A stretch of DNA of 64,000 nt, taken from the NCBI GenBank assembly GCA_017432615.1, contig JAFRIV010000024.1, positions 1 through 64,000 of the forward strand. The letters are read 5' to 3'. The translations under genes were made by a program, and so were the position numbers. The stretch comes from Oscillospiraceae bacterium (GTDB taxonomy: Bacteria > Bacillota > Clostridia > Oscillospirales > Oscillospiraceae). Of this stretch, positions 1 through 64,000 are shown in pieces. Each line of letters begins with the position of its first letter. Position 1 is the stretch's first letter. The notes under the pieces are model-generated. The model had not been told where the DNA came from. It searched no databases and saw only the letters and a list, made by a program, of their open reading frames with translations.

Positions 1-86
1 GCCTTTAATGTCAGCGCCTCGTCTCGCAGATGGACATTGGACATGACTGTATAGTTTTTGTTTTTCTCTACACGGATTACAGCCAT
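1..86 (-). CDS. Replication initiator / HTH-DnaD-type protein, 5' end only
   Basis: The first 28 codons of a leftward gene run off the window edge. The N-terminus (MAVIRVEKNKNYTVMSN, then HLRDEALTLK) matches the opening of the replisome-organiser / RepA-like helix-turn-helix proteins common on Clostridial conjugative elements and phages, which start replication of the element. The ATG at 84-86 follows a GGGGGTGA ribosome binding site. Only the start is visible, so the rest of the domain structure is inferred from the family. It marks the left of the window as mobile-element DNA. Confidence 0.6.
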   Translation of the reverse strand, partial: MAVIRVEKNKNYTVMSNVHLRDEALTLK

Positions 87-117
87 TTCTTCATCACCCC
101 CTTTCTCCGTGGTTCAT

Positions 118-345
118 TTACTTGGCTTTATCCTTGTGCTTCACGCTTTTGATGACTTCCTTCATGCAGTAGCCGATGCAGGGAACAGGAACGGCATAGG
201 AACAGCCGTCGCAGGGACTCTTCTTCGGCTCCGGCTTGACCTCGTAGTTGCATTGCTCACCGTAAATGCAGCCCTTTCGCTTTTCGTACCAGTAGCAGTA
301 CTTGCAGTCCTTGGGCTTGTCCGGCGAATACTGGATCTCACTCAT
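118..345 (-). CDS. Small cysteine-rich mobile-element protein
   Basis: A 75-residue protein with eight cysteines, including CKYC, a C-x6-C pair (CIYGEQC has five between), CDGC and CIGYC, plus a Lys-rich tail. The Cys spacing suggests one or two zinc- or iron-binding knuckles, but no family function is known to me. The ATG at 343-345 is preceded by AAAGGAGG, and it overlaps the stop of the tiny upstream membrane gene by 8 nt, so the two are translationally coupled. A longer reading from 438 is possible but has no good ribosome binding site. It lies just upstream of the replication-initiator-like gene, so it is probably part of the same element operon. Confidence 0.6.
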   Translation of the reverse strand: MSEIQYSPDKPKDCKYCYWYEKRKGCIYGEQCNYEVKPEPKKSPCDGCSYAVPVPCIGYCMKEVIKSVKHKDKAK

Positions 346-478
346 GTTTCTGCGCCTCCTTTTCCTGCTCCAGCCATTCCTCCTCAGCTCGGTCTGCCAT
401 ACCTGCAACGCGGCAGCAGCACCAGAGGAAGAAGGCATCTGCCAGCATGATTACCAACCCGATGATGATTCCGATCAT
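338..478 (-). CDS. 46-residue single-pass membrane protein
   Basis: A short gene reading MIGIIIGLVIMLADAFFLWC, then CCRVAGMADRAEEEW and a charged EKEAQKHE tail. Residues 1-22 form one hydrophobic helix, and the rest is acidic and basic, so it is predicted to be a membrane-anchored micropeptide with a cytoplasmic tail. Its stop overlaps the start of the cysteine-rich gene (ATGAGTGA), which supports real translation. Function is unknown. Membrane micropeptides of this kind are common in conjugative-element operons. Confidence 0.5.
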   Translation of the reverse strand: MIGIIIGLVIMLADAFFLWCCCRVAGMADRAEEEWLEQEKEAQKHE

Positions 479-499
479 TGTAAAAACCCCCTTAAACGC

Positions 500-550
500 A
501 AAAAAAGAGCGTCCATCTCGACTCCCCGTAGGGAGAAGAAATGAACGCTC
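500..550 (-). terminator. Intrinsic terminator after the hydrolase gene
   Basis: Outer stem 507-512/545-550 (GAGCGT/ACGCTC) encloses an inner hairpin 522-526/531-535 (CTCCC/GGGAG). On the minus strand it is followed by seven Ts (500-506). It sits 35 nt after the hydrolase stop. Its sequence is related to the terminator at 7913-7970. Confidence 0.7.
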
Positions 551-584
551 TCTCGCTTAACGTATTTAATTGTTCTTGATATTG

Positions 585-1514
585 CTAATTACTAAAACTG
601 CAAGCTTGATCTTGGTATAGCGGATTCGTCATGATCTCCGGAGCATCGCCAATAAAGGCGTTCGCCGCTTCTTCATCACCTTGAAGCTGCCACAAAAACC
701 AAGCTGTGATATATCCGTCAGGCATGTACAAAACCTCATTATGCGCTGTGCTTAAGCGCCTGACCATCATCTTATTGGAACCTATGTCATCATAGATTGC
801 TTGTAGCTGTTCACCTGTAACAACCCAGTCATCACCACCGCCTTCTCCTGCTATCAGCAGAATTGGAATATCTATCAAAGAAGCATCGTAGTCCCAAAAC
901 AGATTATGTGCCAGTTCCTTGTTGGTCGGTGAGAGGGATACCGCTGTTTTATACACGTCCTTGTGCTTTGTATCAGTTATCGCATTGATTACCCCTACAC
1001 CCCCTTGGGAGTGACCGACAATACCCACGTTATCAAAATCGACCTTTTGATAAAAGATGCTGACTGCATCTTCTATCTGCACATTCTCATTCCAACGCTC
1101 TAAGTATCTCAGAGACATCTCCGCGCCGAATGCATTCCATGCATTGCTCTCTTCGGTTCCGATCACGATAAAGCCCCAAGAAGCATAGTGCTCTGCTACA
1201 GTAGAGTATTTGGAAAGAGGCGTTCCGCTGCCATTACAAATAACAATGACGGGATATTGTCTGCCACTTGTTTCAAGCTCAGACGGGTAATAAACAATGA
1301 ATTTCCCGAAATCGAGTAAAGTAGCGTCTTCACGAGTTGAAACTTGATATGGGCCGTTTGCTATATACTTTGCTTCAATAGCTCCACCAGTCTCTGTCGT
1401 TTGTTGATAATCCTTTGGCGCTGCTGGCCTGTTACCAAGAATCTTCAGTGCAATAGCTCCTATTACTATGATGACTAGAAGTGCAATTCCAATTATCTTC
1501 AACACTTTTTTCAT
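585..1514 (-). CDS. Membrane-anchored alpha/beta hydrolase (chlorophyllase/PET-hydrolase-like fold)
   Basis: 309 residues. Residues 4-27 are a hydrophobic N-terminal anchor with no lipobox or clear cleavage site, so the enzyme is probably tethered outside the membrane. The nucleophile elbow GHSQGG is at 167-172 (Ser169). Asp228/229 and His258 (STAHNE) are well placed for the other two triad members, and the NGSGTPL segment near residue 94 resembles an oxyanion loop. Esterase or lipase activity follows from the fold, but the substrate is unknown. The gene lies 17 nt downstream of the fic gene and is probably co-transcribed with it as element cargo. It ends before a strong terminator. Confidence 0.8.
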   Translation of the reverse strand: MKKVLKIIGIALLVIIVIGAIALKILGNRPAAPKDYQQTTETGGAIEAKYIANGPYQVSTREDATLLDFGKFIVYYPSELETSGRQYPVIVICNGSGTPLSKYSTVAEHYASWGFIVIGTEESNAWNAFGAEMSLRYLERWNENVQIEDAVSIFYQKVDFDNVGIVGHSQGGVGVINAITDTKHKDVYKTAVSLSPTNKELAHNLFWDYDASLIDIPILLIAGEGGGDDWVVTGEQLQAIYDDIGSNKMMVRRLSTAHNEVLYMPDGYITAWFLWQLQGDEEAANAFIGDAPEIMTNPLYQDQACSFSN

Positions 1515-1531
1515 CCTCGCGATTCACTTCC

Positions 1532-2578
1532 TTACCGTCTTACATAGGCTGTTGATGGGCCGCCACCGATTTTTTCTATATATCCGCTCTTTACCAGTTC
1601 AGTCAAAGTTCTCTCAACTGTGACCTTACTGATATCCGGGCAGATTTCCATGATCTCTTTCTTTGTGATCTTGCCCACGCGCCGGTCGATGATTGCTTTG
1701 ATACGATCCGGCTTTGAAAGACTTCTATCCTGAAGCAGCTGTATCCGGCTCTCGAATTCGCCGTAAGCACGATTCAGCACGCCAAGATAGTAGTTTACAA
1801 AGGGAACGTAGTCATTTGCTTCCTCATGCCAGCCGATGGAACTGGACTGAAGGACATCGTAATAGGTCTCCTTAGATTTTTCTATCAGCATTTCTACGCT
1901 GATGTACTTGCCAACTATATACCCGGCTTTATACAAAAGCAGTAGCGTCAGGAGCCTGCTCATGCGCCCGTTCCCATCGTTAAAGGGGTGAATGCAAAGG
2001 AAGTCCAGAATGAACATGGGAATCAATACAAGCTTGTCTATGCGGTCTTCGTCCCATGCTTTGAGGAAGGAATCGCAAAGCCTGTCCATAGCTTCAGCCG
2101 TCTGCCAAGCAGGAACCGGGATAAAACGCGCTTTCTGATTTCCTTCAGCATCAGTCTCTGCAATGACATTATCTGAATTCTTGAATTCACCGCCAACGGC
2201 TCCGGTTGAATAAGAATACAGGTCTCTGTGAAGTTGGAGAATGATCCCCGGCCTTGGCCTGATATGATCATAGCTTTCATGGATTGTTGCCAGCACCTCA
2301 CGGTAGCCAGCAATCTCTTCCTCAGACCGGTTTCTCGGCTCGGCTTTCATCTTGACCAGTTCTTCCAAACGTTTGTCTGAAGTATAGATACCTTCAATAC
2401 GGTTGGAAGCGCCAGTACTCTGAATTTTTGCAACTTCAAGCAGGGTTTTCAACTCGTCAGCGTTGGCCTCCAGAAACAATTCCTGCTTGCCCTTATGCTC
2501 ATGAAGTCCCGCAAGAACTTTCACCAACTCCGGTGTCAGAAGTTTTTCTGGCGTTGTTTCGTAGTCGAATGCTCTCAT
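1532..2578 (-). CDS. Fic-domain AMP-transferase with C-terminal winged helix
   Basis: 348 residues. The canonical Fic motif HPFNDGNGR spans residues 197-205, with His197 catalytic. An N-terminal inhibitory helix with S58-x3-E62-G63 (SNRIEG) places it in the class II, auto-inhibited Fic proteins. The last ~60 residues form a winged helix (KKEIMEICPDISKVTVERTL), so it is of the Fic-plus-DNA-binding type thought to autoregulate. Known Fic enzymes transfer AMP from ATP to Ser/Thr/Tyr of targets; the target here is unknown. The ATG follows AAGGAG, and a consensus promoter with symmetric repeats lies upstream. Confidence 0.9.
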   Translation of the reverse strand: MRAFDYETTPEKLLTPELVKVLAGLHEHKGKQELFLEANADELKTLLEVAKIQSTGASNRIEGIYTSDKRLEELVKMKAEPRNRSEEEIAGYREVLATIHESYDHIRPRPGIILQLHRDLYSYSTGAVGGEFKNSDNVIAETDAEGNQKARFIPVPAWQTAEAMDRLCDSFLKAWDEDRIDKLVLIPMFILDFLCIHPFNDGNGRMSRLLTLLLLYKAGYIVGKYISVEMLIEKSKETYYDVLQSSSIGWHEEANDYVPFVNYYLGVLNRAYGEFESRIQLLQDRSLSKPDRIKAIIDRRVGKITKKEIMEICPDISKVTVERTLTELVKSGYIEKIGGGPSTAYVRR

Positions 2579-2603
2579 GCTATCTCCTTCATTCTCGGAA
2601 TTT

Positions 2604-2653
2604 CTCCATCATTATAGCAGTAAATGAGTGAGATTACAATAGCTATGATGGAG
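2604..2653 (-). promoter_or_regulatory. fic promoter between inverted operator-like repeats
   Basis: On the minus strand TTGTAA (2634-2639) and TATAAT (2611-2616) are separated by 17 bp. The promoter is bracketed by CTCCATCATT (2604-2613) and its near-exact inverse (2644-2653). A third copy, in the first orientation, is at 2867-2876. The symmetry suggests binding of a dimeric regulator, possibly the winged helix of Fic itself. Confidence 0.6.
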
Positions 2654-2690
2654 ATTCTTGTTTATAATATGGGGCGGGTTTATACCCTCC

Positions 2691-2826
2691 AAGACTGCAA
2701 TATAACAGCGGTAAGGCTGCAAATATAAACTGTACCTCTGCTCGACAAATCCCTGTATTTGCTGGGCATTCGTGACCAAAGGCTGCAAGACTGCAAGACT
2801 GCAAAAGAGGAGTCTGCACTTGCAGT
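2691..2826. repeat. Iterated GACTGCAA / GGCTGCAA motif
   Basis: The 8-mer (A/G)(A/G)CTGCAA occurs at 2693-2700, 2715-2722 and three times in direct tandem at 2781-2804, with an inverted TTGCAGT at 2820-2826. It fills the divergent region between fic and the XRE-led operon. It could be iterons for replication, arm-type recombinase sites or a regulator array; the sequence does not say which. Apart from the promoters and these repeats I see nothing else in 2579-2992. Confidence 0.45.
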
Positions 2827-2898
2827 TGTGACATTATAGCATGACTTTCTTAGATGCACTATGGATCTCCATCATTTTAGAGGGTATTTGGCAAACTG

Positions 2899-2945
2899 GT
2901 AACTGCAATTACCCCTTTGTTAACCGGTTTCAGCTAAGATATACT
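2899..2945 (+). promoter_or_regulatory. Promoter and operator-like palindrome of the XRE operon
   Basis: TTGTTA (2917-2922) and TATACT (2940-2945) are 17 bp apart, reading rightward. Just upstream, GGTAA-ctgcaa-TTACC (2899-2914) is a dyad symmetric site suitable for an XRE dimer. Confidence 0.55.
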
Positions 2946-2992
2946 CAGATATTTTATATCCAATCATCATAGTGCATAGAAAGGGAATGCAC

Positions 2993-3334
2993 ATGATAGA
3001 GACATTAGGAAGCCGTTTGAAACAGCTGAGATCGAGCCGTGGTCTCAGGCAAGATCAGTTGGGATCCCTAGTCGGATTGAACAAGACCGCAATCCACTAC
3101 TATGAAAATGATATGCGCCAACCATCTTATGAGACCTTAGTGCGTCTGGCATCCATATTCAACGTAACCACAGACTTCCTTCTCGGCTGTGAAAAGCGAA
3201 GCGTTATAGATGTTTCCGGTCTTACAACAAGTGAAATGAATATTGTCCGCTCCCTCGTTGACAGCATGACAGAGAAAAACATGCGTCTTGAGGGACGAAT
3301 ATTCATGACAGGCAGGAACAAAGATGATGATTAA
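2993..3334 (+). CDS. XRE-family (Cro/CI) transcriptional repressor
   Basis: 113 residues from the ATG at 2993, which has AAAGGG 7 nt upstream; GTG 2972 and ATG 2987 are in frame but less well placed. The N-terminal ~62 residues are a classic HTH_3 domain (RLKQLRSSRGLRQDQLG, then LVGLNKTAIHYYENDMRQP). The C-terminal ~45 residues are helical and polar, probably for dimerisation. There is no LexA-like peptidase domain, so induction by RecA-driven autocleavage is unlikely. It leads the recombination operon and overlaps the ATPase gene by 11 nt, so it probably controls this module. Confidence 0.85.
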   Translation: MIETLGSRLKQLRSSRGLRQDQLGSLVGLNKTAIHYYENDMRQPSYETLVRLASIFNVTTDFLLGCEKRSVIDVSGLTTSEMNIVRSLVDSMTEKNMRLEGRIFMTGRNKDDD

Positions 3335-4328
3335 AGTGGACACTCGCCCATATGAATATTACTCAACTGTTATGGAAAAGCGCGTTGAATGGCTGTGGTA
3401 TCCGTTCATTCCTTACGGGAAGCTAACGCTTTTGCAAGGAGATCCGGGAGAAGGCAAATCAACATTCATCGTCCATGTCGCCGCTGCGCTGACTACTGGA
3501 GGCATTCTTCCAAACGGGGTTGAGGTCAACGAGCCTGTTACCGTTATCTATCAGTGCGCTGAAGATAGTATTGAGGATACAATCAAACCTCGCTTGATAG
3601 AGGCGGGAGCTGATTGCGGCAAAGTCGCTTTCATCGTAGATGGAGATCAAACCCTGTCAGTCGATGACGAGCGCATTGAGCGAAGTATTCAGGAGACCGG
3701 CGCAAGGCTTTTCGTGCTTGATCCGCTTCAGGCATATATCAAGCAGGATGGCGATTTGCAGAGCGCCACCCGAATGAGAAGTCTGATGCGGCGGCTTTCC
3801 TCCGTAGCTGAGAGAAACCAGTGTGCTATCGTTCTGATTGGTCATCTGAACAAAGCATCTGGCGGCAAATCACTATATCGAGGCCTTGGAAGCATAGATA
3901 TCGCTGCTATAGCAAGAAGCGTTCTAATGATAACACGGGACTTGGAACACCCTGAGATTCGTTACATGTATCCCATTAAATCCAGCCTAGCCCCTGAAAG
4001 CTACGGGATCAGCTTCATACTCGATCCCGATACTGGCTTTCACTGGATCGGCAAGTGTCTGTTCCGTGGTGAAGAAAACTCTACCGGTATAACAACAAAT
4101 ACATCGAAGAAGGATCGGGCAAAAGAACTTCTTCGCCTTATGCTGTCAGCAGAAGATGTGAAAAGCACCGATGCTTATTCCCGACTCGTTTGGCTGGGGA
4201 TTTCTGAGCGTACTATACGAACCGCTCAAAAAGAGCTTGGCATTGAAGCATACAGGAAAAGCAACGTCTGGTACTTACGGCTTGCTTCACCACTTCAACC
4301 ATCCAGTGAGGAAGATGACGATGGATAA
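3324..4328 (+). CDS. AAA ATPase, RepA/DnaB-like (AAA_25) element helicase-type protein
   Basis: 334 residues. Walker A GDPGEGKST is at residues 39-47, and Walker B ends at Asp133 (ARLFVLDPLQAY). A sensor-like GHLNKASGGKSLYRGLGSID loop follows near 170-190. This is the RecA-fold, RepA-type hexameric helicase family found on integrative elements, where it is thought to act in element replication or DNA unwinding. Residues ~255-320 look like a helix-turn-helix tail (GISERTIRTAQKELGI). The start ATGATG overlaps the XRE stop, and the stop overlaps the next ATG by 8 nt, which indicates tight translational coupling. Confidence 0.85.
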   Translation: MMIKVDTRPYEYYSTVMEKRVEWLWYPFIPYGKLTLLQGDPGEGKSTFIVHVAAALTTGGILPNGVEVNEPVTVIYQCAEDSIEDTIKPRLIEAGADCGKVAFIVDGDQTLSVDDERIERSIQETGARLFVLDPLQAYIKQDGDLQSATRMRSLMRRLSSVAERNQCAIVLIGHLNKASGGKSLYRGLGSIDIAAIARSVLMITRDLEHPEIRYMYPIKSSLAPESYGISFILDPDTGFHWIGKCLFRGEENSTGITTNTSKKDRAKELLRLMLSAEDVKSTDAYSRLVWLGISERTIRTAQKELGIEAYRKSNVWYLRLASPLQPSSEEDDDG

Positions 4329-4809
4329 ACCTTATCTTGTGGGCGGATATGTGAAGCTGGCAAAACTATGGGAACGGCACCAGTTTCAGGCTTTCAGGTA
4401 TCATAACGACTATTATCAGAAGAAATATGCTGATTCTACAGATTCTGAGCTTATAGGCGTTTACATAGACATTACAGGCAACAAACAGACATATAAGCGT
4501 ACTCACATGGTTAGGCTCCTTCGAGACTGTCTGCTCGGCAAAGTCAATTGCATTTCCACGCAGACTAAAGCTTATCTTGCCGCAAATACAGAGGAACTAT
4601 GCTTCCTTCTGTATTTCTTGTTCCACCTACCTGTCCGCATTGATATCGTTAGCGAGGATGATCCTTTGCAAATCGACACTATACGAAATCCGGATATGCA
4701 GCGTGAAGCATTAGCAAAAATGGCTGATGATTATGTCGCACTGAACATGCCAGCCTATAGCGAATGGGAAAACAAGCTGCGGGAGGCAATGAATAAGCTC
4801 GTCTCGTAA
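4321..4809 (+). CDS. Serine-recombinase-fold protein lacking catalytic residues
   Basis: 162 residues from the ATG at 4321 (GAGG 9 nt upstream; ATG 4315 is an alternative). Residues ~43-112 align by eye with the second half of a resolvase catalytic domain: GVYIDITGNKQTYKR corresponds to the usual VYxDEGxSGTxxxR segment, LLRDCLLGKVNCISTQT to the LLxDAxxGKIDxVLxxS strand, and VRIDIVSEDD to VxFExE. The nucleophile Ser segment (ARVST) is absent, and the SRFARN Arg cluster is replaced by TKAYLAAN. It cannot cut DNA by the known mechanism. Lying between the ATPase and the large recombinase, it may be an architectural partner of the latter. This reading is mine and needs structure-based comparison. 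Confidence 0.6.
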   Translation: MDKPYLVGGYVKLAKLWERHQFQAFRYHNDYYQKKYADSTDSELIGVYIDITGNKQTYKRTHMVRLLRDCLLGKVNCISTQTKAYLAANTEELCFLLYFLFHLPVRIDIVSEDDPLQIDTIRNPDMQREALAKMADDYVALNMPAYSEWENKLREAMNKLVS

Positions 4810-4837
4810 CCAATCATGAAGAAAGTGAGATCCTTTC

Positions 4838-6805
4838 ATGGATGAGATTAAGGAACCTATTACAGAGATCGGTGATGATCCTGCTGAAGCTGATGTTCAG
4901 GAGACTGCTCTTGTACCGGTAAAACAGGATTGGCAGCAACGCCACGATGACCGAGAGGCATATCGTGAGGAACTGAGAAGTCGTGTGCGCAAAGCCCAAC
5001 CAAACGCAGAGTATTTTCGCCCCGCAAAGCCTCAGCCGACGATCTCTGATGATGGTCATAAGAGAGTTGCTGCCTATGCTCGCGTCAGCACGAAGAGCAC
5101 AGAACAGACACTTTCTATTGAAAACCAGACCAAATTCTATACCAAGAAGATTGAAGACAACCCTAATTGGGAGATGGATGATATCTACGCAGACGAGGGC
5201 AAGTCAGGGACTTCGCTCCGTCATAGGGATGACTTCAAACGCATGATGGAGAATGCACAGCAAAAGAAGATGGATCTCATCCTCTGTGCCAGTGTATCGA
5301 GATTTGCCAGAAATATCTCTGACTGCTTGGAACAGGTTGCGCTATTGAAAACCATGAACCCGTCTCATCCCATCGGCGTATACTTCGAGACTGAGAACAT
5401 CTACACGCTCGACCCTAACAGCGACCAGAATTTGCATATCCACGCTCTACTCGCAGATTGGGAGTCTGGGAATAAAAGCCGTCGCATGATTCTGTCGTAT
5501 GATCAGAGAATACTTACCGGCCAGTATCCTGTATCTGATCTGCTCGGTTTTCGCCATACGAAAGACGGAGACCTGATCATTCAGCCAGAAGAGGCAAAAA
5601 CTGTTCGTTTCATGTTCATAGCTCGTATCAGCGGATATGGATTTGAAGAAATAGCTGATATCTTGACTGATAAGAAACGGCCTACGCTTAAGGGACGAAC
5701 GGAATGGAACCCCAACATGGTACGCAGTATCATGTCAAATGAGCGAACATGGGGAGATCTCGAAGCACGTAAAAGCATCGTCATTGACTACAAGAAAGGT
5801 ATTGTCGTAAAGAACAACGGGCAACGAGATTCTGCTTATGTTCCCGGCCATCATGAAGGCATTGTTACTCCCACGATAGCGTTGGCAGCTAAGATGGTCT
5901 CCGCAAGTAGCCGTGCGCTAAGAGGGAATATCCCTGTCATGCGCGTTATAGCAGAGGGAAATCTAAAAGGCTTCATCAATCTGTCTCCCGGTTGGGGCGG
6001 CTTCAGTGCAGAAATGCTTTCGGATGCCAGCCTAAGTGTGTATGACAGTGAAGAGCAACAGCAGCTTTATTACGACGCTGGTATCATTTCAGGGGATATT
6101 CATAGCAATGTTCTATCCATGACAATGACAGGCTATGAAGTACCTTTGGGGATCTTCTTTCTGCATCGAAACATGCCTTCGCTTACCATCACGGAAAAAG
6201 GCATTCGATTCAATAAGGCTTGCCATGATCGGCTCGATAACTGTGCTGATATTGATATCTTTTATCATCCTCATCTCCAGTCGATTATCATTGCAACCGC
6301 TCAGGAGAAGTCCGCAAACAAAGTCCGCTGGATTAGTGCGGACGGCAATCCTATGCAGCTTATTTCAGGAAAGAAGTTCTCTGAAGCTATATATGATCAT
6401 TTACGCTGGATACATCAGTATCAGTTTCGCTTTCGTGGAGTTTCCAAGGAACGAAACGGAACAAAGTTCATTGTATTCAGCTTGGATGAACCGCAGATCC
6501 TTGTCGGGAAACTGAAGCCGGATTCTGCTGAGGCCAATACTCGTGGCGCTATTCGCTTCATTCCATACAAAGATACAGGCGATAAAGCAGCGACCACTAA
6601 TAATGGCGTAGCGTATCCGATTGAGTGGGAAGGCAAGCATGGCGTTTCCTATTACATTCGGAGCAAGCGAGACGCCGCTATAAATCAGATAAGCAGCAAT
6701 GATCTTTACGCGCCGTGTCTGACAGTGCATGACCCGACATTAGAGGATTTGCCTACCCCTGAAGAGATTCAGGATGAGCTTGAATACCTATTAGCGTCAA
6801 TGTAA
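4838..6805 (+). CDS. Large serine recombinase (element integrase) with novel C-terminal domain
   Basis: 655 residues. A charged ~75-residue N-terminal extension precedes the resolvase domain (residues ~76-225), with the nucleophile Ser84 in YARVSTKS and the SRFARNISD arginine region. A recombinase domain follows at ~235-345 (GLGF-type segment, then WNPNMVRSIMSNERTWGD). The usual Cys-rich zinc ribbon and long coiled coil of LSRs are not evident. Instead, residues ~445-555 carry a domain that also appears in the two downstream small proteins. It is expected to integrate and excise the element by cutting at short att sites with a 2-bp overlap. It is the fourth gene of the XRE-led operon. Confidence 0.9.
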   Translation: MDEIKEPITEIGDDPAEADVQETALVPVKQDWQQRHDDREAYREELRSRVRKAQPNAEYFRPAKPQPTISDDGHKRVAAYARVSTKSTEQTLSIENQTKFYTKKIEDNPNWEMDDIYADEGKSGTSLRHRDDFKRMMENAQQKKMDLILCASVSRFARNISDCLEQVALLKTMNPSHPIGVYFETENIYTLDPNSDQNLHIHALLADWESGNKSRRMILSYDQRILTGQYPVSDLLGFRHTKDGDLIIQPEEAKTVRFMFIARISGYGFEEIADILTDKKRPTLKGRTEWNPNMVRSIMSNERTWGDLEARKSIVIDYKKGIVVKNNGQRDSAYVPGHHEGIVTPTIALAAKMVSASSRALRGNIPVMRVIAEGNLKGFINLSPGWGGFSAEMLSDASLSVYDSEEQQQLYYDAGIISGDIHSNVLSMTMTGYEVPLGIFFLHRNMPSLTITEKGIRFNKACHDRLDNCADIDIFYHPHLQSIIIATAQEKSANKVRWISADGNPMQLISGKKFSEAIYDHLRWIHQYQFRFRGVSKERNGTKFIVFSLDEPQILVGKLKPDSAEANTRGAIRFIPYKDTGDKAATTNNGVAYPIEWEGKHGVSYYIRSKRDAAINQISSNDLYAPCLTVHDPTLEDLPTPEEIQDELEYLLASM

Positions 6806-6815
6806 GGAGAGCGTT

Positions 6816-7568
6816 ATGGATACTACTACACCTTCCACACCATCTGAAGAGAAGAAGCAGCCCTTCATTTCCCCTCGTGAGGCAGAACTGATTCAGGAAC
6901 TTGCCAAACTTCGTAGAGAGCAAAAACAAGAGTTGGAGTATGAGACCTTTGAAGGCTATCAGCTTCCTCCTCCAACGCAATTCTCCATGCTGAAGAAGCC
7001 TTTTGTGTCCATAAAATACGGCCAGATGAACTTCAACATGGCTTGTATCAGACTTTTTGAAGGACTGCCCCATATTCTAACTCCGATACATCCCGGAAAA
7101 AAGCGGCTCACCATTATACCCCTAGCGGAAGAAGAAAGTGCATCCGTGGATTGGGCAAGGCAAAAAGATGGCATTTGGATCAACCGAGGAATAACAACGG
7201 TCGAAGTTACAGACAGCATATTTCGTATGATGGGGTGGAATCAGGAGTGTCGATACAAAGCTCTTGGTAGAGTGGCTGATTCTGAGCGTGGACTCGTACT
7301 TATCTTCGACTTGGAAGAAGCCATTATGTTCACGCCTGATATGCATGAATATGTTGATCCTGCAACCGGTGAAATAAGGCATCGGAAAATCAAATACTAC
7401 CCTGATACCTATAAAGACTGCATCGGCAAGTCTTACAACGATTATGTGGCTTCACGTCAGCTAAGCCTTTTTGAAGAATTTGCCGGTTATCAAGGGGATT
7501 ACTCTTCTGGAATGCAACCGACATCTGAAGAAGGGCAGCCTGAAATAGGAGCAGATTATGAATCCTGA
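6816..7568 (+). CDS. LSR-accessory protein sharing the recombinase C-terminal domain (1)
   Basis: 250 residues, start ATG with AAGGAGAG upstream and only 10 nt after the recombinase. Residues 20-45 are helical and charged (REAELIQELAKLRREQ), possibly a coiled coil. Residues 61-172 (KPFVSIKYG, then KKRLTIIPLAEEES, VTDSIFRMMGW, LVLIFDLEEAIMF) follow the same pattern as LSR residues 445-555 and as the whole next protein. A basic-acidic tail follows. No named family is recognised. Position and shared domain suggest a factor that contacts the recombinase or the att site, such as a directionality or synapsis factor; this is inference. Confidence 0.65.
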   Translation: MDTTTPSTPSEEKKQPFISPREAELIQELAKLRREQKQELEYETFEGYQLPPPTQFSMLKKPFVSIKYGQMNFNMACIRLFEGLPHILTPIHPGKKRLTIIPLAEEESASVDWARQKDGIWINRGITTVEVTDSIFRMMGWNQECRYKALGRVADSERGLVLIFDLEEAIMFTPDMHEYVDPATGEIRHRKIKYYPDTYKDCIGKSYNDYVASRQLSLFEEFAGYQGDYSSGMQPTSEEGQPEIGADYES

Positions 7569-7908
7569 ACCCAAAAAGCTTTCCATCTCAGTTATGGGAG
7601 CAGAACACGGAATACTTGTCGGAAGAAAGATAGTCGAGGCTCTTGGCTATCCAGCGTATATATGCATTCTGAAAAGCGAGGATAAGCAGTCAATAGCTAT
7701 CACTCCATGCTCTCGAAAACATGTTCTCTCGTTCAAGGTTCCAGATAATTATGCGGAACAACGAAATGCCAAGTTCCGGATCTATAGTCATGCTTTCATT
7801 GAGGAGCTTTTAATCGCAAACGATTTGGAGCCAGCAAAGACACACCGGGTTATAGGAGAGTACTCGGAGGAGCATAATGCGGCTATCTTTCCGCTAAAGG
7901 TACTGTAG
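7558..7908 (+). CDS. LSR-accessory protein sharing the recombinase C-terminal domain (2)
   Basis: 116 residues consisting almost only of the shared domain: KLSISVMGAEHGILVGRKIV, then QSIAITPCSRKH, IYSHAFIEELLIANDL and NAAIFPLKVL. The start ATG overlaps the previous gene by 11 nt and follows GGAGCAGATT. It is a small soluble alpha/beta protein with no membrane segment and is the last gene before a terminator. Single-domain size and linkage to an LSR fit a recombination directionality factor, but RDFs have no common sequence, so this is a hypothesis. Confidence 0.6.
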   Translation: MNPEPKKLSISVMGAEHGILVGRKIVEALGYPAYICILKSEDKQSIAITPCSRKHVLSFKVPDNYAEQRNAKFRIYSHAFIEELLIANDLEPAKTHRVIGEYSEEHNAAIFPLKVL

Positions 7909-7912
7909 AAAG

Positions 7913-7970
7913 CAAAAAAAGAAGGTGTTCACTTCGACCCTGCTTAGGGAAGAAATGAACGCCTTTTCTG
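7913..7970. terminator. Bidirectional terminator of the recombinase operon
   Basis: Stem 7922-7933/7954-7965 (AAGGTGTTCACT with AATGAACGCCTT, including G-U pairs) contains an inner CCC...GGG hairpin. It is followed by TTTTCTG on the plus strand and by seven Ts on the minus strand (7914-7920). It is placed between convergent genes. It resembles the 500-550 terminator. Confidence 0.75.
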
Positions 7971-7979
7971 TTTGTACCG

Positions 7980-8282
7980 CTATCCTCTTATGGTTCTAAC
8001 CACTCCTGACACAACCTGCCAGATCAATGCGAAGCCGCCAATAATTCCACCGACAATTACATTCAAGACGACAACTCCGACAGTGCCTGCCAGATCAAAT
8101 CTATGCGGCACGAGCCAGAGGAACATACGTCGAATTCCGAAGGGTACACCAATACAGATCCACGCCAGCAGATAGTTTGGTTGGCCTTCGGTCAAATATA
8201 CGGGTCGGAAGAGTATGGCAAGACCGAGCGCTACACAGACTGGCAGCGCTACGCTTCGCAGAAAGATACTCATTCTGCTCAT
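7980..8282 (-). CDS. Small integral membrane protein (DUF6050-like)
   Basis: 100 residues with three predicted membrane segments at about 8-27, 36-57 and 65-93. The conserved-looking core LAWICIGVPFGIRRMFLWLVP resembles a small membrane family I associate with DUF6050, seen on Clostridial mobile elements; that name is from memory. The start ATG follows AGGAGGCAAT. It lies at the very edge of the element, convergent with the recombinase operon. A role in the element, such as entry exclusion, would be speculation. Confidence 0.6.
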   Translation of the reverse strand: MSRMSIFLRSVALPVCVALGLAILFRPVYLTEGQPNYLLAWICIGVPFGIRRMFLWLVPHRFDLAGTVGVVVLNVIVGGIIGGFALIWQVVSGVVRTIRG

Positions 8283-8330
8283 ATTGCCTCCTATTAATTG
8301 CTTTGTCAGCTATTTTTAGGGTCAATAAAA

Positions 8331-8385
8331 ATAGGACTAAGCCGTGAAAGCCTTGATTTATAAGGCTTTTCTGGTTTAGTCCTAT
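8331..8385. terminator. Nested inverted repeat at the element edge
   Basis: A perfect 10-bp outer stem (8331-8340/8376-8385, ATAGGACTAA) encloses an 8-bp inner stem (8347-8354/8362-8369, AAAGCCTT). Ts follow on the minus strand (8326-8330 region). It could terminate read-through from the interrupted dehydrogenase gene and protect the element from host transcription. Confidence 0.6.
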
Positions 8386-8762
8386 TATCTCATACTCATC
8401 TTTAAGAACTTATCAAGCTTTAAAATGTTTTTGTACCAGCAGAGAATCAACGCCATGACATGTTCCGCTACGGCGTTGGCATTTACACCAGCTGCATTAC
8501 ATACCTGGACACCATGCTTTGTACATGCGCGTAAGTCAACATTGTCATATCCCGCGCCTGTCTGTACCAACTTCAGCTTAGGTGCTTTCTGCAGGATTTC
8601 GTCGCCGATCAGGATATGTTCGGGAATAATTACCTCAGCGTCTGGTAATTCCTGTTCAACCTCTTCCGGCAAAACAATTCTGACATCCCAGGTACACGGA
8701 AAACTCCCGCGGATTCTATCTTTTGCTGTCTCCGGGAAAAAGCCTATGATGACGACCTTCAT
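8385..8762 (-). pseudogene. D-2-hydroxyacid dehydrogenase, 5' fragment cut by the element
   Basis: About 125 residues from the ATG at 8762. The sequence matches the N-terminal substrate-binding part of D-2-hydroxyacid / phosphoglycerate dehydrogenases (LVQTGAGYDNVDLRACTKHG, then VQVCNAAGVNANAVAEHVMA). Similarity runs to about LDKFLK and then stops in MSMR and a stop codon, before the NAD-binding Rossmann motif. The full family length is ~310-330 residues, so ~190 residues are missing. The break falls within ~15 bp of the element edge, so it is best read as the integration target with its 3' half left beyond the far end of the element. Confidence 0.8.
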
Positions 8763-8828
8763 TGAACACCTTCTTCCTGCTAATCCCACCTTGGGTTTTC
8801 GTCAGCTAACTCGGCTGCTTCTCGCAGC

Positions 8829-8995
8829 AGCAAACAAACAATTTTTGTACCACTGGAATGAAATGCCGCAATTTGCCGTGCAAAAAAGTTGTTAATACTC
8901 AGTGACTTAAGTCACGGAAAAAGCAAAATACGGCAAGTCAATGCCGTCAATGGTAGTCAAATGGTAGTAAAAATCGAGGGTTCTTACTACCGTCA
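8829..8995. repeat. Left copy of a ~170-bp direct repeat flanking the arsM island
   Basis: This copy aligns with 11443-11617, nearly identical over 8845-8915. It contains the palindrome GTGACTTAAGTCAC, several TGCCGT/ACGGCA heptamers in both orientations and a doubled AATGGTAGT motif that also forms a hairpin with a downstream ACTACC. Compared with the right copy it lacks a ~9-bp segment near 8937. It ends at the stop codon of the radical SAM gene. Confidence 0.85.
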
Positions 8996-8997
8996 CC

Positions 8998-10203
8998 TTA
9001 AGATTGACTGCACCAGCGCTTTATATCAGCGTCAATACATACGTTCAAGCCGGAGCCTCCGGGCGGCTGAAGTTGATACTTCTCATACAGTCCGGCAAGC
9101 ATTTCCTTTGTTCGCCGGTAGTAGTCAAGCTCAGGCGGTTTCATCGAACCTCTGACAGGTTTCCCAAACGGCATCCATACCGATGCTGTGGGAATAATGC
9201 CCCTCTCCGCAAGATAAGTCGCGCCTTGAGTCAAACTTTCGATCGGCTCCAGTCCGATGATGAAGTTTGAAAAAGCCTTGCCCGATCCGTATTTTTCAGC
9301 AATGTAAGTCAGCGCCTGCAGATGGCGCTCTCTTCCCGTGAAACGGTGTTTCCCCGGCATGATTTCAGAGGCAAGAGTCTCATCCCAGACTTCGATGCTG
9401 CAGGCAATTCTGTCCGCACCGAGAGCAAAATAGCGATCCAAAACATCCGTCTGTTTCGGCGGTGTGATGAACAGGAGAATCTCACCGTCTTTCCGACGCA
9501 TCAGCGGCGAATTCTGCAAGGCGTCCAGATAAGAAGTGATGTGCTTTTCCTCCACTGACGCATCAAACGTAGAACCGCCGGTGATTTCCATGCTCGTAAC
9601 ATGACAATTTGCAGCTGCGTAATCCGATACCTCTCTCACGTCCTGGGGGCTTGGAATAAAGGGCATGGGCTTCTTTCGCTTTGCCAGCGACTCAAACTGC
9701 CCCCCTGAGAAGCAATATTGGCAGGAGTAACCAGCCTGCGCGTATTCACACGGCCAGAGGCATTGGAACGCGACCCACTCTCTGCCCTGCAAAACGGCGT
9801 TTCCCGCATAGGGCATACCGGAAGATGTCTTTTGAAGATAAAAGTCCGTTCCGGGAAGAAAACGGATGGGTGTAACAGGTTCCTTCTGATACAGAAGAAC
9901 CGGTTGATCCCCGTCCAGAACGACCTGAAAATCCGTCGTCATGTCGTTCATATATTTGAGGAGCTTGAGATTATCCCATGAAAACATGGAGGACAGGGTG
10001 GAGAGATGAAAGCCCAGATCTGTGGCCATGCAGATCGTGTCGTCCGGCAGCAGCAGGCAGTTGCACGTCAGAGCGTTGGGATAAATGCGATACGATTTCC
10101 CAAGCCGGCGGTAAACATCCTTGTCGACTTTCAGACCGCGACTGACCAGGAGACTCTTCAATTCAACGCTGTCAATGGTCTGTTTGTTCCAGGTATAGTT
10201 CAA
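8998..10203 (-). CDS. Radical SAM enzyme with extended Cys motif, partner of arsM
   Basis: About 401 residues. The [4Fe-4S] region is C148-x3-C152-x8-C161-x2-C164-F, not the usual C-x3-C-x2-C. A long spacing of this type is known in Elp3-like enzymes. A GGS-like segment (MEITGGSTF) follows about 45 residues later, and the C-terminal half shows barrel-like motifs (LFITPPKQTDVLDRYFALGADRI). The N-terminal ~110 residues look like a separate domain. There is no ATG start; TTG at 10201-10203 has AAGGGGG 9 nt upstream, and TTG 10209 is the alternative. It overlaps arsM, so the two are translationally coupled. A role in modifying methylated arsenic is inferred from this pairing only. Confidence 0.75.
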   Translation of the reverse strand: MNYTWNKQTIDSVELKSLLVSRGLKVDKDVYRRLGKSYRIYPNALTCNCLLLPDDTICMATDLGFHLSTLSSMFSWDNLKLLKYMNDMTTDFQVVLDGDQPVLLYQKEPVTPIRFLPGTDFYLQKTSSGMPYAGNAVLQGREWVAFQCLWPCEYAQAGYSCQYCFSGGQFESLAKRKKPMPFIPSPQDVREVSDYAAANCHVTSMEITGGSTFDASVEEKHITSYLDALQNSPLMRRKDGEILLFITPPKQTDVLDRYFALGADRIACSIEVWDETLASEIMPGKHRFTGRERHLQALTYIAEKYGSGKAFSNFIIGLEPIESLTQGATYLAERGIIPTASVWMPFGKPVRGSMKPPELDYYRRTKEMLAGLYEKYQLQPPGGSGLNVCIDADIKRWCSQS

Positions 10204-11243
10204 CAGCAACAGCCCCCTTCACAGCAACCACCGTCCGAGCTTGCTGTCCCACACCCGGGGAACGGGCCGAAATGACGGCTGCGATCCCCCTGAACGAGAA
10301 AATGCTTGGAGAAACGGGAGTGCTGAAGCATGGCGCAGGTATTTCCGCACACCGAAGCGGGCAACCCCTCCTCAAAGTGATGATGATCGTCCAGATCAAA
10401 CGCGGACTCGGCGCCGGTGATTCCCCCAAGGTAGGTTACCACCTGTCCATATTGTTCACAGATATCCTCCAGTAGTCCGGGAAGTTTCATGGCCCGCACG
10501 GTTCGTGATGTATAATGAATGTTGCCGATCTTTTTCTCAATTTTGGGATTATCAATGTTGACCGGGCAGGTGCTGACATAACGAAAGTCTTCCCAGCCGC
10601 AGCGACGCATCATGCGCCTAAAGTCCTCCACGTACATCGCGCCGCCCATACACTCACTGAGAAGAACGGGATCGCGGCCGATTTCCTCCGGCACCCGACG
10701 GTCTGCAAAAATGTCGCTGAAATAGAGCTCGCCACCGAACTTCAAAACACGCCAAATCTCGCGGAAAACACGCTCTTTGTCCGCTGCAAGATTCAGAACG
10801 CAGTTGGAGATCACAACATCCACCGAATGATCAGCAATCCCTGCGGAAACAAGGTCTTCAATGTTTCCTCGGAGAAAAGACACATTGGAGTAACCCCATG
10901 CATCGGTCATCTGCGCTTGATATTTCCGAGCAACATGCAGTTGCTCTTCGTTCATATCAAGGCCGATTACCTTTCCTTTCGGACCAACGAGTCTGGCGGT
11001 CAGATATACGTCCCGCCCTGTGCCGCAGCCGAGATCCAGGACTGTACAGCCTTCCAGCGCCAGTGGGACCGGAGAACCGCAGCCATAGGCCTTCTGCTCA
11101 ATCTCGTCCGGTATGAGACGAAGAATATCGTGCATATGTAAAGGATACTGTTCTTTCCCGCAATGACACACTGTGGTCTGCATCTGGCCGCCGGCAGATC
11201 CTGTCACATTGCTGTAATACTCCTGCACTGTCTCTGTGTTCAC
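10200..11243 (-). CDS. arsM: Arsenite S-adenosylmethionine methyltransferase
   Basis: About 347 residues from GTG 11243, which follows GGGAGGAG by 6 nt; an upstream TTG at 11264 is less likely. SAM-binding motif I is VLDLGCGTGRDVY (residues 68-80). The cysteines expected to bind As(III) are visible: C55 in YGCGSP, C148 in SNCVLNL and C198 in SECMGGAM, the last two 50 apart as in known ArsM. The enzyme methylates arsenite to mono-, di- and trimethyl species in the cytoplasm. The C-terminus ends in a Cys-rich tail (GGCCEGGCCC) that may add a metal(loid) site. No arsR or arsenite pump is visible nearby. Confidence 0.93.
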   Translation of the reverse strand: MNTETVQEYYSNVTGSAGGQMQTTVCHCGKEQYPLHMHDILRLIPDEIEQKAYGCGSPVPLALEGCTVLDLGCGTGRDVYLTARLVGPKGKVIGLDMNEEQLHVARKYQAQMTDAWGYSNVSFLRGNIEDLVSAGIADHSVDVVISNCVLNLAADKERVFREIWRVLKFGGELYFSDIFADRRVPEEIGRDPVLLSECMGGAMYVEDFRRMMRRCGWEDFRYVSTCPVNIDNPKIEKKIGNIHYTSRTVRAMKLPGLLEDICEQYGQVVTYLGGITGAESAFDLDDHHHFEEGLPASVCGNTCAMLQHSRFSKHFLVQGDRSRHFGPFPGCGTASSDGGCCEGGCCC

Positions 11244-11361
11244 GTTATTCTCCTCCCGTTTCAACTATACACTTGTGCGCTCCGTACAAATGGGTGAATA
11301 AAAAATGTTTTGATGATCCATGGATTCTATAAATTTTGTTTTAATCGACATATATTTTTTG

Positions 11362-11458
11362 TACATAACCAGACAGCAAAGAAACATTTTCCTGTTCATC
11401 TCTATCAGCTTTTTGCCAAGTGAACTCTGCACATACCCGGATAGCAAACAAACATTTT
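11362..11458. repeat. 31-bp direct repeat upstream of arsM
   Basis: TG(T/C)ACATA(A/C)CC(A/G)GA(C/T)AGCAAA followed by (G/C)AAACATTTT occurs at 11362-11392 and again at 11428-11458; the second copy runs into the right 170-bp repeat. It could be operator sites for arsM or a duplication left by recombination. Nothing else is evident in 11244-11442. Confidence 0.5.
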
Positions 11459-11617
11459 TTGTATCATTGGAATGAAATGCCGCAATTTGCCGTGCAAAAA
11501 AGTTGTTAATACTCAGTGACTTAAGTCACTGAAAACGCAAAATACGGCAAAATGCGTCAAGTCAATGCTGTCAATGGTAGTAAAATGGTAGTAAAACTGT
11601 GGGGTTTTTACTATCGT
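11443..11617. repeat. Right copy of the ~170-bp direct repeat
   Basis: Same orientation as the copy at 8829-8995. The palindrome is longer here (CAGTGACTTAAGTCACTG), and AATGGTAGTAAAATGGTAGT is an exact doubled unit. The two copies enclose arsM and the radical SAM gene. Confidence 0.85.
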
Positions 11618-11650
11618 CGGGTGAATGGGATGAAGTTAAATAAATTGGAT

Positions 11651-12190
11651 TTATGCCTTTTTCCTACAGCCGTGTACAAGTTTATAGATACCATATCCGA
11701 TTACTGCACCAGCAGTATTAAGGATCAGATCATCGATATCAGTTACACTTCCGGGAAAGAGCAATTGAATCATCTCAATGACAAACGACAATCCTGCACC
11801 GGCAAGAAGCACTTTCCAAAAACAATTCAAGTCTTTATACAGAATTGGCAGAATAATACCTGTTGGGATAAACATGCTTATATTTCCGATGATATTAATA
11901 GCAGCTTCGCGTTGTATATCATAATCAAGAATATTAACAAACGGAATCAAATTGAACCGAATAGGTTGAATACTGCTCAGATCGATGATAAGCGGAAGTA
12001 CATGACCGTTGACTGTGAAAAACGGGTAAAAGACAAAACGAATAAGAACAACAAGATTTATGTACATGAAAAGAAGTACAGCTTCTCTTTTCCATACAAT
12101 CTCCTGCTGGCGTATCCATATTGTTCCCCTGCATAGGAGCCATAGCGCTGTGAAAACCAATTCCCCGCTTAACAAAGATATCTCGATCAT
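11651..12190 (-). CDS. VanZ-like family membrane protein
   Basis: 179 residues with about five membrane helices. The VanZ signature is seen in the loop PIRFNLIPFVNIL and in IIGNISMFIPTGIILPIL, with ELVF/FVIEMIQLLFPG near 130-150 and a closing DIDDLILNTAGAVIGYGIY. VanZ proteins affect lipoglycopeptide susceptibility and envelope properties by an unclear mechanism. No other van genes are present, so a resistance role should not be assumed. The gene stands alone just outside the right direct repeat. Confidence 0.85.
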   Translation of the reverse strand: MIEISLLSGELVFTALWLLCRGTIWIRQQEIVWKREAVLLFMYINLVVLIRFVFYPFFTVNGHVLPLIIDLSSIQPIRFNLIPFVNILDYDIQREAAINIIGNISMFIPTGIILPILYKDLNCFWKVLLAGAGLSFVIEMIQLLFPGSVTDIDDLILNTAGAVIGYGIYKLVHGCRKKA

Positions 12191-12343
12191 GCGCTACACC
12201 TTAAATACCGACTTCGTCGGAATCTCCCCATCACATCCTCAAAATTAAGCAGTTTATTATACGCCATCACCACGGATTTTTCCACTATAAAAAACAGACC
12301 GTCTTGAACATTTTCGTTATGTTATAACAGTTTAAAAAATGGC

Positions 12344-12394
12344 GGTACAAAATACACAAAATTCTTCTGACAGGAGTTTTGTGAATTTTGTACC
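12344..12394. repeat. Dispersed inverted repeat GGTACAAAAT...ATTTTGTACC, copy 1
   Basis: Arms 12344-12353 and 12385-12394 pair perfectly, with further partial pairing inward. A second, better conserved copy is at 29972-30026. It has no coding capacity and lies in the VanZ upstream region. Confidence 0.7.
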
Positions 12395-12515
12395 GGGAAT
12401 AGCTTTATACTTCTCTGTGTGCTGCGCTCAGGAACCTATTTGACAAATGAGGCGTATCCTATCCGGTCACCTCAATTCCGGAACAGAATATCATAAATCC
12501 GTAAAAGAATCAACA

Positions 12516-12563
12516 TCCTACGCATTATCCTGCATACAATCCTGCGTATCTTCCTGCGCAGGA
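12516..12563. repeat. Four tandem 12-bp units TCCTRCRYANNA
   Basis: Units start at 12516, 12528, 12540 and 12552 with strict 12-bp spacing. The TCCT core is constant and the last bases of each unit vary. With the 12344 repeat and the 12602 terminator, this is all I see in 12191-12665. Confidence 0.7.
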
Positions 12564-12601
12564 TTAATCTTTCAAAGCCCTTGCCTTTAAAACGGCAACA
12601 C

Positions 12602-12639
12602 AAAAGGACACTATCCGAAAAAAGGGATACTGTCCTTTT
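12602..12639 (-). terminator. Terminator of the lysine-riboswitch operon
   Basis: A 15-bp stem with one mismatch (12602-12616/12625-12639, AAAAGGACA-x-TATCC) begins 27 nt after the M20 peptidase stop. The minus-strand exit is TTTTGTGTT. Confidence 0.65.
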
Positions 12640-12665
12640 ATCCTGTTATTTTGTTGTCGGTCAAT

Positions 12666-14060
12666 TCAAAGATTCGCCAGTTCCATCAGCCGGATCAGCA
12701 CGCGGATCCCCTGGGCATACGAGCGAAGGGGCAGGCGCTCATCTGTCCCGTGCACCCCGCGGCGTACTTCCTCGGCCTCCGCCATAAACGGGCTGCATCG
12801 CAGGCAGGTATCGCAAATGCACTCATACTGGTGGGCATCGGTTGCGCCCGTCGTCATCGCCGGCACAAAAACCACGTCCCGGAAGAAGGTCTGCAGGGCC
12901 TCTGTCAGCAGGCGATAACCTGTTCCGTCACGGCGTGCCGTTGCAGAAGGATCGTTGGCCTGGAGATAACGAAGATACACCCGCTCATTGCCGATAACGG
13001 CACGGCAGTGTTCCATCACCTGCTCGGTGGTATCTCCCTCATTCAGGCGGAAATTGATCACAGCGCGCATATTCTGCGGCAACACATTGCAGGCTGAACT
13101 GCCGCCTTCGATCACCGTGGGAGCAATCGTCGTGGTAACGAAGGGAAAGGTTTCGGGCCTGGATGCACAATAAGCAGCGATCTCGGCAGCATTTGCAGGG
13201 ATATCCTGTACAAGGGAACGCAGCGGTTCTTCTGTGATATGCGGCGCCAGTGCTTCAAAAGCAGCACGCATCGGCTGCGGGAGGCGCGCCGGGAACGGGG
13301 CCCCGGTAACTGCCGTGATCGCACGCGCCAGATGTTCGAGAGAGCTGCCGCCAAAGGGACGGCTGGAATGTCCGCCGGTGCTTTCCACCGAGAGCTCCAG
13401 ATCCGCGTACCCCTTTTCCATCAGGTCGATCATGGAGATTGCTTTCTGCGGAGCGCCGAACAGTGCTCCGTCCTCAATCTTTCCGTTGCCTTCATCCAGC
13501 ACGAACTCCAGGCGGACACCGCGTTCTTCCAACGTCCGGGCAAGGGAAAGAGCTCCCAGATTCAGTGTCTCCTCATCATCCCCGAAAGCGAGATAAGCGG
13601 TACGCCGAAAGCTTCTGCCGCGGCTGAGCAGATACTCCGCCGCCTCCAGAATGCCGAATACCATCTCTTTGATATCCAGTGTTCCTCTGCCCCAGAGGAA
13701 ACCGTCGGCAATCGCGCCGGAAAAGGGAGGATTGGTCCAGTCCTGCTCCGTGCCGGAGACGACGGGCACGACATCCTGATGGGCCATATACAGGCAGGGG
13801 CGCAGAGAGCTGTCCGTACCCGGTATGGTGATCAGCACTGCGTGGCCGATCAATTCAAAAGTGCCGTGCTGCAGTACAGCGGGAAAGCTCCGCCGCATCA
13901 GATCCTGCAGGCGGTCAAATTCCGTAAAATCCGTAAGGCTGTGGTCCGCATGATTGATCGTCCGGCATCGGATCGCCTCGGAGAGATGCCCGGCTGCCGC
14001 ATCCCAGTCAAGATCCGGATAGAGGTCCTCATTGGCAAAGTAATCAAAGACCGGGTTCAT
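12666..14060 (-). CDS. M20-family metallopeptidase / deacylase
   Basis: 464 residues, the size of PM20D1/carboxypeptidase-S-like members. Expected zinc ligands and catalytic residues are visible: H94 and D96 ([10 protein letters not shown]), D129 (GRGTLDIKE), and D161/E163/E164 (FGDDEET). The lid domain shows [11 protein letters not shown], and a late His (GATDAHQYE) fits the last ligand. It hydrolyses a peptide or N-acyl amino acid bond in the cytoplasm; there is no signal peptide. Its ATG overlaps the ABC ATPase stop by 4 nt, which puts it in the lysine-riboswitch operon. A lysyl-dipeptide or acyl-lysine substrate is therefore a reasonable guess. Confidence 0.88.
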
Positions 14061-14806
14061 ATCTGCTTGTCCTCCAGGTAGCGGCTTAAAAATTCCCGCG
14101 TCCTGTCATTTTTCGGATTGGTGAAGATCTCGTTCGGGTCACCCTGTTCCAGAATTACACCCTGATCCATAAAGACGACCCGGTCGCTCACCTCTTTGGC
14201 AAAAGCCATTTCATGGGTAACCACCACCATGGTCATCCCCTCGGCGGCAAGCGCTTTCATCACATCCAGCACCTCCCCGACGATTTCCGGATCCAGGGCA
14301 GAAGTCGGTTCATCAAAAAGCATGATCTCCGGCTCCATACAAAGCGCTCTCGCTATGGCGACTCTCTGCTTCTGACCGCCGGAAAGGCGGGTGGAATCGG
14401 CATAGATAAAATCCGCCAGCCCGACTGTCGTCAGGTTCCGGACAGCAGCCTCCTCCGCCTGGGCTTTGGAGATCTTCCGCACAGTCATCGGCGCCAGCGT
14501 ACAGTTATCAATAACGTTTTTGTTGTTAAACAGGTTAAAACTCTGGAAGACCATGCCGATCTTCTGACGCAGGGCATTGAGATCGACCTGCAGGTCCATC
14601 AGATCCTGCCCGTCGAACCAGATATGCCCGGCATCCGCTTCCTCCAGGAGGTTGATGCACCGCAGCAATGTCGATTTTCCTGAGCCTGAACTTCCGATGA
14701 TACAGACCACTTCGCCTTTTCGAATCTCAAGATCGATCCCCTTGAGCACTTCCAGCTCGCCGAAGGATTTTTCCAGACCTTCGATACGCAGTACCGTGTC
14801 GCTCAT
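14057..14806 (-). CDS. Amino-acid ABC transporter ATP-binding protein (lysine-type)
   Basis: 249 residues, GlnQ/HisP type. Walker [10 protein letters not shown] is at residues 38-46, the Q-loop near FQSFNLF, signature LSGGQ at 141-145, Walker B LFDEP at 163-167 and H-loop VVTHEM after it. It drives polar amino-acid import with the permease and binding protein upstream. The ATG at 14806 has AAGGAGG 7 nt upstream and is preferred to an in-frame TTG at 14812. It belongs to the riboswitch-controlled operon. Confidence 0.95.
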
Positions 14807-14819
14807 ATGCAAGCCTCCT

Positions 14820-15713
14820 TCAGTTTGAGCTGGGAATGCCGCGCACCGGCATATCCAGCTTCTTGCCCAGCCACTTGAGCAGCAGCGACGACAGCCAGGT
14901 CAGCACCAGATACAAAAGCGCAGCCACACAGTAGATTTCCAGGGAGCGGAAGTAAATCCCGCTGACAGACTTTGTCGCATACATCAGGTCCATCACCCCG
15001 ATGACCGAGAGTACCGATGAGTCCTTGATGTTGATGATGAACTCGTTGCCGATGGCGGGGATCGAATTCTTCACCGCCTGCGGGAAAACGACCTTGAGCA
15101 TCGTCTGCCAGTTGGTCATGCCGAGGCTGCGTGCCGCTTCTGTCTGTCCCCTGTCCACCGCGAGGATGCCGCCGCGCAGCACCTCGGTCAGGTAAGCTGT
15201 TGAGTTGAGAGCCACGGTACACAGACCAGAGATGAAGAAGCTCCATACATGGTTGATCTCCGTCACCGTCATACCCGTGCGTTTAAAGAGATTAAAACCG
15301 AAATAGTAGAAGATCAGCGCCTGAACCATCATGGGCGTGCCGCGGATCACAAACACATACAGGCGGGCAAAATGGCTTGCCAGCCATTTGAGCGCCTTGA
15401 CGGCTTCCTTGTCCCGTTTGTTCGGCTCCTGTACGCGCAGAAACACCAGCAGGATCGCCAGCACGAACGCGATCGCCGTCCCCAGCAGGGCGAGGCGAAC
15501 CGTCGTCCATACGCCCGTAATGAGCATATCCTTGCCCTTGAGCGTCATGTATACCATGGACGCGCCAAAGCTCTGCGGATTTTTATCCAGATCCCGGCAC
15601 ACACGTACCGTCTCGGCAAAGCGTATGCCGCACCATATCAGAAGCGCAATTCCCGCGATCCATGCAGCCGCCTTGAGTATACGCAAACGATTGTTGTTAG
15701 CCTCTTTTTTCAT
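14820..15713 (-). CDS. Amino-acid ABC transporter permease
   Basis: 297 residues of the HisM/GlnP type with about five membrane helices. The EAA loop that docks to the ATPase is [20 protein letters not shown]. The N-terminal ~60 residues contain one extra helix and a periplasm-facing stretch before the core domain. A single permease gene suggests a homodimeric channel. It lies between the binding-protein and ATPase genes with short gaps (77 and 13 nt). Confidence 0.93.
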
Positions 15714-15790
15714 GGCTGATCTTCCTTCCTTAAGGGGGAAGCGTGTCAGCGCTTCCCCCTGTGCATGTTTCTATGGATGTGTTAACCGGA

Positions 15791-16630
15791 TCAGGCCGGG
15801 GCCTTCTCCGCCGCGGTGTTCCACATTTCGTCGCGCTGCGCCTGATCGACGCCTGCAAGGGCTTCGTTTACCAGTGTGACCAGATCGTCGTCGTCATACC
15901 GGATACCCACGCAGGAGCCCTTGGCGGGAAGCTCGAAGCCGTCGCCCTCGGCGAAGGTGATGAGCACGAAGCTGGGATTTGCAGCCATGTAGGCGGGGGC
16001 ATTCTCTACGTTCACGGTGATCGCGTCGCAGGCGCCCTGCTGGAGTCTTGCAACCATGTCGGGAATGCTGGAGACGGCGGTCAGGTGCTCCACGCCGTCG
16101 ATCTGGTCGATAACGGTATCAAGCGCGGTGTCCTTCTGGCCCAGCACGCTTGCGCCCTTGAAGTCCTGAATGGTCTTGGCATTTTCAAAGGGAGAACCGG
16201 CATTGACCATCATGCCGTATTCCGTGGCGTGGTAAGGAGTGGAGAAGTTGATTGCCTCGCGCCTTGCCGCCGTGTCCATCATGCCTGCGATGATGGCGTC
16301 GATCTGGCCTTCGTTCAGGGCGGGGATCAGGCCGTCCCAGTCCATCTTCACGATGACCAGCTCAAGGCCGAGATAATCCGCAATGATGCGGGCCCACTGC
16401 ACGTCATAGCCTTCCGCATAGGCGCCGGGTACATTTTCGATCGGTACATTTGTATCACTGGGTTCCGATTCCTGCCAGTTGTTGGGTGCGTACGCACATT
16501 CCATCCCGACACGAAGCTGACCGTTGAGATAGGCAAGAGGATCTTCCGTCTCTGCAAAGGCGGCAGAAGCCAGGGAAAAGCACAGGATCAGGGCAAGCAA
16601 AAGGGTGGGTATTTTTCTTGTGATGTTCAT
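15791..16630 (-). CDS. Amino-acid ABC transporter substrate-binding protein
   Basis: 279 residues from ATG 16630 (GAGGAG upstream). Residues 1-25 are a signal peptide ending in SAAFA. There is no lipobox, so it may be held by other contacts or released. The SBP_bac_3 fold shows LRVGMECAYAPNNW near residue 40, GYDVQWARIIADYLGLELV, and GQIDAIIAGMMDTAARREAI. It delivers the amino acid to the permease. The lysine riboswitch directly upstream points to lysine as ligand. It is the first gene of the operon. Confidence 0.93.
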   Translation of the reverse strand: MNITRKIPTLLLALILCFSLASAAFAETEDPLAYLNGQLRVGMECAYAPNNWQESEPSDTNVPIENVPGAYAEGYDVQWARIIADYLGLELVIVKMDWDGLIPALNEGQIDAIIAGMMDTAARREAINFSTPYHATEYGMMVNAGSPFENAKTIQDFKGASVLGQKDTALDTVIDQIDGVEHLTAVSSIPDMVARLQQGACDAITVNVENAPAYMAANPSFVLITFAEGDGFELPAKGSCVGIRYDDDDLVTLVNEALAGVDQAQRDEMWNTAAEKAPA

Positions 16631-16666
16631 TGTCGTTCTCCTCAAAAATAATATTAGACGAGACGC

Positions 16667-16702
16667 AAAAGAAAAACCGTAAACGCTTGCGGGCGTCTAC
16701 GG
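16667..16702 (-). terminator. Expression-platform terminator of the lysine riboswitch
   Basis: Stem 16677-16686/16693-16702 (CCGTAGACGC/GCGTTTACGG on the minus strand) is followed by TTTTTCTTTT. It lies between the aptamer and the first transporter gene, so termination here would switch off the operon. A perfect 18-bp palindrome, AAGCTGGGGCCCCAGCTT (16717-16734), sits between aptamer and terminator. Confidence 0.85.
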
Positions 16703-16739
16703 CACAAAACTTTCGGAAGCTGGGGCCCCAGCTTTTCTT

Positions 16740-16912
16740 TTGTACACGATAGCGCTCCACTTGCGTGACAGTCCGGCGGATGTTTTCCGACGGCCCAGTA
16801 AGAAACCGTTCAGCCACTGCTTCTTACTTCGGCGATATTCCCTTTCGGTTTCTGCGGAAAGCTGATTCCTTTTACAGAAACGTACTGATGAACCTCGCGC
16901 CTCTATCTTGGC
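16740..16912 (-). promoter_or_regulatory. Lysine riboswitch (L box) aptamer
   Basis: Read on the minus strand, the conserved L-box blocks appear in order: AGATAGAGGCGCG, then CATCAGTACG, GAAAGGGAATATCGCCGAAG, an ACTGGGCCG loop, GCCGGACTGTCACG, and GTGGAGCGCTATCG closing the aptamer. Lysine-bound RNA is known to favour a terminator downstream, and one is present. It controls the ABC transporter and the M20 peptidase. Confidence 0.92.
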
Positions 16913-16916
16913 CGTA

Positions 16917-16945
16917 AGCATAAGCATTGCGCTTCCGTTTGTCAA
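16917..16945 (-). promoter_or_regulatory. Promoter of the lysine-riboswitch operon
   Basis: TTGACA (16940-16945) and TATGCT (16917-16922) lie 17 bp apart on the minus strand, just ahead of the aptamer. Confidence 0.8.
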
Positions 16946-16990
16946 GGGAAAAAATATTTTTCTATAAAAATGCAGAAATTCGTATAAAAG

Positions 16991-17049
16991 AAAGCCGGCA
17001 TTTTGTGCAACATCCCTCAATTCATGAGGAACATCATCCCGCCGGCTCT
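16991..17049. terminator. Branched hairpin upstream of the lysine operon
   Basis: An outer stem AAAGCCGGC/GCCGGCTCT (16991-16999/17041-17049) encloses an inner hairpin CCTCA/TGAGG (17015-17019/17025-17029). T-rich exits occur on both sides. It may end transcription coming from the peptide-like gene to its right. Confidence 0.45.
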
Positions 17050-17110
17050 CTTTGAAACACCGTTATTATTAACGGAGTATACGGCATTCGAAAAACTCTC
17101 TTACCCGACA

Positions 17111-17143
17111 GCAGGGAGGGTGCCTTTGCGGCGCCCTCCCTGC
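17111..17143 (-). terminator. GC-rich terminator after the peptide-like gene
   Basis: GCAGGGAGGGTGC (17111-17123) pairs with GGCGCCCTCCCTGC (17130-17143). A near copy of the GGGAGGGTGC stem occurs at 40770-40797. Confidence 0.6.
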
Positions 17144-17152
17144 CCGTGTTAA

Positions 17153-17439
17153 TTATCGGATGAATCTGTAACCTGTGCAGTCAACGCCTTCGTGGAGCAT
17201 CTGTTCCAGCGTCTGGTTGTACTCTCTGACAGCCTTCGCTTTGGCAGCGGGGTCGGTTTCTTCCATAGCAATATGATAGTACATATTCAGCATGACCATC
17301 AGAGGATTCGGTACAGGTTCGTTATTTCCACCCGCAACATCTTCCAGCTGGTTTTCTTTGAGCTGCTGGGAAACCTTTTTTCGTTGCTGCTCTGCTCATT
17401 TTTGAAATGATTCTGCATTTTGTTTTCTATAATCGGCAT
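17153..17439 (-). pseudogene. Double-glycine-leader peptide gene with a one-base frameshift
   Basis: ATG 17439 follows AGGGGGA and reads MPIIENKMQNHFKNEQSSNE. The frame is lost at a run of six As (17376-17381 on the minus strand). One extra A would restore KKVSQQLKENQLEDVAGG, then NNEPVPNPLMVMLNMYYHIA and a ~57-residue remainder ending GVDCTGYRFIR at 17153, ~95 residues in all. LEDVAGG is a typical double-glycine cleavage motif of exported RiPP or pheromone precursors. The shift may be a mutation, a sequencing error or an RNA-polymerase slippage site. No processing enzyme or peptide transporter is close by. Confidence 0.55.
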
Positions 17440-17540
17440 TCTTAATTGTCCCCCTACGATTATTTCTCTGTTCGATTCATTATACAGCAGCATTTGTCAA
17501 AAACAAGCACACAAAAAAGGAATTCCTCTCTCCCGCTGTT

Positions 17541-19166
17541 TTAACTGCTGAGAACGATGATGATCATCGGTGAAAGGCCGGCTTTCCGGATCTCCTCCAG
17601 GTCAGCTTCCATAACCGTCTGTCCCGCTGCAACGCTCTCCCCCTCCCGGATCAGCGGAGAAAGGCCTCTGCCGTTGAGCGTGAAGGTATCAATGCCGACC
17701 AGGAGAAGGATCTCCATGCCGTCCGCTGTCCGGAAGGTCAGAGCGTGATTGGTATCGGCGATCTCCACGACCGTGCCGCTGCACGGCGCGAGGATATGGC
17801 CGTTTTCCGGCATGATCCCTATGCAGCTGCCTATTACGCCGGAGGAAAACATGATATCGGGGATCTGCTTCATGGGAACGGTCTTCCCGTCCGCGGGAGC
17901 CGTGAGGGGCAGTTCTCCCGTCCCCCTTCCGCCATTCACTGCCAGAGGCTCTCCTGCCCGTACGGTTCTGGGTTTTTCTCTGCTGAGGCGGGCAAAAGAG
18001 GAGGATCGCATGGAAGCAATCTCTTCCTCCGGTAGAGCGGGATCGTAGTTCAGCTCTTCCGCCCTGTAAAAGATGTTGGTGATCAGATATCCCCCGATAT
18101 AGCTGACAATGAGACCTGTCAGATAAAAGAGAACGCTTCGCACGGAGCCGTCCTTTCCGGCCGTCATCACGGAGGCGCCCAGAAGGCCGGACGGGCCCCA
18201 CGTGGTTGCGGCTACCTGCATGACCATCACAAACGCTCCTCCGAAACCAGCACCGAGGCCTGCTGTGAGGAAAGGTCTTCCAAGAGGCAGTGTAACACCG
18301 TAAATGAGCGGTTCCCCCACGCCCAGAAGGCCTGCAGGCAGCGCGCCCGCGATCACCGAGCAGAGATCATCGTTCCCAGCCTTTTTCGCCTTTTTCCAAA
18401 GAGCAAGAGCCGCGCCTACCTGCCCCGCTCCGGCCATGGCAAGGGCCGGATAGAGCGTGACGAAACCGAGCTCCTGCAGCTGAACGCTGTACAGTGCCAC
18501 CAGCCCGTGGTGCATGCCTGCTGCCACCAGCGGGAGGAAAAGGGCTGCCGCTATGTAACCCGATACAGCCTGAATGAAGGGATTCTGAGACAGGCATGCT
18601 CTGCTGAACAGCCACACAATTCCGCCTGAAGCGTATCCGAAAAGCGGCATAATGAATATGATATAAGGGATCACGCAAAGGAACATCGTCAGAAGGGGCG
18701 TGAAGATCACATCGATTGCTTTTGGCATGACGGACCGGATCGCCTTTTCCACATAGGCAATCAGCAGCGCACCGGCGATAACGGCCAGTACGCCGCCTTT
18801 CCCGCTGCACAGGACCGAATCCAGCGGAACCGCCTGATTGTAGAGGCCCATAATGGCAGCAATTCGGTTGATCCCGTCCAGGGAGGTGATCATGCCCAGC
18901 ATACCGCCCAGGACAGGCGTCCCTCCGAAACGTTCCGACGCGCGGTAGCCTGCCCATGCCGTCAGGAAGGTCATCATGGAGGTATTGATCAGAGAGAGGA
19001 TCTGGTAAATAAAAGCCCAGATGCTGTTGTCCGCATAGTTCGGCACTGTCTGGGAGATGAGCGATGCAAAGCCCGCGCACAGCCCGGCGCTGATGATGCC
19101 GGGGAGCAGCGGAATAAAGATCTCGCCTATGATTTTCAGTGCATTTCTGATCCTGTATCTTTTCAT
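17541..19166 (-). CDS. PTS permease EIIC-EIIA, glucose/sucrose superfamily, with degenerate EIIA
   Basis: 541 residues. The EIIC domain (~1-370) has about ten helices and the family motifs GMHHGLVALY and GVGEPLIYGVTLPLGRPF. The C-terminal EIIA domain (~405-541) keeps the second His (TNHALTF, H474), but the phosphorylated His expected before VGIDT is Leu489 (ILLLVGIDTF). No EIIB domain is present. As it stands the protein cannot take part in the phosphoryl relay unless other proteins supply EIIA and EIIB. It may use partner domains encoded elsewhere or act as an unphosphorylated transporter or sensor. The sugar is unknown. Confidence 0.85.
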   Translation of the reverse strand: MKRYRIRNALKIIGEIFIPLLPGIISAGLCAGFASLISQTVPNYADNSIWAFIYQILSLINTSMMTFLTAWAGYRASERFGGTPVLGGMLGMITSLDGINRIAAIMGLYNQAVPLDSVLCSGKGGVLAVIAGALLIAYVEKAIRSVMPKAIDVIFTPLLTMFLCVIPYIIFIMPLFGYASGGIVWLFSRACLSQNPFIQAVSGYIAAALFLPLVAAGMHHGLVALYSVQLQELGFVTLYPALAMAGAGQVGAALALWKKAKKAGNDDLCSVIAGALPAGLLGVGEPLIYGVTLPLGRPFLTAGLGAGFGGAFVMVMQVAATTWGPSGLLGASVMTAGKDGSVRSVLFYLTGLIVSYIGGYLITNIFYRAEELNYDPALPEEEIASMRSSSFARLSREKPRTVRAGEPLAVNGGRGTGELPLTAPADGKTVPMKQIPDIMFSSGVIGSCIGIMPENGHILAPCSGTVVEIADTNHALTFRTADGMEILLLVGIDTFTLNGRGLSPLIREGESVAAGQTVMEADLEEIRKAGLSPMIIIVLSS

Positions 19167-19197
19167 TGATCCTTTCTCCTGCCTGCAGAATGAATAT

Positions 19198-20475
19198 TCA
19201 TCCCTGTGAATGATCCGCTTCTCCCAGATAACGGAAGTACATCATCGTGATATCATCAAATTGTTCCGCATCCGCAGCAAAGCTGTCGATCCTCTCCATC
19301 ATTGCTGTAAGTGTTCCCTCCGGGGTCTCATTCTTCCCCTTGTTGAGCGCCTCGATCATCCGGTCCGTTCCGAAGATCCGGCCTTCGGGATCGGTTGCTT
19401 CCGCCACCCCGTCCGTATATACAAACAGGCTGTCCCCCGGGAACAGTTCAAATTCGTGTTCACCGAAGAGTGTCTCCGCCATCACCCCGATAGGGAGAGA
19501 ATGTTTGTATATTACCAGTTCATACTGCCCGCCGGAGCGCCGTATCACCGGGTGTTCATGTCCGGCGTTGGCTGCGATCCCCTTCCCTGTGGAAAGTTGG
19601 ATGCATGCCAGCCAGACGGTGACAAAGAAGTCCGTATCGTTTGTCTCACACAGCTGGCTGTTTACGTTGGCCAGCGCCTGGGCCGGGCTCTCGCCGCTGA
19701 GCATATGCGTCTTGATGAGGACTTTGGATGTCATCATGAGCAAGGCGGCCGGAACGCCCTTTCCGGAGACGTCTGCCATGACCAGGCAGACATGGTCGTC
19801 ATCGGTCATAAAGAAATCATAAAAATCCCCGCCCACCTCCTTGGCCGGCCGCATACTGGCATAGAGGTTGACCTCTTTTCTTCCGCAGAAGGTGTCAAAA
19901 TTCCGGGGAACCTGGCTGGCCTGGATCTTCCGCGCCATATCGAGTTCCGCCCCGATACGTTCTTTTTCCGCAGTGACCTTTTTGATCTGATCTATGTACA
20001 GCACGGTGCGGGCAGACTGTTTGGCAAAAGACTCCGCCAGCACCTCAATTTCATCTCCGGTCCTGTAGACCTTCTCCATCTTGAACTGCCTGTTCCGAAC
20101 GCCCAGGGAAGCCACCCGCCGCGTGATCGTATTCAGCGGATCGATGATCCGCCGCGTGATGGAAAACGCGGATGCCATCCCCGCTGCCACAATAAACACC
20201 ACCAGAAGAATGAGAATATTTCTGGCATGGAACATTTCATTGTGGAAAGAGGTGACAGCCCTGCTCCGGATAGCTTCATACTGGTCCTCAAGTCCGTTGT
20301 CTATGTACACCTGCTTCTGCTCATCATAGGTATCGCTGACCAGCTGTTCCACTCTCTTTGACTGATAGAGAAAAACCGCCGTGTAGGCCGCTATGATCAG
20401 GACGATCGTGACCAGAAGCATCGTGAATATTTTCTGCCGGATGCCTCCCCTCAGGATGTTTCTATGTTTTTCCAT
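19198..20475 (-). CDS. Membrane PP2C/SpoIIE-type serine phosphatase with HAMP domain
   Basis: 425 residues from ATG 20475, which has AAGGAGA upstream; an in-frame start at 20508 is less likely. There are two membrane helices (~15-37 and ~85-108), a HAMP linker (SITRRIIDPLNTITRRVASL), and then a RsbU/SpoIIE phosphatase domain from ~185 with metal-binding motifs VGGDFYDFF, MADVSGKGVPAALLM, NAGHEHPV and VYTDGVAEATD. Such enzymes dephosphorylate anti-sigma-factor antagonists to switch on sigma factors. The short extracytoplasmic loop could sense a signal. It lies 31 nt upstream of the PTS gene on the same strand, so they may be co-transcribed. Confidence 0.9.
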   Translation of the reverse strand: MEKHRNILRGGIRQKIFTMLLVTIVLIIAAYTAVFLYQSKRVEQLVSDTYDEQKQVYIDNGLEDQYEAIRSRAVTSFHNEMFHARNILILLVVFIVAAGMASAFSITRRIIDPLNTITRRVASLGVRNRQFKMEKVYRTGDEIEVLAESFAKQSARTVLYIDQIKKVTAEKERIGAELDMARKIQASQVPRNFDTFCGRKEVNLYASMRPAKEVGGDFYDFFMTDDDHVCLVMADVSGKGVPAALLMMTSKVLIKTHMLSGESPAQALANVNSQLCETNDTDFFVTVWLACIQLSTGKGIAANAGHEHPVIRRSGGQYELVIYKHSLPIGVMAETLFGEHEFELFPGDSLFVYTDGVAEATDPEGRIFGTDRMIEALNKGKNETPEGTLTAMMERIDSFAADAEQFDDITMMYFRYLGEADHSQG

Positions 20476-20579
20476 GGATGTCTCCTTGTAAAAGACCGTT
20501 TTTTCCATAATATATCAAGGATATTGTACTGAGAAACCTGAGAAAATTCAAGAAGTCTTTTTCTCATTTTCTCCTCTTT

Positions 20580-21239
20580 TCACGGTTCCGTTCCGCCCTT
20601 TTCCAAGAACGGGCGGGCTATTTTCCTGTTAAACAGATCGATCAGAGGCCCCATAAAAAAGGCTGTGATGATCGTCCCGATCCCCACCTCTCCGGTGATC
20701 TGCACAAATGAAAACCCGGCCGCCCTGCACAGCAAAACGCCGCATACCACGCAGATCAGGTCCGTGATCACACGGCAGACCGAGAAAGGGATGCGTTTTT
20801 GCCTCTCTGCCCAGATCAGCGCCACCGCATCGTAAGTGGAGACGCCGAGGTTAGCCGTGAAGTAGAAGGCGGAGGCCAGGCACATGATCACAATGGCGAC
20901 GGCAAGGATCCCGAAGCGCACCGCCAAAGTCGGCTCGGGGAATACCCGTGCCATACCGGCCTGGGAAAACTCGGCAACGTATCCCAGCAGGAATAAGTTG
21001 ATCAGCGTGGCAAGGCCTATTTTCTTTCTGTCGAATCCAAGGGCAAACAGCAGCAGGATCAGGTTTACAATGACATAGAGTGTTCCGAAGTGGATCGGGA
21101 TCACGGCATCCAGCCCGCTCATAAGCGTCTGAAAGGGATCGACCCCGAGGGCTGCATGTTTGAACATCCCGACGCTGACCCCGCAGATCAAGACCCCGAG
21201 CACGCTCATCAGGATGCGTTTTCTGAAATTTTGATTCAT
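20580..21239 (-). CDS. YczE/YitT-type membrane protein
   Basis: 219 residues with five to six membrane helices. The pattern CGVSVGMFKHAALGVDPFQTL near the N-terminus and ANLGVSTYDAVALI in the middle is typical of the YczE/YyaS/YitT family, whose function is not established. The ATG has TGA-free GGAGCTGACGG upstream. It is separated from the phosphatase by ~100 nt. Confidence 0.75.
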   Translation of the reverse strand: MNQNFRKRILMSVLGVLICGVSVGMFKHAALGVDPFQTLMSGLDAVIPIHFGTLYVIVNLILLLFALGFDRKKIGLATLINLFLLGYVAEFSQAGMARVFPEPTLAVRFGILAVAIVIMCLASAFYFTANLGVSTYDAVALIWAERQKRIPFSVCRVITDLICVVCGVLLCRAAGFSFVQITGEVGIGTIITAFFMGPLIDLFNRKIARPFLEKGGTEP

Positions 21240-21708
21240 TTTCCGTCAGCTCCTCTTTCTTATTTCTCCACAGGTCAGGAAGCATATCATGATTGCAGCG
21301 GCAATCCTTCCTGTGCAGTATTTAATTGCCAAAATAATAATCATTCCAGGCCGAATGTCAAGCAAAGTTTTCAGTAGTCCTGAAATTATTGTCGAATCAG
21401 AAGCATACTTTTCAACAGAAAACAGCCGAAATGGATATGCTTTGTGTCGCTCAGACATTCCGGACAGCGGGACAAACGGGACAGTTTGCCGTCTGAAAAG
21501 GTATGAATTGTCTCTGCTGTCTCTGCTGTGCGGTAATATTGGGATGTGTTCACTTCCCATTTTTTCATATTTTCCTTTTTGCTCCGTTTCCAAAGCAAGA
21601 TACGCCTACGGCAACCATACTCTGATTTCTGTTTTTTTATGTTCCGCATATGACCGAACTTGTATAGAGCAAGATACGGCCAGCGAATACGAAAACTCCA
21701 AAGCCTAA
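21240..21708. other. Intergenic stretch, nothing recognised
   Basis: About 470 bp of AT-richer DNA between two divergent genes. Short open frames on both strands lack ribosome binding sites and family resemblance. I see no repeat, RNA motif or clear promoter. Confidence 0.5.
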
Positions 21709-21987
21709 ATGGAAAAGCTGCTTCGAGAGTATATGGAAATCCTAAATGGCGACGCGCTCGCGTCCGACAAGTTCTGGGTGCTGGAAGAAAGGATTCGGCA
21801 AGACAAGCGGAATCCCGGCGTGTTGATTACAGAAATGAGCCGATCCAAAATGCAAACAAACCTTCTCTGCCTGTTGAATTGCGAAGTCCTCACGCCGAAG
21901 GATCTCAGTGGATTTAGCGATGAACTGCGTGAGGATTTGCTGAGAGTCTTAAAACGCAGGGAAAAAGAGATCGACATAAATGAATAA
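21709..21987 (+). CDS. Small charged helical protein of unknown function
   Basis: 92 residues, MEKLLREYMEILNGDALASD, then KFWVLEERIRQDKR, NPGVLITEMSRSKMQTNLL and a charged end. It is predicted to be soluble and mainly helical. The composition looks like a real protein, and the pattern of a conserved SDKFWxxEERI core is reminiscent of small Clostridial hypothetical proteins, but I cannot name the family. A stop codon sits directly before the ATG and no clear ribosome binding site is present, which lowers confidence in expression. It is convergent with the toxin-antitoxin pair. Confidence 0.5.
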   Translation: MEKLLREYMEILNGDALASDKFWVLEERIRQDKRNPGVLITEMSRSKMQTNLLCLLNCEVLTPKDLSGFSDELREDLLRVLKRREKEIDINE

Positions 21988-22051
21988 GTGGAAAAAAGCA
22001 CCGCATGGGTATGAAAAAGAACAGGCCGATGATTGGTCTGCTCTTTTGATC

Positions 22052-22381
22052 TCACTGTTCTTCTTTAACGATGTTTTCGATATCTCTGCCGCCGTATAAA
22101 ACACGGACGATGCTGATGAGGCGCTTTGCCGGAACCACCAGGTAAAACACAATGTAATTGTCTACTGGCAGCTTACGCATCCCCATAGAAGCCCATGGCT
22201 CCCAGTCCACAGGCGCATACCGCTCCGGCATTTCGCTCAAAGCTCGGATTTCACAGCGGATGCGACCGGCTTGCCTGCTCGCCGTTTCGCGCTCCTTCAA
22301 ATGAAAGGCAATGTAGGAATAGATAGCCCTCAAATCATCAAGTGCTTCCGGCGAATACTCAACGTGAAAGCTTTTGCTCAT
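22052..22381 (-). CDS. RelE/ParE-family toxin
   Basis: 109 residues. The fold is recognisable from EYSPEALDDLRAIYSYIAFHL, then EIRALSEMPERYAPVDWEPWASMGMRKLPVDNYIVFY and a final IVRVLYGGRDI. RelE members cleave mRNA at the ribosome and ParE members poison gyrase; the sequence does not decide between them. The start overlaps the antitoxin stop by 4 nt (ATGA), the usual toxin-antitoxin coupling with the antitoxin first. Confidence 0.9.
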   Translation of the reverse strand: MSKSFHVEYSPEALDDLRAIYSYIAFHLKERETASRQAGRIRCEIRALSEMPERYAPVDWEPWASMGMRKLPVDNYIVFYLVVPAKRLISIVRVLYGGRDIENIVKEEQ

Positions 22382-22683
22382 ATACCGAATTCCCGCGCAA
22401 GCGCAGCGTCCACCTCATCGGCGGAAATGCCATTCCCGGCGCGGAGCGACTCCATGCCTTTGTTCAGTTCATGATCCAGCTCTGCACGGCTCATACCACC
22501 GATTGCGGTAGGAGCCGTAATCGGAAGTCGAAGCTCAAAGGGCATTCCTCTTTGCAGCACGATTTGGCTGTACAGCATCTGAATGGCGCTGGTGGGGGAT
22601 ATGCCGAGTTTGGACAGGATTCCCTCGGCGTTTTCTTTCAGCCCCGTATCAATTCGGGCATAGACAGCAGAAGTGTTTGCCAT
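22378..22683 (-). CDS. RelB/DinJ-family antitoxin
   Basis: 101 residues from ATG 22683 (AAGGAG 10 nt upstream); GTG 22692 is in frame but too close to the ribosome binding site. The N-terminal ribbon-helix-helix reads NTSAVYARIDTGLKENAEGI, then LSKLGISPTSAIQMLYSQI, as in RelB/DinJ. The C-terminal part (MSRAELDHELNKGMESLRAG) would wrap the toxin. It binds the operon promoter and neutralises the downstream toxin. Confidence 0.9.
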   Translation of the reverse strand: MANTSAVYARIDTGLKENAEGILSKLGISPTSAIQMLYSQIVLQRGMPFELRLPITAPTAIGGMSRAELDHELNKGMESLRAGNGISADEVDAALAREFGI

Positions 22684-22983
22684 CTGAATCACGCTCCTTT
22701 GCCTATATTATATGCCAAATTGAAAATAATTGCAAGCATTTGCAAGCGATTTCTTGTTGACACCTTGCATTTTCCATTACTCGATGTGCGCTCCTAAAGC
22801 TGGTGTTGATTTATAGCCTTTCGCACATCTTGTTTCCTGCATTATACCAGGTTTTCTTGAAGATAACATTCATATGTGATATTGGCCGCAATATCAACCG
22901 TAAAGTTTTTTTCCGATTCTAAGCAGAAAACTCAACTTTTATTTCTGCTGTCCCGCTGCTATGCGGTTATTTTTTGATCCTCA

Positions 22984-23034
22984 CAGCACAAAACGCACAA
23001 TATTCCTCGACGGAATACTGTGCGTTCTGTGCTG
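22984..23034. terminator. Long perfect-type hairpin after the beta-helix gene
   Basis: Arms 22984-23006 and 23012-23034 pair over 23 bp with two mismatches and a 5-nt loop. It lies 28 nt beyond the 3' end of the beta-helix gene. Upstream, GATATT-ggccgc-AATATC (22878-22895) is a smaller dyad. Otherwise 22684-23061 is empty. Confidence 0.6.
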
Positions 23035-23061
23035 TAATTTCAGAAGAACCTTTTTACTCTT

Positions 23062-25050
23062 TTACCAGACGGTCTTTTCCGTGAAGCCTTCGGCAAACGG
23101 GCCGGGAAGCGTCTTCAGGCCGCGGTGTGCGCCAAAGTAATCCCTGTCAAACACGATGTCGGAGCCGTCCGGATTTTCAAAGCGCTGCTCCGGCTCGAAG
23201 GCGTACCCGAGAGCATCGCTGGTGAGAATGCTGTTCTGATCGGTCTCCAGGGTTTCATACAGATTCGTTTTCAGGGTGATCCTCCCATTTTCTTCCGTCA
23301 GCGTCACATAGGCGTCTTCCTGCTCGTGGACCAGGCTGTGCTTATCGTGCCTGCTGACCGTTGCCCCGTTGAAGTAGGCATTTCCGTCTACCCATGCCGG
23401 GAGATGGCCGAAATGGTATTGCGCCAGAGCATGCATGTCCGGCTCCTGCCCCATCATGAAATGGGAGATCCATTCCTCGTATGTCGGAAAGATATCGAAC
23501 GGAGCCGTCCCGACTACTTCATAATTGTTGTCAGACGGCTTTCTCGACGGATCTGTGACGGGATGCTTCTGCAGGAAAATGTTGTTGCAGATCCGGTCGT
23601 CTCCGTGCAGGATCGTCATAAAACCTGCCACTTCCGTCCGATGGTGGAAATGATAGGGCGTATAACGCGGCTCTCTCTGCCCGTTGACAATACTGTCAAC
23701 CCCGGAATTGATCAGCCCGAATGCACCCGCCATCAGGTTATGCACGCAGGCAAGCCCCTCGCTCGGCATAACGACGGACATTTTGGACAGGAGGATATTG
23801 TTGTCGATCAGCGTCGGGCCGTGGCCAACCTCAATAAAGATATCGTTGGAGAACATCGCTCCCTTGGCCGGCAGGACGCCCTCCGGACGCTGATTGTCAT
23901 GCAGCAGATTCTGCGTGATCCGCGCTCCCTGGGCTTCCCAGTCAAGCCAGATGCCCATAATGCAGTTGTGGATATGATTGCGGCGGATCGTAACATCGAT
24001 GGCCGCATGCAGCTTGATGCCGGCCGTCTCCGCACCGCCGAGCTGCTGGGAGTTGCATACATGGTGGATGTGGCAGTCTTCAATCGTGGAAAACACCGCC
24101 CCCATCCTGCCGACGATCCCTGTCTGTTCGCAGTGATGGATATGGCAGCGCCGCACAATATGGCTCCCGATATTGTCCTTCAGCCAGCCGTGCTCCTGAC
24201 CGCGGCAGACGGCATCGCGCTCCATCTGTGTGGGGCTTTTGACATGCTTTGTATAAAAATACAGATCGTTCTCCGGATCCCTGTACTTACCCAAAGAAAT
24301 GCCGCAGCATTTGCTGCCCCAGATCTCACAGTCTTCAATGATCCATCCCTTTGACCAGTGCGGACCGATCATGCCGTCCTGATAGGCGGCGGGAGGCGCC
24401 CAAGTGGTTGCCGCCTTGTTGATGTCAAACCCGCTTACCGTGATATACCCTATGCCTTCTTCCTCCGGCATGAAGCAGTTGCGGCGTACAAGGATCTCCA
24501 CTTTTTCCCGGTTGGGATCTTTCCCGTGAAAGTTTGCATAAAAGACTGTCTCCCCGTTTTCCTGAACGGTATACCATTTCCAGGTGGATCCCTCCGCATC
24601 CCAGGCGCAGGGGTCCGCTTTTGCTTCAAGGCATTCCTCCAGGGTAACGGTTTCATACATCATGGCGTCATTGAGAAAAACAGCGCCGGTATGGCGGACC
24701 GTCGGAGCAAAATACCAGTCTCCGCAGACCATGGTGGTATAGGGATTATATGCGCCGAAGACGCTGTTGCTGATGTGCGCTGTCCAGACGCTGCCGGAAA
24801 ACCGTTCCCAGCCGGACAGGAGCTCCGCTCCGGTGATCACAGCGCCTCCCGGCACTTCCGAGCGGTAAACGATCCGTTTTTCCGCAGTCCCCGCGTGAAG
24901 GGGGTGTACTGCTTCTCTGTAGATCCCCGGGGCTACGAGTACCTCATCTCCCGGCAGGGCAAGCTTTGCGGCATCGCTGATATGGCGAAACGGTCTCTCT
25001 TCCGTCCCGTTTCCGTCCCGCAATGCCTGGATATTGACATAGTATACCAT
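23062..25050 (-). CDS. Right-handed parallel beta-helix (NosD/pectate-lyase-like) protein
   Basis: 662 residues from ATG 25050, which follows GGAAGG; a start at 25143 has no such site. The N-terminal domain (GNGTEERPFRHISDAAKLAL, then PGDEVLVAPGIYRE) is the DUF1565/pectin-lyase-like opening. Repeated coils follow from ~230 to ~470 (IRRNHIHNCIMGIWLD, then ITQNLLHDN, IDNNILLSK). There is no signal peptide. Such proteins bind or cleave polysaccharides; a carbohydrate-active role is likely but no catalytic residue can be assigned. It is monocistronic. Confidence 0.8.
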   Translation of the reverse strand: MVYYVNIQALRDGNGTEERPFRHISDAAKLALPGDEVLVAPGIYREAVHPLHAGTAEKRIVYRSEVPGGAVITGAELLSGWERFSGSVWTAHISNSVFGAYNPYTTMVCGDWYFAPTVRHTGAVFLNDAMMYETVTLEECLEAKADPCAWDAEGSTWKWYTVQENGETVFYANFHGKDPNREKVEILVRRNCFMPEEEGIGYITVSGFDINKAATTWAPPAAYQDGMIGPHWSKGWIIEDCEIWGSKCCGISLGKYRDPENDLYFYTKHVKSPTQMERDAVCRGQEHGWLKDNIGSHIVRRCHIHHCEQTGIVGRMGAVFSTIEDCHIHHVCNSQQLGGAETAGIKLHAAIDVTIRRNHIHNCIMGIWLDWEAQGARITQNLLHDNQRPEGVLPAKGAMFSNDIFIEVGHGPTLIDNNILLSKMSVVMPSEGLACVHNLMAGAFGLINSGVDSIVNGQREPRYTPYHFHHRTEVAGFMTILHGDDRICNNIFLQKHPVTDPSRKPSDNNYEVVGTAPFDIFPTYEEWISHFMMGQEPDMHALAQYHFGHLPAWVDGNAYFNGATVSRHDKHSLVHEQEDAYVTLTEENGRITLKTNLYETLETDQNSILTSDALGYAFEPEQRFENPDGSDIVFDRDYFGAHRGLKTLPGPFAEGFTEKTVW

Positions 25051-25344
25051 TTCTGTCGGCCTTCCTTTCCGATGCCCGGTTTCTTCACCGATCTGTCTGT
25101 CAAAAAAATTTATTACTCCTGCAGAAATTCCGAATTGCCGCAAGGGTGCTCTTCAGGAATATTACACAGGAACCGTCTTTGTTTATGGAAGTATATCATG
25201 AATGCGGCAGAAGCACAAGCAGTACACGGCTGGCACACCGGGGAAATAACCGATTCCATCAACCGGACTGCCGGAAATCACAGGTTTTTCTTTCAGATAG
25301 TCAGCATACCTGCTTTCCCACATTTTTTGCTTTCCCGCATTTTC

Positions 25345-25373
25345 TTGAAACCTTTGAAAATCCGTGCTATACT
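25345..25373 (+). promoter_or_regulatory. Promoter of the secreted InlB-repeat protein gene
   Basis: TTGAAA (25345-25350) and TATACT (25368-25373) are 17 bp apart, 62 bp before the start codon. I see nothing else in 25051-25435. Confidence 0.7.
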
Positions 25374-25435
25374 TTATTAAGCTTCTGTAAAATATATGAT
25401 TTCGGAAAAAATTCAATTGGGAGTGGTTAAGTATA

Positions 25436-26539
25436 ATGAGAATAATAAGCAAGACGATCTTTTCAATGCTGTCGGCTTTATTGCTTTGCTTTCTTCCTTT
25501 TTTGAATAACACTGCGTTGGCTGCATCGGATTATAGCATAGAGATCCTCCCGGAAGAGTCTGTATCCGGATATAGGCAGGCAGCAAGGGATCCCTCCTGG
25601 TATACGGAGGAAGCAGTATATGATCGCCTGATGGCTATGCAGTCCGGTTATCCTGAAGGCATGCCTTATACGAATAATGACTCTTACGAAAACACCTATC
25701 TTTGGCATGGCGGTGAGTATGACGGGTACAACGTCCATTACACGGGCCGAGGCTGTGCCGCCTTCGCGCTGATCATGAGTGATGCCGCCTTCGGCTCAGA
25801 TATGCCTTTGTGGCAGGAATATAACGTATCTTTCTCAAACGTTCGCGTCGGCGATATTCTGCGGATCGATAATGACAGCCATAGTGTCATTATACTACAG
25901 GTAAATCAGGATTCCGTAACCATCGCTGAAGGAAACTACAACAGTTCCATCCACTGGGGCAGAACGCTTTCCTCCCAGGCAGTGGAGAATGCCGATTACC
26001 TGTTCACGCGCTGGCCAGGGGTTCCACAGCCTTCAACCTACACGGTCTCCTATGATGCAAACGGCGGTATGGGTGCTCCGGCCGCGCAGACGAAAAAGCA
26101 GGGAGAGTCCATAACGCTCAGCAATGTCAGGCCAGGCAGAGACGGGCAGTTCTTCGTGGGATGGGCAGAAAGTGCAAGCGCGGTCACAGCTGTTTATCAG
26201 CCTGGGGATACTTTTTCTCAGAATGCGGATACCACACTATATGCGGTATGGGCGATACCCGATTTTATACTTCCCGCTTCCCTGACATCTATTCAGGATG
26301 AAGCATTTGCTGGCGGTGCTTTTCATTTTGTCAAGCTCTCAGAGAGGACTCTTTCCATCGGTGAGGACGCTTTTGCAAACTGCAGGAATCTGCTGTATAT
26401 CTATATTCCGGCAGCGACGGAAGACATAAATCAGAAGGCATTCGGTGAGACGCCGACGCTGAGCATCATTGGTCAATCGGGTTCCGCTGCTGAAGAATTT
26501 GCTTTCCGGCACAACTGCCCTTTCATTGCTGCATCCTGA
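25436..26539 (+). CDS. Secreted CHAP-like / InlB B-repeat / BspA-LRR protein
   Basis: 367 residues. Signal peptide 1-30 (ends TALAA). Residues ~50-190 resemble a CHAP/NlpC-like cysteine peptidase: GRGCAAFALIMSDAAFG supplies the Cys, and HSVIILQVNQDSVTIAEGN has the His-strand pattern. An InlB-type repeat (YTVSYDANGGMGAP to TTLYAVW) covers ~204-273, and a BspA-type leucine-rich repeat (LPASLTSIQDEAFAGG, then IGEDAFANCRNLLYIYIP) ends it. It may cut peptidoglycan or amide bonds and adhere at the surface. No sorting signal is seen, so it is probably released or held by the repeats. Confidence 0.8.
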   Translation: MRIISKTIFSMLSALLLCFLPFLNNTALAASDYSIEILPEESVSGYRQAARDPSWYTEEAVYDRLMAMQSGYPEGMPYTNNDSYENTYLWHGGEYDGYNVHYTGRGCAAFALIMSDAAFGSDMPLWQEYNVSFSNVRVGDILRIDNDSHSVIILQVNQDSVTIAEGNYNSSIHWGRTLSSQAVENADYLFTRWPGVPQPSTYTVSYDANGGMGAPAAQTKKQGESITLSNVRPGRDGQFFVGWAESASAVTAVYQPGDTFSQNADTTLYAVWAIPDFILPASLTSIQDEAFAGGAFHFVKLSERTLSIGEDAFANCRNLLYIYIPAATEDINQKAFGETPTLSIIGQSGSAAEEFAFRHNCPFIAAS

Positions 26540-26616
26540 TCAAAAATCCGGCGCTGCATCAGGCTGTCAGCGCAAGGATCGTCCCTGATTACGTCTTTAA
26601 AGGAGATTGCAAAGAT

Positions 26617-27219
26617 ATGACTGCTATGCTTATTGAAGCCTTCGGCTATCTTGGTTCCCTGCTGGTCCTGGTTTCTTTTCTGATGACCTCTGTAGTAAAA
26701 CTGCGCATCGTGAATACTGTCGGCAGCGTCATCTTCGCCATTTATGCGCTGATCATCCATTCCTTTCCAACGGCTGTTATGAATTTTTGCCTGGTAGGCA
26801 TCAATCTTCACTTTCTGTGGAAACTGCGTCATGAAGACCCCAGCTATCGCCTGCTCTCGCTGCGGCCGGAAGAAACTTATGTGCAGGATTTTCTGCAGCA
26901 TCATGCCGAAGACATCGCCGCTTTTTTCCCGCAGCGTCGCCCTGAGAAAATGGAGCCGAATCGTGCTTATATGGTTTTCCATAATTCCGAACCGGCGGGG
27001 ATCCTTGTGGGGCGGGAAGAGGACGGAATCCTGAATATTGCTCTGGATTATTCCACTCCTGCCTACCGGGACTGCTCCGTTGGCAGCTTCATTTTCGATC
27101 AGCTTCCTTCTCCGCTCCGGATCCGCTACAGCAACGCGGAAGAATCACACGTGTCCTATCTGAAGCATCTTGGATTCACGGAAACAGACGGGATCTGGGA
27201 AAGGGAGCTGTCAAAATAA
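26617..27219 (+). CDS. YgjV-type membrane domain fused to a GNAT-like domain
   Basis: 200 residues. Residues 1-75 contain three membrane helices with the YgjV/Imp pattern (FGYLGSLLVLVSFLMTSVVK, then LRIVNTVGSVIFAIYALIIH and SFPTAVMNFCLVGIN). Residues ~85-200 look like a degenerate acetyltransferase-like module (YMVFHNSEPAGILVGREED, then LDYSTPAYRDCSVGSFIFDQL and LKHLGFTET). The function is unknown. AAGGAG lies 11 nt before the ATG. It is 77 nt downstream of the secreted protein gene. Confidence 0.75.
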   Translation: MTAMLIEAFGYLGSLLVLVSFLMTSVVKLRIVNTVGSVIFAIYALIIHSFPTAVMNFCLVGINLHFLWKLRHEDPSYRLLSLRPEETYVQDFLQHHAEDIAAFFPQRRPEKMEPNRAYMVFHNSEPAGILVGREEDGILNIALDYSTPAYRDCSVGSFIFDQLPSPLRIRYSNAEESHVSYLKHLGFTETDGIWERELSK

Positions 27220-27328
27220 TCGACCCGTAGAGATCTTCTGTACCGGCAGAGACGGTTGTGCAAAGGGCAGATGCTCATAAGAAAGTTTTGAAAAACTGGG
27301 GACCTGTCTGTCAAGGTTGGCAAAAGGA

Positions 27329-27367
27329 ATACCGGTCTGCTGTTTATATGATTCGGCAGACCGGTAT
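27329..27367 (+). terminator. Terminator after the YgjV-like gene
   Basis: ATACCGGTCTGC (27329-27340) pairs perfectly with GCAGACCGGTAT (27356-27367), followed by TTGTG. Confidence 0.65.
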
Positions 27368-27459
27368 TTGTGTAACTAATCAAACCAGATCCCTGGATTT
27401 ATCTTTCCAAAAACTTGCGATCCATATCAATCGTATTTCTTACTTATCCACACTCTGGT

Positions 27460-27936
27460 TCATTCGCTCACGGCATTGATCGGCACCTTCATTTCTTTGA
27501 CAACCTCACGGATGCTTTTGTTGTCCGTATTGATAACGATATTCCCCCCCGGGCAGGGCGGAAGGTGCAGCCAGTAGTAATTCGTTTCATCTTTATCGCC
27601 GCGCTTATCATTCCGCTTTTTCAGCGTTTCCTCAGAGCAGGTAAGCGTGAAGGCGATGGTTTCATAATCCCTAGCTGTAATCCCATTCAGGATGTTTTCC
27701 CGGATTTTCACGTCCGTCAGCACCACCGACGTAAAGAACACAAATTCAAAATCTGATTCCAGATAATTGGACAGGACAAAGGACATGCTTCTGTCTCCAT
27801 TCCGCAGACGCTGGTCCGTCACGGAAAAAGGATGCACACACCAGCACCAGTCTCCGTCCAGATACGCGCTGTTGTCATAGTTTTCAAAGAGCCTTGTCGG
27901 AAAGCCGCTGAACAACCTTAATAATTTTGCGTTCAT
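27460..27936 (-). pseudogene. P-loop nucleoside/shikimate-kinase-like gene without its Walker A
   Basis: 158 codons. From residue ~20 on it matches P-loop kinases of the AAA_33/shikimate kinase type (NSAYLDGDWCWCVHPFSVT, then FTLTCSEETLKKRNDKR). Such proteins start with a GGxxGxGKT loop about 15-20 residues before LDGDWCW. Here that place reads LLRLFSGFPTRLFENYD. In another frame the upstream DNA reads KVVQRLSDKA, which fits the helix after a P-loop, so a frameshift plus 5' loss is likely. Without the P-loop it should not bind ATP. The next gene is 106 nt upstream. Confidence 0.6.
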
Positions 27937-28042
27937 AATCTTTCTTATCCTGTAGGATTATGGCGATATGCCGCTTCCTCGTCCACCAGAGTTGCTCCAA
28001 TATCAAAGAAATCCCGATCAATTGAAGACACTATTATACCCA

Positions 28043-29374
28043 TTACATCACTTTCCAGTAACCCGTTTTGTTTGAACCGATCCGCTGTATCAGCTTTCTG
28101 TTTTTCAGTGCCGCGAGCAGCCTGGATATGGTTCTCTCAGACTTTCCGGACACATCCGCCAGTTCTGCGTTTGTCATGGACGGTGATTGCTTCAGCAAAG
28201 AAAGCAGCATCAGCTCCGCTTCAGTTATCCCGCCATTTATTCCGCCGTCCTTTGGCGGGATATTCCGGTCGTCTCTTGAGAATTCAATCGTAAACGCCGT
28301 CTCCTCATTTATGTACGATACTTTGACGCCCGCTTCATTGCAAAGCGTGTAGATCTTCCTGATCCCCGACCCAAAGGTCTCAACATCCTTGCAGAGATAA
28401 AGCGATTTTGCGATCACTTCATTTCTCAGGTACGAACGGATATCTCTGGTATAAAAGTCTATCGGCTCAAATTCATTGGCAAAGGAACCCGGGTTGCAGA
28501 TGGAAATACGGTTCGAGAAAACATCTATTTCATGTTGGACGGAAAGATCATAACGTGCGTGTGCAAAGCTGTTGATTACAGCTTCTCTTATGGCGTCGAC
28601 CGGGATCTCGGGGATCTCTTTCCGGTGGATGCCGTCCCCGCTCATCTCGACCCGCCAGCGGATGTTCTTTATGATATAGGTCACCGCCGCGTCGATCAGC
28701 TCAAATATATTCCCCTCTGTCCGGTCCATATCCAGAAAAGTCTCTTTGTGGTTGGTGGCAAAGACGGCCATTTTCAACGCAATGGGTTTTCTGGAAGAGA
28801 ACAGACAGACCCCGGCGTTTGTCAGATGATTGCCATTCAGAACACCGAGTTGGTCCAGGATCTTCCGTTTATCGTATTCGATCTCTAGCAGTCTGCCGCA
28901 GGAAATGGCGGAATCATAAAATGCTTTGACAGTTTTTTCATCCGCATCGTCTGAGGTTTGATCCGTGGTTTTGTTCTCCCAGTTCTCTTCGTACTCCCTG
29001 CGAATCATGATCTTGCGAAGTTCGGAAGGGGACAGTTCTCTGTCTTCGTCAGCAATGCGGATATAGTACTTTCCGAAAGCGGAGTAAGGTACGTCTTCTC
29101 CGGAAAACGTAAGAGTGATGACCTCGACGCCTTCGATTTCTTCAATATCGACGACGGGTATCAACTGCGGTTTTATGGATTCGTAAACTTTCCGGGAAAC
29201 GTCACGAAGGGTGGAGTCGGTAATGGTAAATGGATTAGGCGTGCCATCGTTCCTTAGACCGAAATACACTTTTCCCTGCTTATGCTTGTTCAGCATGGCA
29301 GAGACAGACACCATAGCCTCATTCAGCTCCCCGGTCGTTTTCTTAAATTCCCTGTGTTCGTCTTCTCGCATCAT
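28043..29374 (-). CDS. AlbA_2-type ATP-binding transcriptional regulator
   Basis: 443 residues. The N-terminal Schlafen/AlbA_2 domain is visible (EFKKTTGELNEAMVSVSAML, then GKVYFGLRNDG and SPSELRKIMIRR). A HATPase_c_4-like region spans ~255-370 (PVDAIREAVINSFAHARYD and GSGIRKIYTLC). A winged helix closes it (MTNAELADVSGKSERTISRL). Members are regarded as ATP-dependent DNA-binding regulators. GGAGG lies 8 nt before the ATG. It stands alone; its role here is unknown. Confidence 0.88.
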   Translation of the reverse strand: MMREDEHREFKKTTGELNEAMVSVSAMLNKHKQGKVYFGLRNDGTPNPFTITDSTLRDVSRKVYESIKPQLIPVVDIEEIEGVEVITLTFSGEDVPYSAFGKYYIRIADEDRELSPSELRKIMIRREYEENWENKTTDQTSDDADEKTVKAFYDSAISCGRLLEIEYDKRKILDQLGVLNGNHLTNAGVCLFSSRKPIALKMAVFATNHKETFLDMDRTEGNIFELIDAAVTYIIKNIRWRVEMSGDGIHRKEIPEIPVDAIREAVINSFAHARYDLSVQHEIDVFSNRISICNPGSFANEFEPIDFYTRDIRSYLRNEVIAKSLYLCKDVETFGSGIRKIYTLCNEAGVKVSYINEETAFTIEFSRDDRNIPPKDGGINGGITEAELMLLSLLKQSPSMTNAELADVSGKSERTISRLLAALKNRKLIQRIGSNKTGYWKVM

Positions 29375-29593
29375 TTGACAGACCTCCCTTCCGCGTTTTC
29401 ATTTTATCATGCGTGGCGGAATAAATCAACTATGATGGCGGGATAAATGGCGGGATAACAAATTTGAAAAAAGCTTTTGATCATTCTTAGCGTTTTGCAA
29501 AAACGTGCAGTTCACACGAAGTGAGATCTCCGGGTTTGGGAGGTGTTCCCAACGATCCCGTGCAGATTTTGCAGGAAGAACCGGATCTGGACA

Positions 29594-29721
29594 CTGCTTG
29601 CCAAGTACTGAACAGCCAACTGGTCATGCCGCAAATTTGCAAAACCTGTATGTGCAGGCCCTGCTTGCCAGGTAGTGAAACACTGGCGAGCAGTTACGTT
29701 GACGTGAAAAGCCGTCAACGT
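29594..29721. ncRNA. Possible structured RNA segment
   Basis: CTGCTTGCCA plus the next ~10 bases are directly repeated (29594 and 29661). The second copy forms an 11-bp stem with 29683-29693 (CTGGCGAGCAG). A perfect 9-bp stem, ACGTTGACG/CGTCAACGT (29696-29704/29713-29721), follows, and CCTG/CAGG pairs at 29645-29658. No known RNA family is recognised, and the strand is not clear. Confidence 0.35.
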
Positions 29722-29733
29722 GTTTCGGATAAA

Positions 29734-29762
29734 TTGACAACAGAGAAGCGTATTGGTACAAT
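29734..29762 (+). promoter_or_regulatory. Consensus promoter reading into a gene-free region
   Basis: TTGACA (29734-29739) and TACAAT (29757-29762) with a 17-bp spacer. Downstream there is no sense gene for ~300 bp, only the inverted repeat at 29972-30026, so a short untranslated RNA is possible. Confidence 0.55.
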
Positions 29763-29971
29763 AACAGTGGTTCTGAAAAGGATCATTTGGGGAATCAGAA
29801 TTGCCTCATTCGTTGATCGGTTCCCGGACCTTAAGATCTCCGGGTTCCGATATGGTATCTTTCCGATAGGATGGATACGGTAAGTCTGCATCAGGGCGGC
29901 CGTCGACTGTTTGACAGCCGGGTTACATAGAAGCATATCAGCAAAGGCAGGCTGCTTATTTATATAAAAAA

Positions 29972-30026
29972 CCGGTACAAAATACACGAAACTCCTGATA
30001 ACAGAATATTGTGTATTTTGTACCGG
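29972..30026. repeat. Dispersed inverted repeat, copy 2
   Basis: CCGGTACAAAATACAC (29972-29987) and its exact inverse (30011-30026) are separated by 23 nt. It shares the GGTACAAAATACAC arm with 12344-12394. Confidence 0.75.
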
Positions 30027-30086
30027 CAATGGAAAGAACAGTTTTCGGATTTTTGGCCGATACGGGACCGGTCTGCTCTTACAGGG

Positions 30087-30827
30087 TCACTGCGGAAGGT
30101 CTTCCGGGTCAAAGTGAAAAACAGGAATGTTCGGATTTCCTTCAAATGTGATGGTGAGAGAGCCATCCTGTGCCCTGTGCATGGCAAAAACCCGCACATC
30201 GGCATCTTCCGGCTGCCAAAACAGTTCTCCGTTTTCGTAGATCAGCTTTATCGTCTTCATTTCCGGCCCGTTTGTTCCGGTAATGATCCCTTCGGAGATG
30301 GTTGCTTCATCGCCTTCGATTGCGAGCGAATAGTATTCTTTCTCGTCCAGCGGGATCATGGTTTCCCCGAAGGAAATGGTTTTACCGACATACTTTCCGG
30401 CATAATCTTCCAGCGAGGGGAGCACCGGGTCAAAACGGAAAACAGGAGCTTCCGGAATCCCGTCAAAGGTCAAGGTCACCAATCCTTCTTCCTGCAGACG
30501 CAGGGTGAATACCCGCACATTCTCCTCGGGTGGGACCCAGTACAGCTCTCCATCCTCAAACTGCAGTTTCTTCGGGTCCGTCCCCAGTTCACTGATCCCG
30601 GTGATTACGGCTTCATCCCCGTCGATCGTAAGCGTATAGGGTTCTTCCTGCAGAGGCACGACATTGCTGCCGAAAGAAATGGTCGTGCAGGAATAATCCC
30701 CGGCGAAATCTTCCGGTGTCGGTGCCGGATCAGACTCTGCAAAGGCTGTGTGACCGCTGCCGGATACGGAAAGCGCAAGGAATAAAGCAACGCAAAGCCA
30801 GGCGAACCGTCTCATCGTTTTTCCCAT
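30087..30827 (-). CDS. Secreted protein with two tandem lipocalin-like repeats
   Basis: 246 residues. Signal peptide 1-30 (ends TAFAE). Two ~100-residue repeats follow: the first starts PEDFAGDYSCTTISFGSNVV and the second LEDYAGKYVGKTISFGETM. Each contains LxIxGDEAxI and ends VFRFDP or VFHFDP. The beta-rich pattern suggests a small barrel. No family name is certain. The ATG follows GGAGGATAAT. It is 100 nt downstream of the protein kinase gene and may share its transcript. Confidence 0.7.
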   Translation of the reverse strand: MGKTMRRFAWLCVALFLALSVSGSGHTAFAESDPAPTPEDFAGDYSCTTISFGSNVVPLQEEPYTLTIDGDEAVITGISELGTDPKKLQFEDGELYWVPPEENVRVFTLRLQEEGLVTLTFDGIPEAPVFRFDPVLPSLEDYAGKYVGKTISFGETMIPLDEKEYYSLAIEGDEATISEGIITGTNGPEMKTIKLIYENGELFWQPEDADVRVFAMHRAQDGSLTITFEGNPNIPVFHFDPEDLPQ

Positions 30828-30926
30828 TTTTATTATCCTCCCTATTTTTTATTATGAATGCTGTTTGTTTATTATAGCAGGAATCGAAGAGAAACAGGTG
30901 GGCATCATGCCCACCTGTCCCTTTGT

Positions 30927-32321
30927 TCAGTTCTGCTCCGCCTGCTGAAAAGAAAACACTTTATCTGCATTGGCAAATGCGATCGCTGCTTCTCCGCAGG
31001 AAACATCTCTCGGCCGATTCACGCCGGTGAGGATCCCGTGATCTTCACACCACATCAGGGAGACCGTGATGCCGGGGTATTCTTCAGGCGTTCCCCTGAT
31101 GGAGGACCAGTCGGCAGCGATCTCCGGCCAGTAGGCTTTTGTCACAAAGTAGGCAAGATAATCCCTGTCGATATACTGCGCATCATCCAGCGACCACGGG
31201 AGAAAATGAGCTTCACTTTCCTGCGGAGGTTCCATCGGGTTGGGAATGCGCACATACTCCTCCTCCATTTCATACAGCTCCAGAAGCGTCTCTTTCATCA
31301 TCCCTACGGTATAATAAGCAGCTGTATTATCGAAAAGCTGTGTACCGTACTTTGCCTGGAGATAGGAGACAGCCTCCCGCTGGCGCTCTTCGTCCGGCAT
31401 TACAAGAGGGATCACAGACCCGTCTGTAAAAGGATTATAGGTAACTTTTTCATAGATCTTTATCCCGGCAAACAAAAGAATCACCGCAGCTGCAACAGCG
31501 CAGATCGAGATCTTTGCAATCCGCATGGCCTGTGACCGGGGGTTTGCGGCAAGCAGCGCGCGTCTGACCTGCGTCATATCGGAATAGCGGTTTTCCGGGG
31601 CAAAAGCCGTGCACCGGTCAATGATTTTCTTCAACGGCCGGTAAAGGCGGATCTTGCTGTTTTCCCGTACACTGTCCGTCAGGAGGAAACGGAGCAGTAC
31701 CCCGAAGGCGTATATATCCGACCTGCAGTCCGTTTGCGCAAAGCCGTATTGCTCGGGCGGAGCATATCCTTTCGTCCCGAAAAATACGGTATCCGTCTCC
31801 TCCGCGGTTTTAAAAGTTCTGGCTATATCAAAATCGATCAGGACAGGTTCTTTTTCTTCCGTTATGATGACGTTCTCCGGCTTGATATCCCGATGAATAA
31901 CCGGAGGCGTCCGGCTGTGAAGATAGATCAATATTTCGGCAAGCTTTGCACAGAGCCGGATCACCTCCTCCTGAGAAAGTTCCTTCTCTCCGGCATACTC
32001 ACTGAGCGGAACCCCCTCAATATAGGAGCGCACGATAATAAACAGGGAATCATTTCTGTAACTGCCGCAGAAAGACGGGAGCCCTTCATGATGCAGATCG
32101 CTCAGAATGCAGTCCGGATCCAGGTTTTTAAACAGGGCGGTGTCATAGCATTTTGCAACGCACAGGCGCTGCGTCCCTTTTTCTCTCACCAGAAACGTCT
32201 CCCTGCCCCGATGGGACGCCAGGCATTCCAGCTGATCGTAATCCGCCAGAAATGCCTCGGGATAGCCTGCCTGTGAGAATATGGTTTCTATTTCCTGCAC
32301 GGCAGTCTTTCTGTCAATCAT
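30927..32321 (-). CDS. Transmembrane serine/threonine protein kinase
   Basis: 464 residues. The kinase domain spans ~25-260 with the VAIK-like Lys in CVAKCYD, catalytic loop HRDIKPEN, metal-binding LIDFDIAR (DFD in place of DFG), and activation segment GTKGYAPPEQYG. A single membrane helix lies at ~268-288, then a ~175-residue extracellular domain with no PASTA repeats (QREAVSYLQAKYGTQLF to the end). It phosphorylates Ser/Thr in the cytoplasm, perhaps in response to an external signal. Its start overlaps the upstream HTH gene by 8 nt. Confidence 0.9.
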   Translation of the reverse strand: MIDRKTAVQEIETIFSQAGYPEAFLADYDQLECLASHRGRETFLVREKGTQRLCVAKCYDTALFKNLDPDCILSDLHHEGLPSFCGSYRNDSLFIIVRSYIEGVPLSEYAGEKELSQEEVIRLCAKLAEILIYLHSRTPPVIHRDIKPENVIITEEKEPVLIDFDIARTFKTAEETDTVFFGTKGYAPPEQYGFAQTDCRSDIYAFGVLLRFLLTDSVRENSKIRLYRPLKKIIDRCTAFAPENRYSDMTQVRRALLAANPRSQAMRIAKISICAVAAAVILLFAGIKIYEKVTYNPFTDGSVIPLVMPDEERQREAVSYLQAKYGTQLFDNTAAYYTVGMMKETLLELYEMEEEYVRIPNPMEPPQESEAHFLPWSLDDAQYIDRDYLAYFVTKAYWPEIAADWSSIRGTPEEYPGITVSLMWCEDHGILTGVNRPRDVSCGEAAIAFANADKVFSFQQAEQN

Positions 32322-32823
32322 TCTTCCGCCCTCCCCCCAGAACCGGTAGGTTCAAATCATAGAGAATGATCTGGGCATCCACAAAGGGAATATCGTGATA
32401 GAGGCAATAGATGATGGCGGCATCTCTTTTTACCCGGGGATATAAGGGGCTTTTTCTGGCAATTCTTAAAAGATCCTGCGTTTCCGGCACCGACAGTGAA
32501 AAACCGAACGCAAGCTGCAGGACTGTATCCCTGGACGGGGTGCGCCTGCCGCTGAACAGCTGATGCCCGAATGATTTTTCCAGTCCGGCGCGCTGAATGA
32601 CATGCTCAGGCACCTCATTCTGCCGGGCACATAAAGAGGAAATGTATTCATGGAAATTCGGCAGCGTGATATCCGAGGCGCTTCCGTTCAGGAAAAGAGG
32701 CAGATTCGTAGTATTGAAAAGAAGGGCAAGAAGCTCTTCCGTGCCGAGCCCGGGCGCCGCCGCGGCCGGTTCTTTTTCCGCCGCTTCCGGCGGTATCTTT
32801 TCTTCGTAAGGCATATGGCTCAT
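32314..32823 (-). CDS. HTH protein coupled to the Ser/Thr kinase
   Basis: 169 residues from ATG 32823 (GGGAG 7 nt upstream). After an Ala/Glu-rich N-terminus, residues ~70-140 look like an XRE-type domain (VIQRAGLEKSFGHQLFSGRR, then TPSRDTVLQLAFGFSLSVPE). The C-terminal AAIIYCLYHDIPFVDAQIIL, then YDLNLPVLG, closes it. The tight overlap with the kinase suggests it is substrate or partner. I know of similar HTH-kinase pairs in Clostridia, but no published function comes to mind. Confidence 0.65.
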   Translation of the reverse strand: MSHMPYEEKIPPEAAEKEPAAAAPGLGTEELLALLFNTTNLPLFLNGSASDITLPNFHEYISSLCARQNEVPEHVIQRAGLEKSFGHQLFSGRRTPSRDTVLQLAFGFSLSVPETQDLLRIARKSPLYPRVKRDAAIIYCLYHDIPFVDAQIILYDLNLPVLGGGRKND

Positions 32824-33390
32824 CGTACAGCTCCCGGGAGAAGAAGTTTCCGGCAACGTCCGCTGTTTCTGACAGGGTCGGTTTGAACAGAGCCGGTTCA
32901 GGCAGAATCACACCGCTATTATACATGACAAAAACGATTCCATCAACCGGTACTGCGGAGATTGTATTGAGTAGAAAGAACTACGTAAGCCCTGACCTGT
33001 CCCGTGCGTACTGTTCTTCCGTACACAGCGGTTCAACCTTATAAGTGCAGAGGCTCGTACCGGTCAAGGATACTGGAAAATCCGGCCTGCGTGAGTCTTT
33101 TACCCGATATCGTCGTTCGTAAACTTGCATGTGCGGCACTTCTTCGGTATGCTTTTCGGGAGTAGGCAACTTCACAGGCGCGTCACTCCGGTAGCCCAAG
33201 TTTTATTGCCCTGTTTTTTCTGGTTCCTATACAAAAAGGCTGTAAAGGTCAGGTGAGTTTGTTCTCATCCTTTCTTCACAGCCCCAAAGAATACATATTG
33301 TTTAACTGGAATTCATCATGGAAGAGCAGCATATTTGTTGTCCCGATCACCGCACTCGGAGCATGAATTCCCTCATCAATTAAAACGATT
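32824..33390. other. Gene-free region with decayed fragments
   Basis: It contains the intron-like fragment 32981-33199 and a terminator for the protease operon at 33232-33283 (GGCTGTGAAG/CTTTACAGCC then TTTTTG on the minus strand). Between 33284 and 33390 a leftward frame reads IVLIDEGIHAPSAVIGTTNM without a start codon, probably a gene remnant. Confidence 0.45.
32981..33199 (-). other. Possible group II intron-like remnant
   Basis: On the minus strand, CGCTGTGTACGGAAGAACAG, then TACGCACGG, resembles the GCCGTATxCG...CGTACGG hairpin (domain V) at the 3' end of bacterial group II introns. A frame runs through it but looks like RNA read as protein. No maturase is present. This is a weak call. 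Confidence 0.25.
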
Positions 33391-34365
33391 TTATGCCGGC
33401 ACAGACGCAAGACTCATAATCATACTATAGGTCACTGCGGCGGTCATCAGACACATCAGGACAATCGCAATGATCAGCGGGAGGGTGACGAGGCTCGCCG
33501 TTCCGCCGCCGCGGACACAGAGGCGCAGTTTTTCCCGGCTTCCCTCACACCGGGCGATGCCGCGCAGGCACAGCACGACAATCACAAGTCCCACCACTGC
33601 TGCCGTGATCGTGACAAGCGCGCTCTTCAGATCGGAAAGCCCCCGTGAGAACGGGAAGATATATTTCTGTACGAAGTCAGTCCCAAATCGCTCCTCCAGG
33701 ACCATTGAGATCGGCGCCATGCCATTGTTCAGAAAATGGAACAGAATGCCGGGCCAGATGGAGCCTGTGAGCACAAACAGAAGGCCGAGAACGATCCCGA
33801 TGGCGAAGGCATAAAAGAACTGGGTGGGGTTCATATGCATCAGGCCGAACAGAAACGCCGTCAGCAGCACGGAGGCGCGCAGCCGCCCGGTGCCGCTGTA
33901 ACTGTTGAGCATCCCTCCGCGGAGGACAAATTCCTCAAAGAAGGCCGGGATAATCGCCACACCGATAAAGTTTACAAAAAAGCTGCCGCCAAGCATCTTT
34001 CTGCTGGCAGACTCAAAAAAGCTGGGAAACAGGAGGTTGGTCAGGGAAGAAATCAGATGTGAGATTGAATGCGTTGCCATGCAGAGCACAATGGTCAAGA
34101 GGATCGTGAGCGGCTTTACTCTGTGGAATCCATAGGCTGTCAGGATCGTTTTGCCTTCCTTCCGGCACAGCAGAGATGCAACGACCAGCAGCGGAATGTA
34201 ATAGATCAGAGCCACCCATGTCATGGGCAGTCCGGGAATCTTCACAGAGCCAAGGCCGATCATGAGCACAGCGTACCACAAGAAAAAGATGTTCGCGCGT
34301 TTAACAGAGAGCGCTCCGCGTGGTGCCTCCGATACGGATACGGTTTTTTCGATTTCTTTGCTCAT
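33391..34365 (-). CDS. CPBP-family intramembrane glutamic protease (2)
   Basis: 324 residues with eight or so helices. The CPBP/Abi motifs are present: AFFEEFVLRGG (EExxxR), FLFGLMHMNPTQFFYAF (FxxxH) and LFHFLNNGMA (HxxxN). These enzymes cleave within the membrane and are linked to prenyl-protein processing or bacteriocin immunity. The ATG overlaps the PrsW stop by 4 nt. It is the last gene before the terminator at 33232-33283. Confidence 0.9.
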   Translation of the reverse strand: MSKEIEKTVSVSEAPRGALSVKRANIFFLWYAVLMIGLGSVKIPGLPMTWVALIYYIPLLVVASLLCRKEGKTILTAYGFHRVKPLTILLTIVLCMATHSISHLISSLTNLLFPSFFESASRKMLGGSFFVNFIGVAIIPAFFEEFVLRGGMLNSYSGTGRLRASVLLTAFLFGLMHMNPTQFFYAFAIGIVLGLLFVLTGSIWPGILFHFLNNGMAPISMVLEERFGTDFVQKYIFPFSRGLSDLKSALVTITAAVVGLVIVVLCLRGIARCEGSREKLRLCVRGGGTASLVTLPLIIAIVLMCLMTAAVTYSMIMSLASVPA

Positions 34366-35168
34366 ATTACTGCCTCCTTTTTATTTGCTGCTTTTTGCAG
34401 GACCGGCACGTCCAGCGTCTTGTGTTTCTGCCAGCGCAGCACAACGATCACTGTCACCACAGTGGCGACCATGTGACTGATGCCTGCAATCGAACCCAAA
34501 ATGTTGTAAGCCTTGCTCAGCTCTATAGATGCCATGAGGGCGTTGGTGACTGTGTGGTAGGCAAGCGGCACCACGAAAGAAAGCCATGCGTACTTTTTCT
34601 GCCCGGTCACACGATATTTCCCGAAGAAGTACCCCATGATCACGCCGAACACGAAATGCGCGCAGCCAAGTGAGCGAACCAATGCGGAAATGAAATCCAG
34701 GTCCATCCCGAAAGCAATGTTCTCCAGGAATTCAAAGGTGATCCCCACGACGGCGAAGCACACCACCGAGTCCATCCAGGTACGGACCATGCCCTTCTTC
34801 CGGATGGCGCCCCGGCAGGTCAGGAACTTGAGCCCCTCTTCCAGCAGACCGGCTGTGAAAAACATGCTGATCAGGTTGAAGAGGAACGTCGGCTGGATGC
34901 TGTTCTTGGCATTCTGCACCAGCTCATTGACGGCCGCAGGGTCGGTTCGGATCGCCGAGAGCCATTCGCCGGGGTTTGTGAAGACGCCGAGCCGGAAAAA
35001 TGAGACAATAGCCGACAGCGGTACTGTCAGGATAATCGACAGAACCACGCTGCCCGCCCCTGCGAGCAGCAGCAAGAGCAAGCCGCGCTTGGGAAAGGGA
35101 ACTTCCTTCCCGGATCGCAGCATCAGCCAATACAAAAAGGCTGAAAAGGGAATACTGATCAAGCCCAT
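34362..35168 (-). CDS. PrsW-family intramembrane protease
   Basis: 268 residues from ATG 35168 (GGGAGG 10 nt upstream). PrsW motifs are visible: LLEEGLKFLTCR (EExxK), FEFLENIAFG, and HFVFGVIMGYFFGKYR with a late AYHTVTN. PrsW cleaves an anti-sigma factor in Bacillus; here no anti-sigma gene is next to it. It lies 45 nt after the M13 peptidase and overlaps the CPBP gene. Confidence 0.9.
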   Translation of the reverse strand: MGLISIPFSAFLYWLMLRSGKEVPFPKRGLLLLLLAGAGSVVLSIILTVPLSAIVSFFRLGVFTNPGEWLSAIRTDPAAVNELVQNAKNSIQPTFLFNLISMFFTAGLLEEGLKFLTCRGAIRKKGMVRTWMDSVVCFAVVGITFEFLENIAFGMDLDFISALVRSLGCAHFVFGVIMGYFFGKYRVTGQKKYAWLSFVVPLAYHTVTNALMASIELSKAYNILGSIAGISHMVATVVTVIVVLRWQKHKTLDVPVLQKAANKKEAVI

Positions 35169-35213
35169 GATACATTTTCCTCCCTGTATGTCACACTTTT
35201 TAACAGGGCCCAA

Positions 35214-37262
35214 TCACCAGATCGCAATCCGGTCCTCGGGAGCCAGGTACATGCCGTCTCCCTCGGTGATGCCGTAGAAATCCAGAAATTCGTCATACTG
35301 CTGCAGTGTGGCGTTGATGCGCAAATAGCCCATGGGGTGCGTATCGTTGATGCGGGCGTAGGCCATCCCCAGCGTGTCTTTAAGCAGCCAGACATTGGCA
35401 TAGGTACGGAAGAAAAGGTCATAATCGAAGTCCGGATTGTCCGCGGCCAGCCGGAGCATGACCTTGATCCCCGCCATGTCCGCGCAGGCTTCGCCCGTCA
35501 TGATGCTTCCGTAAAAGTTCTGCCCCTCCCAGGGGTGCATGGCGTTAAAGTAGGCTGCCATTTTTTCGTTCCGCTCCCGGAAGATCACATAATCCTCCTC
35601 TGTCCACCAGTTGATCATATCGCCGTTCTTATCAAACTGCGCGCCGGAGGAGTCAAAAGCATGGGAGATCTCATGGCCGATTACAGCGCCGACGGTGCCG
35701 TAGAGTTCTTCGTCGCTCATGTCGCTTTGGTACATATCGCCGCGTGCAAAGGCACCCATGATATAAATGCTGTTCGTCTGCGGATTATAGAAGCAGTTGA
35801 CCGTATGCGGGGCCTCGCCCCATTTCTCCTTGTCGACCGGCTTTGAGAAATCCGCAACACTTTGGGCTATCGCGAATTTTGCGATTGCCGCCGAAGCATC
35901 CAAAAGGGTGCCGCCTTCATCCCGGGACTTGAAGTCCAGCTTTTCGCAGCTGTATTTCTCCCAGCTGTCCGGATAGAGGATGCGTTTATCGATCGCTTCG
36001 AGCTTTTCAATCGCCCGTGCCCGGGTCTCATCCGTGAAGAAATCCGCTTCTGCCAGAACCCCGTGATAGGCGTCCAGAATTCCCTCGACCATGGCGTAAA
36101 TGCGATCTTTGTCCTCCTGATGCAGGAAGGTTTCCGTGTAGAGCTGCGCCACCGGCCAGCTGAGTACCTTTGAGACTGCGCCGGAAAAGACGGTTTCGTC
36201 ATCCAGGATCCCTGTTGCCCCGCTGATCGCGTTGTCGCATTCTACTCTCCACTCATAACATTCCCGATCCAGCGTGCCAGCCTGCCCGATCGCGCCGCAT
36301 ACAATGAGCATATCCCGAATCAGGGGGAGGTTTTCCTCCGTGCAGAGCGCGTTGAGCTTTTCCAGATATTGGGGATTCATCACAATGTATTCCCCGGCGG
36401 TCAGATACCCCTCGGTCTGCTCGATAAACTTCAGAATGGGCAGATCTCCCTGTGAAGCTTCCAGTTCTTCACGGGAATAGGAGTTATAGATACGACCGAA
36501 GTAGTCCGGCCGCTGCTGCTCTTCACTGGTATAGATGACCTCAGCCAGCATGGTCTCAAAAGCAAAGCTGTTGTCGATCTTCTGCGCGGCCTCTTCCTTG
36601 GAATAGCCGAGCTTGAGAAGCATTTTCTTCGCCAGGTCTGAATAGGCTTCTCTCTTCATGGCACCGTATGGCGTAAGCGCCCGGTATTCTGCGCTGTCCT
36701 CCAGCAGCAGTCCGGCGTCAGATACGACAAGAATATACCGGCTCGAATCGGCCAGATCCTGCATTGCGCCCGCGCTCCAGAGAGAGCCGAGCTGCTTTTC
36801 GATTGGGGTCTCCACAAAATATGCCATGAGTTCATTCACGGTAGAGACTGCCTCCATCGCCTCGGTCCGCTCCTTGAGCGGGGCGACGCCCAGCGCGTTC
36901 CGGCTGTCCCAGTCCATCATCAGCCAGAAGAGATCGTAGGCCAGCTTTGCGTCATGGGATTCCGGCGCCTCCCCGAGGAACATATTCTTCACGTCCTCTG
37001 CCTGGAGCATCAGAAGGTCCATGATGGTTCCCCCATAGGAATAACCCTCCGGGATCTCCAGTTTCAGAATCTTGTCCTTGTTGACGTACAGGGCAAAATT
37101 GTCCTTCAATTCTGCAGGCATATCAGGGGTAACGACCCCTTCCAGATCGATATCCGGCCAGGGCGTTCCGGTGCTGTAGTCCGGGGCGCCGTCCGCAAAC
37201 GCGGCGGCTCCCTGGGAAAGGAGCATCACAACGGTCAATAGAATGCTGATGGCTTTCTTCAT
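35214..37262 (-). CDS. Secreted M13 (neprilysin/PepO-type) metallopeptidase
   Basis: 682 residues from ATG 37262. Signal peptide 1-24 (ends AAAFA). The zinc site VIGHEISHAFD and second-ligand motif GEACADMAGIKVM are intact, with the family NAYYNP-like segment VNCFYNPQTNSIYIMGAF and a C-terminal PEDRIAIW. M13 enzymes cut short peptides on the amino side of hydrophobic residues. The exported location fits degradation of signal or host peptides. It is embedded in a cluster with three intramembrane proteases. Confidence 0.95.
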   Translation of the reverse strand: MKKAISILLTVVMLLSQGAAAFADGAPDYSTGTPWPDIDLEGVVTPDMPAELKDNFALYVNKDKILKLEIPEGYSYGGTIMDLLMLQAEDVKNMFLGEAPESHDAKLAYDLFWLMMDWDSRNALGVAPLKERTEAMEAVSTVNELMAYFVETPIEKQLGSLWSAGAMQDLADSSRYILVVSDAGLLLEDSAEYRALTPYGAMKREAYSDLAKKMLLKLGYSKEEAAQKIDNSFAFETMLAEVIYTSEEQQRPDYFGRIYNSYSREELEASQGDLPILKFIEQTEGYLTAGEYIVMNPQYLEKLNALCTEENLPLIRDMLIVCGAIGQAGTLDRECYEWRVECDNAISGATGILDDETVFSGAVSKVLSWPVAQLYTETFLHQEDKDRIYAMVEGILDAYHGVLAEADFFTDETRARAIEKLEAIDKRILYPDSWEKYSCEKLDFKSRDEGGTLLDASAAIAKFAIAQSVADFSKPVDKEKWGEAPHTVNCFYNPQTNSIYIMGAFARGDMYQSDMSDEELYGTVGAVIGHEISHAFDSSGAQFDKNGDMINWWTEEDYVIFRERNEKMAAYFNAMHPWEGQNFYGSIMTGEACADMAGIKVMLRLAADNPDFDYDLFFRTYANVWLLKDTLGMAYARINDTHPMGYLRINATLQQYDEFLDFYGITEGDGMYLAPEDRIAIW

Positions 37263-37374
37263 GTTTATTCTCCTTCTTTTTGTGCAGGGCACCGCATACG
37301 TTTTGAAGTGAAGCGGTACCGATGTAATATTATTTGTGGGGGCGTGTGTAAGAATACAGCCAATGCTTTCGCGG

Positions 37375-38259
37375 TTATTTCCCGCTCGTCGGATCAGCTT
37401 GGTTCCACTTTTTATCCCAAAGAGCGATAATCTCTTTCCGCTTGGAGGAACGGACCAGATAGAGCGCCGCAGCGAGATAAACGACCAGCGAGACGATCAG
37501 CGGAATGAATTCAGCGGGAGAAATCGTTATATCCGCACTGTAGCCGCCGCCCTCCTGCAGGACGTCGATAAACATCAACTTGCCGAAATCGTTCAGTGTG
37601 TGCAGAACCATGACGGGGATCAGGTTTCCGCTGCGAAGGTATACCGCGCAAAGCAGCATTCCGATCACCCCGGCGTTGATGACCTGCGGGATGACTATCA
37701 CAAGGGGCGAACCTCCGGAGAGGTTCACCAGGTGGATCAGACCGAATACCGTCGAGGTGATGATCATGGCAGGAAGGATCTTTTTTTCTTCGCGCCACTG
37801 CCGCATCAGATAGGAGGTCCCCACCCCGCGGTATATCGTTTCCTCACAGACACCGGCCATAAGCCCGGCCAGAATATTGACGCTGCCTGGGAAGCCGATC
37901 CTGGAAGAGCCATGGTTCTGAATGACGTCCCAAAGCGTGAACACCAAGGCCGCCGCAACGCCGAATAGTGTCCATTTCCCCACCTGCGAGCCGCCTTTTA
38001 GATTGCCCTCAAATTCCGGATAGAAGTGCCGCCAGTAGAGGGAGAGTACAAGAAACGCGGCAAAAATATTGATAGCCTCGGAGAGTGCGGTCACAGCACT
38101 GACGTTTTCCCTGAAGATGATTGCAAAGGGAATCCCCGCCAGATTGCTCAGCAGGATCTCCACTATGAGGTGCGCGCCCAGCATCAGCAGCAGCACGCCC
38201 GGGATCGTGTGTTTGTTGAGGAATCGGTGCTCCCTGATCTTTCTTTCTCTCACTTCCAT
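37375..38259 (-). CDS. CPBP-family intramembrane glutamic protease (1)
   Basis: 294 residues from ATG 38259 (AAGGAG three nt upstream). Motifs: GVCEETIYRGVG (EExxxR), STVFGLIHLVN (FxxxH) and VLHTLNDFGK (HxxxN). About eight helices. It is only distantly similar to the CPBP protein at 33391. It is the first gene of the run of four proteases and lies 215 nt after the two-component genes. Confidence 0.9.
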   Translation of the reverse strand: MEVRERKIREHRFLNKHTIPGVLLLMLGAHLIVEILLSNLAGIPFAIIFRENVSAVTALSEAINIFAAFLVLSLYWRHFYPEFEGNLKGGSQVGKWTLFGVAAALVFTLWDVIQNHGSSRIGFPGSVNILAGLMAGVCEETIYRGVGTSYLMRQWREEKKILPAMIITSTVFGLIHLVNLSGGSPLVIVIPQVINAGVIGMLLCAVYLRSGNLIPVMVLHTLNDFGKLMFIDVLQEGGGYSADITISPAEFIPLIVSLVVYLAAALYLVRSSKRKEIIALWDKKWNQADPTSGK

Positions 38260-38474
38260 TTTCTCCTTTCTTTCTAAGGATGTTTTTCCTGCTTCAATCA
38301 AAAAACAGGGATCAGTCTCCCGCGACTTCCCTGCTTTCATTGTTCGGTTCAAAGCTTTCGCATGTGAACGCAAATGATATAACAAGGCAATTTTATCCTA
38401 TCATGCCTTGTCCATCAAATGCCCATCAAATGCAACCTGTTATACCGCTGTATTCTGTTTTTTGTGTGGTTGTG

Positions 38475-39296
38475 TCACAAATCAGAGGCACTTCGGAAGA
38501 CTTGCTCTTTTGACAGCAGGGCTTCCGTGTTGAAAACCGCCCAGGTGTATTCCGGCATATATTCCCCGCGGTACGCGTTGACAGCCGCCGGATCGTTATT
38601 CAGGAAACGGTACAGATCGCAGTCCAGCAGTTCCGGACGTATGCGCAGAAAACCGCTCTTGATTTCCAATATTCCTTCACTTCCGGCTTCCCGGAGCGTT
38701 TCCCGCAGAGAGCGGATGATCACGTCCAGATATTTCTGTCTGGAGCGGTCATACAGTCCCTCTTCCCACAGCGCAGCGAAAATGTCCTGCCGGGTCACAC
38801 CTTTCCCGCTCCGGTCAATCAAATACGCCAGCAGCTCCTTGCTTTTGGCGCGGTGAAAAGCGAGGGTCTCTCCGCCCACAAAAATCTCAAAATTTCCAAA
38901 AGTCTGCACCACGATATGGCCGGCGGGGCGCTCCCGCTGATTCAAGCAGGCGTATTCCACTTCTTCCCGCAGCTCTTCCAGGCTGACCGGCTTGAGCAGA
39001 TAGCCGCTTGTGCGCAGTTTGATGGCCTGTACGGCATACTGCGGGAAAGCCGTCAGGAAGATGACTGCCGCGTCCGGTTTTTTTCGCTTCAGCCTCTCCG
39101 CCAGCATCAAGCCATTGATTTCCGGCATATCGATGTCAAGCAGCGCCAGATCCACCGGATGGCTTTCCAACCACTCCAACGCCTCTCTGGGGCGGGTAAA
39201 GCCTGTAACTTCTGTGATCCTCTCCAGTCTTTTACACATCTCCACGGTGTCTTCCATGATCGGCAGCGCGTCGTCCACACACATCACTCTCATCAC
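38475..39296 (-). CDS. Response regulator with SARP-like winged-helix output
   Basis: 273 residues. The REC domain (1-120) has the acidic pocket CVDDA, phosphoacceptor Asp in LALLDIDMPEING, Thr in FLTAF and Lys in LLKPVS. The output (~135-273) begins TFGNFEIFVGGETLAFHRAK, then SKELLAYLIDRSGKGVTRQD, as in SARP/OmpR-like winged helices followed by a BTAD-like start. This replaces the LytTR domain usual with LytS-type kinases. Its ATG overlaps the kinase stop by 4 nt. The protease cluster downstream is a likely target. Confidence 0.88.
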   Translation of the reverse strand: MMRVMCVDDALPIMEDTVEMCKRLERITEVTGFTRPREALEWLESHPVDLALLDIDMPEINGLMLAERLKRKKPDAAVIFLTAFPQYAVQAIKLRTSGYLLKPVSLEELREEVEYACLNQRERPAGHIVVQTFGNFEIFVGGETLAFHRAKSKELLAYLIDRSGKGVTRQDIFAALWEEGLYDRSRQKYLDVIIRSLRETLREAGSEGILEIKSGFLRIRPELLDCDLYRFLNNDPAAVNAYRGEYMPEYTWAVFNTEALLSKEQVFRSASDL

Positions 39297-40606
39297 ACGG
39301 CACCTTCTCTCATTCCTTTATTTTTGTCAACCACTGTGCGCGGAACGAAAAGTGTTACCACCGTACCCGCTCCCGGTTGGCTTTCCACATGCAGCATGCC
39401 GCCGCACTGCTTTTCCAGTCGTTCCCGGACGTTTCGGATGCCGATGTGCTTTTCATCTGAGGCTTTGACAACGGCCGGATCAAAGCCCAGCCCGTTGTCC
39501 TGGATGGTAATGGTATGCCCCTTTTCGCTCTCCCGGACAATGATGTCGATCTGCCCGACCTCTCTGGCTCTCACACCGTGCCGGATGGCGTTTTCCACCA
39601 GTGGCTGCACTGACAGGGTCGGCAAAAGGAAGTCCTCACCCTTGATATCATAACAGATATGGATATAGGGGAACATCAGCATCTCTATCTCGGTGTAGAT
39701 CCTGACATGCTCCAGTTCCTGACTGAACGGGATCAGGCCTACATGATCCAGCATGTCCAGATTCTGCCGCAGAAAGCGGCTGAATTTATCAATAGTCTGC
39801 GCAGCCGTCTCCGGTGAACGCAGGCAGAGGCTGCGGATAGTGGCAAGAGTGTTGTACAGAAAATGCGGTTGAATCTGTGTCATCATGATCTGAATGCGCT
39901 GCTCGGCGGTCAGCGCTCGCTCATGCGCCCGTACGAACTGAAAATGCAGCCAGATGTAATACAATACACTGCTGATTACGATGGAGATCGTCAAAAAGCT
40001 GACCGGCTGCGGTGTATCTGCCACGGAAGAGTCCAGTAGCAGCGCAAGGAAAATCGTGAACGCCGCGAAGACCGGAATCCATGCCTCCTTATGTTTTGAT
40101 GTGAGATGGTCCCGGAATGTGAAATATAAAAGCAGGGTCAGCAGGATCAGGCTGGCGAGCAGGCAGCTGTCCTTAACCAACGGCCATCCTCCCTGAAACT
40201 TATTGTCCGCATCGATCGTAAAGCAAATGTCTGTAAAGAGCGCCGTCATGTGGATCGCAGCGTTGATTCCGATCAGGACCCAGCACAGTCCAAAGTTTTT
40301 CCGATGACTGACGATATACAGGAAGAGCAGAAGAATGACAGGCCGGATGGAATAACCATAAATGTCGACCGCTCTTCGGAGCATGACCACCGGCTGGCCG
40401 ACTGACAAAAGATGATCCAGTTCATTCTGGGTGATCAGGCTGAACACAAGTGCGCAAATGATCAGCAGGATCCGTTTTTGACGCTTTTGAATATAGGGAT
40501 CGATTCCGACGGCTATAACCAGGCCGGTAAGCAGAAGCATCATAGGAAGAATGGCGAGGATCTCTGTATAATGTGCCCGGATAAACTGATATAAGGCTTC
40601 ATGCAT
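39293..40606 (-). CDS. LytS-like sensor histidine kinase
   Basis: 437 residues. Six to seven membrane helices occupy ~15-225 with no separate sensor domain. The His_kinase box is QIQPHFLYNTLATIRSLC, and the ATPase shows PLVENAIRHGVRAR and IQDNGLGFDP. This is the HPK10-type architecture of peptide-pheromone and cell-wall sensors. It heads a two-gene operon with the response regulator. Confidence 0.9.
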   Translation of the reverse strand: MHEALYQFIRAHYTEILAILPMMLLLTGLVIAVGIDPYIQKRQKRILLIICALVFSLITQNELDHLLSVGQPVVMLRRAVDIYGYSIRPVILLLFLYIVSHRKNFGLCWVLIGINAAIHMTALFTDICFTIDADNKFQGGWPLVKDSCLLASLILLTLLLYFTFRDHLTSKHKEAWIPVFAAFTIFLALLLDSSVADTPQPVSFLTISIVISSVLYYIWLHFQFVRAHERALTAEQRIQIMMTQIQPHFLYNTLATIRSLCLRSPETAAQTIDKFSRFLRQNLDMLDHVGLIPFSQELEHVRIYTEIEMLMFPYIHICYDIKGEDFLLPTLSVQPLVENAIRHGVRAREVGQIDIIVRESEKGHTITIQDNGLGFDPAVVKASDEKHIGIRNVRERLEKQCGGMLHVESQPGAGTVVTLFVPRTVVDKNKGMREGAV

Positions 40607-40769
40607 ATTTCGTCATCCCTCTCCTGTGTCCTTTACGAAAAGATATTATATTCGTTTTTCCAATCGAACTCAAGAGTCCAAGTGTTTTTTGAGAAATGCT
40701 CTCAACGGTTAACTCTGCGTCAGTGTTCCCCCTCCGACACTGCTCTCTCCACAGCCTTCAAAGGAAACA

Positions 40770-40797
40770 GGGAGGGTGCAGTATCAGCGCCCTCCCC
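40770..40797 (-). terminator. Terminator of the CofE-like gene
   Basis: GGGAGGGTGC (40770-40779) pairs with GCGCCCTCCC (40788-40797), 20 nt after the stop. The stem closely matches that at 17111-17143. Confidence 0.6.
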
Positions 40798-40817
40798 GGT
40801 AAGTTATATCTGTGTTT

Positions 40818-42017
40818 TTACTCTGTGGTGTAGTTGTCGAAATAGCCCTGGATGTAGACGATCGGCGTGCCCTTGTCTCCCGAGCCGGATGTCAGATCGC
40901 ACAGGGATCCGATCAGATCGGTGAGGCGGCGCGGCGTTGTGCCTTCGGAAGCCATCTTGCCCACAAGGTTGGCATCCTTCTTTTCGATTTCACCTTTAAT
41001 AGCCTCTCTCAGGGCCTCCCCTTCCAGCTCGGAGAAATCATTATCGGCAAGATATTTGATCTTGAGCTCATTCGGGGTCCCCTCAAGGCCGGCAGTGTAG
41101 AACGGAGCGACGACGGGATCGGCAAACTCCCAGATCTCGCCGACGGGGTCTTTAAAAGCGCCGTCCCCGTAAACGAGGACCTCCACATGTTTTCCCGTTG
41201 CTTCCAGGATATTCTTTTGAATCTTCTCGACCAGGAACTGGCTGTCTCGGGGGAAGAGTTTTACAGTGTCTTCATTCGCTTTGTTTGAACCGAGAAGGCC
41301 GTATTTTTCATTATATCCCGAACCGTTGACAGGCGCATTCAGGATCTCATCGACTCCCAGAACGATCTCCGCCCCCGCATTTTTCAAAATGCGCTTTGTA
41401 CGGGGCAGCGTATGGATATCGCAGCAGAGCACTTTTTTCGTGTAGTTCAGAATTTTTGCCGGATGATTGGCAAAAACGATCTCACATTCCGCGCCGGCAT
41501 CCCGGATCAGTTCCCCGTAATATTCCACATAATCCACACCCGTAAAACGGTGCTTGCGGTAGCCGAAAAGCTCTCTGTATTTCTCCAGGGAGAGCACATC
41601 CTGATACGGGTCGAGCCCGAGCTTTTCCACTTCCTCCAGATCTACCAGATGGTTGCCCACCTCATCTGCCGGATAGGAGAGCATCAGGACGATCTTTTTT
41701 GCGCCTTTTGCAATGCCGCGCAGGCAGACGGCAAAACGGTTTCTGCTGAGGATCGGGAAGACCACTCCGACGGTCTCTCCGCCGAATTTCTGCTTCACAT
41801 CGGCTGCAATATCCTCAACAGAGGCATAATTGCCCTGGGCACGCGCCACGATTGCCTCCGTCATCGCAATGATATCTCTGTCACGGACGGGAAAGCCCCA
41901 CACTTCATCCTGTGATGCATTCAGCACGGATTCTGTCACGATTTTTGCAATATCATCCCCCTCCCGGATAATGGGAGCGCGGATGCCGCGGGATACAGTT
42001 CCAACCAGACGGCTCAT
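40818..42017 (-). CDS. CofE-domain (F420-0:gamma-glutamyl ligase-like) protein
   Basis: 399 residues from ATG 42017 (GGAGGG 8 nt upstream). The N-terminal half has the CofE pattern: SRLVGTVSRGIRAPIIREGD, then DDIAKIVTESVL and DRDIIAMTEAIVARAQGNY. The middle and C-terminal parts (KVLCCDIHTLPRTKRIL, then YGDGAFKDPVGEIWEFADP) are conserved in Firmicute homologues in my recollection. CofE adds glutamates to coenzyme F420, a cofactor this type of organism is not known to make, so the real ligase substrate is open. Monocistronic. Confidence 0.8.
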   Translation of the reverse strand: MSRLVGTVSRGIRAPIIREGDDIAKIVTESVLNASQDEVWGFPVRDRDIIAMTEAIVARAQGNYASVEDIAADVKQKFGGETVGVVFPILSRNRFAVCLRGIAKGAKKIVLMLSYPADEVGNHLVDLEEVEKLGLDPYQDVLSLEKYRELFGYRKHRFTGVDYVEYYGELIRDAGAECEIVFANHPAKILNYTKKVLCCDIHTLPRTKRILKNAGAEIVLGVDEILNAPVNGSGYNEKYGLLGSNKANEDTVKLFPRDSQFLVEKIQKNILEATGKHVEVLVYGDGAFKDPVGEIWEFADPVVAPFYTAGLEGTPNELKIKYLADNDFSELEGEALREAIKGEIEKKDANLVGKMASEGTTPRRLTDLIGSLCDLTSGSGDKGTPIVYIQGYFDNYTTE

Positions 42018-42164
42018 AAATAATCCCTCCACCTTTCGATCCTTCCGCTTTTATTGCGGAAAAACATATGCCGGGCACCGCTGCCGCGGCAATCGGTCTT
42101 GAAAAACAACGGAAAAAATATACACCAATTTTCTCAGGATGTAAATAAATTTTTTGATAAAAAA

Positions 42165-42184
42165 CCCCCGGCACAAAGCCGGGG
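42165..42184 (-). terminator. Terminator of the lipoprotein gene
   Basis: CCCCGGC-tttgt-GCCGGGG followed by TTTTTTATC on the minus strand, 28 nt after the stop. Confidence 0.85.
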
Positions 42185-42211
42185 AAGCATGGGAAAAAAC
42201 CATCGCAGCCG

Positions 42212-43339
42212 TTACGAATACCGATACAGTTCAATATACCCCGGCCGTTTGAGGGCCGGTTCATAAAAGAGCATCTTCTCGATGCGGCCTTCTTTGTCAT
42301 AATCGTAAAAGATTTCAAACTCTTCCGCCACATACTGGCAGGCTGCCGTATACCCGACCTCCCAGGCATCGTCGGAAAGGGATTGCCACTGGGAAAGCGG
42401 CGCACTTTTATAGTTGGAGGCATTGATATGCTCCCCGTTCAGGCAAAAGCGCGGGCCCATGACCTCGGGAGAGGTTTCCACTTCAAAGGCGAAGGCTGCA
42501 TTCGGTGCAGCGAGCGGATCAAACTGAGAAAGGAAATCATTGAGATCCGTGCGGCAAAGGCGGCACTTTTCCCCTTCCCGCTCTTCACATCGCAGAAAAT
42601 ACAGCTCCGACCCCTGCAAAACAAAGCCGAACACCCGCCCCGGGGCAATGCGCAGATCAAACCCTGTGGGCAGATAGCGCAGATGAAGGCTCTCTCCATC
42701 CGCATCATCCTGATACAGAAGCAGGTCCGCCGTCAGCAGATACGGATAATAGATCTCCTTATCGGCAAGCAGCACTTTTTTATCGGTGCCGTCCGGTGCC
42801 AGGGAACAGAGATGATGGACTTCGTCGGTAAAATAGAGGCGGCCGTCCCGGATGCTCAGGAAATCGCAGGGGGCATCATAGAGCGTTTCGGGCTTGAGGG
42901 CAGCCCCGGAAGCGACGGAGAGGCGGGCAAGCGAGGTCTTCCCGTCCATTTCCTCCCGCAGATAATAGAGGAAGGAATCGGAGATCGTGAGATACTGGGC
43001 ATCGACCCGGGTCTCAATTGCTTCTGTTTCCCGCACGTACATGCCGTTCTGCCCGGCGGTATATTTCATGCGGCAGAGGTACGGCAGCCCCAGCTCGTCA
43101 TGGCGTGAGCCGTAAAGCGTTTTCCCCGTATGCGCAAAACGGTTGGCGATCATCATGTTGGACATGGCGCGGCTCTCCGCCGGGGTAAAACGCACGGTAT
43201 AGCCGCCCTTTGTCTCCACCCTGCCGGAAGTGACGTAGGAAGCCTTCACCTTCGTGACTCCGCAGCCTGACAGCAACAGCAGCGCTGCGAGGATCGCCGG
43301 AAGAAAACGGATTTTACTCTTCCGGATATTCCGGCACAT
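42212..43339 (-). CDS. Lipoprotein with beta-propeller-like (DUF5050-type) repeats
   Basis: 375 residues from ATG 43339 (GAGGAG 6 nt upstream). Lipobox LLLLSGC gives a lipid-anchored Cys near residue 26. The body has repeated YLxxxxDGxxSLxRLSVxSG and RLYFTDEVHHLCSLAPDGTD patterns like the DUF5050 extracellular propeller. It overlaps the end of the mini-enolase gene by 26 nt, so the two are coupled. Function unknown; probably a surface binding protein. Confidence 0.75.
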   Translation of the reverse strand: MCRNIRKSKIRFLPAILAALLLLSGCGVTKVKASYVTSGRVETKGGYTVRFTPAESRAMSNMMIANRFAHTGKTLYGSRHDELGLPYLCRMKYTAGQNGMYVRETEAIETRVDAQYLTISDSFLYYLREEMDGKTSLARLSVASGAALKPETLYDAPCDFLSIRDGRLYFTDEVHHLCSLAPDGTDKKVLLADKEIYYPYLLTADLLLYQDDADGESLHLRYLPTGFDLRIAPGRVFGFVLQGSELYFLRCEEREGEKCRLCRTDLNDFLSQFDPLAAPNAAFAFEVETSPEVMGPRFCLNGEHINASNYKSAPLSQWQSLSDDAWEVGYTAACQYVAEEFEIFYDYDKEGRIEKMLFYEPALKRPGYIELYRYS

Positions 43340-43961
43340 CGAACAGCTCCTCTTCAATCCGGACGAGTTCATTGCATACAGCGGAAGAGGCCGTTACAAC
43401 ACCTTCCGCATTCATGGCCACCGCCAGATCAGCCAAAACCGGGTCTTCCGTCTCTCCCTGCCCTGCAGAGAGAACGAGTTTCTTTCCCTCCCGGCGCAGT
43501 CTGCCGCATGCCGTGACAAAATCGGTAAGTGTGGGGTAGTCCGTCAGTGCGGTCGTGTTTTCTGCCTTCACCACATTCGGGATCATTTTGGCGTTGACAC
43601 CCCCCACATAATTGTATAGGGCAAGGCCGGAGGAAAGAGCCGCCGCCTTCGCGCAGGCGAGGGAAACCGCGAGAAGCGCGTTTGCCCCCAGTCGGCTGCC
43701 TTCCGCGCCGTCCAGCTCCAGCAGCACCTTGTCGATGGACGGCTGGTCCAGGGCATTCATGGCAAGCAGTGCTTCGGAGATCTCAATATTCACATTATCC
43801 ACTGCAACGGAAGCCTCTTTTGCATGCAGCATCCCCGTCGGTACGGAAGCGCGGCCGACGGTCTCGTCATCCAGGGTGACTTCCACCTCGACAGTGGGCT
43901 CAAAGGCGAGGTTCACGACCTCCCGGGCTGTGATATCCACAATTTCAAAATACTGTTTCAT
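43314..43961 (-). CDS. Enolase paralogue lacking most of the TIM barrel
   Basis: 215 residues from ATG 43961 (AAGGAGG 5 nt upstream); enolase is ~430. Residues 1-~128 match the enolase N-terminal domain in order (ITAREVVNLAFEPTVEVEVT, then ALDQPSIDKVLLELDGAEGS, RLGANALLAVSLACAKAAAL and YNYVGGVNAKMIP). The protein then jumps to the end of enolase: KLVLSAGQGETEDPVLADLA, then VAMNAEGVVT and LVRIEEEL. About 220 residues with the metal ligands and catalytic Lys are absent, and the GASTGxHE loop is changed to GMLHAKEAS. It cannot be an enolase. The clean reading frame suggests it is kept for another role. Confidence 0.8.
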   Translation of the reverse strand: MKQYFEIVDITAREVVNLAFEPTVEVEVTLDDETVGRASVPTGMLHAKEASVAVDNVNIEISEALLAMNALDQPSIDKVLLELDGAEGSRLGANALLAVSLACAKAAALSSGLALYNYVGGVNAKMIPNVVKAENTTALTDYPTLTDFVTACGRLRREGKKLVLSAGQGETEDPVLADLAVAMNAEGVVTASSAVCNELVRIEEELFDVPEYPEE

Positions 43962-44210
43962 GTCTACCTCCTTTTTCTTACACCGGATGCCCAGCAAGCT
44001 TCTGTCAGCAGCTGGGAAGATCCGGCAAGCCCTCTTCCTTTTCGTTTCGCACCGGTTCATTGTCGGCGCTTTGAAGCAGATCCTCAGAGAAGATCAGAGG
44101 TTTTAAGTCCTTCACGAAATCTCCCTTGGTCATTGTGCTGAAAACAGCCTGCATTTTCTTGTGAAAAGCACTGTAATTTTACTATATTGTGAAAGAGCTG
44201 TCAACAAACG

Positions 44211-45389
44211 CTAACCGTCTTCTCCGCGAAAAAGCTTTTCGATCTCCGCCCTGGATGCCCGGCAGGAGCCCATGATCATCTCCGGTCTGCCGCCGCCCCG
44301 CCCCTGAATGGCGGTATTGATCTCCTTTGCCCGGGGGCGAAGATCAACATTTCTGCTGCCGAGGATATACTGGTATCCGCTCTCGTCATTTCCGGCAAAC
44401 ACCCCGGCGATCCCCTCGTGCTTTTCCGTCAGCAGATTGACCAGTTCCCGGCGGGACGCTTCACTCATCTCCGTCTCCGGGAAAAGCAGGATCGTGCCCT
44501 TTTCTTCCGCTGCGCGATCCGCCAGGAAAGCAATCAGCTGCCTTTCCAGGGCGACCTGCCGGAATTTCAGCGCATCCCGCTCTTCCAGCACGTGTTCCGC
44601 CGCCTCCAGAACAGCCTCCCGTTTGGCGCTGAGGAGATTGGAGATCCCCGTTACACTTTTCTGATACTGCCGGAACAGATCCAGCGCATCCCGGCCGCAT
44701 ACCATTTCCATGCGCACACCGTCTTTGTGTTTTTCACAGGAGAGGAGCTTGATGCATCCGATCTCCCCTGTCTGTTTTACATGGGGGGCACAGCACGCGC
44801 ACCGGTCGATTCCCGGGATCTCCACAATGCGCACCTCTCCGCTCAGCTCTTTTTTGGAGCGATACGGGAGCACCGCCAGCTCCTCCGCAGTCGGGAAAAA
44901 CGTGCGGACCGCCAGATTCTCCCGCACGGCGGCATTGGCGCGCTCTTCCACCTCCAGGCACTGTTCCCGGGTGAGCGGGCCGGAGAAGTCGATCACGACC
45001 GACTCCCGTCCCATGTGGAAGCCCACATTGTCATACCCGGTGAGAGCATGCACCAGCCCGGAGACGATATGCTCACCGGAGTGGTTCTGCATCCGGCGAA
45101 AGCGCACTTCCCTGTCCACTTCGCCGAAGACCTCCGCCCCGCTCTCCGGCGGAAGGCGCTCCCCCTCGGGGGAGAGAAAATGGACGATCTCGCCGTCTTT
45201 CTCCTGCACATCCGTCACACGCATCGTGCCGAGATAACCGGTATCGGCGCGCTGTCCGCCCCCTTCCGGGAAGAATGCGGTCCTGTCCAGCACGGCAGTG
45301 AAAGAGCCTCCCGGCAGGCTTTCCAGGCGGAGCACCCGGGCGCTGAAGCGCATCAGGTGGCTGTCGGCATAATAAAGCTTTTCCGTCAT
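44211..45389 (-). CDS. alaX: Alanyl-tRNA editing protein AlaX-L (AlaXp-II with DHHA1)
   Basis: 392 residues. The editing site has zinc ligands H103 and H107 (NHSGEHIV) and C199 and H203 (CCAPH). The N-terminal FFPEGGGQRADTG motif is the AlaRS-like substrate loop. A coiled coil (~235-290) links to a DHHA1 domain with the final GRGGGRPEMIMGS. It removes Ser (or Gly) wrongly attached to tRNA-Ala. It starts one nucleotide after serA ends, so it is part of the serine operon. Confidence 0.93.
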   Translation of the reverse strand: MTEKLYYADSHLMRFSARVLRLESLPGGSFTAVLDRTAFFPEGGGQRADTGYLGTMRVTDVQEKDGEIVHFLSPEGERLPPESGAEVFGEVDREVRFRRMQNHSGEHIVSGLVHALTGYDNVGFHMGRESVVIDFSGPLTREQCLEVEERANAAVRENLAVRTFFPTAEELAVLPYRSKKELSGEVRIVEIPGIDRCACCAPHVKQTGEIGCIKLLSCEKHKDGVRMEMVCGRDALDLFRQYQKSVTGISNLLSAKREAVLEAAEHVLEERDALKFRQVALERQLIAFLADRAAEEKGTILLFPETEMSEASRRELVNLLTEKHEGIAGVFAGNDESGYQYILGSRNVDLRPRAKEINTAIQGRGGGRPEMIMGSCRASRAEIEKLFRGEDG

Positions 45390-45390
45390 A

Positions 45391-46563
45391 TCAGTCGGTA
45401 TAGATCACGCGCACGCGAAGGATATCCGGCATAGCGCGGATGGCATCGGCCGTCTTCGGGCTGATCTTTTTTCCCAGGTCGATGATCGTATAGGCGTATT
45501 TGTCACGAGGTTTGTTGATCATATGTTCCACGTTGATGTTCCGGTCGGAAATAAAGTCCAGGATCTTCGTCAGCATGCGCGGCACATTGCGATGGAACAC
45601 ACACAGCCGGCATACCCCCATGCGGGAAAGGGATGCGTCCGGCAGATTGACGCTGTGGCGCACGTTGCCGTTTTCCAGATAGTCGATCAGCTCCTGCGCC
45701 GCCATTTCCGCGCACCGCTCCTCGCTCTCCGGCGTCACGGCCCCGATATGCGGCAGGGCGATCACGTTCGGCGCTTTGAGGATCGTTTCATTCGGGAAGT
45801 CCGTCACATACTTGCTGACCTTTCCGGAGTCCAGTGCCCGGGTCATTGCCTCGTCGTCCACCACTTCCGCACGGCTTTCGTTGATAATGCGCACCCCCGT
45901 CTTCATGCGGGAAAACGCCTCCGCATTGAGCATGTGATGGGTCGACTGGGTATACGGCACGTTGATGCTGATATAATCGCTGTACAGAAAGATCTCATCC
46001 AGGTTTTCGGCGTGCTTCACCTCACGGCTCAGCTTCCAGGCCGCATCCACAGACATGAAGGGGTCGTATCCGTAGACAGTCATTCCGAATTCCAGTGCAA
46101 TGTTGGCCACCAGCGCGCCGATCGCCCCCAGCCCGATGACGCCAAGCGTCTTGCCGAGAAGTTCGGGCCCGGAGAATGCACTCTTCCCCTTTTCCACCAG
46201 CGAGGGGATCTCCGCCCCTTTGTCAGCGATGGACCGCACATAGTCGATGGCGCCCAGTACATCGCGGCTGGCCATGATCAGCTCCATCATTTCCTGTTCT
46301 TTGACCGCCTGTGCGTTAGCCCCGGGAGTGTTGAATACGACAATGCCTTCCTCCGCGCACTCCTCGATGGGAATATTATTGAAACCGGCACCGGCACGGG
46401 CAATCGCCAGCAGTTCCGGGTTTCGCGGCATTTCATGCAGGTCGGCACTGCGGATCAGCATGGCCTCCGGCGCGCTGACATCCGGCCCGACTTCATACCC
46501 GCGGCCGGCGAGCACCCCGATCCCTCTTTCCGAAATGGTGTTCATCGTTTTGATTTTAAACAT
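45391..46563 (-). CDS. serA: D-3-phosphoglycerate dehydrogenase
   Basis: 390 residues from ATG 46563, which overlaps the serC stop by 8 nt. N-terminal substrate domain (IARAGAGFNNIPIEECAEEG), Rossmann motif GVIGLGAIGALVAN, active-site INESRAEVVDDEAM and ALPHIGAVTPESEE, and a C-terminal ACT domain (VPRMLTKILDFISDRNINVE) likely to bind serine. It makes 3-phosphohydroxypyruvate from 3-phosphoglycerate, the first step of serine synthesis. It is of the ~390-residue type that has no intervening domain. Confidence 0.93.
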   Translation of the reverse strand: MFKIKTMNTISERGIGVLAGRGYEVGPDVSAPEAMLIRSADLHEMPRNPELLAIARAGAGFNNIPIEECAEEGIVVFNTPGANAQAVKEQEMMELIMASRDVLGAIDYVRSIADKGAEIPSLVEKGKSAFSGPELLGKTLGVIGLGAIGALVANIALEFGMTVYGYDPFMSVDAAWKLSREVKHAENLDEIFLYSDYISINVPYTQSTHHMLNAEAFSRMKTGVRIINESRAEVVDDEAMTRALDSGKVSKYVTDFPNETILKAPNVIALPHIGAVTPESEERCAEMAAQELIDYLENGNVRHSVNLPDASLSRMGVCRLCVFHRNVPRMLTKILDFISDRNINVEHMINKPRDKYAYTIIDLGKKISPKTADAIRAMPDILRVRVIYTD

Positions 46564-47632
46564 GGTTTCTTTCAAACTCCTTCATAAAGCTCACAAGGGC
46601 GTCCACGCCTTCCATCGGCATGGCATTGTAAAGCGACGCCCGCATCCCTCCTGCGATCTTATGGCCTTTCAGGTTGCAAAGGCCGTGCTGTGCAGCCTCC
46701 CTGACAAAAGCGGCATCCAGTTCGGCGCTTTCCGTGCGAAACGTCACGTTCATGTCGCTGCGGGAATCTCTTTGGGCATGGGGTTTATAAAATGTGCTGT
46801 TGTCCAGCATCTCATAGACTTTCCGGGCACGCTCTTTCTTGATCTGTTCCATTCCCACCACCCCGCCGACGGACTGCAGCCAGTCCAGGGTCAGGCCAAG
46901 CATATAAATGCACCAACAGGGAGGCGTATTGAGCATAGACCCGGCTTTGATCATTTCCTGATAGCTCATGACAAGCGGGGTGACGGGCAGTTCCTGCCCG
47001 GCGAGGTCCTTTTTAACGATCACTACCGTCAGCCCGGCGGGCGCCATATTCTTCTGTGCCCCCGCATAGATCAGGCCGTAGCGCGATACATCCACCGGTC
47101 GGGAAAGGATATCGGAAGACATGTCGCACACGAGGGGAGACGCCGTCTCCGGCACATAATGCCACTCGGTACCGTAAATGGTATTGTTTGCACAATAGTA
47201 AAAATACGAGGCTTCGGGAGACAGATCCAGTTCCGCCTGTGCGGGGATCCTGTCGTGGGCTGGCACCGTGGAAGCGGCAAGATGCACCCTGCAGTACTTC
47301 TCCGCCTCTTTGGCCGCCTTGTTGGCAAAATTCCCCGTCACGGCATAGTCCGCCGTTTCCCCGCGGGAAAGATTCATGGGGATGGCGGCAAACTGCAGCG
47401 TCGCACCGCCCTGGAGGAACAGGATCTCATGGGTATCCGGTACGGAAAGGATCTCCCGCAGTTTCTGCCGGGTGCTTTCAAAGATCTCCGCAAAGACCGG
47501 AGACCGGTGGCTCATCTCCATGACGGACATCCCGCTGTTTCCGTAGTTGAGCATTTCTTTCTGTGCTCTCAGCAGCGCCTCTTCCGGCATCACAGACGGC
47601 CCCGCACTGAAATTATATACTCTGTCGAACAT
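46556..47632 (-). CDS. serC: Phosphoserine aminotransferase
   Basis: 358 residues from ATG 47632, with GAGGAGG 7 nt upstream. The opening YNFSAGPSVMPEEALLRAQK is diagnostic, EMSHRSPVF follows, and the PLP Lys lies in GLIYAGAQKNMAPAGLTVVI. It transaminates 3-phosphohydroxypyruvate with glutamate to phosphoserine. Its start codon shares one base with the mtaB stop. The third enzyme of the pathway, serB, is not in the window. Confidence 0.95.
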   Translation of the reverse strand: MFDRVYNFSAGPSVMPEEALLRAQKEMLNYGNSGMSVMEMSHRSPVFAEIFESTRQKLREILSVPDTHEILFLQGGATLQFAAIPMNLSRGETADYAVTGNFANKAAKEAEKYCRVHLAASTVPAHDRIPAQAELDLSPEASYFYYCANNTIYGTEWHYVPETASPLVCDMSSDILSRPVDVSRYGLIYAGAQKNMAPAGLTVVIVKKDLAGQELPVTPLVMSYQEMIKAGSMLNTPPCWCIYMLGLTLDWLQSVGGVVGMEQIKKERARKVYEMLDNSTFYKPHAQRDSRSDMNVTFRTESAELDAAFVREAAQHGLCNLKGHKIAGGMRASLYNAMPMEGVDALVSFMKEFERNHV

Positions 47633-48921
47633 CACTGTTCCTCCTCTATGATCCCGGAGAGACTCTCTCCGTCTGTATTGGTGATCCTGACCGGGCAGAC
47701 CCGGTTGCGAAGCCCCTCCCCCGGTGCGCGCACCAGCACGTAGGTATCGCTGTGGCCCGTGCTGACACCATCCTTTTCCGTTTCAAACAGCACCGGCAGC
47801 GTCTGTCCCACACACGCCTCCAGAAAGCTGCGGTGCATCTCATTGCACACGGAAAGTGCGTCTGCCGCCCTGCGCTGTTTAACGGCATTGGTACACTGCC
47901 CTGGCATTTTATCCGCCGGTGTACCCGGCCTGCGGGAATACGGGAAGATGTGCATATCGGAAAAAGCGCACTTTTGCAAAAACGCCAGTGTCTCCGCAAA
48001 ATCCTGCTCCGTTTCTCCCGGGAAGCCCGTAATCAGATCACAGGTAATGCCGCAGCCCGGAAAAGCCTGGCGCAGGAGCTGTACGGAGTGATAAAAGCGG
48101 GCGGTATCATATTTTCGATTCATTGCTTTGAGCGTCCTGTCACAGCCGGACTGCAAACTCAGGTGGAAATGCCGGCAGAGATGCTCCACAGAGGAAAGTG
48201 CTCTGCAAAAGTCCTCCGTCACGACGGTCGGCTCCAGAGAGCCGAGATGGACCCGCATGGGCCCTGCCTGCTCTCCGATGGCACAGACGGCTTCCGCAAG
48301 GCCCGGTTTTCCGGGCAGATCCACCCCGTAGGAAGCGATCTCGATCCCGGTGAGCACGATCTCCCGATATCCTTCTTCCCGCAGGCGGGCAGTTTCCTCC
48401 GCACACTTTTCGATCGGCAGGCTGCGAAGCCGCCCCCTGGTATACGGGATGATACAGTAGGTACAGAAATTTACGCAGCCGTCCTGGATCTTCAGCAGTG
48501 CCCTCGTCCTGCCGGCGACGGCGCCGGCCGGGAGCTCTTCGTAGACGAAACGTCGAAACGGATCATCCACACAGACGGTGGCTTCCTCCGCGGCCTTTTC
48601 CAGCGCCTGCAGAAAAGCGGCGTGGTCCCCTGTGCCGAAGATGACGGTGCCTCCGCTCATCTGTGCTTCTTCGGGGCTCAGCTGGGAGTAACAGCCGCAC
48701 ACCCCGATCACCGCCTCCGGGTTTTCCTCCCGAAGACGCCGGATCAGTTGGCGCGACTTGCGCCCGCTCTCGGCAGTGACCGCACAGGTATTCACAATAA
48801 CAACATCCGCCCGTTCCCCGGAGGGTGCGGGCATGTGCCCGCGAGAGAGCAGGATCGTTTCCATCGCCTGCGTTTCATACTGATTTACTTTACATCCAAG
48901 TGTTGAAATTCGATATTTCAT
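47632..48921 (-). CDS. mtaB: tRNA t6A37 methylthiotransferase MtaB
   Basis: 429 residues. The UPF0004 domain has three cluster cysteines (STLGCKVNQYET, VNTCAVTAESGRKSRQ, GVCGCYSQ). The radical SAM motif is QDGCVNFCTYCIIPYTRG, and a TRAM domain closes the protein. It converts t6A37 to ms2t6A37 in tRNAs reading ANN codons. First gene of the mtaB-serC-serA-alaX operon, divergent from the cysteine desulfurase gene. Confidence 0.95.
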   Translation of the reverse strand: MKYRISTLGCKVNQYETQAMETILLSRGHMPAPSGERADVVIVNTCAVTAESGRKSRQLIRRLREENPEAVIGVCGCYSQLSPEEAQMSGGTVIFGTGDHAAFLQALEKAAEEATVCVDDPFRRFVYEELPAGAVAGRTRALLKIQDGCVNFCTYCIIPYTRGRLRSLPIEKCAEETARLREEGYREIVLTGIEIASYGVDLPGKPGLAEAVCAIGEQAGPMRVHLGSLEPTVVTEDFCRALSSVEHLCRHFHLSLQSGCDRTLKAMNRKYDTARFYHSVQLLRQAFPGCGITCDLITGFPGETEQDFAETLAFLQKCAFSDMHIFPYSRRPGTPADKMPGQCTNAVKQRRAADALSVCNEMHRSFLEACVGQTLPVLFETEKDGVSTGHSDTYVLVRAPGEGLRNRVCPVRITNTDGESLSGIIEEEQ

Positions 48922-48965
48922 CCGTTATAATAACACCCTGCCACTTTATGATAATGAGGTTCAAG

Positions 48966-50096
48966 ATGGAACACTATCTGGATAATTCCGCTACAACAAA
49001 AGTCTGCCCGGAAGCGGCCGAAGCCGCTCTGAAGGCCATGACGGAGACTTTCGGCAACCCGAGTTCCACCCACACCATGGGGCGGAACGCAAAAAAACTG
49101 CTGGAGAGCAGCCGAAAAAAAGTCGCTGCGGCACTGGGTTGCCTGCCCGAGGAGCTTGTATTCACCTCCTGCGGTTCAGAAAGCGACAACTGGGCCCTGC
49201 TTCGGGGCGCGGAAGCCATGAGGCGAAAAGGCAGCCATATCATCTCTTCCGCGGTGGAGCACGATGCCGTGCGAAAAAGCCTTGACCTTCTGGAGCAGGC
49301 CGGTTTTTCCGTGACGCGTCTTTCCCCCGATGCCACCGGGGCCATTCCGGCGGAGAGCGTACGAAATGCCCTGCGGGATGACACGATCCTGGTTTCCCTG
49401 ATGATGGTGAACAATGAGACCGGCGCCCTGACCGACATTTCCGCGATCTCCCGGATGCTCAAAAGTGCCGGCTCCGGCGCGCTGCTGCACACCGATGCCG
49501 TACAGGCATTTACCAAAATCCCCTTTTCGGCAAAAACTCTGGGGGCGGACATGATCAGTATCGGCGGCCATAAGATCCATGCGCCGAAAGGGATCGGTGC
49601 ACTCTACATCCGGAAAGGCCTGCATCTGAAACCGCTGATTGTCGGCGGCGGGCAGGAAGACGGCCGCCGTGCCGGGACAGAGCCTCTGCCGCAAATCGCA
49701 GCTTTCGCCGAAGCTGCCGCCATTGCCTATGCCCGCCGGGAAGAGGCAATCGCCCACATGCAGGCGCTGAAGCAAAGCGCCATAGCACAGCTCACCGCTG
49801 CCATTCCCGAGCTTACCTATCTGGACACCCCCGCCCCTCATATCCTCAGCATCTCTCTGCCCGGATGGCGCAGCGAAGTGCTGATGAATCTGCTGGAAGC
49901 GCATCAGGTCTACGTATCAAAAAGCTCCGCCTGCAAAAAAGGCGGGCGGAGCCATGTGCTCGAAGCCATCGGCCTGAGGAGCGATGTGATAGACGGCGCT
50001 TTGCGTATCGGCATCTCCCGTTATAACACCGGGGAAGATATTGCCGCGCTCGTCTCCGGCCTGACGGAGGCGAGAAACACACTGGCGCACCGGTAA
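48966..50096 (+). CDS. Cysteine desulfurase (NifS/IscS family)
   Basis: 376 residues from ATG 48966 (GAGG 7 nt upstream). YLDNSATTKVCPEAAEA opening, FGNPSSTH, PLP Lys in SIGGHKIHAPKGIGALY, and the catalytic Cys in SSACKKGGRSHVL. It releases sulfur from cysteine for Fe-S clusters or tRNA thiolation. The 44-bp divergent gap to mtaB makes a shared regulatory region, and a sulfur donor beside a tRNA methylthiotransferase is sensible. No iscU is adjacent. Confidence 0.92.
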   Translation: MEHYLDNSATTKVCPEAAEAALKAMTETFGNPSSTHTMGRNAKKLLESSRKKVAAALGCLPEELVFTSCGSESDNWALLRGAEAMRRKGSHIISSAVEHDAVRKSLDLLEQAGFSVTRLSPDATGAIPAESVRNALRDDTILVSLMMVNNETGALTDISAISRMLKSAGSGALLHTDAVQAFTKIPFSAKTLGADMISIGGHKIHAPKGIGALYIRKGLHLKPLIVGGGQEDGRRAGTEPLPQIAAFAEAAAIAYARREEAIAHMQALKQSAIAQLTAAIPELTYLDTPAPHILSISLPGWRSEVLMNLLEAHQVYVSKSSACKKGGRSHVLEAIGLRSDVIDGALRIGISRYNTGEDIAALVSGLTEARNTLAHR

Positions 50097-50110
50097 CCGG
50101 TGCGCTTTTT
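50085..50110 (+). terminator. Terminator overlapping the desulfurase stop
   Basis: GCGCACCGGT/ACCGGTGCGC followed by TTTTT. The left arm includes the last codons and part of the stop codon. Confidence 0.85.
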
Positions 50111-50115
50111 CATGT

Positions 50116-51351
50116 CTATTTTTTCAGATAAACTTCTCTTGTGGCAGGATCGACATAGTCCAGTTTGATATAGGTGTCGAAATCCTGCGGCAAATCGTTG
50201 CCCTTCAGCCTGCGATCCACCAGCTTGCCGACTGCGGTATAGATCACCACAAAAACCGGCACGCCGAGGATCATGCCTATGGGCCCGAACAGCCCGCCGC
50301 CCACAATGATGGAAAAGAGGATCCAGAAACCGTTGATGCCGACGCTCGAACCCAGGATCTTCGGCCCGATGATATTGCCGTCCACCTGCTGCAGGATCAC
50401 GATAAAGATCACAAAGACCAGCGCCTTCAGCGGGTTGACCAGCAGGATAATAAAAGCGGAGGGAACCGCCCCGATAAACGGCCCGAAAAACGGGATGATG
50501 TTCGTCACCCCCACAATTACACTGATCAGCAGCGTATAGGGCATTTTCAAAATCAGGCACACAATATAGCAGATCAGACCGATAATGGCGGAATCCAGCA
50601 GCTTCCCGGAAAGGAATCCCATAAAGGTCCTGTCAACAAAAGAGAGGCCTGCGCGCAGCTTTTCCGCCGTCTCGATGGAAAAAACACTGTACAGGAACTT
50701 GCGAAATCCCGCCAGGGCGATCTCCCGGTTGCTGAGCAGATAAATGGACACGATAATGCCGATAATCAGATTATAGACCCATTTTACTGCCGCAAACACA
50801 CCGGAGGTCACACTGCTGAGCAGATTGCCCATAGAGGGCAGCAGCTGGTTTTTCAGCATATCCATCAGCTGGCTGCTGACAGTGTCCAGCCCCTGTGCCA
50901 CATAGTCCTCCAGTTCGGGATGGTCTTCCAGTTTGAGTTCCACCCAAGCAGTCACTTTGTTGTAATAATCCGGGCTGTTGACCACGATCGTCTCCACACT
51001 GGAATACAGCTGAGGCAGGATCAGCAGCACAAAGGCCGTCAGGATCACCAGAAGCACGATCTCGCTGAGGATCACCGCCGTGATGCGGGCAAACTTGCCT
51101 TTGATCAGGGCATTTTTCATGCGTTTTGAGGAGAGGATGCGCTCAAAAAGCTTCGTCATCGGGGTGAGCAGATAGGTGAGCACCGCCCCCAGCACAAACG
51201 GGGAGAGGATCAGCATAAACCTGTTCCAGCCGCTGCTCACATCGGGAAAATACCGCAGAAGCGTATAAAACAGCAGGCCTCCCGCAATCACGAGAAAAGC
51301 CGTAATTCCCCAGTACAGATATTTTTTATCCCATCTGAAGCGGCGCCTCAT
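50116..51351 (-). CDS. AI-2E-family transporter
   Basis: 411 residues from ATG 51351 (GGAGG 8 nt upstream). Eight membrane helices in the AI-2E/PerM arrangement: two N-terminal pairs, a long soluble middle segment (~130-200), and a C-terminal bundle with GVTNIIPFFGPFIGAVPSAF and the ILQQVDGNIIGPKILGSS motif. Members export autoinducer-2, other small molecules or ions; the substrate here is unknown. Convergent with the desulfurase gene. Confidence 0.9.
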   Translation of the reverse strand: MRRRFRWDKKYLYWGITAFLVIAGGLLFYTLLRYFPDVSSGWNRFMLILSPFVLGAVLTYLLTPMTKLFERILSSKRMKNALIKGKFARITAVILSEIVLLVILTAFVLLILPQLYSSVETIVVNSPDYYNKVTAWVELKLEDHPELEDYVAQGLDTVSSQLMDMLKNQLLPSMGNLLSSVTSGVFAAVKWVYNLIIGIIVSIYLLSNREIALAGFRKFLYSVFSIETAEKLRAGLSFVDRTFMGFLSGKLLDSAIIGLICYIVCLILKMPYTLLISVIVGVTNIIPFFGPFIGAVPSAFIILLVNPLKALVFVIFIVILQQVDGNIIGPKILGSSVGINGFWILFSIIVGGGLFGPIGMILGVPVFVVIYTAVGKLVDRRLKGNDLPQDFDTYIKLDYVDPATREVYLKK

Positions 51352-51418
51352 ATAACCAGCCTCCATTTTTTACGGTCTGTCGCCTGATGGCTTATTTTAC
51401 TATTTCCCGGAAAAACCG

Positions 51419-51607
51419 TCAATACCATTTGCCGGCGGAAGAGAAAATTTTCATTTGTCCAAAAGGATATTTTGGTTTACCGGTCATTATGGGGAATAAA
51501 TTACAAATTTCTACGTTTATTACAAAAGAATGACAGCCTTTCCGTTTCGACTTTCTCAGGTTTTTGCACATTTTCAACAGATTTTTCAACATTTTTTTCG
51601 GAATCAT
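51419..51607 (-). CDS. Possible small cationic protein
   Basis: 62 codons. ATG 51607 has AAGGAG 8 nt upstream, which is the main support. The product (MIPKKMLKNLLKMCKNLRKS, then KRKGCHSFVINVEICN) is strongly basic at the N-terminus with three cysteines. No family is recognised. It could be a small regulatory or membrane-active peptide, or chance. The rest of 51352-51748 holds only the pgi promoter. Confidence 0.35.
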   Translation of the reverse strand: MIPKKMLKNLLKMCKNLRKSKRKGCHSFVINVEICNLFPIMTGKPKYPFGQMKIFSSAGKWY

Positions 51608-51688
51608 GCTCTCGTCTCCTTATTTTAGTTTACATAATATTGTTTTAGGCCTATTCACGTAAAAAAACAGCCTTGAATCATTTTTCAA

Positions 51689-51717
51689 TTGATTCTTCAC
51701 CGATTCCGCTTTATAAT
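51689..51717 (+). promoter_or_regulatory. pgi promoter
   Basis: TTGATT (51689-51694) and TATAAT (51712-51717), spacer 17 bp, 31 bp before the start codon. Confidence 0.75.
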
Positions 51718-51748
51718 AGTGCTATCCTTAAAAAATATGGAGGTTCTT

Positions 51749-53026
51749 ATGGTTAGAGTAGATCTGTCCGGCGCAAAACAGTTTTTCAAAGGGTCCGGCC
51801 CCGATTTTGAGCTTGCCCGCCAGGCGCATGAAACGCTGGCATCCGGTACCGGAGCAGGTTCCGATTTCACCGGCTGGATGGCTTTCCCCCGGTATATGAA
51901 AGAGCATGAACTTGACAGGATCGTCGCTGCAGCGGAGACTATCCGTTCCCGCTCCAAGGCTCTGGTGGTCATCGGCATCGGCGGGTCTTATCTCGGGGCA
52001 CGCGGCGCCATCGAACTGCTCCGCCCCATCCCGGCAAAAGAGGATCCTCAGATCTTCTTCGTCGGAAACGGCCTGTCTGCCGACTATCTCTGCGATACCC
52101 TCGACCGGCTGGGGGATGCCGACTTTGATGTGAATGTGATCTCCAAATCCGGTACAACGCTGGAACCGGCCGTCGCTTTCCGCATCTTCCGGGAAAAGCT
52201 GGCGCAAAAATACGGCGCCGATGCCGACAAGCACATTTTTGCCACTACCGATGCCGCGCGCGGGGTCCTGAAAGGCCTTGCCAACGAAAACGGCTGGGAG
52301 AGCTTTGTCATCCCCGATGACATCGGCGGACGGTTCAGCGTCCTCACCGCGGTAGGCCTGCTCCCGATGGCTGTCGCCGGTATCGACGTGCGCAAGGTGA
52401 TCGACTGCGCGATTGAAGAGATGGAAGCGCTGGATCTGCGCTCTCCGGAAAACCCCGCCTGGCAGTATGCCGCCGCGCGTCAGCATCTCTACCGCAGCGG
52501 TTACGGCGTGGAGATCCTCGGCTGCTATGAGCCCTCCTTCCGCTTCATGGCAGAGTGGTGGAAACAGCTGTACGGCGAGAGCGAAGGCAAAGACGGGATC
52601 GGCATCTTCCCGGCCTCCGTGGAGTTTACCGCAGACCTGCATTCCATGGGCCAGTATATTCAGGAAGGCGCCCGGATCATTTACGAGAGCATCGTCCGTT
52701 TCGACCGCTCTCTCAGAAGCTATGCCATCCCCTTTGAGCAGGCCAATGCCGACGGGCTGAACTATGTGGCCGGCCGCAACATGAGCGAAGTTTCCTCCAT
52801 CGCCGCGGATGCCGTCAAGGAAGCCCATATCTCCGGCGGCGTGCCCAACATCCAGATCAATGTTCCCCGCCGCGACGAAGCAGGCTTTGCCGCGCTTGTG
52901 TGCTTCTTTGAGATGGCCTGCGGCATCTCGGGCTACATCAGCGGTGTCAACCCCTTCAACCAGCCCGGTGTGGAAGCCTACAAGAAGAATATGTTCCGCA
53001 TGCTCGGCAAACCCGGTGCTGTCTGA
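51749..53026 (+). CDS. pgi: Glucose-6-phosphate isomerase
   Basis: 425 residues from ATG 51749 (GGAGG 5 nt upstream). SIS-fold motifs VIGIGGSYLGARGAIE, VISKSGTTLEPAVAFRIF, and DDIGGRFSVLTAVGLLP with the catalytic Glu region QYIQEGARIIYES. It interconverts glucose-6-phosphate and fructose-6-phosphate. Slightly shorter than the usual ~450 of Firmicute enzymes but with all motifs. Monocistronic with its own promoter and terminator. Confidence 0.96.
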   Translation: MVRVDLSGAKQFFKGSGPDFELARQAHETLASGTGAGSDFTGWMAFPRYMKEHELDRIVAAAETIRSRSKALVVIGIGGSYLGARGAIELLRPIPAKEDPQIFFVGNGLSADYLCDTLDRLGDADFDVNVISKSGTTLEPAVAFRIFREKLAQKYGADADKHIFATTDAARGVLKGLANENGWESFVIPDDIGGRFSVLTAVGLLPMAVAGIDVRKVIDCAIEEMEALDLRSPENPAWQYAAARQHLYRSGYGVEILGCYEPSFRFMAEWWKQLYGESEGKDGIGIFPASVEFTADLHSMGQYIQEGARIIYESIVRFDRSLRSYAIPFEQANADGLNYVAGRNMSEVSSIAADAVKEAHISGGVPNIQINVPRRDEAGFAALVCFFEMACGISGYISGVNPFNQPGVEAYKKNMFRMLGKPGAV

Positions 53027-53046
53027 TTTTTCTCCGATAACCGTTC

Positions 53047-53095
53047 GACCCCTTTCGGCGTATCGAAACGATATCCCGAAAGGGGTCTTCCTTTA
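53047..53095 (+). terminator. pgi terminator
   Basis: GACCCCTTTCGG (53047-53058) pairs with CCGAAAGGGGTC (53076-53087), then TTCCTTTATT. An inner ATCG/CGAT adds to the stem. Confidence 0.85.
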
Positions 53096-53146
53096 TTCTA
53101 TTCTTTTTTGCCCGCTCACCGGGGGGATTCCCTACAGCGAAGCTCT

Positions 53147-54421
53147 TTACGGGCAGTACTTCAGGCAGCACTTTTTCAGCTTTTTCCCGCTGCCGCAGGG
53201 GCAGGGATCATTTCTGGAAAGGCCTTTGAAGCGCGCCCTCTCCTGCAAGGTCAGTTCTTCCATGATCTGCTGCCTGCTCCGCCCCAGGGCGGAGAGGCGC
53301 ATGGCTTCCTTCAGGCGCGGCACCGCGTAGGCAAAAAAGTCTTTCAATCCCTCGCAGAGAAAATACTGCTTCTCCGTCTCCCCCTCCGTGGGGAGAAAGC
53401 GATCCTTCGGGCAGCCGCCATGGCAGAACATTCGCCATTCACATTCCCGGCAAGCCCTGGGTTGACCGGTTTTTTTCCGCATTCCGAACTCCCGCTGGGC
53501 AGGGGAATCCACCAGATCACGCAGGCTTGTATCCTGAAGGGAGCCGATACGGTACTGCGGTTTTACAAAGTGGTCACAGGAATAGACGCTGCCGTCTTTT
53601 TCCGCCACGGGCACATCGCCGCACTCCTCCCGCATCCAGCAAAGATTTGCCGGCGTACCGCTGAGCACCAGCGCCATCTCGCTGAAAAGCTGGACTTCCG
53701 TCCGGTCCAGGTCGTGAAACAGCCACTCCGAAAACACTTCTTTTAAAAAAGTGCCGTATTTTTCGGGGAGCACGGATTCCTCCGTGACGGATGTTTCCCC
53801 GTTTCGCACCACGACGGGGATGAACTGCATCCATCCCGTTTGGAATTCCCGCAGGGCACGGTAGATCTGTTTTCCGTTTTTTGATGCGGCGGCCGTCACC
53901 GTGCAGAGCAGATCCGCCTCGATGCCGTGCTGCTGCAGCAGGCGGATGGATGCCGCGATACGTTCATACGTCGGTCGCTGCGCCGTATCCTTCCGGAACA
54001 GGTCATGGTTCGCCCGGTCCCCGTCGATGCTGAGGCTCACATCAAAATGCTCCTGCCGCAAAAAGGCGCACCATTCTTTGTCAAGGGCAAGGCCGTTAGT
54101 CTGCAGATTGTTCCAGCATTCCCACCCGGCCGGCAGCATTTTTTTCTGCAGCGCCACAGCCTCCCGGTAAAAGGGCAGCCCCGCCAGGGTAGGCTCCCCG
54201 CCGTGCCAGGTAAAAGAGACCACCGGCCCCGGAGAGGATGTGATCGCATCCCGGATCAGTCTTTCCAGCACTTCTCGGGACATGCGGCCCTTGTCATTGC
54301 TTCCCTCCGTGTGCAGATAATAGCAATAGGTACAGCGCATATTGCAGGCGGAGCCCACAGGCTTCGCCATCACGGCAAATGGCCTCCGTTCCTTCTCCGG
54401 AGGTTCCTTTCCGACAGGCAT
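53147..54421 (-). CDS. Anaerobic sulfatase-maturase-like radical SAM/SPASM protein with SEC-C tail
   Basis: 424 residues. Radical SAM motif GSACNMRCTYCYY, then FTWHGGEPTLAG and LSIDGDRANHDLFRK, as in anSME. Two auxiliary-cluster regions follow (CWMREECGDVPVAEKDGSVY, then CDHFV and CRECEWRMFCHGGCPKDR). A SEC-C zinc motif (DPCPCGSGKKLKKCCL) ends it. anSMEs convert Cys or Ser of sulfatases to formylglycine. No sulfatase is in the window, so the target is elsewhere or different. Last gene of a compact four-gene run. Confidence 0.9.
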   Translation of the reverse strand: MPVGKEPPEKERRPFAVMAKPVGSACNMRCTYCYYLHTEGSNDKGRMSREVLERLIRDAITSSPGPVVSFTWHGGEPTLAGLPFYREAVALQKKMLPAGWECWNNLQTNGLALDKEWCAFLRQEHFDVSLSIDGDRANHDLFRKDTAQRPTYERIAASIRLLQQHGIEADLLCTVTAAASKNGKQIYRALREFQTGWMQFIPVVVRNGETSVTEESVLPEKYGTFLKEVFSEWLFHDLDRTEVQLFSEMALVLSGTPANLCWMREECGDVPVAEKDGSVYSCDHFVKPQYRIGSLQDTSLRDLVDSPAQREFGMRKKTGQPRACRECEWRMFCHGGCPKDRFLPTEGETEKQYFLCEGLKDFFAYAVPRLKEAMRLSALGRSRQQIMEELTLQERARFKGLSRNDPCPCGSGKKLKKCCLKYCP

Positions 54422-54436
54422 CCGGCTGACCTCCGC

Positions 54437-55204
54437 CTATTCTTTCAGATGTCTGTCAAGGAAGGCCAGTGTCGCATTCCAGGAATCCATGGCCGCTTCC
54501 TGCCGATACATCGGCCTGTGATAATACCAGATGCCGTGCCCGGCGCCGTCATAGCGGCGGAATTCATACTCCTTTCCGCACGCTTTCAGGCGGTCTTCCA
54601 GAATATCCACCTGTTCCCTGTCCGGATTTGCATCGTCATTTCCGAAAATGCCCAGCAGCGGGATCTGCAGGCGGTCCGTATAGTCTACGGGTGCCACCGG
54701 GCGGGCTTCGGAAAGCCTCTCGGCGCCCGCCACCACGTCTCCGCCCCAGCAGTCTACAACCGCATCAAATCCGTCCACCGTACAGGCGGCCAGAAACGCA
54801 TGCCGCCCGCCGGAGCACATGCCGATCACGCCGACTTTTCCGTTTGTCAGGGGCTGGGATTTCAGAAAGGCAAGACAGCCTTTGGCGTCTTCCATCACAC
54901 TGCTGTCTTTCACCAGGCCCATCGTCTGCATCCTTCCCGCAACCTCCGCGGGCTTTCCGGAGCCGTAATCCTGATAAATATCGGGGCAGAGCACGCTGAA
55001 ACCGTGGTTGGCAAAGCGAAAGCTCGTCTCCCGGCACCATTCATCCCACCCCGGCATATGGGGGATCAGCACCAGCCCGGGGTGTTTGCCTGCGGAAAGG
55101 GGGCGTGCCCAGTAGCAGTTGATGTGCTTTCCTTCGTGCCCGTTAAGCGCAACGGTCTCCGCGATCACGCCGGAATAGGCATCCGTCTGAAAATCATTCC
55201 ACAT
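54437..55204 (-). CDS. Dienelactone hydrolase-family protein
   Basis: 255 residues. Nucleophile Cys in GVIGMCSGGRHAF, Asp in FGNDDANPDREQ, and His in GAGHGIWYY form the DLH triad. It hydrolyses a lactone or ester in the cytoplasm; substrate unknown. It lies 15 nt upstream of the maturase and 5 nt downstream of the GGDEF gene. Confidence 0.88.
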   Translation of the reverse strand: MWNDFQTDAYSGVIAETVALNGHEGKHINCYWARPLSAGKHPGLVLIPHMPGWDEWCRETSFRFANHGFSVLCPDIYQDYGSGKPAEVAGRMQTMGLVKDSSVMEDAKGCLAFLKSQPLTNGKVGVIGMCSGGRHAFLAACTVDGFDAVVDCWGGDVVAGAERLSEARPVAPVDYTDRLQIPLLGIFGNDDANPDREQVDILEDRLKACGKEYEFRRYDGAGHGIWYYHRPMYRQEAAMDSWNATLAFLDRHLKE

Positions 55205-55209
55205 AATTG

Positions 55210-56346
55210 TTACCTCCCAGCTTTGTGTCTCCGTTTTTCCTCATAGAGTGCGCTGTCGGCACGCTCTACCAGCTGCTCAAAACTCTCATCCGGCATGTAA
55301 ACGGCACTTCCGATGCTGAAGCGCAGCACATAAGGCGGCTGCTTTTCACGGTTGAAGGCCGTGCACCGGTCCTCGAGCATCTGCATATACGCCCGGATCT
55401 CCGTCTCGTCGGGAAAGAAACCCATGATCAGAAATTCATCTCCGCCGTAGCGGGCAACAAATGCCTGCAGGGAGCCCAACGATCCTGTCAGAACCTTCGC
55501 CGCTGCAACGAGGGCCTGGTCTCCCGTGGGATGGCCCTGGGTATCATTGATGGTTTTAAAGTTATCCAGGTCGATCATGAACAGGCACAGCAGTTTTTGC
55601 GGCGAGGCCTGTTTGACATACTCCGCAAAGACCTTTTTCAGCGTCTTCCGGTTGTTGAGCCCGGTGAGGCTGTCCCGCACGATCTCCCCGTCCTGATCAT
55701 CCATATAGATCAGTATGATGGACACGGCCGCACAGGTCCATGTCCCCGGCATGCCCGAAAAAGGCAGGGCTGCAAAAGTCCCGATCACCGGGATGATATA
55801 AAACCCCAGAAGTTTTCGGATCACCGCCAGATCCGTTCTTTCTCTCTGAAACAGCAGGGTAAAGAGAATATGCACCAGGGAGATCAGCAGCAGCGACAAA
55901 GACCCGACGATCTGCACCCAGAAATACTGACCCCTGACATAGACGTTTTTATCATCGATGTAGAAGATCCACTCGGTTTTAACGGACAGAAGATTCAGCG
56001 CAATGAAAAACATCACCGACAGCAGCATCAAGCGAAACAGCTTCTTCGTGATATGATGGCCCAGCGTCTCCAGTACATAAAGATACCACAGCACGCCCAG
56101 CACCTCCGCGCCACTTAAAAACACCGCATTGACGACGGCATTCAGCAGTCTGCCGCCCGGGAACTGCCTGCCGTCGATCAGCATCCACAGAATATCCAGC
56201 GCAAGCGTGAGCATGATCCCGTAGACCGTATTCCGAAACAGAATGCGGCTCATCTGCTGGCTGATGTTGTTTTTGCTCTGATAGGCAATAAAGCAGAGGA
56301 TCAGAAGAAACAGCACATCGATTTCAACATGAATTGCCGTCGCCAT
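55210..56346 (-). CDS. Membrane diguanylate cyclase (GGDEF)
   Basis: 378 residues. About six membrane helices (~1-215) of an unnamed sensor type precede a GGDEF domain (~225-375) with DSLTGLNNRKTL, DLDNFKTINDTQGHPTGD and the intact signature RYGGDEFLIMG. No RxxD inhibitory site is seen five residues before GGDEF, so product inhibition may be absent. It makes c-di-GMP. Member of the four-gene operon. Confidence 0.9.
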   Translation of the reverse strand: MATAIHVEIDVLFLLILCFIAYQSKNNISQQMSRILFRNTVYGIMLTLALDILWMLIDGRQFPGGRLLNAVVNAVFLSGAEVLGVLWYLYVLETLGHHITKKLFRLMLLSVMFFIALNLLSVKTEWIFYIDDKNVYVRGQYFWVQIVGSLSLLLISLVHILFTLLFQRERTDLAVIRKLLGFYIIPVIGTFAALPFSGMPGTWTCAAVSIILIYMDDQDGEIVRDSLTGLNNRKTLKKVFAEYVKQASPQKLLCLFMIDLDNFKTINDTQGHPTGDQALVAAAKVLTGSLGSLQAFVARYGGDEFLIMGFFPDETEIRAYMQMLEDRCTAFNREKQPPYVLRFSIGSAVYMPDESFEQLVERADSALYEEKRRHKAGR

Positions 56347-56350
56347 AAGA

Positions 56351-57073
56351 TCATCTTCTCTCCTTCCCTATATAATAGGAGTATTTTACAGGATTTTCCC
56401 CGGGTTGTAAAGTATCCCCGGAGCGTTTTATCCGGCATTTTTTAGACCGCCGTCTCACGATCGCCTGCAAAACCCATCCGACCGCCAGAAACAGCGCCAG
56501 CAGCATCAATATTGCATAGAATACCCCGATCCCCAGGGTAGTATACCCCTTGGTGTCCGGCCGAAAGCCGAACCACCCCGCCGGGGCATTGTAATTCAGA
56601 AAAGGATAGGGTGCGGTCATCTGCCTTGCCCCCCAGCGCACGCCCGCCTGCCCAAGGGTCAGGATGAAGAGCAGATACGCTACGGGCGGAAACAGGGCGA
56701 TCCCAAGGTGCTTTCTTTCCCAGGGATAATCCGCATCATGCAACAGAAAGTCCGCCGTGGCGGCAAACGGGGTAATGAGATGCAGGCACAAGCTGGCATA
56801 ATGGTCCTGCCGGTAGGCCGCCGCGATCCCCTTCGGCTCCATCGGGGCGAGCACGAACAGATATACGAGAAACGTGATCAGGATCGAAACCACTGCCGTA
56901 TACTTCCAGAGCCGAAAGGGCCTCCCGCTCACTATCTGGCAGAATACCACCGCCGCCACATACAGGTTGGAAAGCTGGGTAAAAAACGTAAATCCCATCG
57001 GCCAGTGGAGCATCCGCACAACGGCATATCCCGTTGAACACAGTATGATCAGTTTTAAGATGTTTTTTCTCAT
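56351..57073 (-). CDS. Pr6Pr-family integral membrane protein
   Basis: 240 residues with six helices. FTFFTQLSNLYVAAVVFCQI near residue 30 and LCLHLITPFAATADFLLHD in the middle match the Pr6Pr (six-helix) family of unknown function. A basic cytoplasmic tail follows. First gene of the operon that continues with the GGDEF, DLH and maturase genes, with a 4-nt gap to the next. Confidence 0.8.
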   Translation of the reverse strand: MRKNILKLIILCSTGYAVVRMLHWPMGFTFFTQLSNLYVAAVVFCQIVSGRPFRLWKYTAVVSILITFLVYLFVLAPMEPKGIAAAYRQDHYASLCLHLITPFAATADFLLHDADYPWERKHLGIALFPPVAYLLFILTLGQAGVRWGARQMTAPYPFLNYNAPAGWFGFRPDTKGYTTLGIGVFYAILMLLALFLAVGWVLQAIVRRRSKKCRIKRSGDTLQPGENPVKYSYYIGKERR

Positions 57074-57434
57074 TTGCGCATTCCGTTCTTCCGCCGCTGA
57101 CAGTTTTTTATTTAGACAGTATTTTACAAAAACTCTCCCGGTTTGTAAATAAAAAACTCAGAACAACAGCCTCTCCGCAGAGAATCTCTTTTAACTATTA
57201 TCGATGTTTCTCCGGATCTTTTCGTTTGATCGTATGCTGCTCTTTCAAACAGCCTCGACAGGATACTGAAAAGAAAATCCTGTATCGGTCAGTTTATTAT
57301 TGACCCCGGTTTGTTCAGGCAGTATACTTCCTATGAGCTCTCCGCGTTTTCCGTCTCGCATTCATGATAGCGGCAGGAAAAAAAGACTGTTTGCCGTATA
57401 ATACAAGATCCACAAATCTTTCGGAGGAAAAACT
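57074..57434. other. Divergent intergenic region
   Basis: 360 bp of AT-rich DNA. A TATAAT at 57397-57402 upstream of the zinc-ribbon gene has only a weak -35 match. Nothing else is recognised. Confidence 0.4.
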
Positions 57435-57944
57435 ATGCCCTATTGTCCATCCTGCGGCACCCGTTTGCCTGACAATGCAAATTTCTGCTCATCCTGCGGT
57501 GCCCGTGTTCATTCTGTGCAGAGAAATACATCTGTATACGACTTCAATAAAGAGAAAAGAGAGGCCATAGACGCCGGGAAGCGTGCCCTTGATTCCCTTT
57601 ATGCGGCAAGAAATGAATTAAATAAAGCCAGAAACTGGGGTATCGCGGATATTCTCGGCGGCGGGGCCATCACGAGCATGATCAAGCGTTCCAAGATGAA
57701 GGATGCGCAGAAATACATCGAGCTGGCAAAAAGAGATCTGCGCAAGTTCAGCAATGAACTGAGCGATGTGGCCGGCCTCATGTTTCTTGATTTTGACGCA
57801 AATGATTTTCTTTCCTTCGCCGACTGGTTTTTTGACGGCTTTGCAGTGGATTTCCTCGTCCAGGACCGCATCAACAAAGCAAAGAATCAGGTGGAAGAGG
57901 CTATTTCCCGTGTAGAACACGTTTTACGCCAGCTGAATGCATAA
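57435..57944 (+). CDS. Zinc-ribbon protein with helical C-terminal domain
   Basis: 169 residues. N-terminal zinc ribbon with two CxxC knuckles (YCPSCGTRLPDNANFCSSCG). Residues ~40-169 are helical (KEKREAIDAGKRALDSLYAA, then RNELNKARNWGIADILGGGA and ITSMIKRSKMKDAQKYIEL), a known extension of Clostridial zinc-ribbon proteins of unknown function. No membrane segment. GGAGG lies 8 nt before the ATG. Confidence 0.75.
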   Translation: MPYCPSCGTRLPDNANFCSSCGARVHSVQRNTSVYDFNKEKREAIDAGKRALDSLYAARNELNKARNWGIADILGGGAITSMIKRSKMKDAQKYIELAKRDLRKFSNELSDVAGLMFLDFDANDFLSFADWFFDGFAVDFLVQDRINKAKNQVEEAISRVEHVLRQLNA

Positions 57945-58001
57945 TACTTGAAAAGCCGATCCGTCCTGAAAAGCCGGGATGGTAAAAAGCAAAGCTGATG
58001 G

Positions 58002-58120
58002 GGCGTCGGGCGCATTTTGGCTGACACACAGTACCTTTAGGTACTGTGCAACTCTGTCTCTGTATCTTACTCTTACTCTGTATCTTACTCTTAATCTGTA
58101 TCTGTATCTTACTCTTTATC
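58002..58120. repeat. Hairpin-plus-hexamer-array element, copy A
   Basis: GGCGTCGGGCGCATTTT leads to the hairpin ACAGTACC-ttta-GGTACTGT (58028-58047), then ~11 tandem hexamers of two main types, TGTATC and TTACTC (58055-58120). The leader and hairpin align with copy B at 62087; the arrays differ. Confidence 0.8.
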
Positions 58121-58252
58121 TTGGTTACAAATTAACACAACACAGGGTAAAAATTACCACTCTCCCCTCTGCAGGCGAGTTCCCTGCGTGACACACCTTG
58201 TCCTCTTCTGTGTGGTCTGGAAGGGCAATTTGAAGCAATGGTTTAAGATTGT

Positions 58253-58358
58253 GTGCCGGTCGGTGCCGGTCTATTCCTAAACTTTCCTCGCGCGCGAGAA
58301 AAAGAAAAAAAATATTGTCTATAGAAAAGTTTTGTTTTTGACCGGCATCGACCGGCAC
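58253..58358. repeat. Inverted GTGCCGGTCG repeats around an AT-rich core
   Basis: GTGCCGGTCGGTGCCGGTC (58253-58271) and its inverse with one mismatch (58340-58358) enclose CGCGCGCG and a long A-rich stretch. Each arm is itself a doubled TGCCGGTC. It could be an old replication origin or a transposon end; no gene is nearby. Confidence 0.5.
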
Positions 58359-58549
58359 ATCATTCAAAATGCTGAGTCAAAAACCAATACAAAAAGCAGG
58401 TGTGAAACCATCACCGGCCGGAGTACGGATGAAGAGCCGAAGAAGGTGATTTTGTCTGCTCCTTTTAGGCGCGTCAGAATGCGCTGTACGGCGTTTTGGG
58501 CTTTTACCATGTATTTCATGTCGAAGGGCTCTATGCGCTGAGAGTGCCG

Positions 58550-58689
58550 TTAAAATGCGTCTGAGAGCATTTTAAGCGAAGAGGTCTGCAATATATAGTG
58601 TTTCAAGCCGCTTGAATGCTATATATTGTGTTTTCTGCTGCTTGAAGAATTATTAAAAAAGGTGCCGGGAACTATCCCTGACACCTTTT
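58550..58689. terminator. Three consecutive hairpins, the last a terminator of the sugar ABC operon
   Basis: TTAAAATGC/GCATTTTAA (58550-58575), CAATATATAG/CTATATATTG with an inner TTCAAG/CTTGAA (58589-58628), and AAAAGGTG.../...CACCTTTT (58657-58689). The last one ends the leftward transporter operon. The remainder of 57945-58737 has no further recognisable content. Confidence 0.65.
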
Positions 58690-58737
58690 CGTTTTAATTT
58701 GAGAAACAGATACCACTGAGCCAATCCTGAGACCGTC

Positions 58738-59574
58738 TCAACCTTTGACGGAACCGGCAGTCATGCCTTTTACCAGTGACTTTTGAGCGATGAAGATAAA
58801 CAGCGCAGTCGGAATCGTGGAAAGTGTGATAGCAGCTGCCATATTTCCCCATTCCACAGCATAACTGGTAATGAAGAAAGATGTCCCGACCGTTGCTGTG
58901 ATCGAATTTTTGAATGACAGGATCCCGCTGAAAAGATACTCATTCCAGCTGGTGATAAATCCCAAAATAGCAGTGGAGCCGATTCCGGGAAGCAGCACCG
59001 GAATTAATACACGAGTCAGGATCTGAATCGTATTGGCCCCGTCAATCGAAGCAGCCTCCTCTATTTCCTTCGGCAGATCCTGAATATAGCCGATGAACAG
59101 CAGAAGTGACGTTGGTGTGATAAAAAGAGTATGCATAAAGATGATCGCTATTTTTGTGTCCAGCAGCTTGAATCTGTTGAAGATCAGAAAAACGGGTATC
59201 GCGAAAGCCAGGGCAGGAGCCAGACGCAGCAGCATGGTTGACCCAAGGATCACATCCCCAACGCCGTGATAGCGTACAATGGAATATGCCGCCGGAATGG
59301 TTAAAACAATAGCGATAGCTGAAGAAATCACCGCAATGATAAAGGAGTTCCACAGATAAAGGCGAAAGTCAAAGCTGCCCTTCCCAAGTACGTTGCGAAA
59401 ATTATCGAGGGTCGGTTTGAATATCCACTTTGGAGGAGTGGAAGAGATCGTAAACGGACTTTTGAAAGCAGTCAGGACGTTGGTAATCAAACCGATATCC
59501 AGAACAATAACGATAAGAATGACAGCAATCACAGTAAAGATCGTGCTAAGACGTTTTTTCTGTTTTCTGCTCAT
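58738..59574 (-). CDS. Sugar ABC transporter permease (MalG-type)
   Basis: 278 residues, six helices. The EAA loop EIEEAASIDGANTIQILTRV is typical of CUT1 transporters. The N-terminus is short as in MalG. It forms the channel with the MalF-type permease one nucleotide upstream. Last gene of the operon; there is no ATPase gene, so a shared MsmK-like ATPase elsewhere must energise it. Confidence 0.92.
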   Translation of the reverse strand: MSRKQKKRLSTIFTVIAVILIVIVLDIGLITNVLTAFKSPFTISSTPPKWIFKPTLDNFRNVLGKGSFDFRLYLWNSFIIAVISSAIAIVLTIPAAYSIVRYHGVGDVILGSTMLLRLAPALAFAIPVFLIFNRFKLLDTKIAIIFMHTLFITPTSLLLFIGYIQDLPKEIEEAASIDGANTIQILTRVLIPVLLPGIGSTAILGFITSWNEYLFSGILSFKNSITATVGTSFFITSYAVEWGNMAAAITLSTIPTALFIFIAQKSLVKGMTAGSVKG

Positions 59575-59575
59575 C

Positions 59576-60436
59576 TTATTTATCTCCTTTTGTCGTTCGC
59601 CTTACCAGATAGAGAGAAGGAACCAGCAGAATCAGTGCTAGTGCAAAGGATGCAGCACAGGCCATACCATAATCCGAACGCTGGAAAGCCCTGCGGTAAA
59701 TGAAAATAGAGACAGATTGTGTAAATGTTCCGGGGCCGCCTGCAGTCATGGCAAAGATCAGTTCAAATATCAGGAAAGACTGCAATAATTTTTCAAGAAA
59801 AGTGATGCCGAAAATAGCGGAAATCGTCGGGATCGTGACATGGATCAGCTTTTGAAAAGCATTGGCACCGTCCATTGTCGCCGCCTCCAGCAGTTCCTGC
59901 GGAACACCCTGCATGGCAGAATACATATTAATGAACACAAACGGCATACGGTTGATTGTATCTGCACCGATAATCGTTGGATTCACCCAAGCCATTCCCA
60001 ACAAAGCTGTGGTCCCGGTCAGGCCTGAAAGCAGATATGCAATCGGTCCAACAGATTCGTTGAAGAGCAGGCGGAACATAGTGCCCATCAGGAAAGGTGC
60101 AACAACCATCGGCATCAGGATCAACGTTGTTGCCAGTCCCTTCCCTGGAAAATCGCGCTGAAAAAGCCAGGAGATCAAAATACCGAGGACCATCTGGATA
60201 AAGGTACAGATGATTGCAAACTTCAGGCTCCATAATAAAGCCTGCCCAAATTCGGAATTACTGAAGAGTTTGATATAATTTTGCAGCCCGATAAAAGTCG
60301 GATTTTCAATATTATTGATCCTGGCATTGAACAAACTCAGCCGAAGCCCATACAGAATCGGATAAAGTGCAAATGCCACCAGCCAAATCGTCAGAGGCAG
60401 GAGAAGCAATAAACTGATTATTTTTTTCTTTTTCAT
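59576..60436 (-). CDS. Sugar ABC transporter permease (MalF-type)
   Basis: 286 residues, six helices. EAA loop ELLEAATMDGANAFQKLIHV. Only one nucleotide separates it from the MalG-type gene. It lies 81 nt after the binding-protein gene, across an attenuating hairpin. Confidence 0.92.
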   Translation of the reverse strand: MKKKKIISLLLLLPLTIWLVAFALYPILYGLRLSLFNARINNIENPTFIGLQNYIKLFSNSEFGQALLWSLKFAIICTFIQMVLGILISWLFQRDFPGKGLATTLILMPMVVAPFLMGTMFRLLFNESVGPIAYLLSGLTGTTALLGMAWVNPTIIGADTINRMPFVFINMYSAMQGVPQELLEAATMDGANAFQKLIHVTIPTISAIFGITFLEKLLQSFLIFELIFAMTAGGPGTFTQSVSIFIYRRAFQRSDYGMACAASFALALILLVPSLYLVRRTTKGDK

Positions 60437-60471
60437 AGAATCCGCATAACCTCTGGTCTTTAAATGATAAA

Positions 60472-60496
60472 AGGACGGAACTATTTGCTCCGTCCT
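60472..60496 (-). terminator. Partial terminator between binding protein and permeases
   Basis: AGGACGGA/TCCGTCCT with a 9-nt loop, then TTTTATC on the minus strand. Such hairpins commonly lower permease expression relative to the binding protein. Confidence 0.6.
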
Positions 60497-60517
60497 ATTA
60501 TTAGATTCACTCAGATC

Positions 60518-61867
60518 TTACTGCCAGTAAGACATTTCTTCGGTGGCTTCCGCCTGCAGCTGGGCCAGAGCAGTATCGAAATCGATCACACCGTTCCAGG
60601 CATCCGCGAGCAGACCGCAAGCCATATCTTCGATAATACCGGCGGTTGGGGGCAGGTTCCTACCACAGTCATTCAGGACGTCAACCATGTAGCCATAGAC
60701 CGGGAACTGGTCGGACATATCTGCCAGAACCGCCTTGGACGGAGCAATGCCGCCGGCTTCGGCGTAAAGCTTCGCTGCTTCATCGGTATACAGCCAGGCA
60801 GCCCAGCGGGCAGCTTCTTCCTTATGCTCGGAATACTTGCTGATACCAACACCAAGGGTATGGTTATAAGCGAAGTGGCCTTCCGGACCGGCAGGAGGTG
60901 CACAGACCTTGATCTTGCCGTGAACCGGGGATTCTTCCGCATTAATGGTAGCGTAACCTGCATTCCAATGAACGGTCATGGCACACTGACCGGCAATCAT
61001 TGCTTCGTTGTCTTCTGCGAACTCACCATTCACAGAGGATTCCGGTGTCAGACCCTTTTCAAAAGAGGTTTTCCAAACTGCCAGTGCCTGACGGGCGGCA
61101 TCGTTATCAAAAGCAACATTGCCGTCAGCATCAAACCAGTCACCCCCGAAGGACCAGTAGCAGTTGGTCCACAGGAAAGCAGTCGGGCCCATAACTTTAC
61201 CATGGGTGAAGTTGCCGTATTCCGTCGGGGAATCGGGGTTATAAGCTTTGGTAAAGAAAAAGGATGCTGCAAGATAATCGTCCCAGGTCCAGTCAGCCGG
61301 ATCTTTCGGTTCCAGTTCCTTCCCCAGCTGTTCAGAAGCAATCTTCTTGTAGGTTGCCTGCCACTCCTCATTGCTGAGAAGCTCATCGATCAGGTCGCTG
61401 CGATAATACAGGAAGTGGTTGGAGAGATCCATCGGCACGCCATAGAGAGTTCCGTCCAGCCAGCGGAAACCATCAACCGTGGCGGGGATGCGGCCTTCTG
61501 TGTCAGCTCCATAGATGTTGATTTCCGGATTGTCCAGATACTGCTGCAGCGGTTCCATATGCATCCAGTACTTTCCAAGCCAGCGGGAAGCCGTGAAGAA
61601 GAGATCCACATCAGGAGACTTCGCTGCCATCAGTGCTTCTTCTTTCAGCAAGATGTTGTCACGGCCAAATAATTCCTGTTCCACATAGAAGCCGGCTTCC
61701 TGCGCCTTGTTTTCATTCCAGTAGTTCAGGACGACGTCCATGGCATCGGACTCCGGGCCCGGCCAATAGACCATACGGACGGTATACAGATCGTCCGCAG
61801 CAAAGGCCATCGGGGCGCTGCAGAGCAACACAGCCACGATCAAGAGTGCTACCAATACTTTCTTCAT
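60518..61867 (-). CDS. Extracellular sugar-binding protein (SBP family 1)
   Basis: 449 residues. Signal peptide 1-23 (ends PMAFA) without a lipobox. SBP_bac_1 features: a KSPDVDLFFTASRWLGKY segment, then DGTLYGVPMDLSNHFLYYRS and a C-terminal EAARWAAWLYTDEAAKLYAE. It captures an oligosaccharide or sugar for the downstream permeases. The ATG follows GGAGG. A consensus promoter lies ~85 bp upstream. No lipid anchor is odd for a Gram-positive SBP. Confidence 0.9.
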   Translation of the reverse strand: MKKVLVALLIVAVLLCSAPMAFAADDLYTVRMVYWPGPESDAMDVVLNYWNENKAQEAGFYVEQELFGRDNILLKEEALMAAKSPDVDLFFTASRWLGKYWMHMEPLQQYLDNPEINIYGADTEGRIPATVDGFRWLDGTLYGVPMDLSNHFLYYRSDLIDELLSNEEWQATYKKIASEQLGKELEPKDPADWTWDDYLAASFFFTKAYNPDSPTEYGNFTHGKVMGPTAFLWTNCYWSFGGDWFDADGNVAFDNDAARQALAVWKTSFEKGLTPESSVNGEFAEDNEAMIAGQCAMTVHWNAGYATINAEESPVHGKIKVCAPPAGPEGHFAYNHTLGVGISKYSEHKEEAARWAAWLYTDEAAKLYAEAGGIAPSKAVLADMSDQFPVYGYMVDVLNDCGRNLPPTAGIIEDMACGLLADAWNGVIDFDTALAQLQAEATEEMSYWQ

Positions 61868-61951
61868 TTTTGCCTCCTTTTTTTCCCGGTCTGATCATTC
61901 GGATCGGGTTGGTTCCTTAAAAATTTTTGTTTTTGAACCAATCTGTTTTGG

Positions 61952-61980
61952 ATTATATCATCCATGTTTTTTCGTGTCAA
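61952..61980 (-). promoter_or_regulatory. Promoter of the sugar ABC operon
   Basis: TTGACA (61975-61980) and TATAAT (61952-61957), both perfect, with a 17-bp spacer on the minus strand. Confidence 0.85.
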
Positions 61981-62086
61981 TCATTTTATCCTGCCGGCAT
62001 ATTTGCTGCCGTTATTCTGTCCCTCCCAATCCAACAGGATAAAAGATTTTTCCTTCTGCGTGCCCTGCCGGCGGGGTTTGCCTGCG

Positions 62087-62275
62087 GCGTCGGACGCATT
62101 TCGTCAGACATACAGTACCTTCAGGTACTGTATAACCCTCTTTGGTTTGGATTGGTTTGGATTGGATTGGTTTGGTTGGGATTGGATTGGTTTGGTATTA
62201 CCTTCTCGGGTATTCTCGGGTATTCTCGGGTATTCTCGGGTATTCTCGGGTATGCTTGGGTATGCCCGGGCATGC
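62087..62275. repeat. Hairpin-plus-tandem-array element, copy B
   Basis: GGCGTCGGACGCATTT, hairpin ACAGTACC-ttca-GGTACTGT (62112-62131), then ~10 pentamers of GGTTT/GGATT (62144-62195) and about seven 10-bp units TTCTCGGGTA, the last two diverged (62203-62270). It has no coding sense despite open frames. It fills most of the 61868-62398 gap. Confidence 0.8.
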
Positions 62276-62398
62276 GGCACCGTGATCTTTTCATGCCAAA
62301 AGTGCCGTTCCAGCAACTTTGCAGCGAAATATCATGCAATTACAGGAATGAAGCTGGAGCGAATGCCCCGGATCTTCTTGTGTTCAGCCGGAATGCCA

Positions 62399-63265
62399 TC
62401 ATTCAGAAGTAAGATGATTCGTGATGGACTGGAAGAACTCTTTACTCCACATATCAAGAGACGCCGGATTATGGATAAACGGCAATACATCCTCTTTCGC
62501 CTGCGAATAATCCATGCTCTCAAATCGGCTGAAAAGGATCTGTTTGATTTCTTCCAATGTCAAATCTTCTCTGGCACCAGCAAATTCTGAATCCATCAGC
62601 CTTGCGTTCAAATGCTTCAAATTTACCGGTGTTCCATTGGCTAGATAGAACACAAAATCATAAAGGTCCCGGCCTTTGATCCTGCTTTTCCAAGCACGGC
62701 AGATTACAGCATGGAGCTTTCCGGCAAAGAGTGATGGCATATCATACAGGTTGATCTCATAAGGAATCGGGAGTAATCTGAACCGGCGTTCAAACCCGGC
62801 ATAAGGAGGAGGCGCAGTATCCACTTCAAACTTGACCTTAATCAGTTCAGAGCCAACGACTGTCCGTGCAAGATTCTCATCCGCATAGCAGAGCAGAATA
62901 TGCTCCCGGGTGTTCCCTTTCACAAATGCAGACTGCACATCGGAATCGTTGGCTTTTACCTTTGCTTCCGCTTTGAAGTGAAACCCATATGCGCCGAGTT
63001 CTCTTTCCAGTACCGGCAAATACTTTTCCAGATGAAAATCAGAATCCGGAGTTAGCAGGGAAAAATCCAAAGCTTCCGAAAAACGGTCAAGTCCATGAAA
63101 GATCCGCAATGCGGTGCCGCCATAAAACGCTGCCATCTGAAAAAAACCCGCTCGGGAAAGTCCGCACAAGATGATCTCCTGAACGATTTCTTTGATGCTG
63201 TTCTTCTTGTCTCCCAGCGTTTCAGACTTACGTTGAGACAGCATTTGTTCAATAATGGTATTCAT
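62399..63265 (-). CDS. AbiEii/AbiGii-type nucleotidyltransferase toxin
   Basis: 288 residues. The nucleotidyltransferase motif is GGTALRIFHGLDRFSEALDF; the usual form ends in RFSxDLDF, so the first Asp of the DxD pair is Ala here. Other family features are present (GSELIKVKFEVDT, then LFAGKLHAVICRAWKSRIKG and RDLYDFVFYL). Such toxins transfer nucleotides, in studied relatives to tRNA, and stop growth or phage. The Ala change could make it inactive. It overlaps the antitoxin by 17 nt. Confidence 0.88.
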   Translation of the reverse strand: MNTIIEQMLSQRKSETLGDKKNSIKEIVQEIILCGLSRAGFFQMAAFYGGTALRIFHGLDRFSEALDFSLLTPDSDFHLEKYLPVLERELGAYGFHFKAEAKVKANDSDVQSAFVKGNTREHILLCYADENLARTVVGSELIKVKFEVDTAPPPYAGFERRFRLLPIPYEINLYDMPSLFAGKLHAVICRAWKSRIKGRDLYDFVFYLANGTPVNLKHLNARLMDSEFAGAREDLTLEEIKQILFSRFESMDYSQAKEDVLPFIHNPASLDMWSKEFFQSITNHLTSE

Positions 63266-63851
63266 GTCGCTTTATCTCCTTGATCATAGATATCAGCAGA
63301 TGGTGATTTGTTGTCTGATAGAGTCCTGCAAGCTCTGCCATCTTCTCCATGTCCGCATTATGAAAAGCTGTTTCATCAATTCGCAGATCATCAAACAAAA
63401 GTGTTTTTAGCTCCATCCTGTTAGAGCACGGTGAACACGTATATAATTGGTCACACACCGCCTTTTCTGCCGATGCAATCACATAGCCGTATCCATTTTC
63501 TTCATGGAGTTCGGTTCCGTAAGGGAAAGCGGCAACGGGTACATCCCGGTATGTGTATACTCCGAACGGCGTCTCATATTGCTTCTTTTTCTTCTTGCCG
63601 CAGGTTGCAGATGTATATGTGTATACTGCTTCGGGAATCAAATCATGCCATGCCAGTGCAAATTCAAAAGACAGATAGGACGGACCGTAAATAATCCCTG
63701 CCAGATAATGGCAAGGAACAGTACAGTCTGTTTCATAAAGTCCCTTGATGATCGGTATCAGGTTCCCGTTTCTGGCCATCCTTCCGATCTTTGCAGCGGG
63801 ATTCGCATACGAATTATATTGCTGAAGCAACATAGCTGTCGAATTAACCAT
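63249..63851 (-). CDS. AbiEi-type antitoxin / regulator
   Basis: 200 residues from ATG 63851 (GGTGGTGAT upstream); an in-frame start at 63899 is less likely. The N-terminal winged helix (AKIGRMARNGNLIPIIKGLY) and the central YLSFEFALAWHDLIPEAVYT segment are typical of AbiEi-family antitoxins. It represses the operon and counters the toxin. First gene of the pair. The last 150 bp of the window upstream hold no gene. Confidence 0.88.
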   Translation of the reverse strand: MVNSTAMLLQQYNSYANPAAKIGRMARNGNLIPIIKGLYETDCTVPCHYLAGIIYGPSYLSFEFALAWHDLIPEAVYTYTSATCGKKKKKQYETPFGVYTYRDVPVAAFPYGTELHEENGYGYVIASAEKAVCDQLYTCSPCSNRMELKTLLFDDLRIDETAFHNADMEKMAELAGLYQTTNHHLLISMIKEIKRHEYHY

Positions 63852-64000
63852 ATTATCACCACCAACTGCAATATTACTGCATTTACCGGTGAAAATCAAA
63901 AAAAATCCAACGTTATCCTGCTTTTCTTATTCAGCAGAATAAATGGTTCTTATATCTGAGTGCTCTGCTGAAAGCCTGCCGATGGGAACAACGGACGCGT

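What the first reader, a model, noticed from the sequence alone, without database searches (positions are those of the whole stretch)
4321..7908. Large serine recombinase shares its C-terminal domain with two co-transcribed stand-alone proteins
LSR residues ~445-555, residues 61-172 of the 250-residue protein and nearly all of the 116-residue protein follow one pattern: S-[IT]-x-[IV] start, a hydrophobic helix, a K/Q-x-[LI]-[TA]-I-x-P strand, an F/I-x-x-[LM] helix, and a closing [LIF]-x-F-x-L strand. The LSR lacks the usual zinc ribbon and coiled coil that control direction in known LSRs. The two small genes overlap or follow the LSR by 10 nt. I infer a multi-subunit integrase in which loose copies of the C-terminal domain control synapsis or direction.
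Basis: partly seen in the sequence, partly recalled or inferred. Interest (0 to 1): 0.8.

Follow-up and report, generated by a model that had tools for sequence, protein, structure and literature searches.

The report
Serine recombinase with loose-domain partner proteins
A gut-bacterial mobile element carries a DNA-cutting recombinase together with separate small proteins that are copies of parts of that enzyme, including one copy that has lost its cutting residues, and these genes stay together in many related elements, which suggests that they work as one multi-part machine.

Summary
The recombinase C-terminal domain (CTD), P5 (250 aa) and P6 (116 aa) are homologous (hhalign 96.6-99.8%). They travel together: 30 of 30 CTD-recombinase loci found with a recombinase query have P5 and P6 directly downstream. 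CTD, P5 and P6 form three groups that each hold phage and bacterial versions. Heliusvirales phages, where the recombinase lacks the CTD and a frame just downstream encodes it. I read it as a multi-subunit serine recombinase whose CTD works in cis or in trans. Direction control is untested. At least 22 of 42 loci also hold another serine recombinase ORF and 8 of 41 a tyrosine-integrase relative, so this need not be the element's only integrase. P6 and the whole recombinase could not be modelled. New variant of a known kind.

The parts
2972..3334 (+). Cro/C1-type HTH regulator, 120 aa, overlaps the next gene
   Evidence: Pfam HTH_31 E 2.2e-12
3324..4328 (+). AAA_25 P-loop ATPase, 334 aa (RepA-like by recall)
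   Evidence: Pfam AAA_25 E 4.7e-25; a relative is found in 32 of 42 CTD-LSR loci; of the ten without it, L097, L111 and L130 are cut off at the cassette and L094 has 1.4 kb upstream
4321..4809 (+). P3: stand-alone serine-recombinase catalytic domain lacking the catalytic residues, 162 aa
   Evidence: P3-only profile hits PDB 3g13 E 4.5e-11; 26 of 32 members match Pfam Resolvase, best 2.2e-6, the window member does not; Ala at the Ser position in 32 of 32
4838..6805 (+). Large serine recombinase (LSR), 655 aa
   Evidence: Pfam Resolvase E 1.9e-23, Recombinase E 2.9e-12
5066..5509 (+). LSR catalytic domain (aa 77-224), catalytic Ser and Arg present
5585..5887 (+). LSR Recombinase domain (aa 250-350)
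6119..6691 (+). LSR C-terminal domain shared with P5 (aa 428-618) and, in its core, with P6
   Evidence: hhalign
6816..7568 (+). P5: stand-alone copy of the LSR C-terminal domain with an added N-terminal helix and a tail, 250 aa
7558..7908 (+). P6: minimal stand-alone copy of the domain, 116 aa
8385..8789 (-). Truncated 2-hydroxyacid dehydrogenase gene (named by eye); break at about 8399 is a probable element-chromosome junction
   Evidence: Intact 312-334 aa genes in four same-genus genomes; window similarity stops at 8397-8401

Best explanation
The LSR, P5 and P6, with P3 in the window's subfamily, are subunits of one site-specific serine recombination system carried by mobile elements of Clostridia and related phages. 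The LSR supplies catalysis. Its C-terminal domain replaces the zinc ribbon as a DNA-binding or assembly module, and this module can be supplied in cis (LSR) or in trans (P5, P6, and the only copy seen beside split relatives such as phi1207.3 Orf2/Orf3). P3 is a dead copy of the catalytic domain that most likely pairs with LSR catalytic domains. Shown: homology, fixed gene order, co-retention, loss of P3 catalytic residues, the split form. Inferred: physical assembly, DNA binding by the CTD, and that the extra subunits make the complex asymmetric or direction-controlled.
For: LSR query: 34 loci, of which 30 hold a CTD-LSR; all 30, and the window, have P5 and P6 directly downstream. Eleven viral loci found with P5 queries all have LSR-CTD and P6 too (P5 there by construction). 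P3 upstream in 39 of 41 testable of these 42. LSR-independent survey of 291 class genomes: P5 profile hits in 7, six of them full LSR-P5-P6 sets, one (G221) weak with stops; P6 profile hits in 8: the same six, G298 at a contig end, G253 broken and alone. Domain trees: (87 copies) P6 97, CTD 92; (90 copies) P5 92/86, CTD 90/78; each group holds phage and bacterial types. dN/dS in four close pairs, saturated values left out: P3 0.06-0.15, P5 0.08-0.15, P6 0.03-0.19, LSR 0.10-0.11. LSR catalytic Ser in 41 of 42, Arg in 42 of 42. Split form: phi1207.3 Orf2 is 370 aa without CTD; Orf3 matches the P6 profile at 6e-19 and the LSR profile at 1.4e-9; likewise phi-SsuNJ5_rum, NatCom_42594, and NatCom_11393 by an unannotated frame (E-values for 18 sequences).
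Confidence: 0.6

Rival explanations
1. One of P5 or P6 is specifically the recombination directionality factor (RDF): it binds the LSR C-terminal domains and switches the enzyme from integration to excision.
For: Small proteins next to an LSR are classic RDF candidates (recalled); homology to the LSR's own domain gives an obvious way to bind; two loose copies allow separate roles.
Against: Beside the split recombinases the loose copy is the only CTD seen, which suggests a structural rather than a switching role there. No direction data.
Confidence: 0.25
2. The cassette is not the element's integrase but an auxiliary recombination module (dimer resolution, inversion, or a nested element) carried by elements and phages that integrate by other enzymes.
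For: 22 of 42 loci, near-copies counted, hold another LSR ORF and 8 of 41 a tyrosine-integrase relative. A 15.7-kb stretch shared by MSJ-30 and an S. variabile record holds a tyrosine integrase and the cassette. MSJ-30 and MSJ-31 share 7.2 kb with different integrases beside it. Clustered copies in Faecalibacterium G387.
Against: In phi1207.3 the three recombinases lie at the two ends of the integrated element, as expected of one integration module. In the window the cassette ends about 490 bp from a broken host gene.
Confidence: 0.35
3. P5 and P6 are transcription or copy-control regulators that borrowed the LSR domain and do not join the recombination complex.
For: Operons of mobile elements carry many regulators; an HTH gene is present; G071 has a lone P6-like gene.
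Against: Fixed order LSR-P5-P6, and a P6-like protein standing in for the fused CTD in split relatives.
Confidence: 0.15
4. Decaying duplicates or a chance resemblance.
For: Identity between the window LSR domain and P5 or P6 proteins is only 11-25%.
Against: Profile scores, purifying selection, conservation across genera.
Confidence: 0.02

Closest known systems
Streptococcus phage phi1207.3 (formerly Tn1207.3), Orf2/Orf3 with Orf56/Orf57
   Same: Orf2 matches the LSR profile (E 1.2e-103) and Orf3 the P6 profile (6e-19). Three serine recombinases; integration at a GA dinucleotide in comEC (PMC4260502, passages).
   Different: Orf2 (370 aa) has no CTD; it is a separate gene. No P5 or P3 gene lies next to them; the rest of the phage was not searched for these. 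Orf3 is given no role in the passages seen.
Ca. Heliusvirales gut phages (e.g. PV036410, PV036424)
   Same: LSR with CTD, then P5, then P6, in the same order.
   Different: No P3 or ATPase relative found; two further genes that I read as ParB-like by eye follow P6, then two LSRs on the other strand. The LSR, P5 and P6 are annotated as hypothetical. 'Integrase', 'recombinase' and 'resolvase' do not occur in the main text of PMC9226167 (term search).
Streptococcal ICEs with triplets of serine integrases
   Same: Several LSR genes per element, grouped by position, explained there by successive duplications (PMC4701971, passages).
   Different: Triplets of whole serine integrases; no loose domains or dead catalytic subunit in the passages seen.
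SCCmec CcrA/CcrB
   Same: Paired serine recombinases beside a replication-type ATPase gene (recalled); weak N-terminal similarity of P3 and the LSR to CcrB.
   Different: Far below the curated cut-off (84 bits for the LSR and 19.7 for P3, against 900); no loose C-terminal domain genes known to me.
phiC31/Bxb1-type serine integrase with RDF
   Same: Same catalytic and Recombinase domains.
   Different: Those have a zinc ribbon and coiled coil and an RDF unrelated to the integrase (recalled); here the zinc ribbon is missing and the candidate partners are integrase paralogues.

Membership tests
Large serine recombinase | Resolvase N-terminal domain PF00239 | tested here: met
   E 1.9e-23
Large serine recombinase | Recombinase domain PF07508 | tested here: met
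   E 2.9e-12
Large serine recombinase | Catalytic Ser and Arg residues | tested here: met
   Present in the window LSR; Ser in 41 of 42 rows, three Arg positions in 42 of 42
Large serine recombinase | Zinc beta ribbon PF13408 | tested here: not met
   No Pfam hit; no CxxC/CxxxxC in 41 of 42. 10 of 42 streptococcal serine integrases also lack it (PMC4701971, passage), so the LSR is filed as a variant
Large serine recombinase | Coiled coil that controls synapsis | not tested
   Structure job for the LSR never accepted
Active serine recombinase (P3) | Homology to the Resolvase domain | tested here: met
   PDB 3g13 E 4.5e-11 with the P3-only profile; Pfam Resolvase in 26 of 32 members, not in the window member
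Active serine recombinase (P3) | Catalytic serine | tested here: not met
   Ala in 32 of 32 aligned members
SCCmec Ccr recombinase | Curated NCBIfam score | tested here: not met
   84 bits against a cut-off of 900
Heliusvirales LSR-P5-P6 module | CTD-LSR followed by P5 and P6 | tested here: met
Heliusvirales LSR-P5-P6 module | The two further genes after P6 | tested here: not met
   Those two gene clusters occur in 6 and 5 of 41 loci, not in the window
phi1207.3-type split recombinase | LSR without CTD, CTD as the next gene | tested here: not met
   The window LSR carries the CTD; homologous parts only
Recombination directionality factor | Switches integrase direction | not testable with these tools
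   Needs recombination assays

The most novel reading that the evidence does not exclude
A split, heteromeric serine recombinase: active LSR subunits, catalytically dead catalytic-domain subunits (P3) and three kinds of C-terminal domain (fused, P5, P6) build an asymmetric synaptic complex in which direction is set by which loose domains are present, possibly with help from the neighbouring ATPase. It would have grown from a two-gene ancestor (catalytic half plus separate C-terminal domain, as in phi1207.3).
Probability: 0.3. Interest if true: 0.9.

Novelty: new variant of a known kind. Interest (0 to 1): 0.74.

Why it matters
Serine integrases are usually thought of as one-protein enzymes, and how they choose direction is still being worked out (recalled). 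A natural system in which the enzyme's own domains occur as separate, co-conserved proteins, with a dead catalytic copy, would let the role of each domain be tested by adding or leaving out one protein. No Pfam family covers P5 or P6 convincingly and no PHROG matches any of the 43 P5 or 46 P6 members at E 0.001, so the domain appears undescribed in those libraries.

Full report
What is there. The window at 2972-7908 holds a tight forward operon: HTH regulator, AAA_25 ATPase, P3 (162 aa), large serine recombinase (LSR, 655 aa), P5 (250 aa), P6 (116 aa). HTH and ATPase, ATPase and P3, and P5 and P6 overlap; P5 starts 10 nt after the LSR.

Partnership. An LSR query in the genome collection returned 34 loci, two P5 queries in viral contigs 9 and 2. 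With the window these make 46 sources; 42 hold an LSR with the domain (30 from the LSR query, 11 viral, the window), and all 42 have P5 and P6 directly downstream. For the 11 viral loci P5 was the query, so there only LSR and P6 are news. P3 is directly upstream in 39 of 41 testable loci (L111 starts at the LSR; L132 and L133 lack it). The ATPase is found in 32 of 42; of the ten without it L097, L111 and L130 are cut off at the cassette and L094 has 1.4 kb upstream. Some loci are near-copies (L124/L125 and L110/L131 identical where they overlap; L107/L108 about 98%), so independent cases are fewer than 42. Of the other four loci, L117 and L119 are cut off inside the LSR and L121 and L122 are other LSRs. 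The LSR query was built from window-type recombinases, so these numbers describe that subfamily. In an LSR-independent survey of 291 class genomes, P5 profile hits fell in 7 genomes and P6 profile hits in 8; six genomes are the same LSR-P5-P6 sets. The remainder are a weak hit with stops (G221), a P6 at a contig end (G298) and a broken P6 alone (G253). Among 99 genomes searched with the window P6, four matched: the window's own, two with a cassette (G052, G088) and one, G071, with a P6-like gene and no LSR or P5 seen in the 12 kb taken. In phage records 17 of 50,697 match a phage P6; 16 of these also appear among the 45 of 383 records listed for the phage LSR, and the seventeenth, a 4.9-kb contig, was not checked.

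Age. A tree of 87 domain copies separates P6, P5 and CTD: P6 and CTD are each one side of a branch (97 and 92), P5 needs two changes. With three split-form proteins added, P5 and CTD are single groups (92/86, 90/78); P6 is not, because two split forms fall at its base, and the third falls by the other groups. Each group holds phage and bacterial versions, so the duplication came before those versions parted. With about 116 columns, details are weak. Four close pairs show purifying selection on P3, P5 and P6 as on the LSR; some pairs have few changes (P3 of L104/L118: 8).

P3. P3 is a relative of the serine-recombinase catalytic domain: 26 of 32 members match Pfam Resolvase (not the window member) and the P3-only profile hits PDB 3g13 at 4.5e-11. 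Where active enzymes have Tyr-x-Arg-x-Ser, P3 has Tyr-x-Lys-x-Ala, with Lys and Ala in 32 of 32; of the later two Arg, one is Tyr in 32 of 32 and the other Ala in 29 and Pro in 3. In a tree of catalytic domains P3 is one long separate branch (100) and the CTD-LSRs one clade (99). P3 was not found upstream of the phage-type LSRs (L035, L036, L040, L081, L082, L085, L088, L132, L133), so it marks the window's subfamily. A conserved dead copy under selection suggests a structural or regulatory subunit.

Zinc ribbon. CTD-LSRs lack the Cys pairs in 41 of 42 rows; neighbouring LSR ORFs without the CTD have CxxC in 33 of 35. Coiled-coil loss was not tested.

Split relatives. In Streptococcus phage phi1207.3 the related LSR, Orf2, is only 370 aa, and the next gene, Orf3 (138 aa), matches the P6 profile at 6e-19 and the LSR profile at 1.4e-9. 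phi-SsuNJ5_rum shows the same, and so do two Heliusvirales phages, NatCom_42594 by an annotated gene and NatCom_11393 by an open frame that is not annotated (E-values for a set of 18 sequences). The phi1207.3 paper reports three serine recombinases, a zinc ribbon in Orf56 and Orf57 but not Orf2, and GA-site integration in comEC; the passages I saw assign Orf3 no role (PMC4260502). So the domain can be a separate protein, which is the best support for action in trans.

Role in the element. At least 22 of 42 loci hold another LSR ORF in the stretch taken (near-copies counted; one, L103, is an odd 869-aa ORF), and 8 of 41 an ORF related to the MSJ-30 tyrosine integrase (I identified that integrase by eye). 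The stretches are limited, so these are lower bounds. MSJ-30 and MSJ-31 share the cassette region at about 80% but have different tyrosine integrases beside it. The cassette is thus separable from the other integrase in some elements. In the window, a 2-hydroxyacid dehydrogenase gene intact in four same-genus genomes is broken at about 8399, about 490 bp past P6, which fits an insertion end; the other end was not found.

Verdict.

Noticed in passing
window 495-548 and 7909-7962: Two imperfect direct repeats at a constant offset of 7414; their shared 14-mer GAAGAAATGAACGC has no other exact copy in the 2.4-Mb genome. Terminators or attachment-like sites; unresolved.
   Followed up: partly
L089 3243-4160: Between two canonical LSRs lies a 305-aa ORF that looks like an LSR without its catalytic domain (by eye), a further loose recombinase part.
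   Followed up: no
L084 3685-4098: A 137-aa protein after P6 that matches a mixed P3/resolvase profile weakly (E 3.6e-6; aligned): possibly another dead catalytic domain in a different place.
   Followed up: partly
L040 8532-9950: Three stand-alone domain proteins (202, 156 and 117 aa) follow one LSR, instead of two.
   Followed up: partly
G387 C1 519000-546000 (L141-L143): Several copies or remnants of the cassette clustered in one Faecalibacterium chromosome.
   Followed up: partly
41 loci, downstream of P6: A phosphoesterase-like gene (named by eye) lies downstream in 8 of 41 loci.
   Followed up: no
window 8829-8994 and 11443-11618: A repeat of about 170 bp with many partial relatives across the genus.
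   Followed up: no
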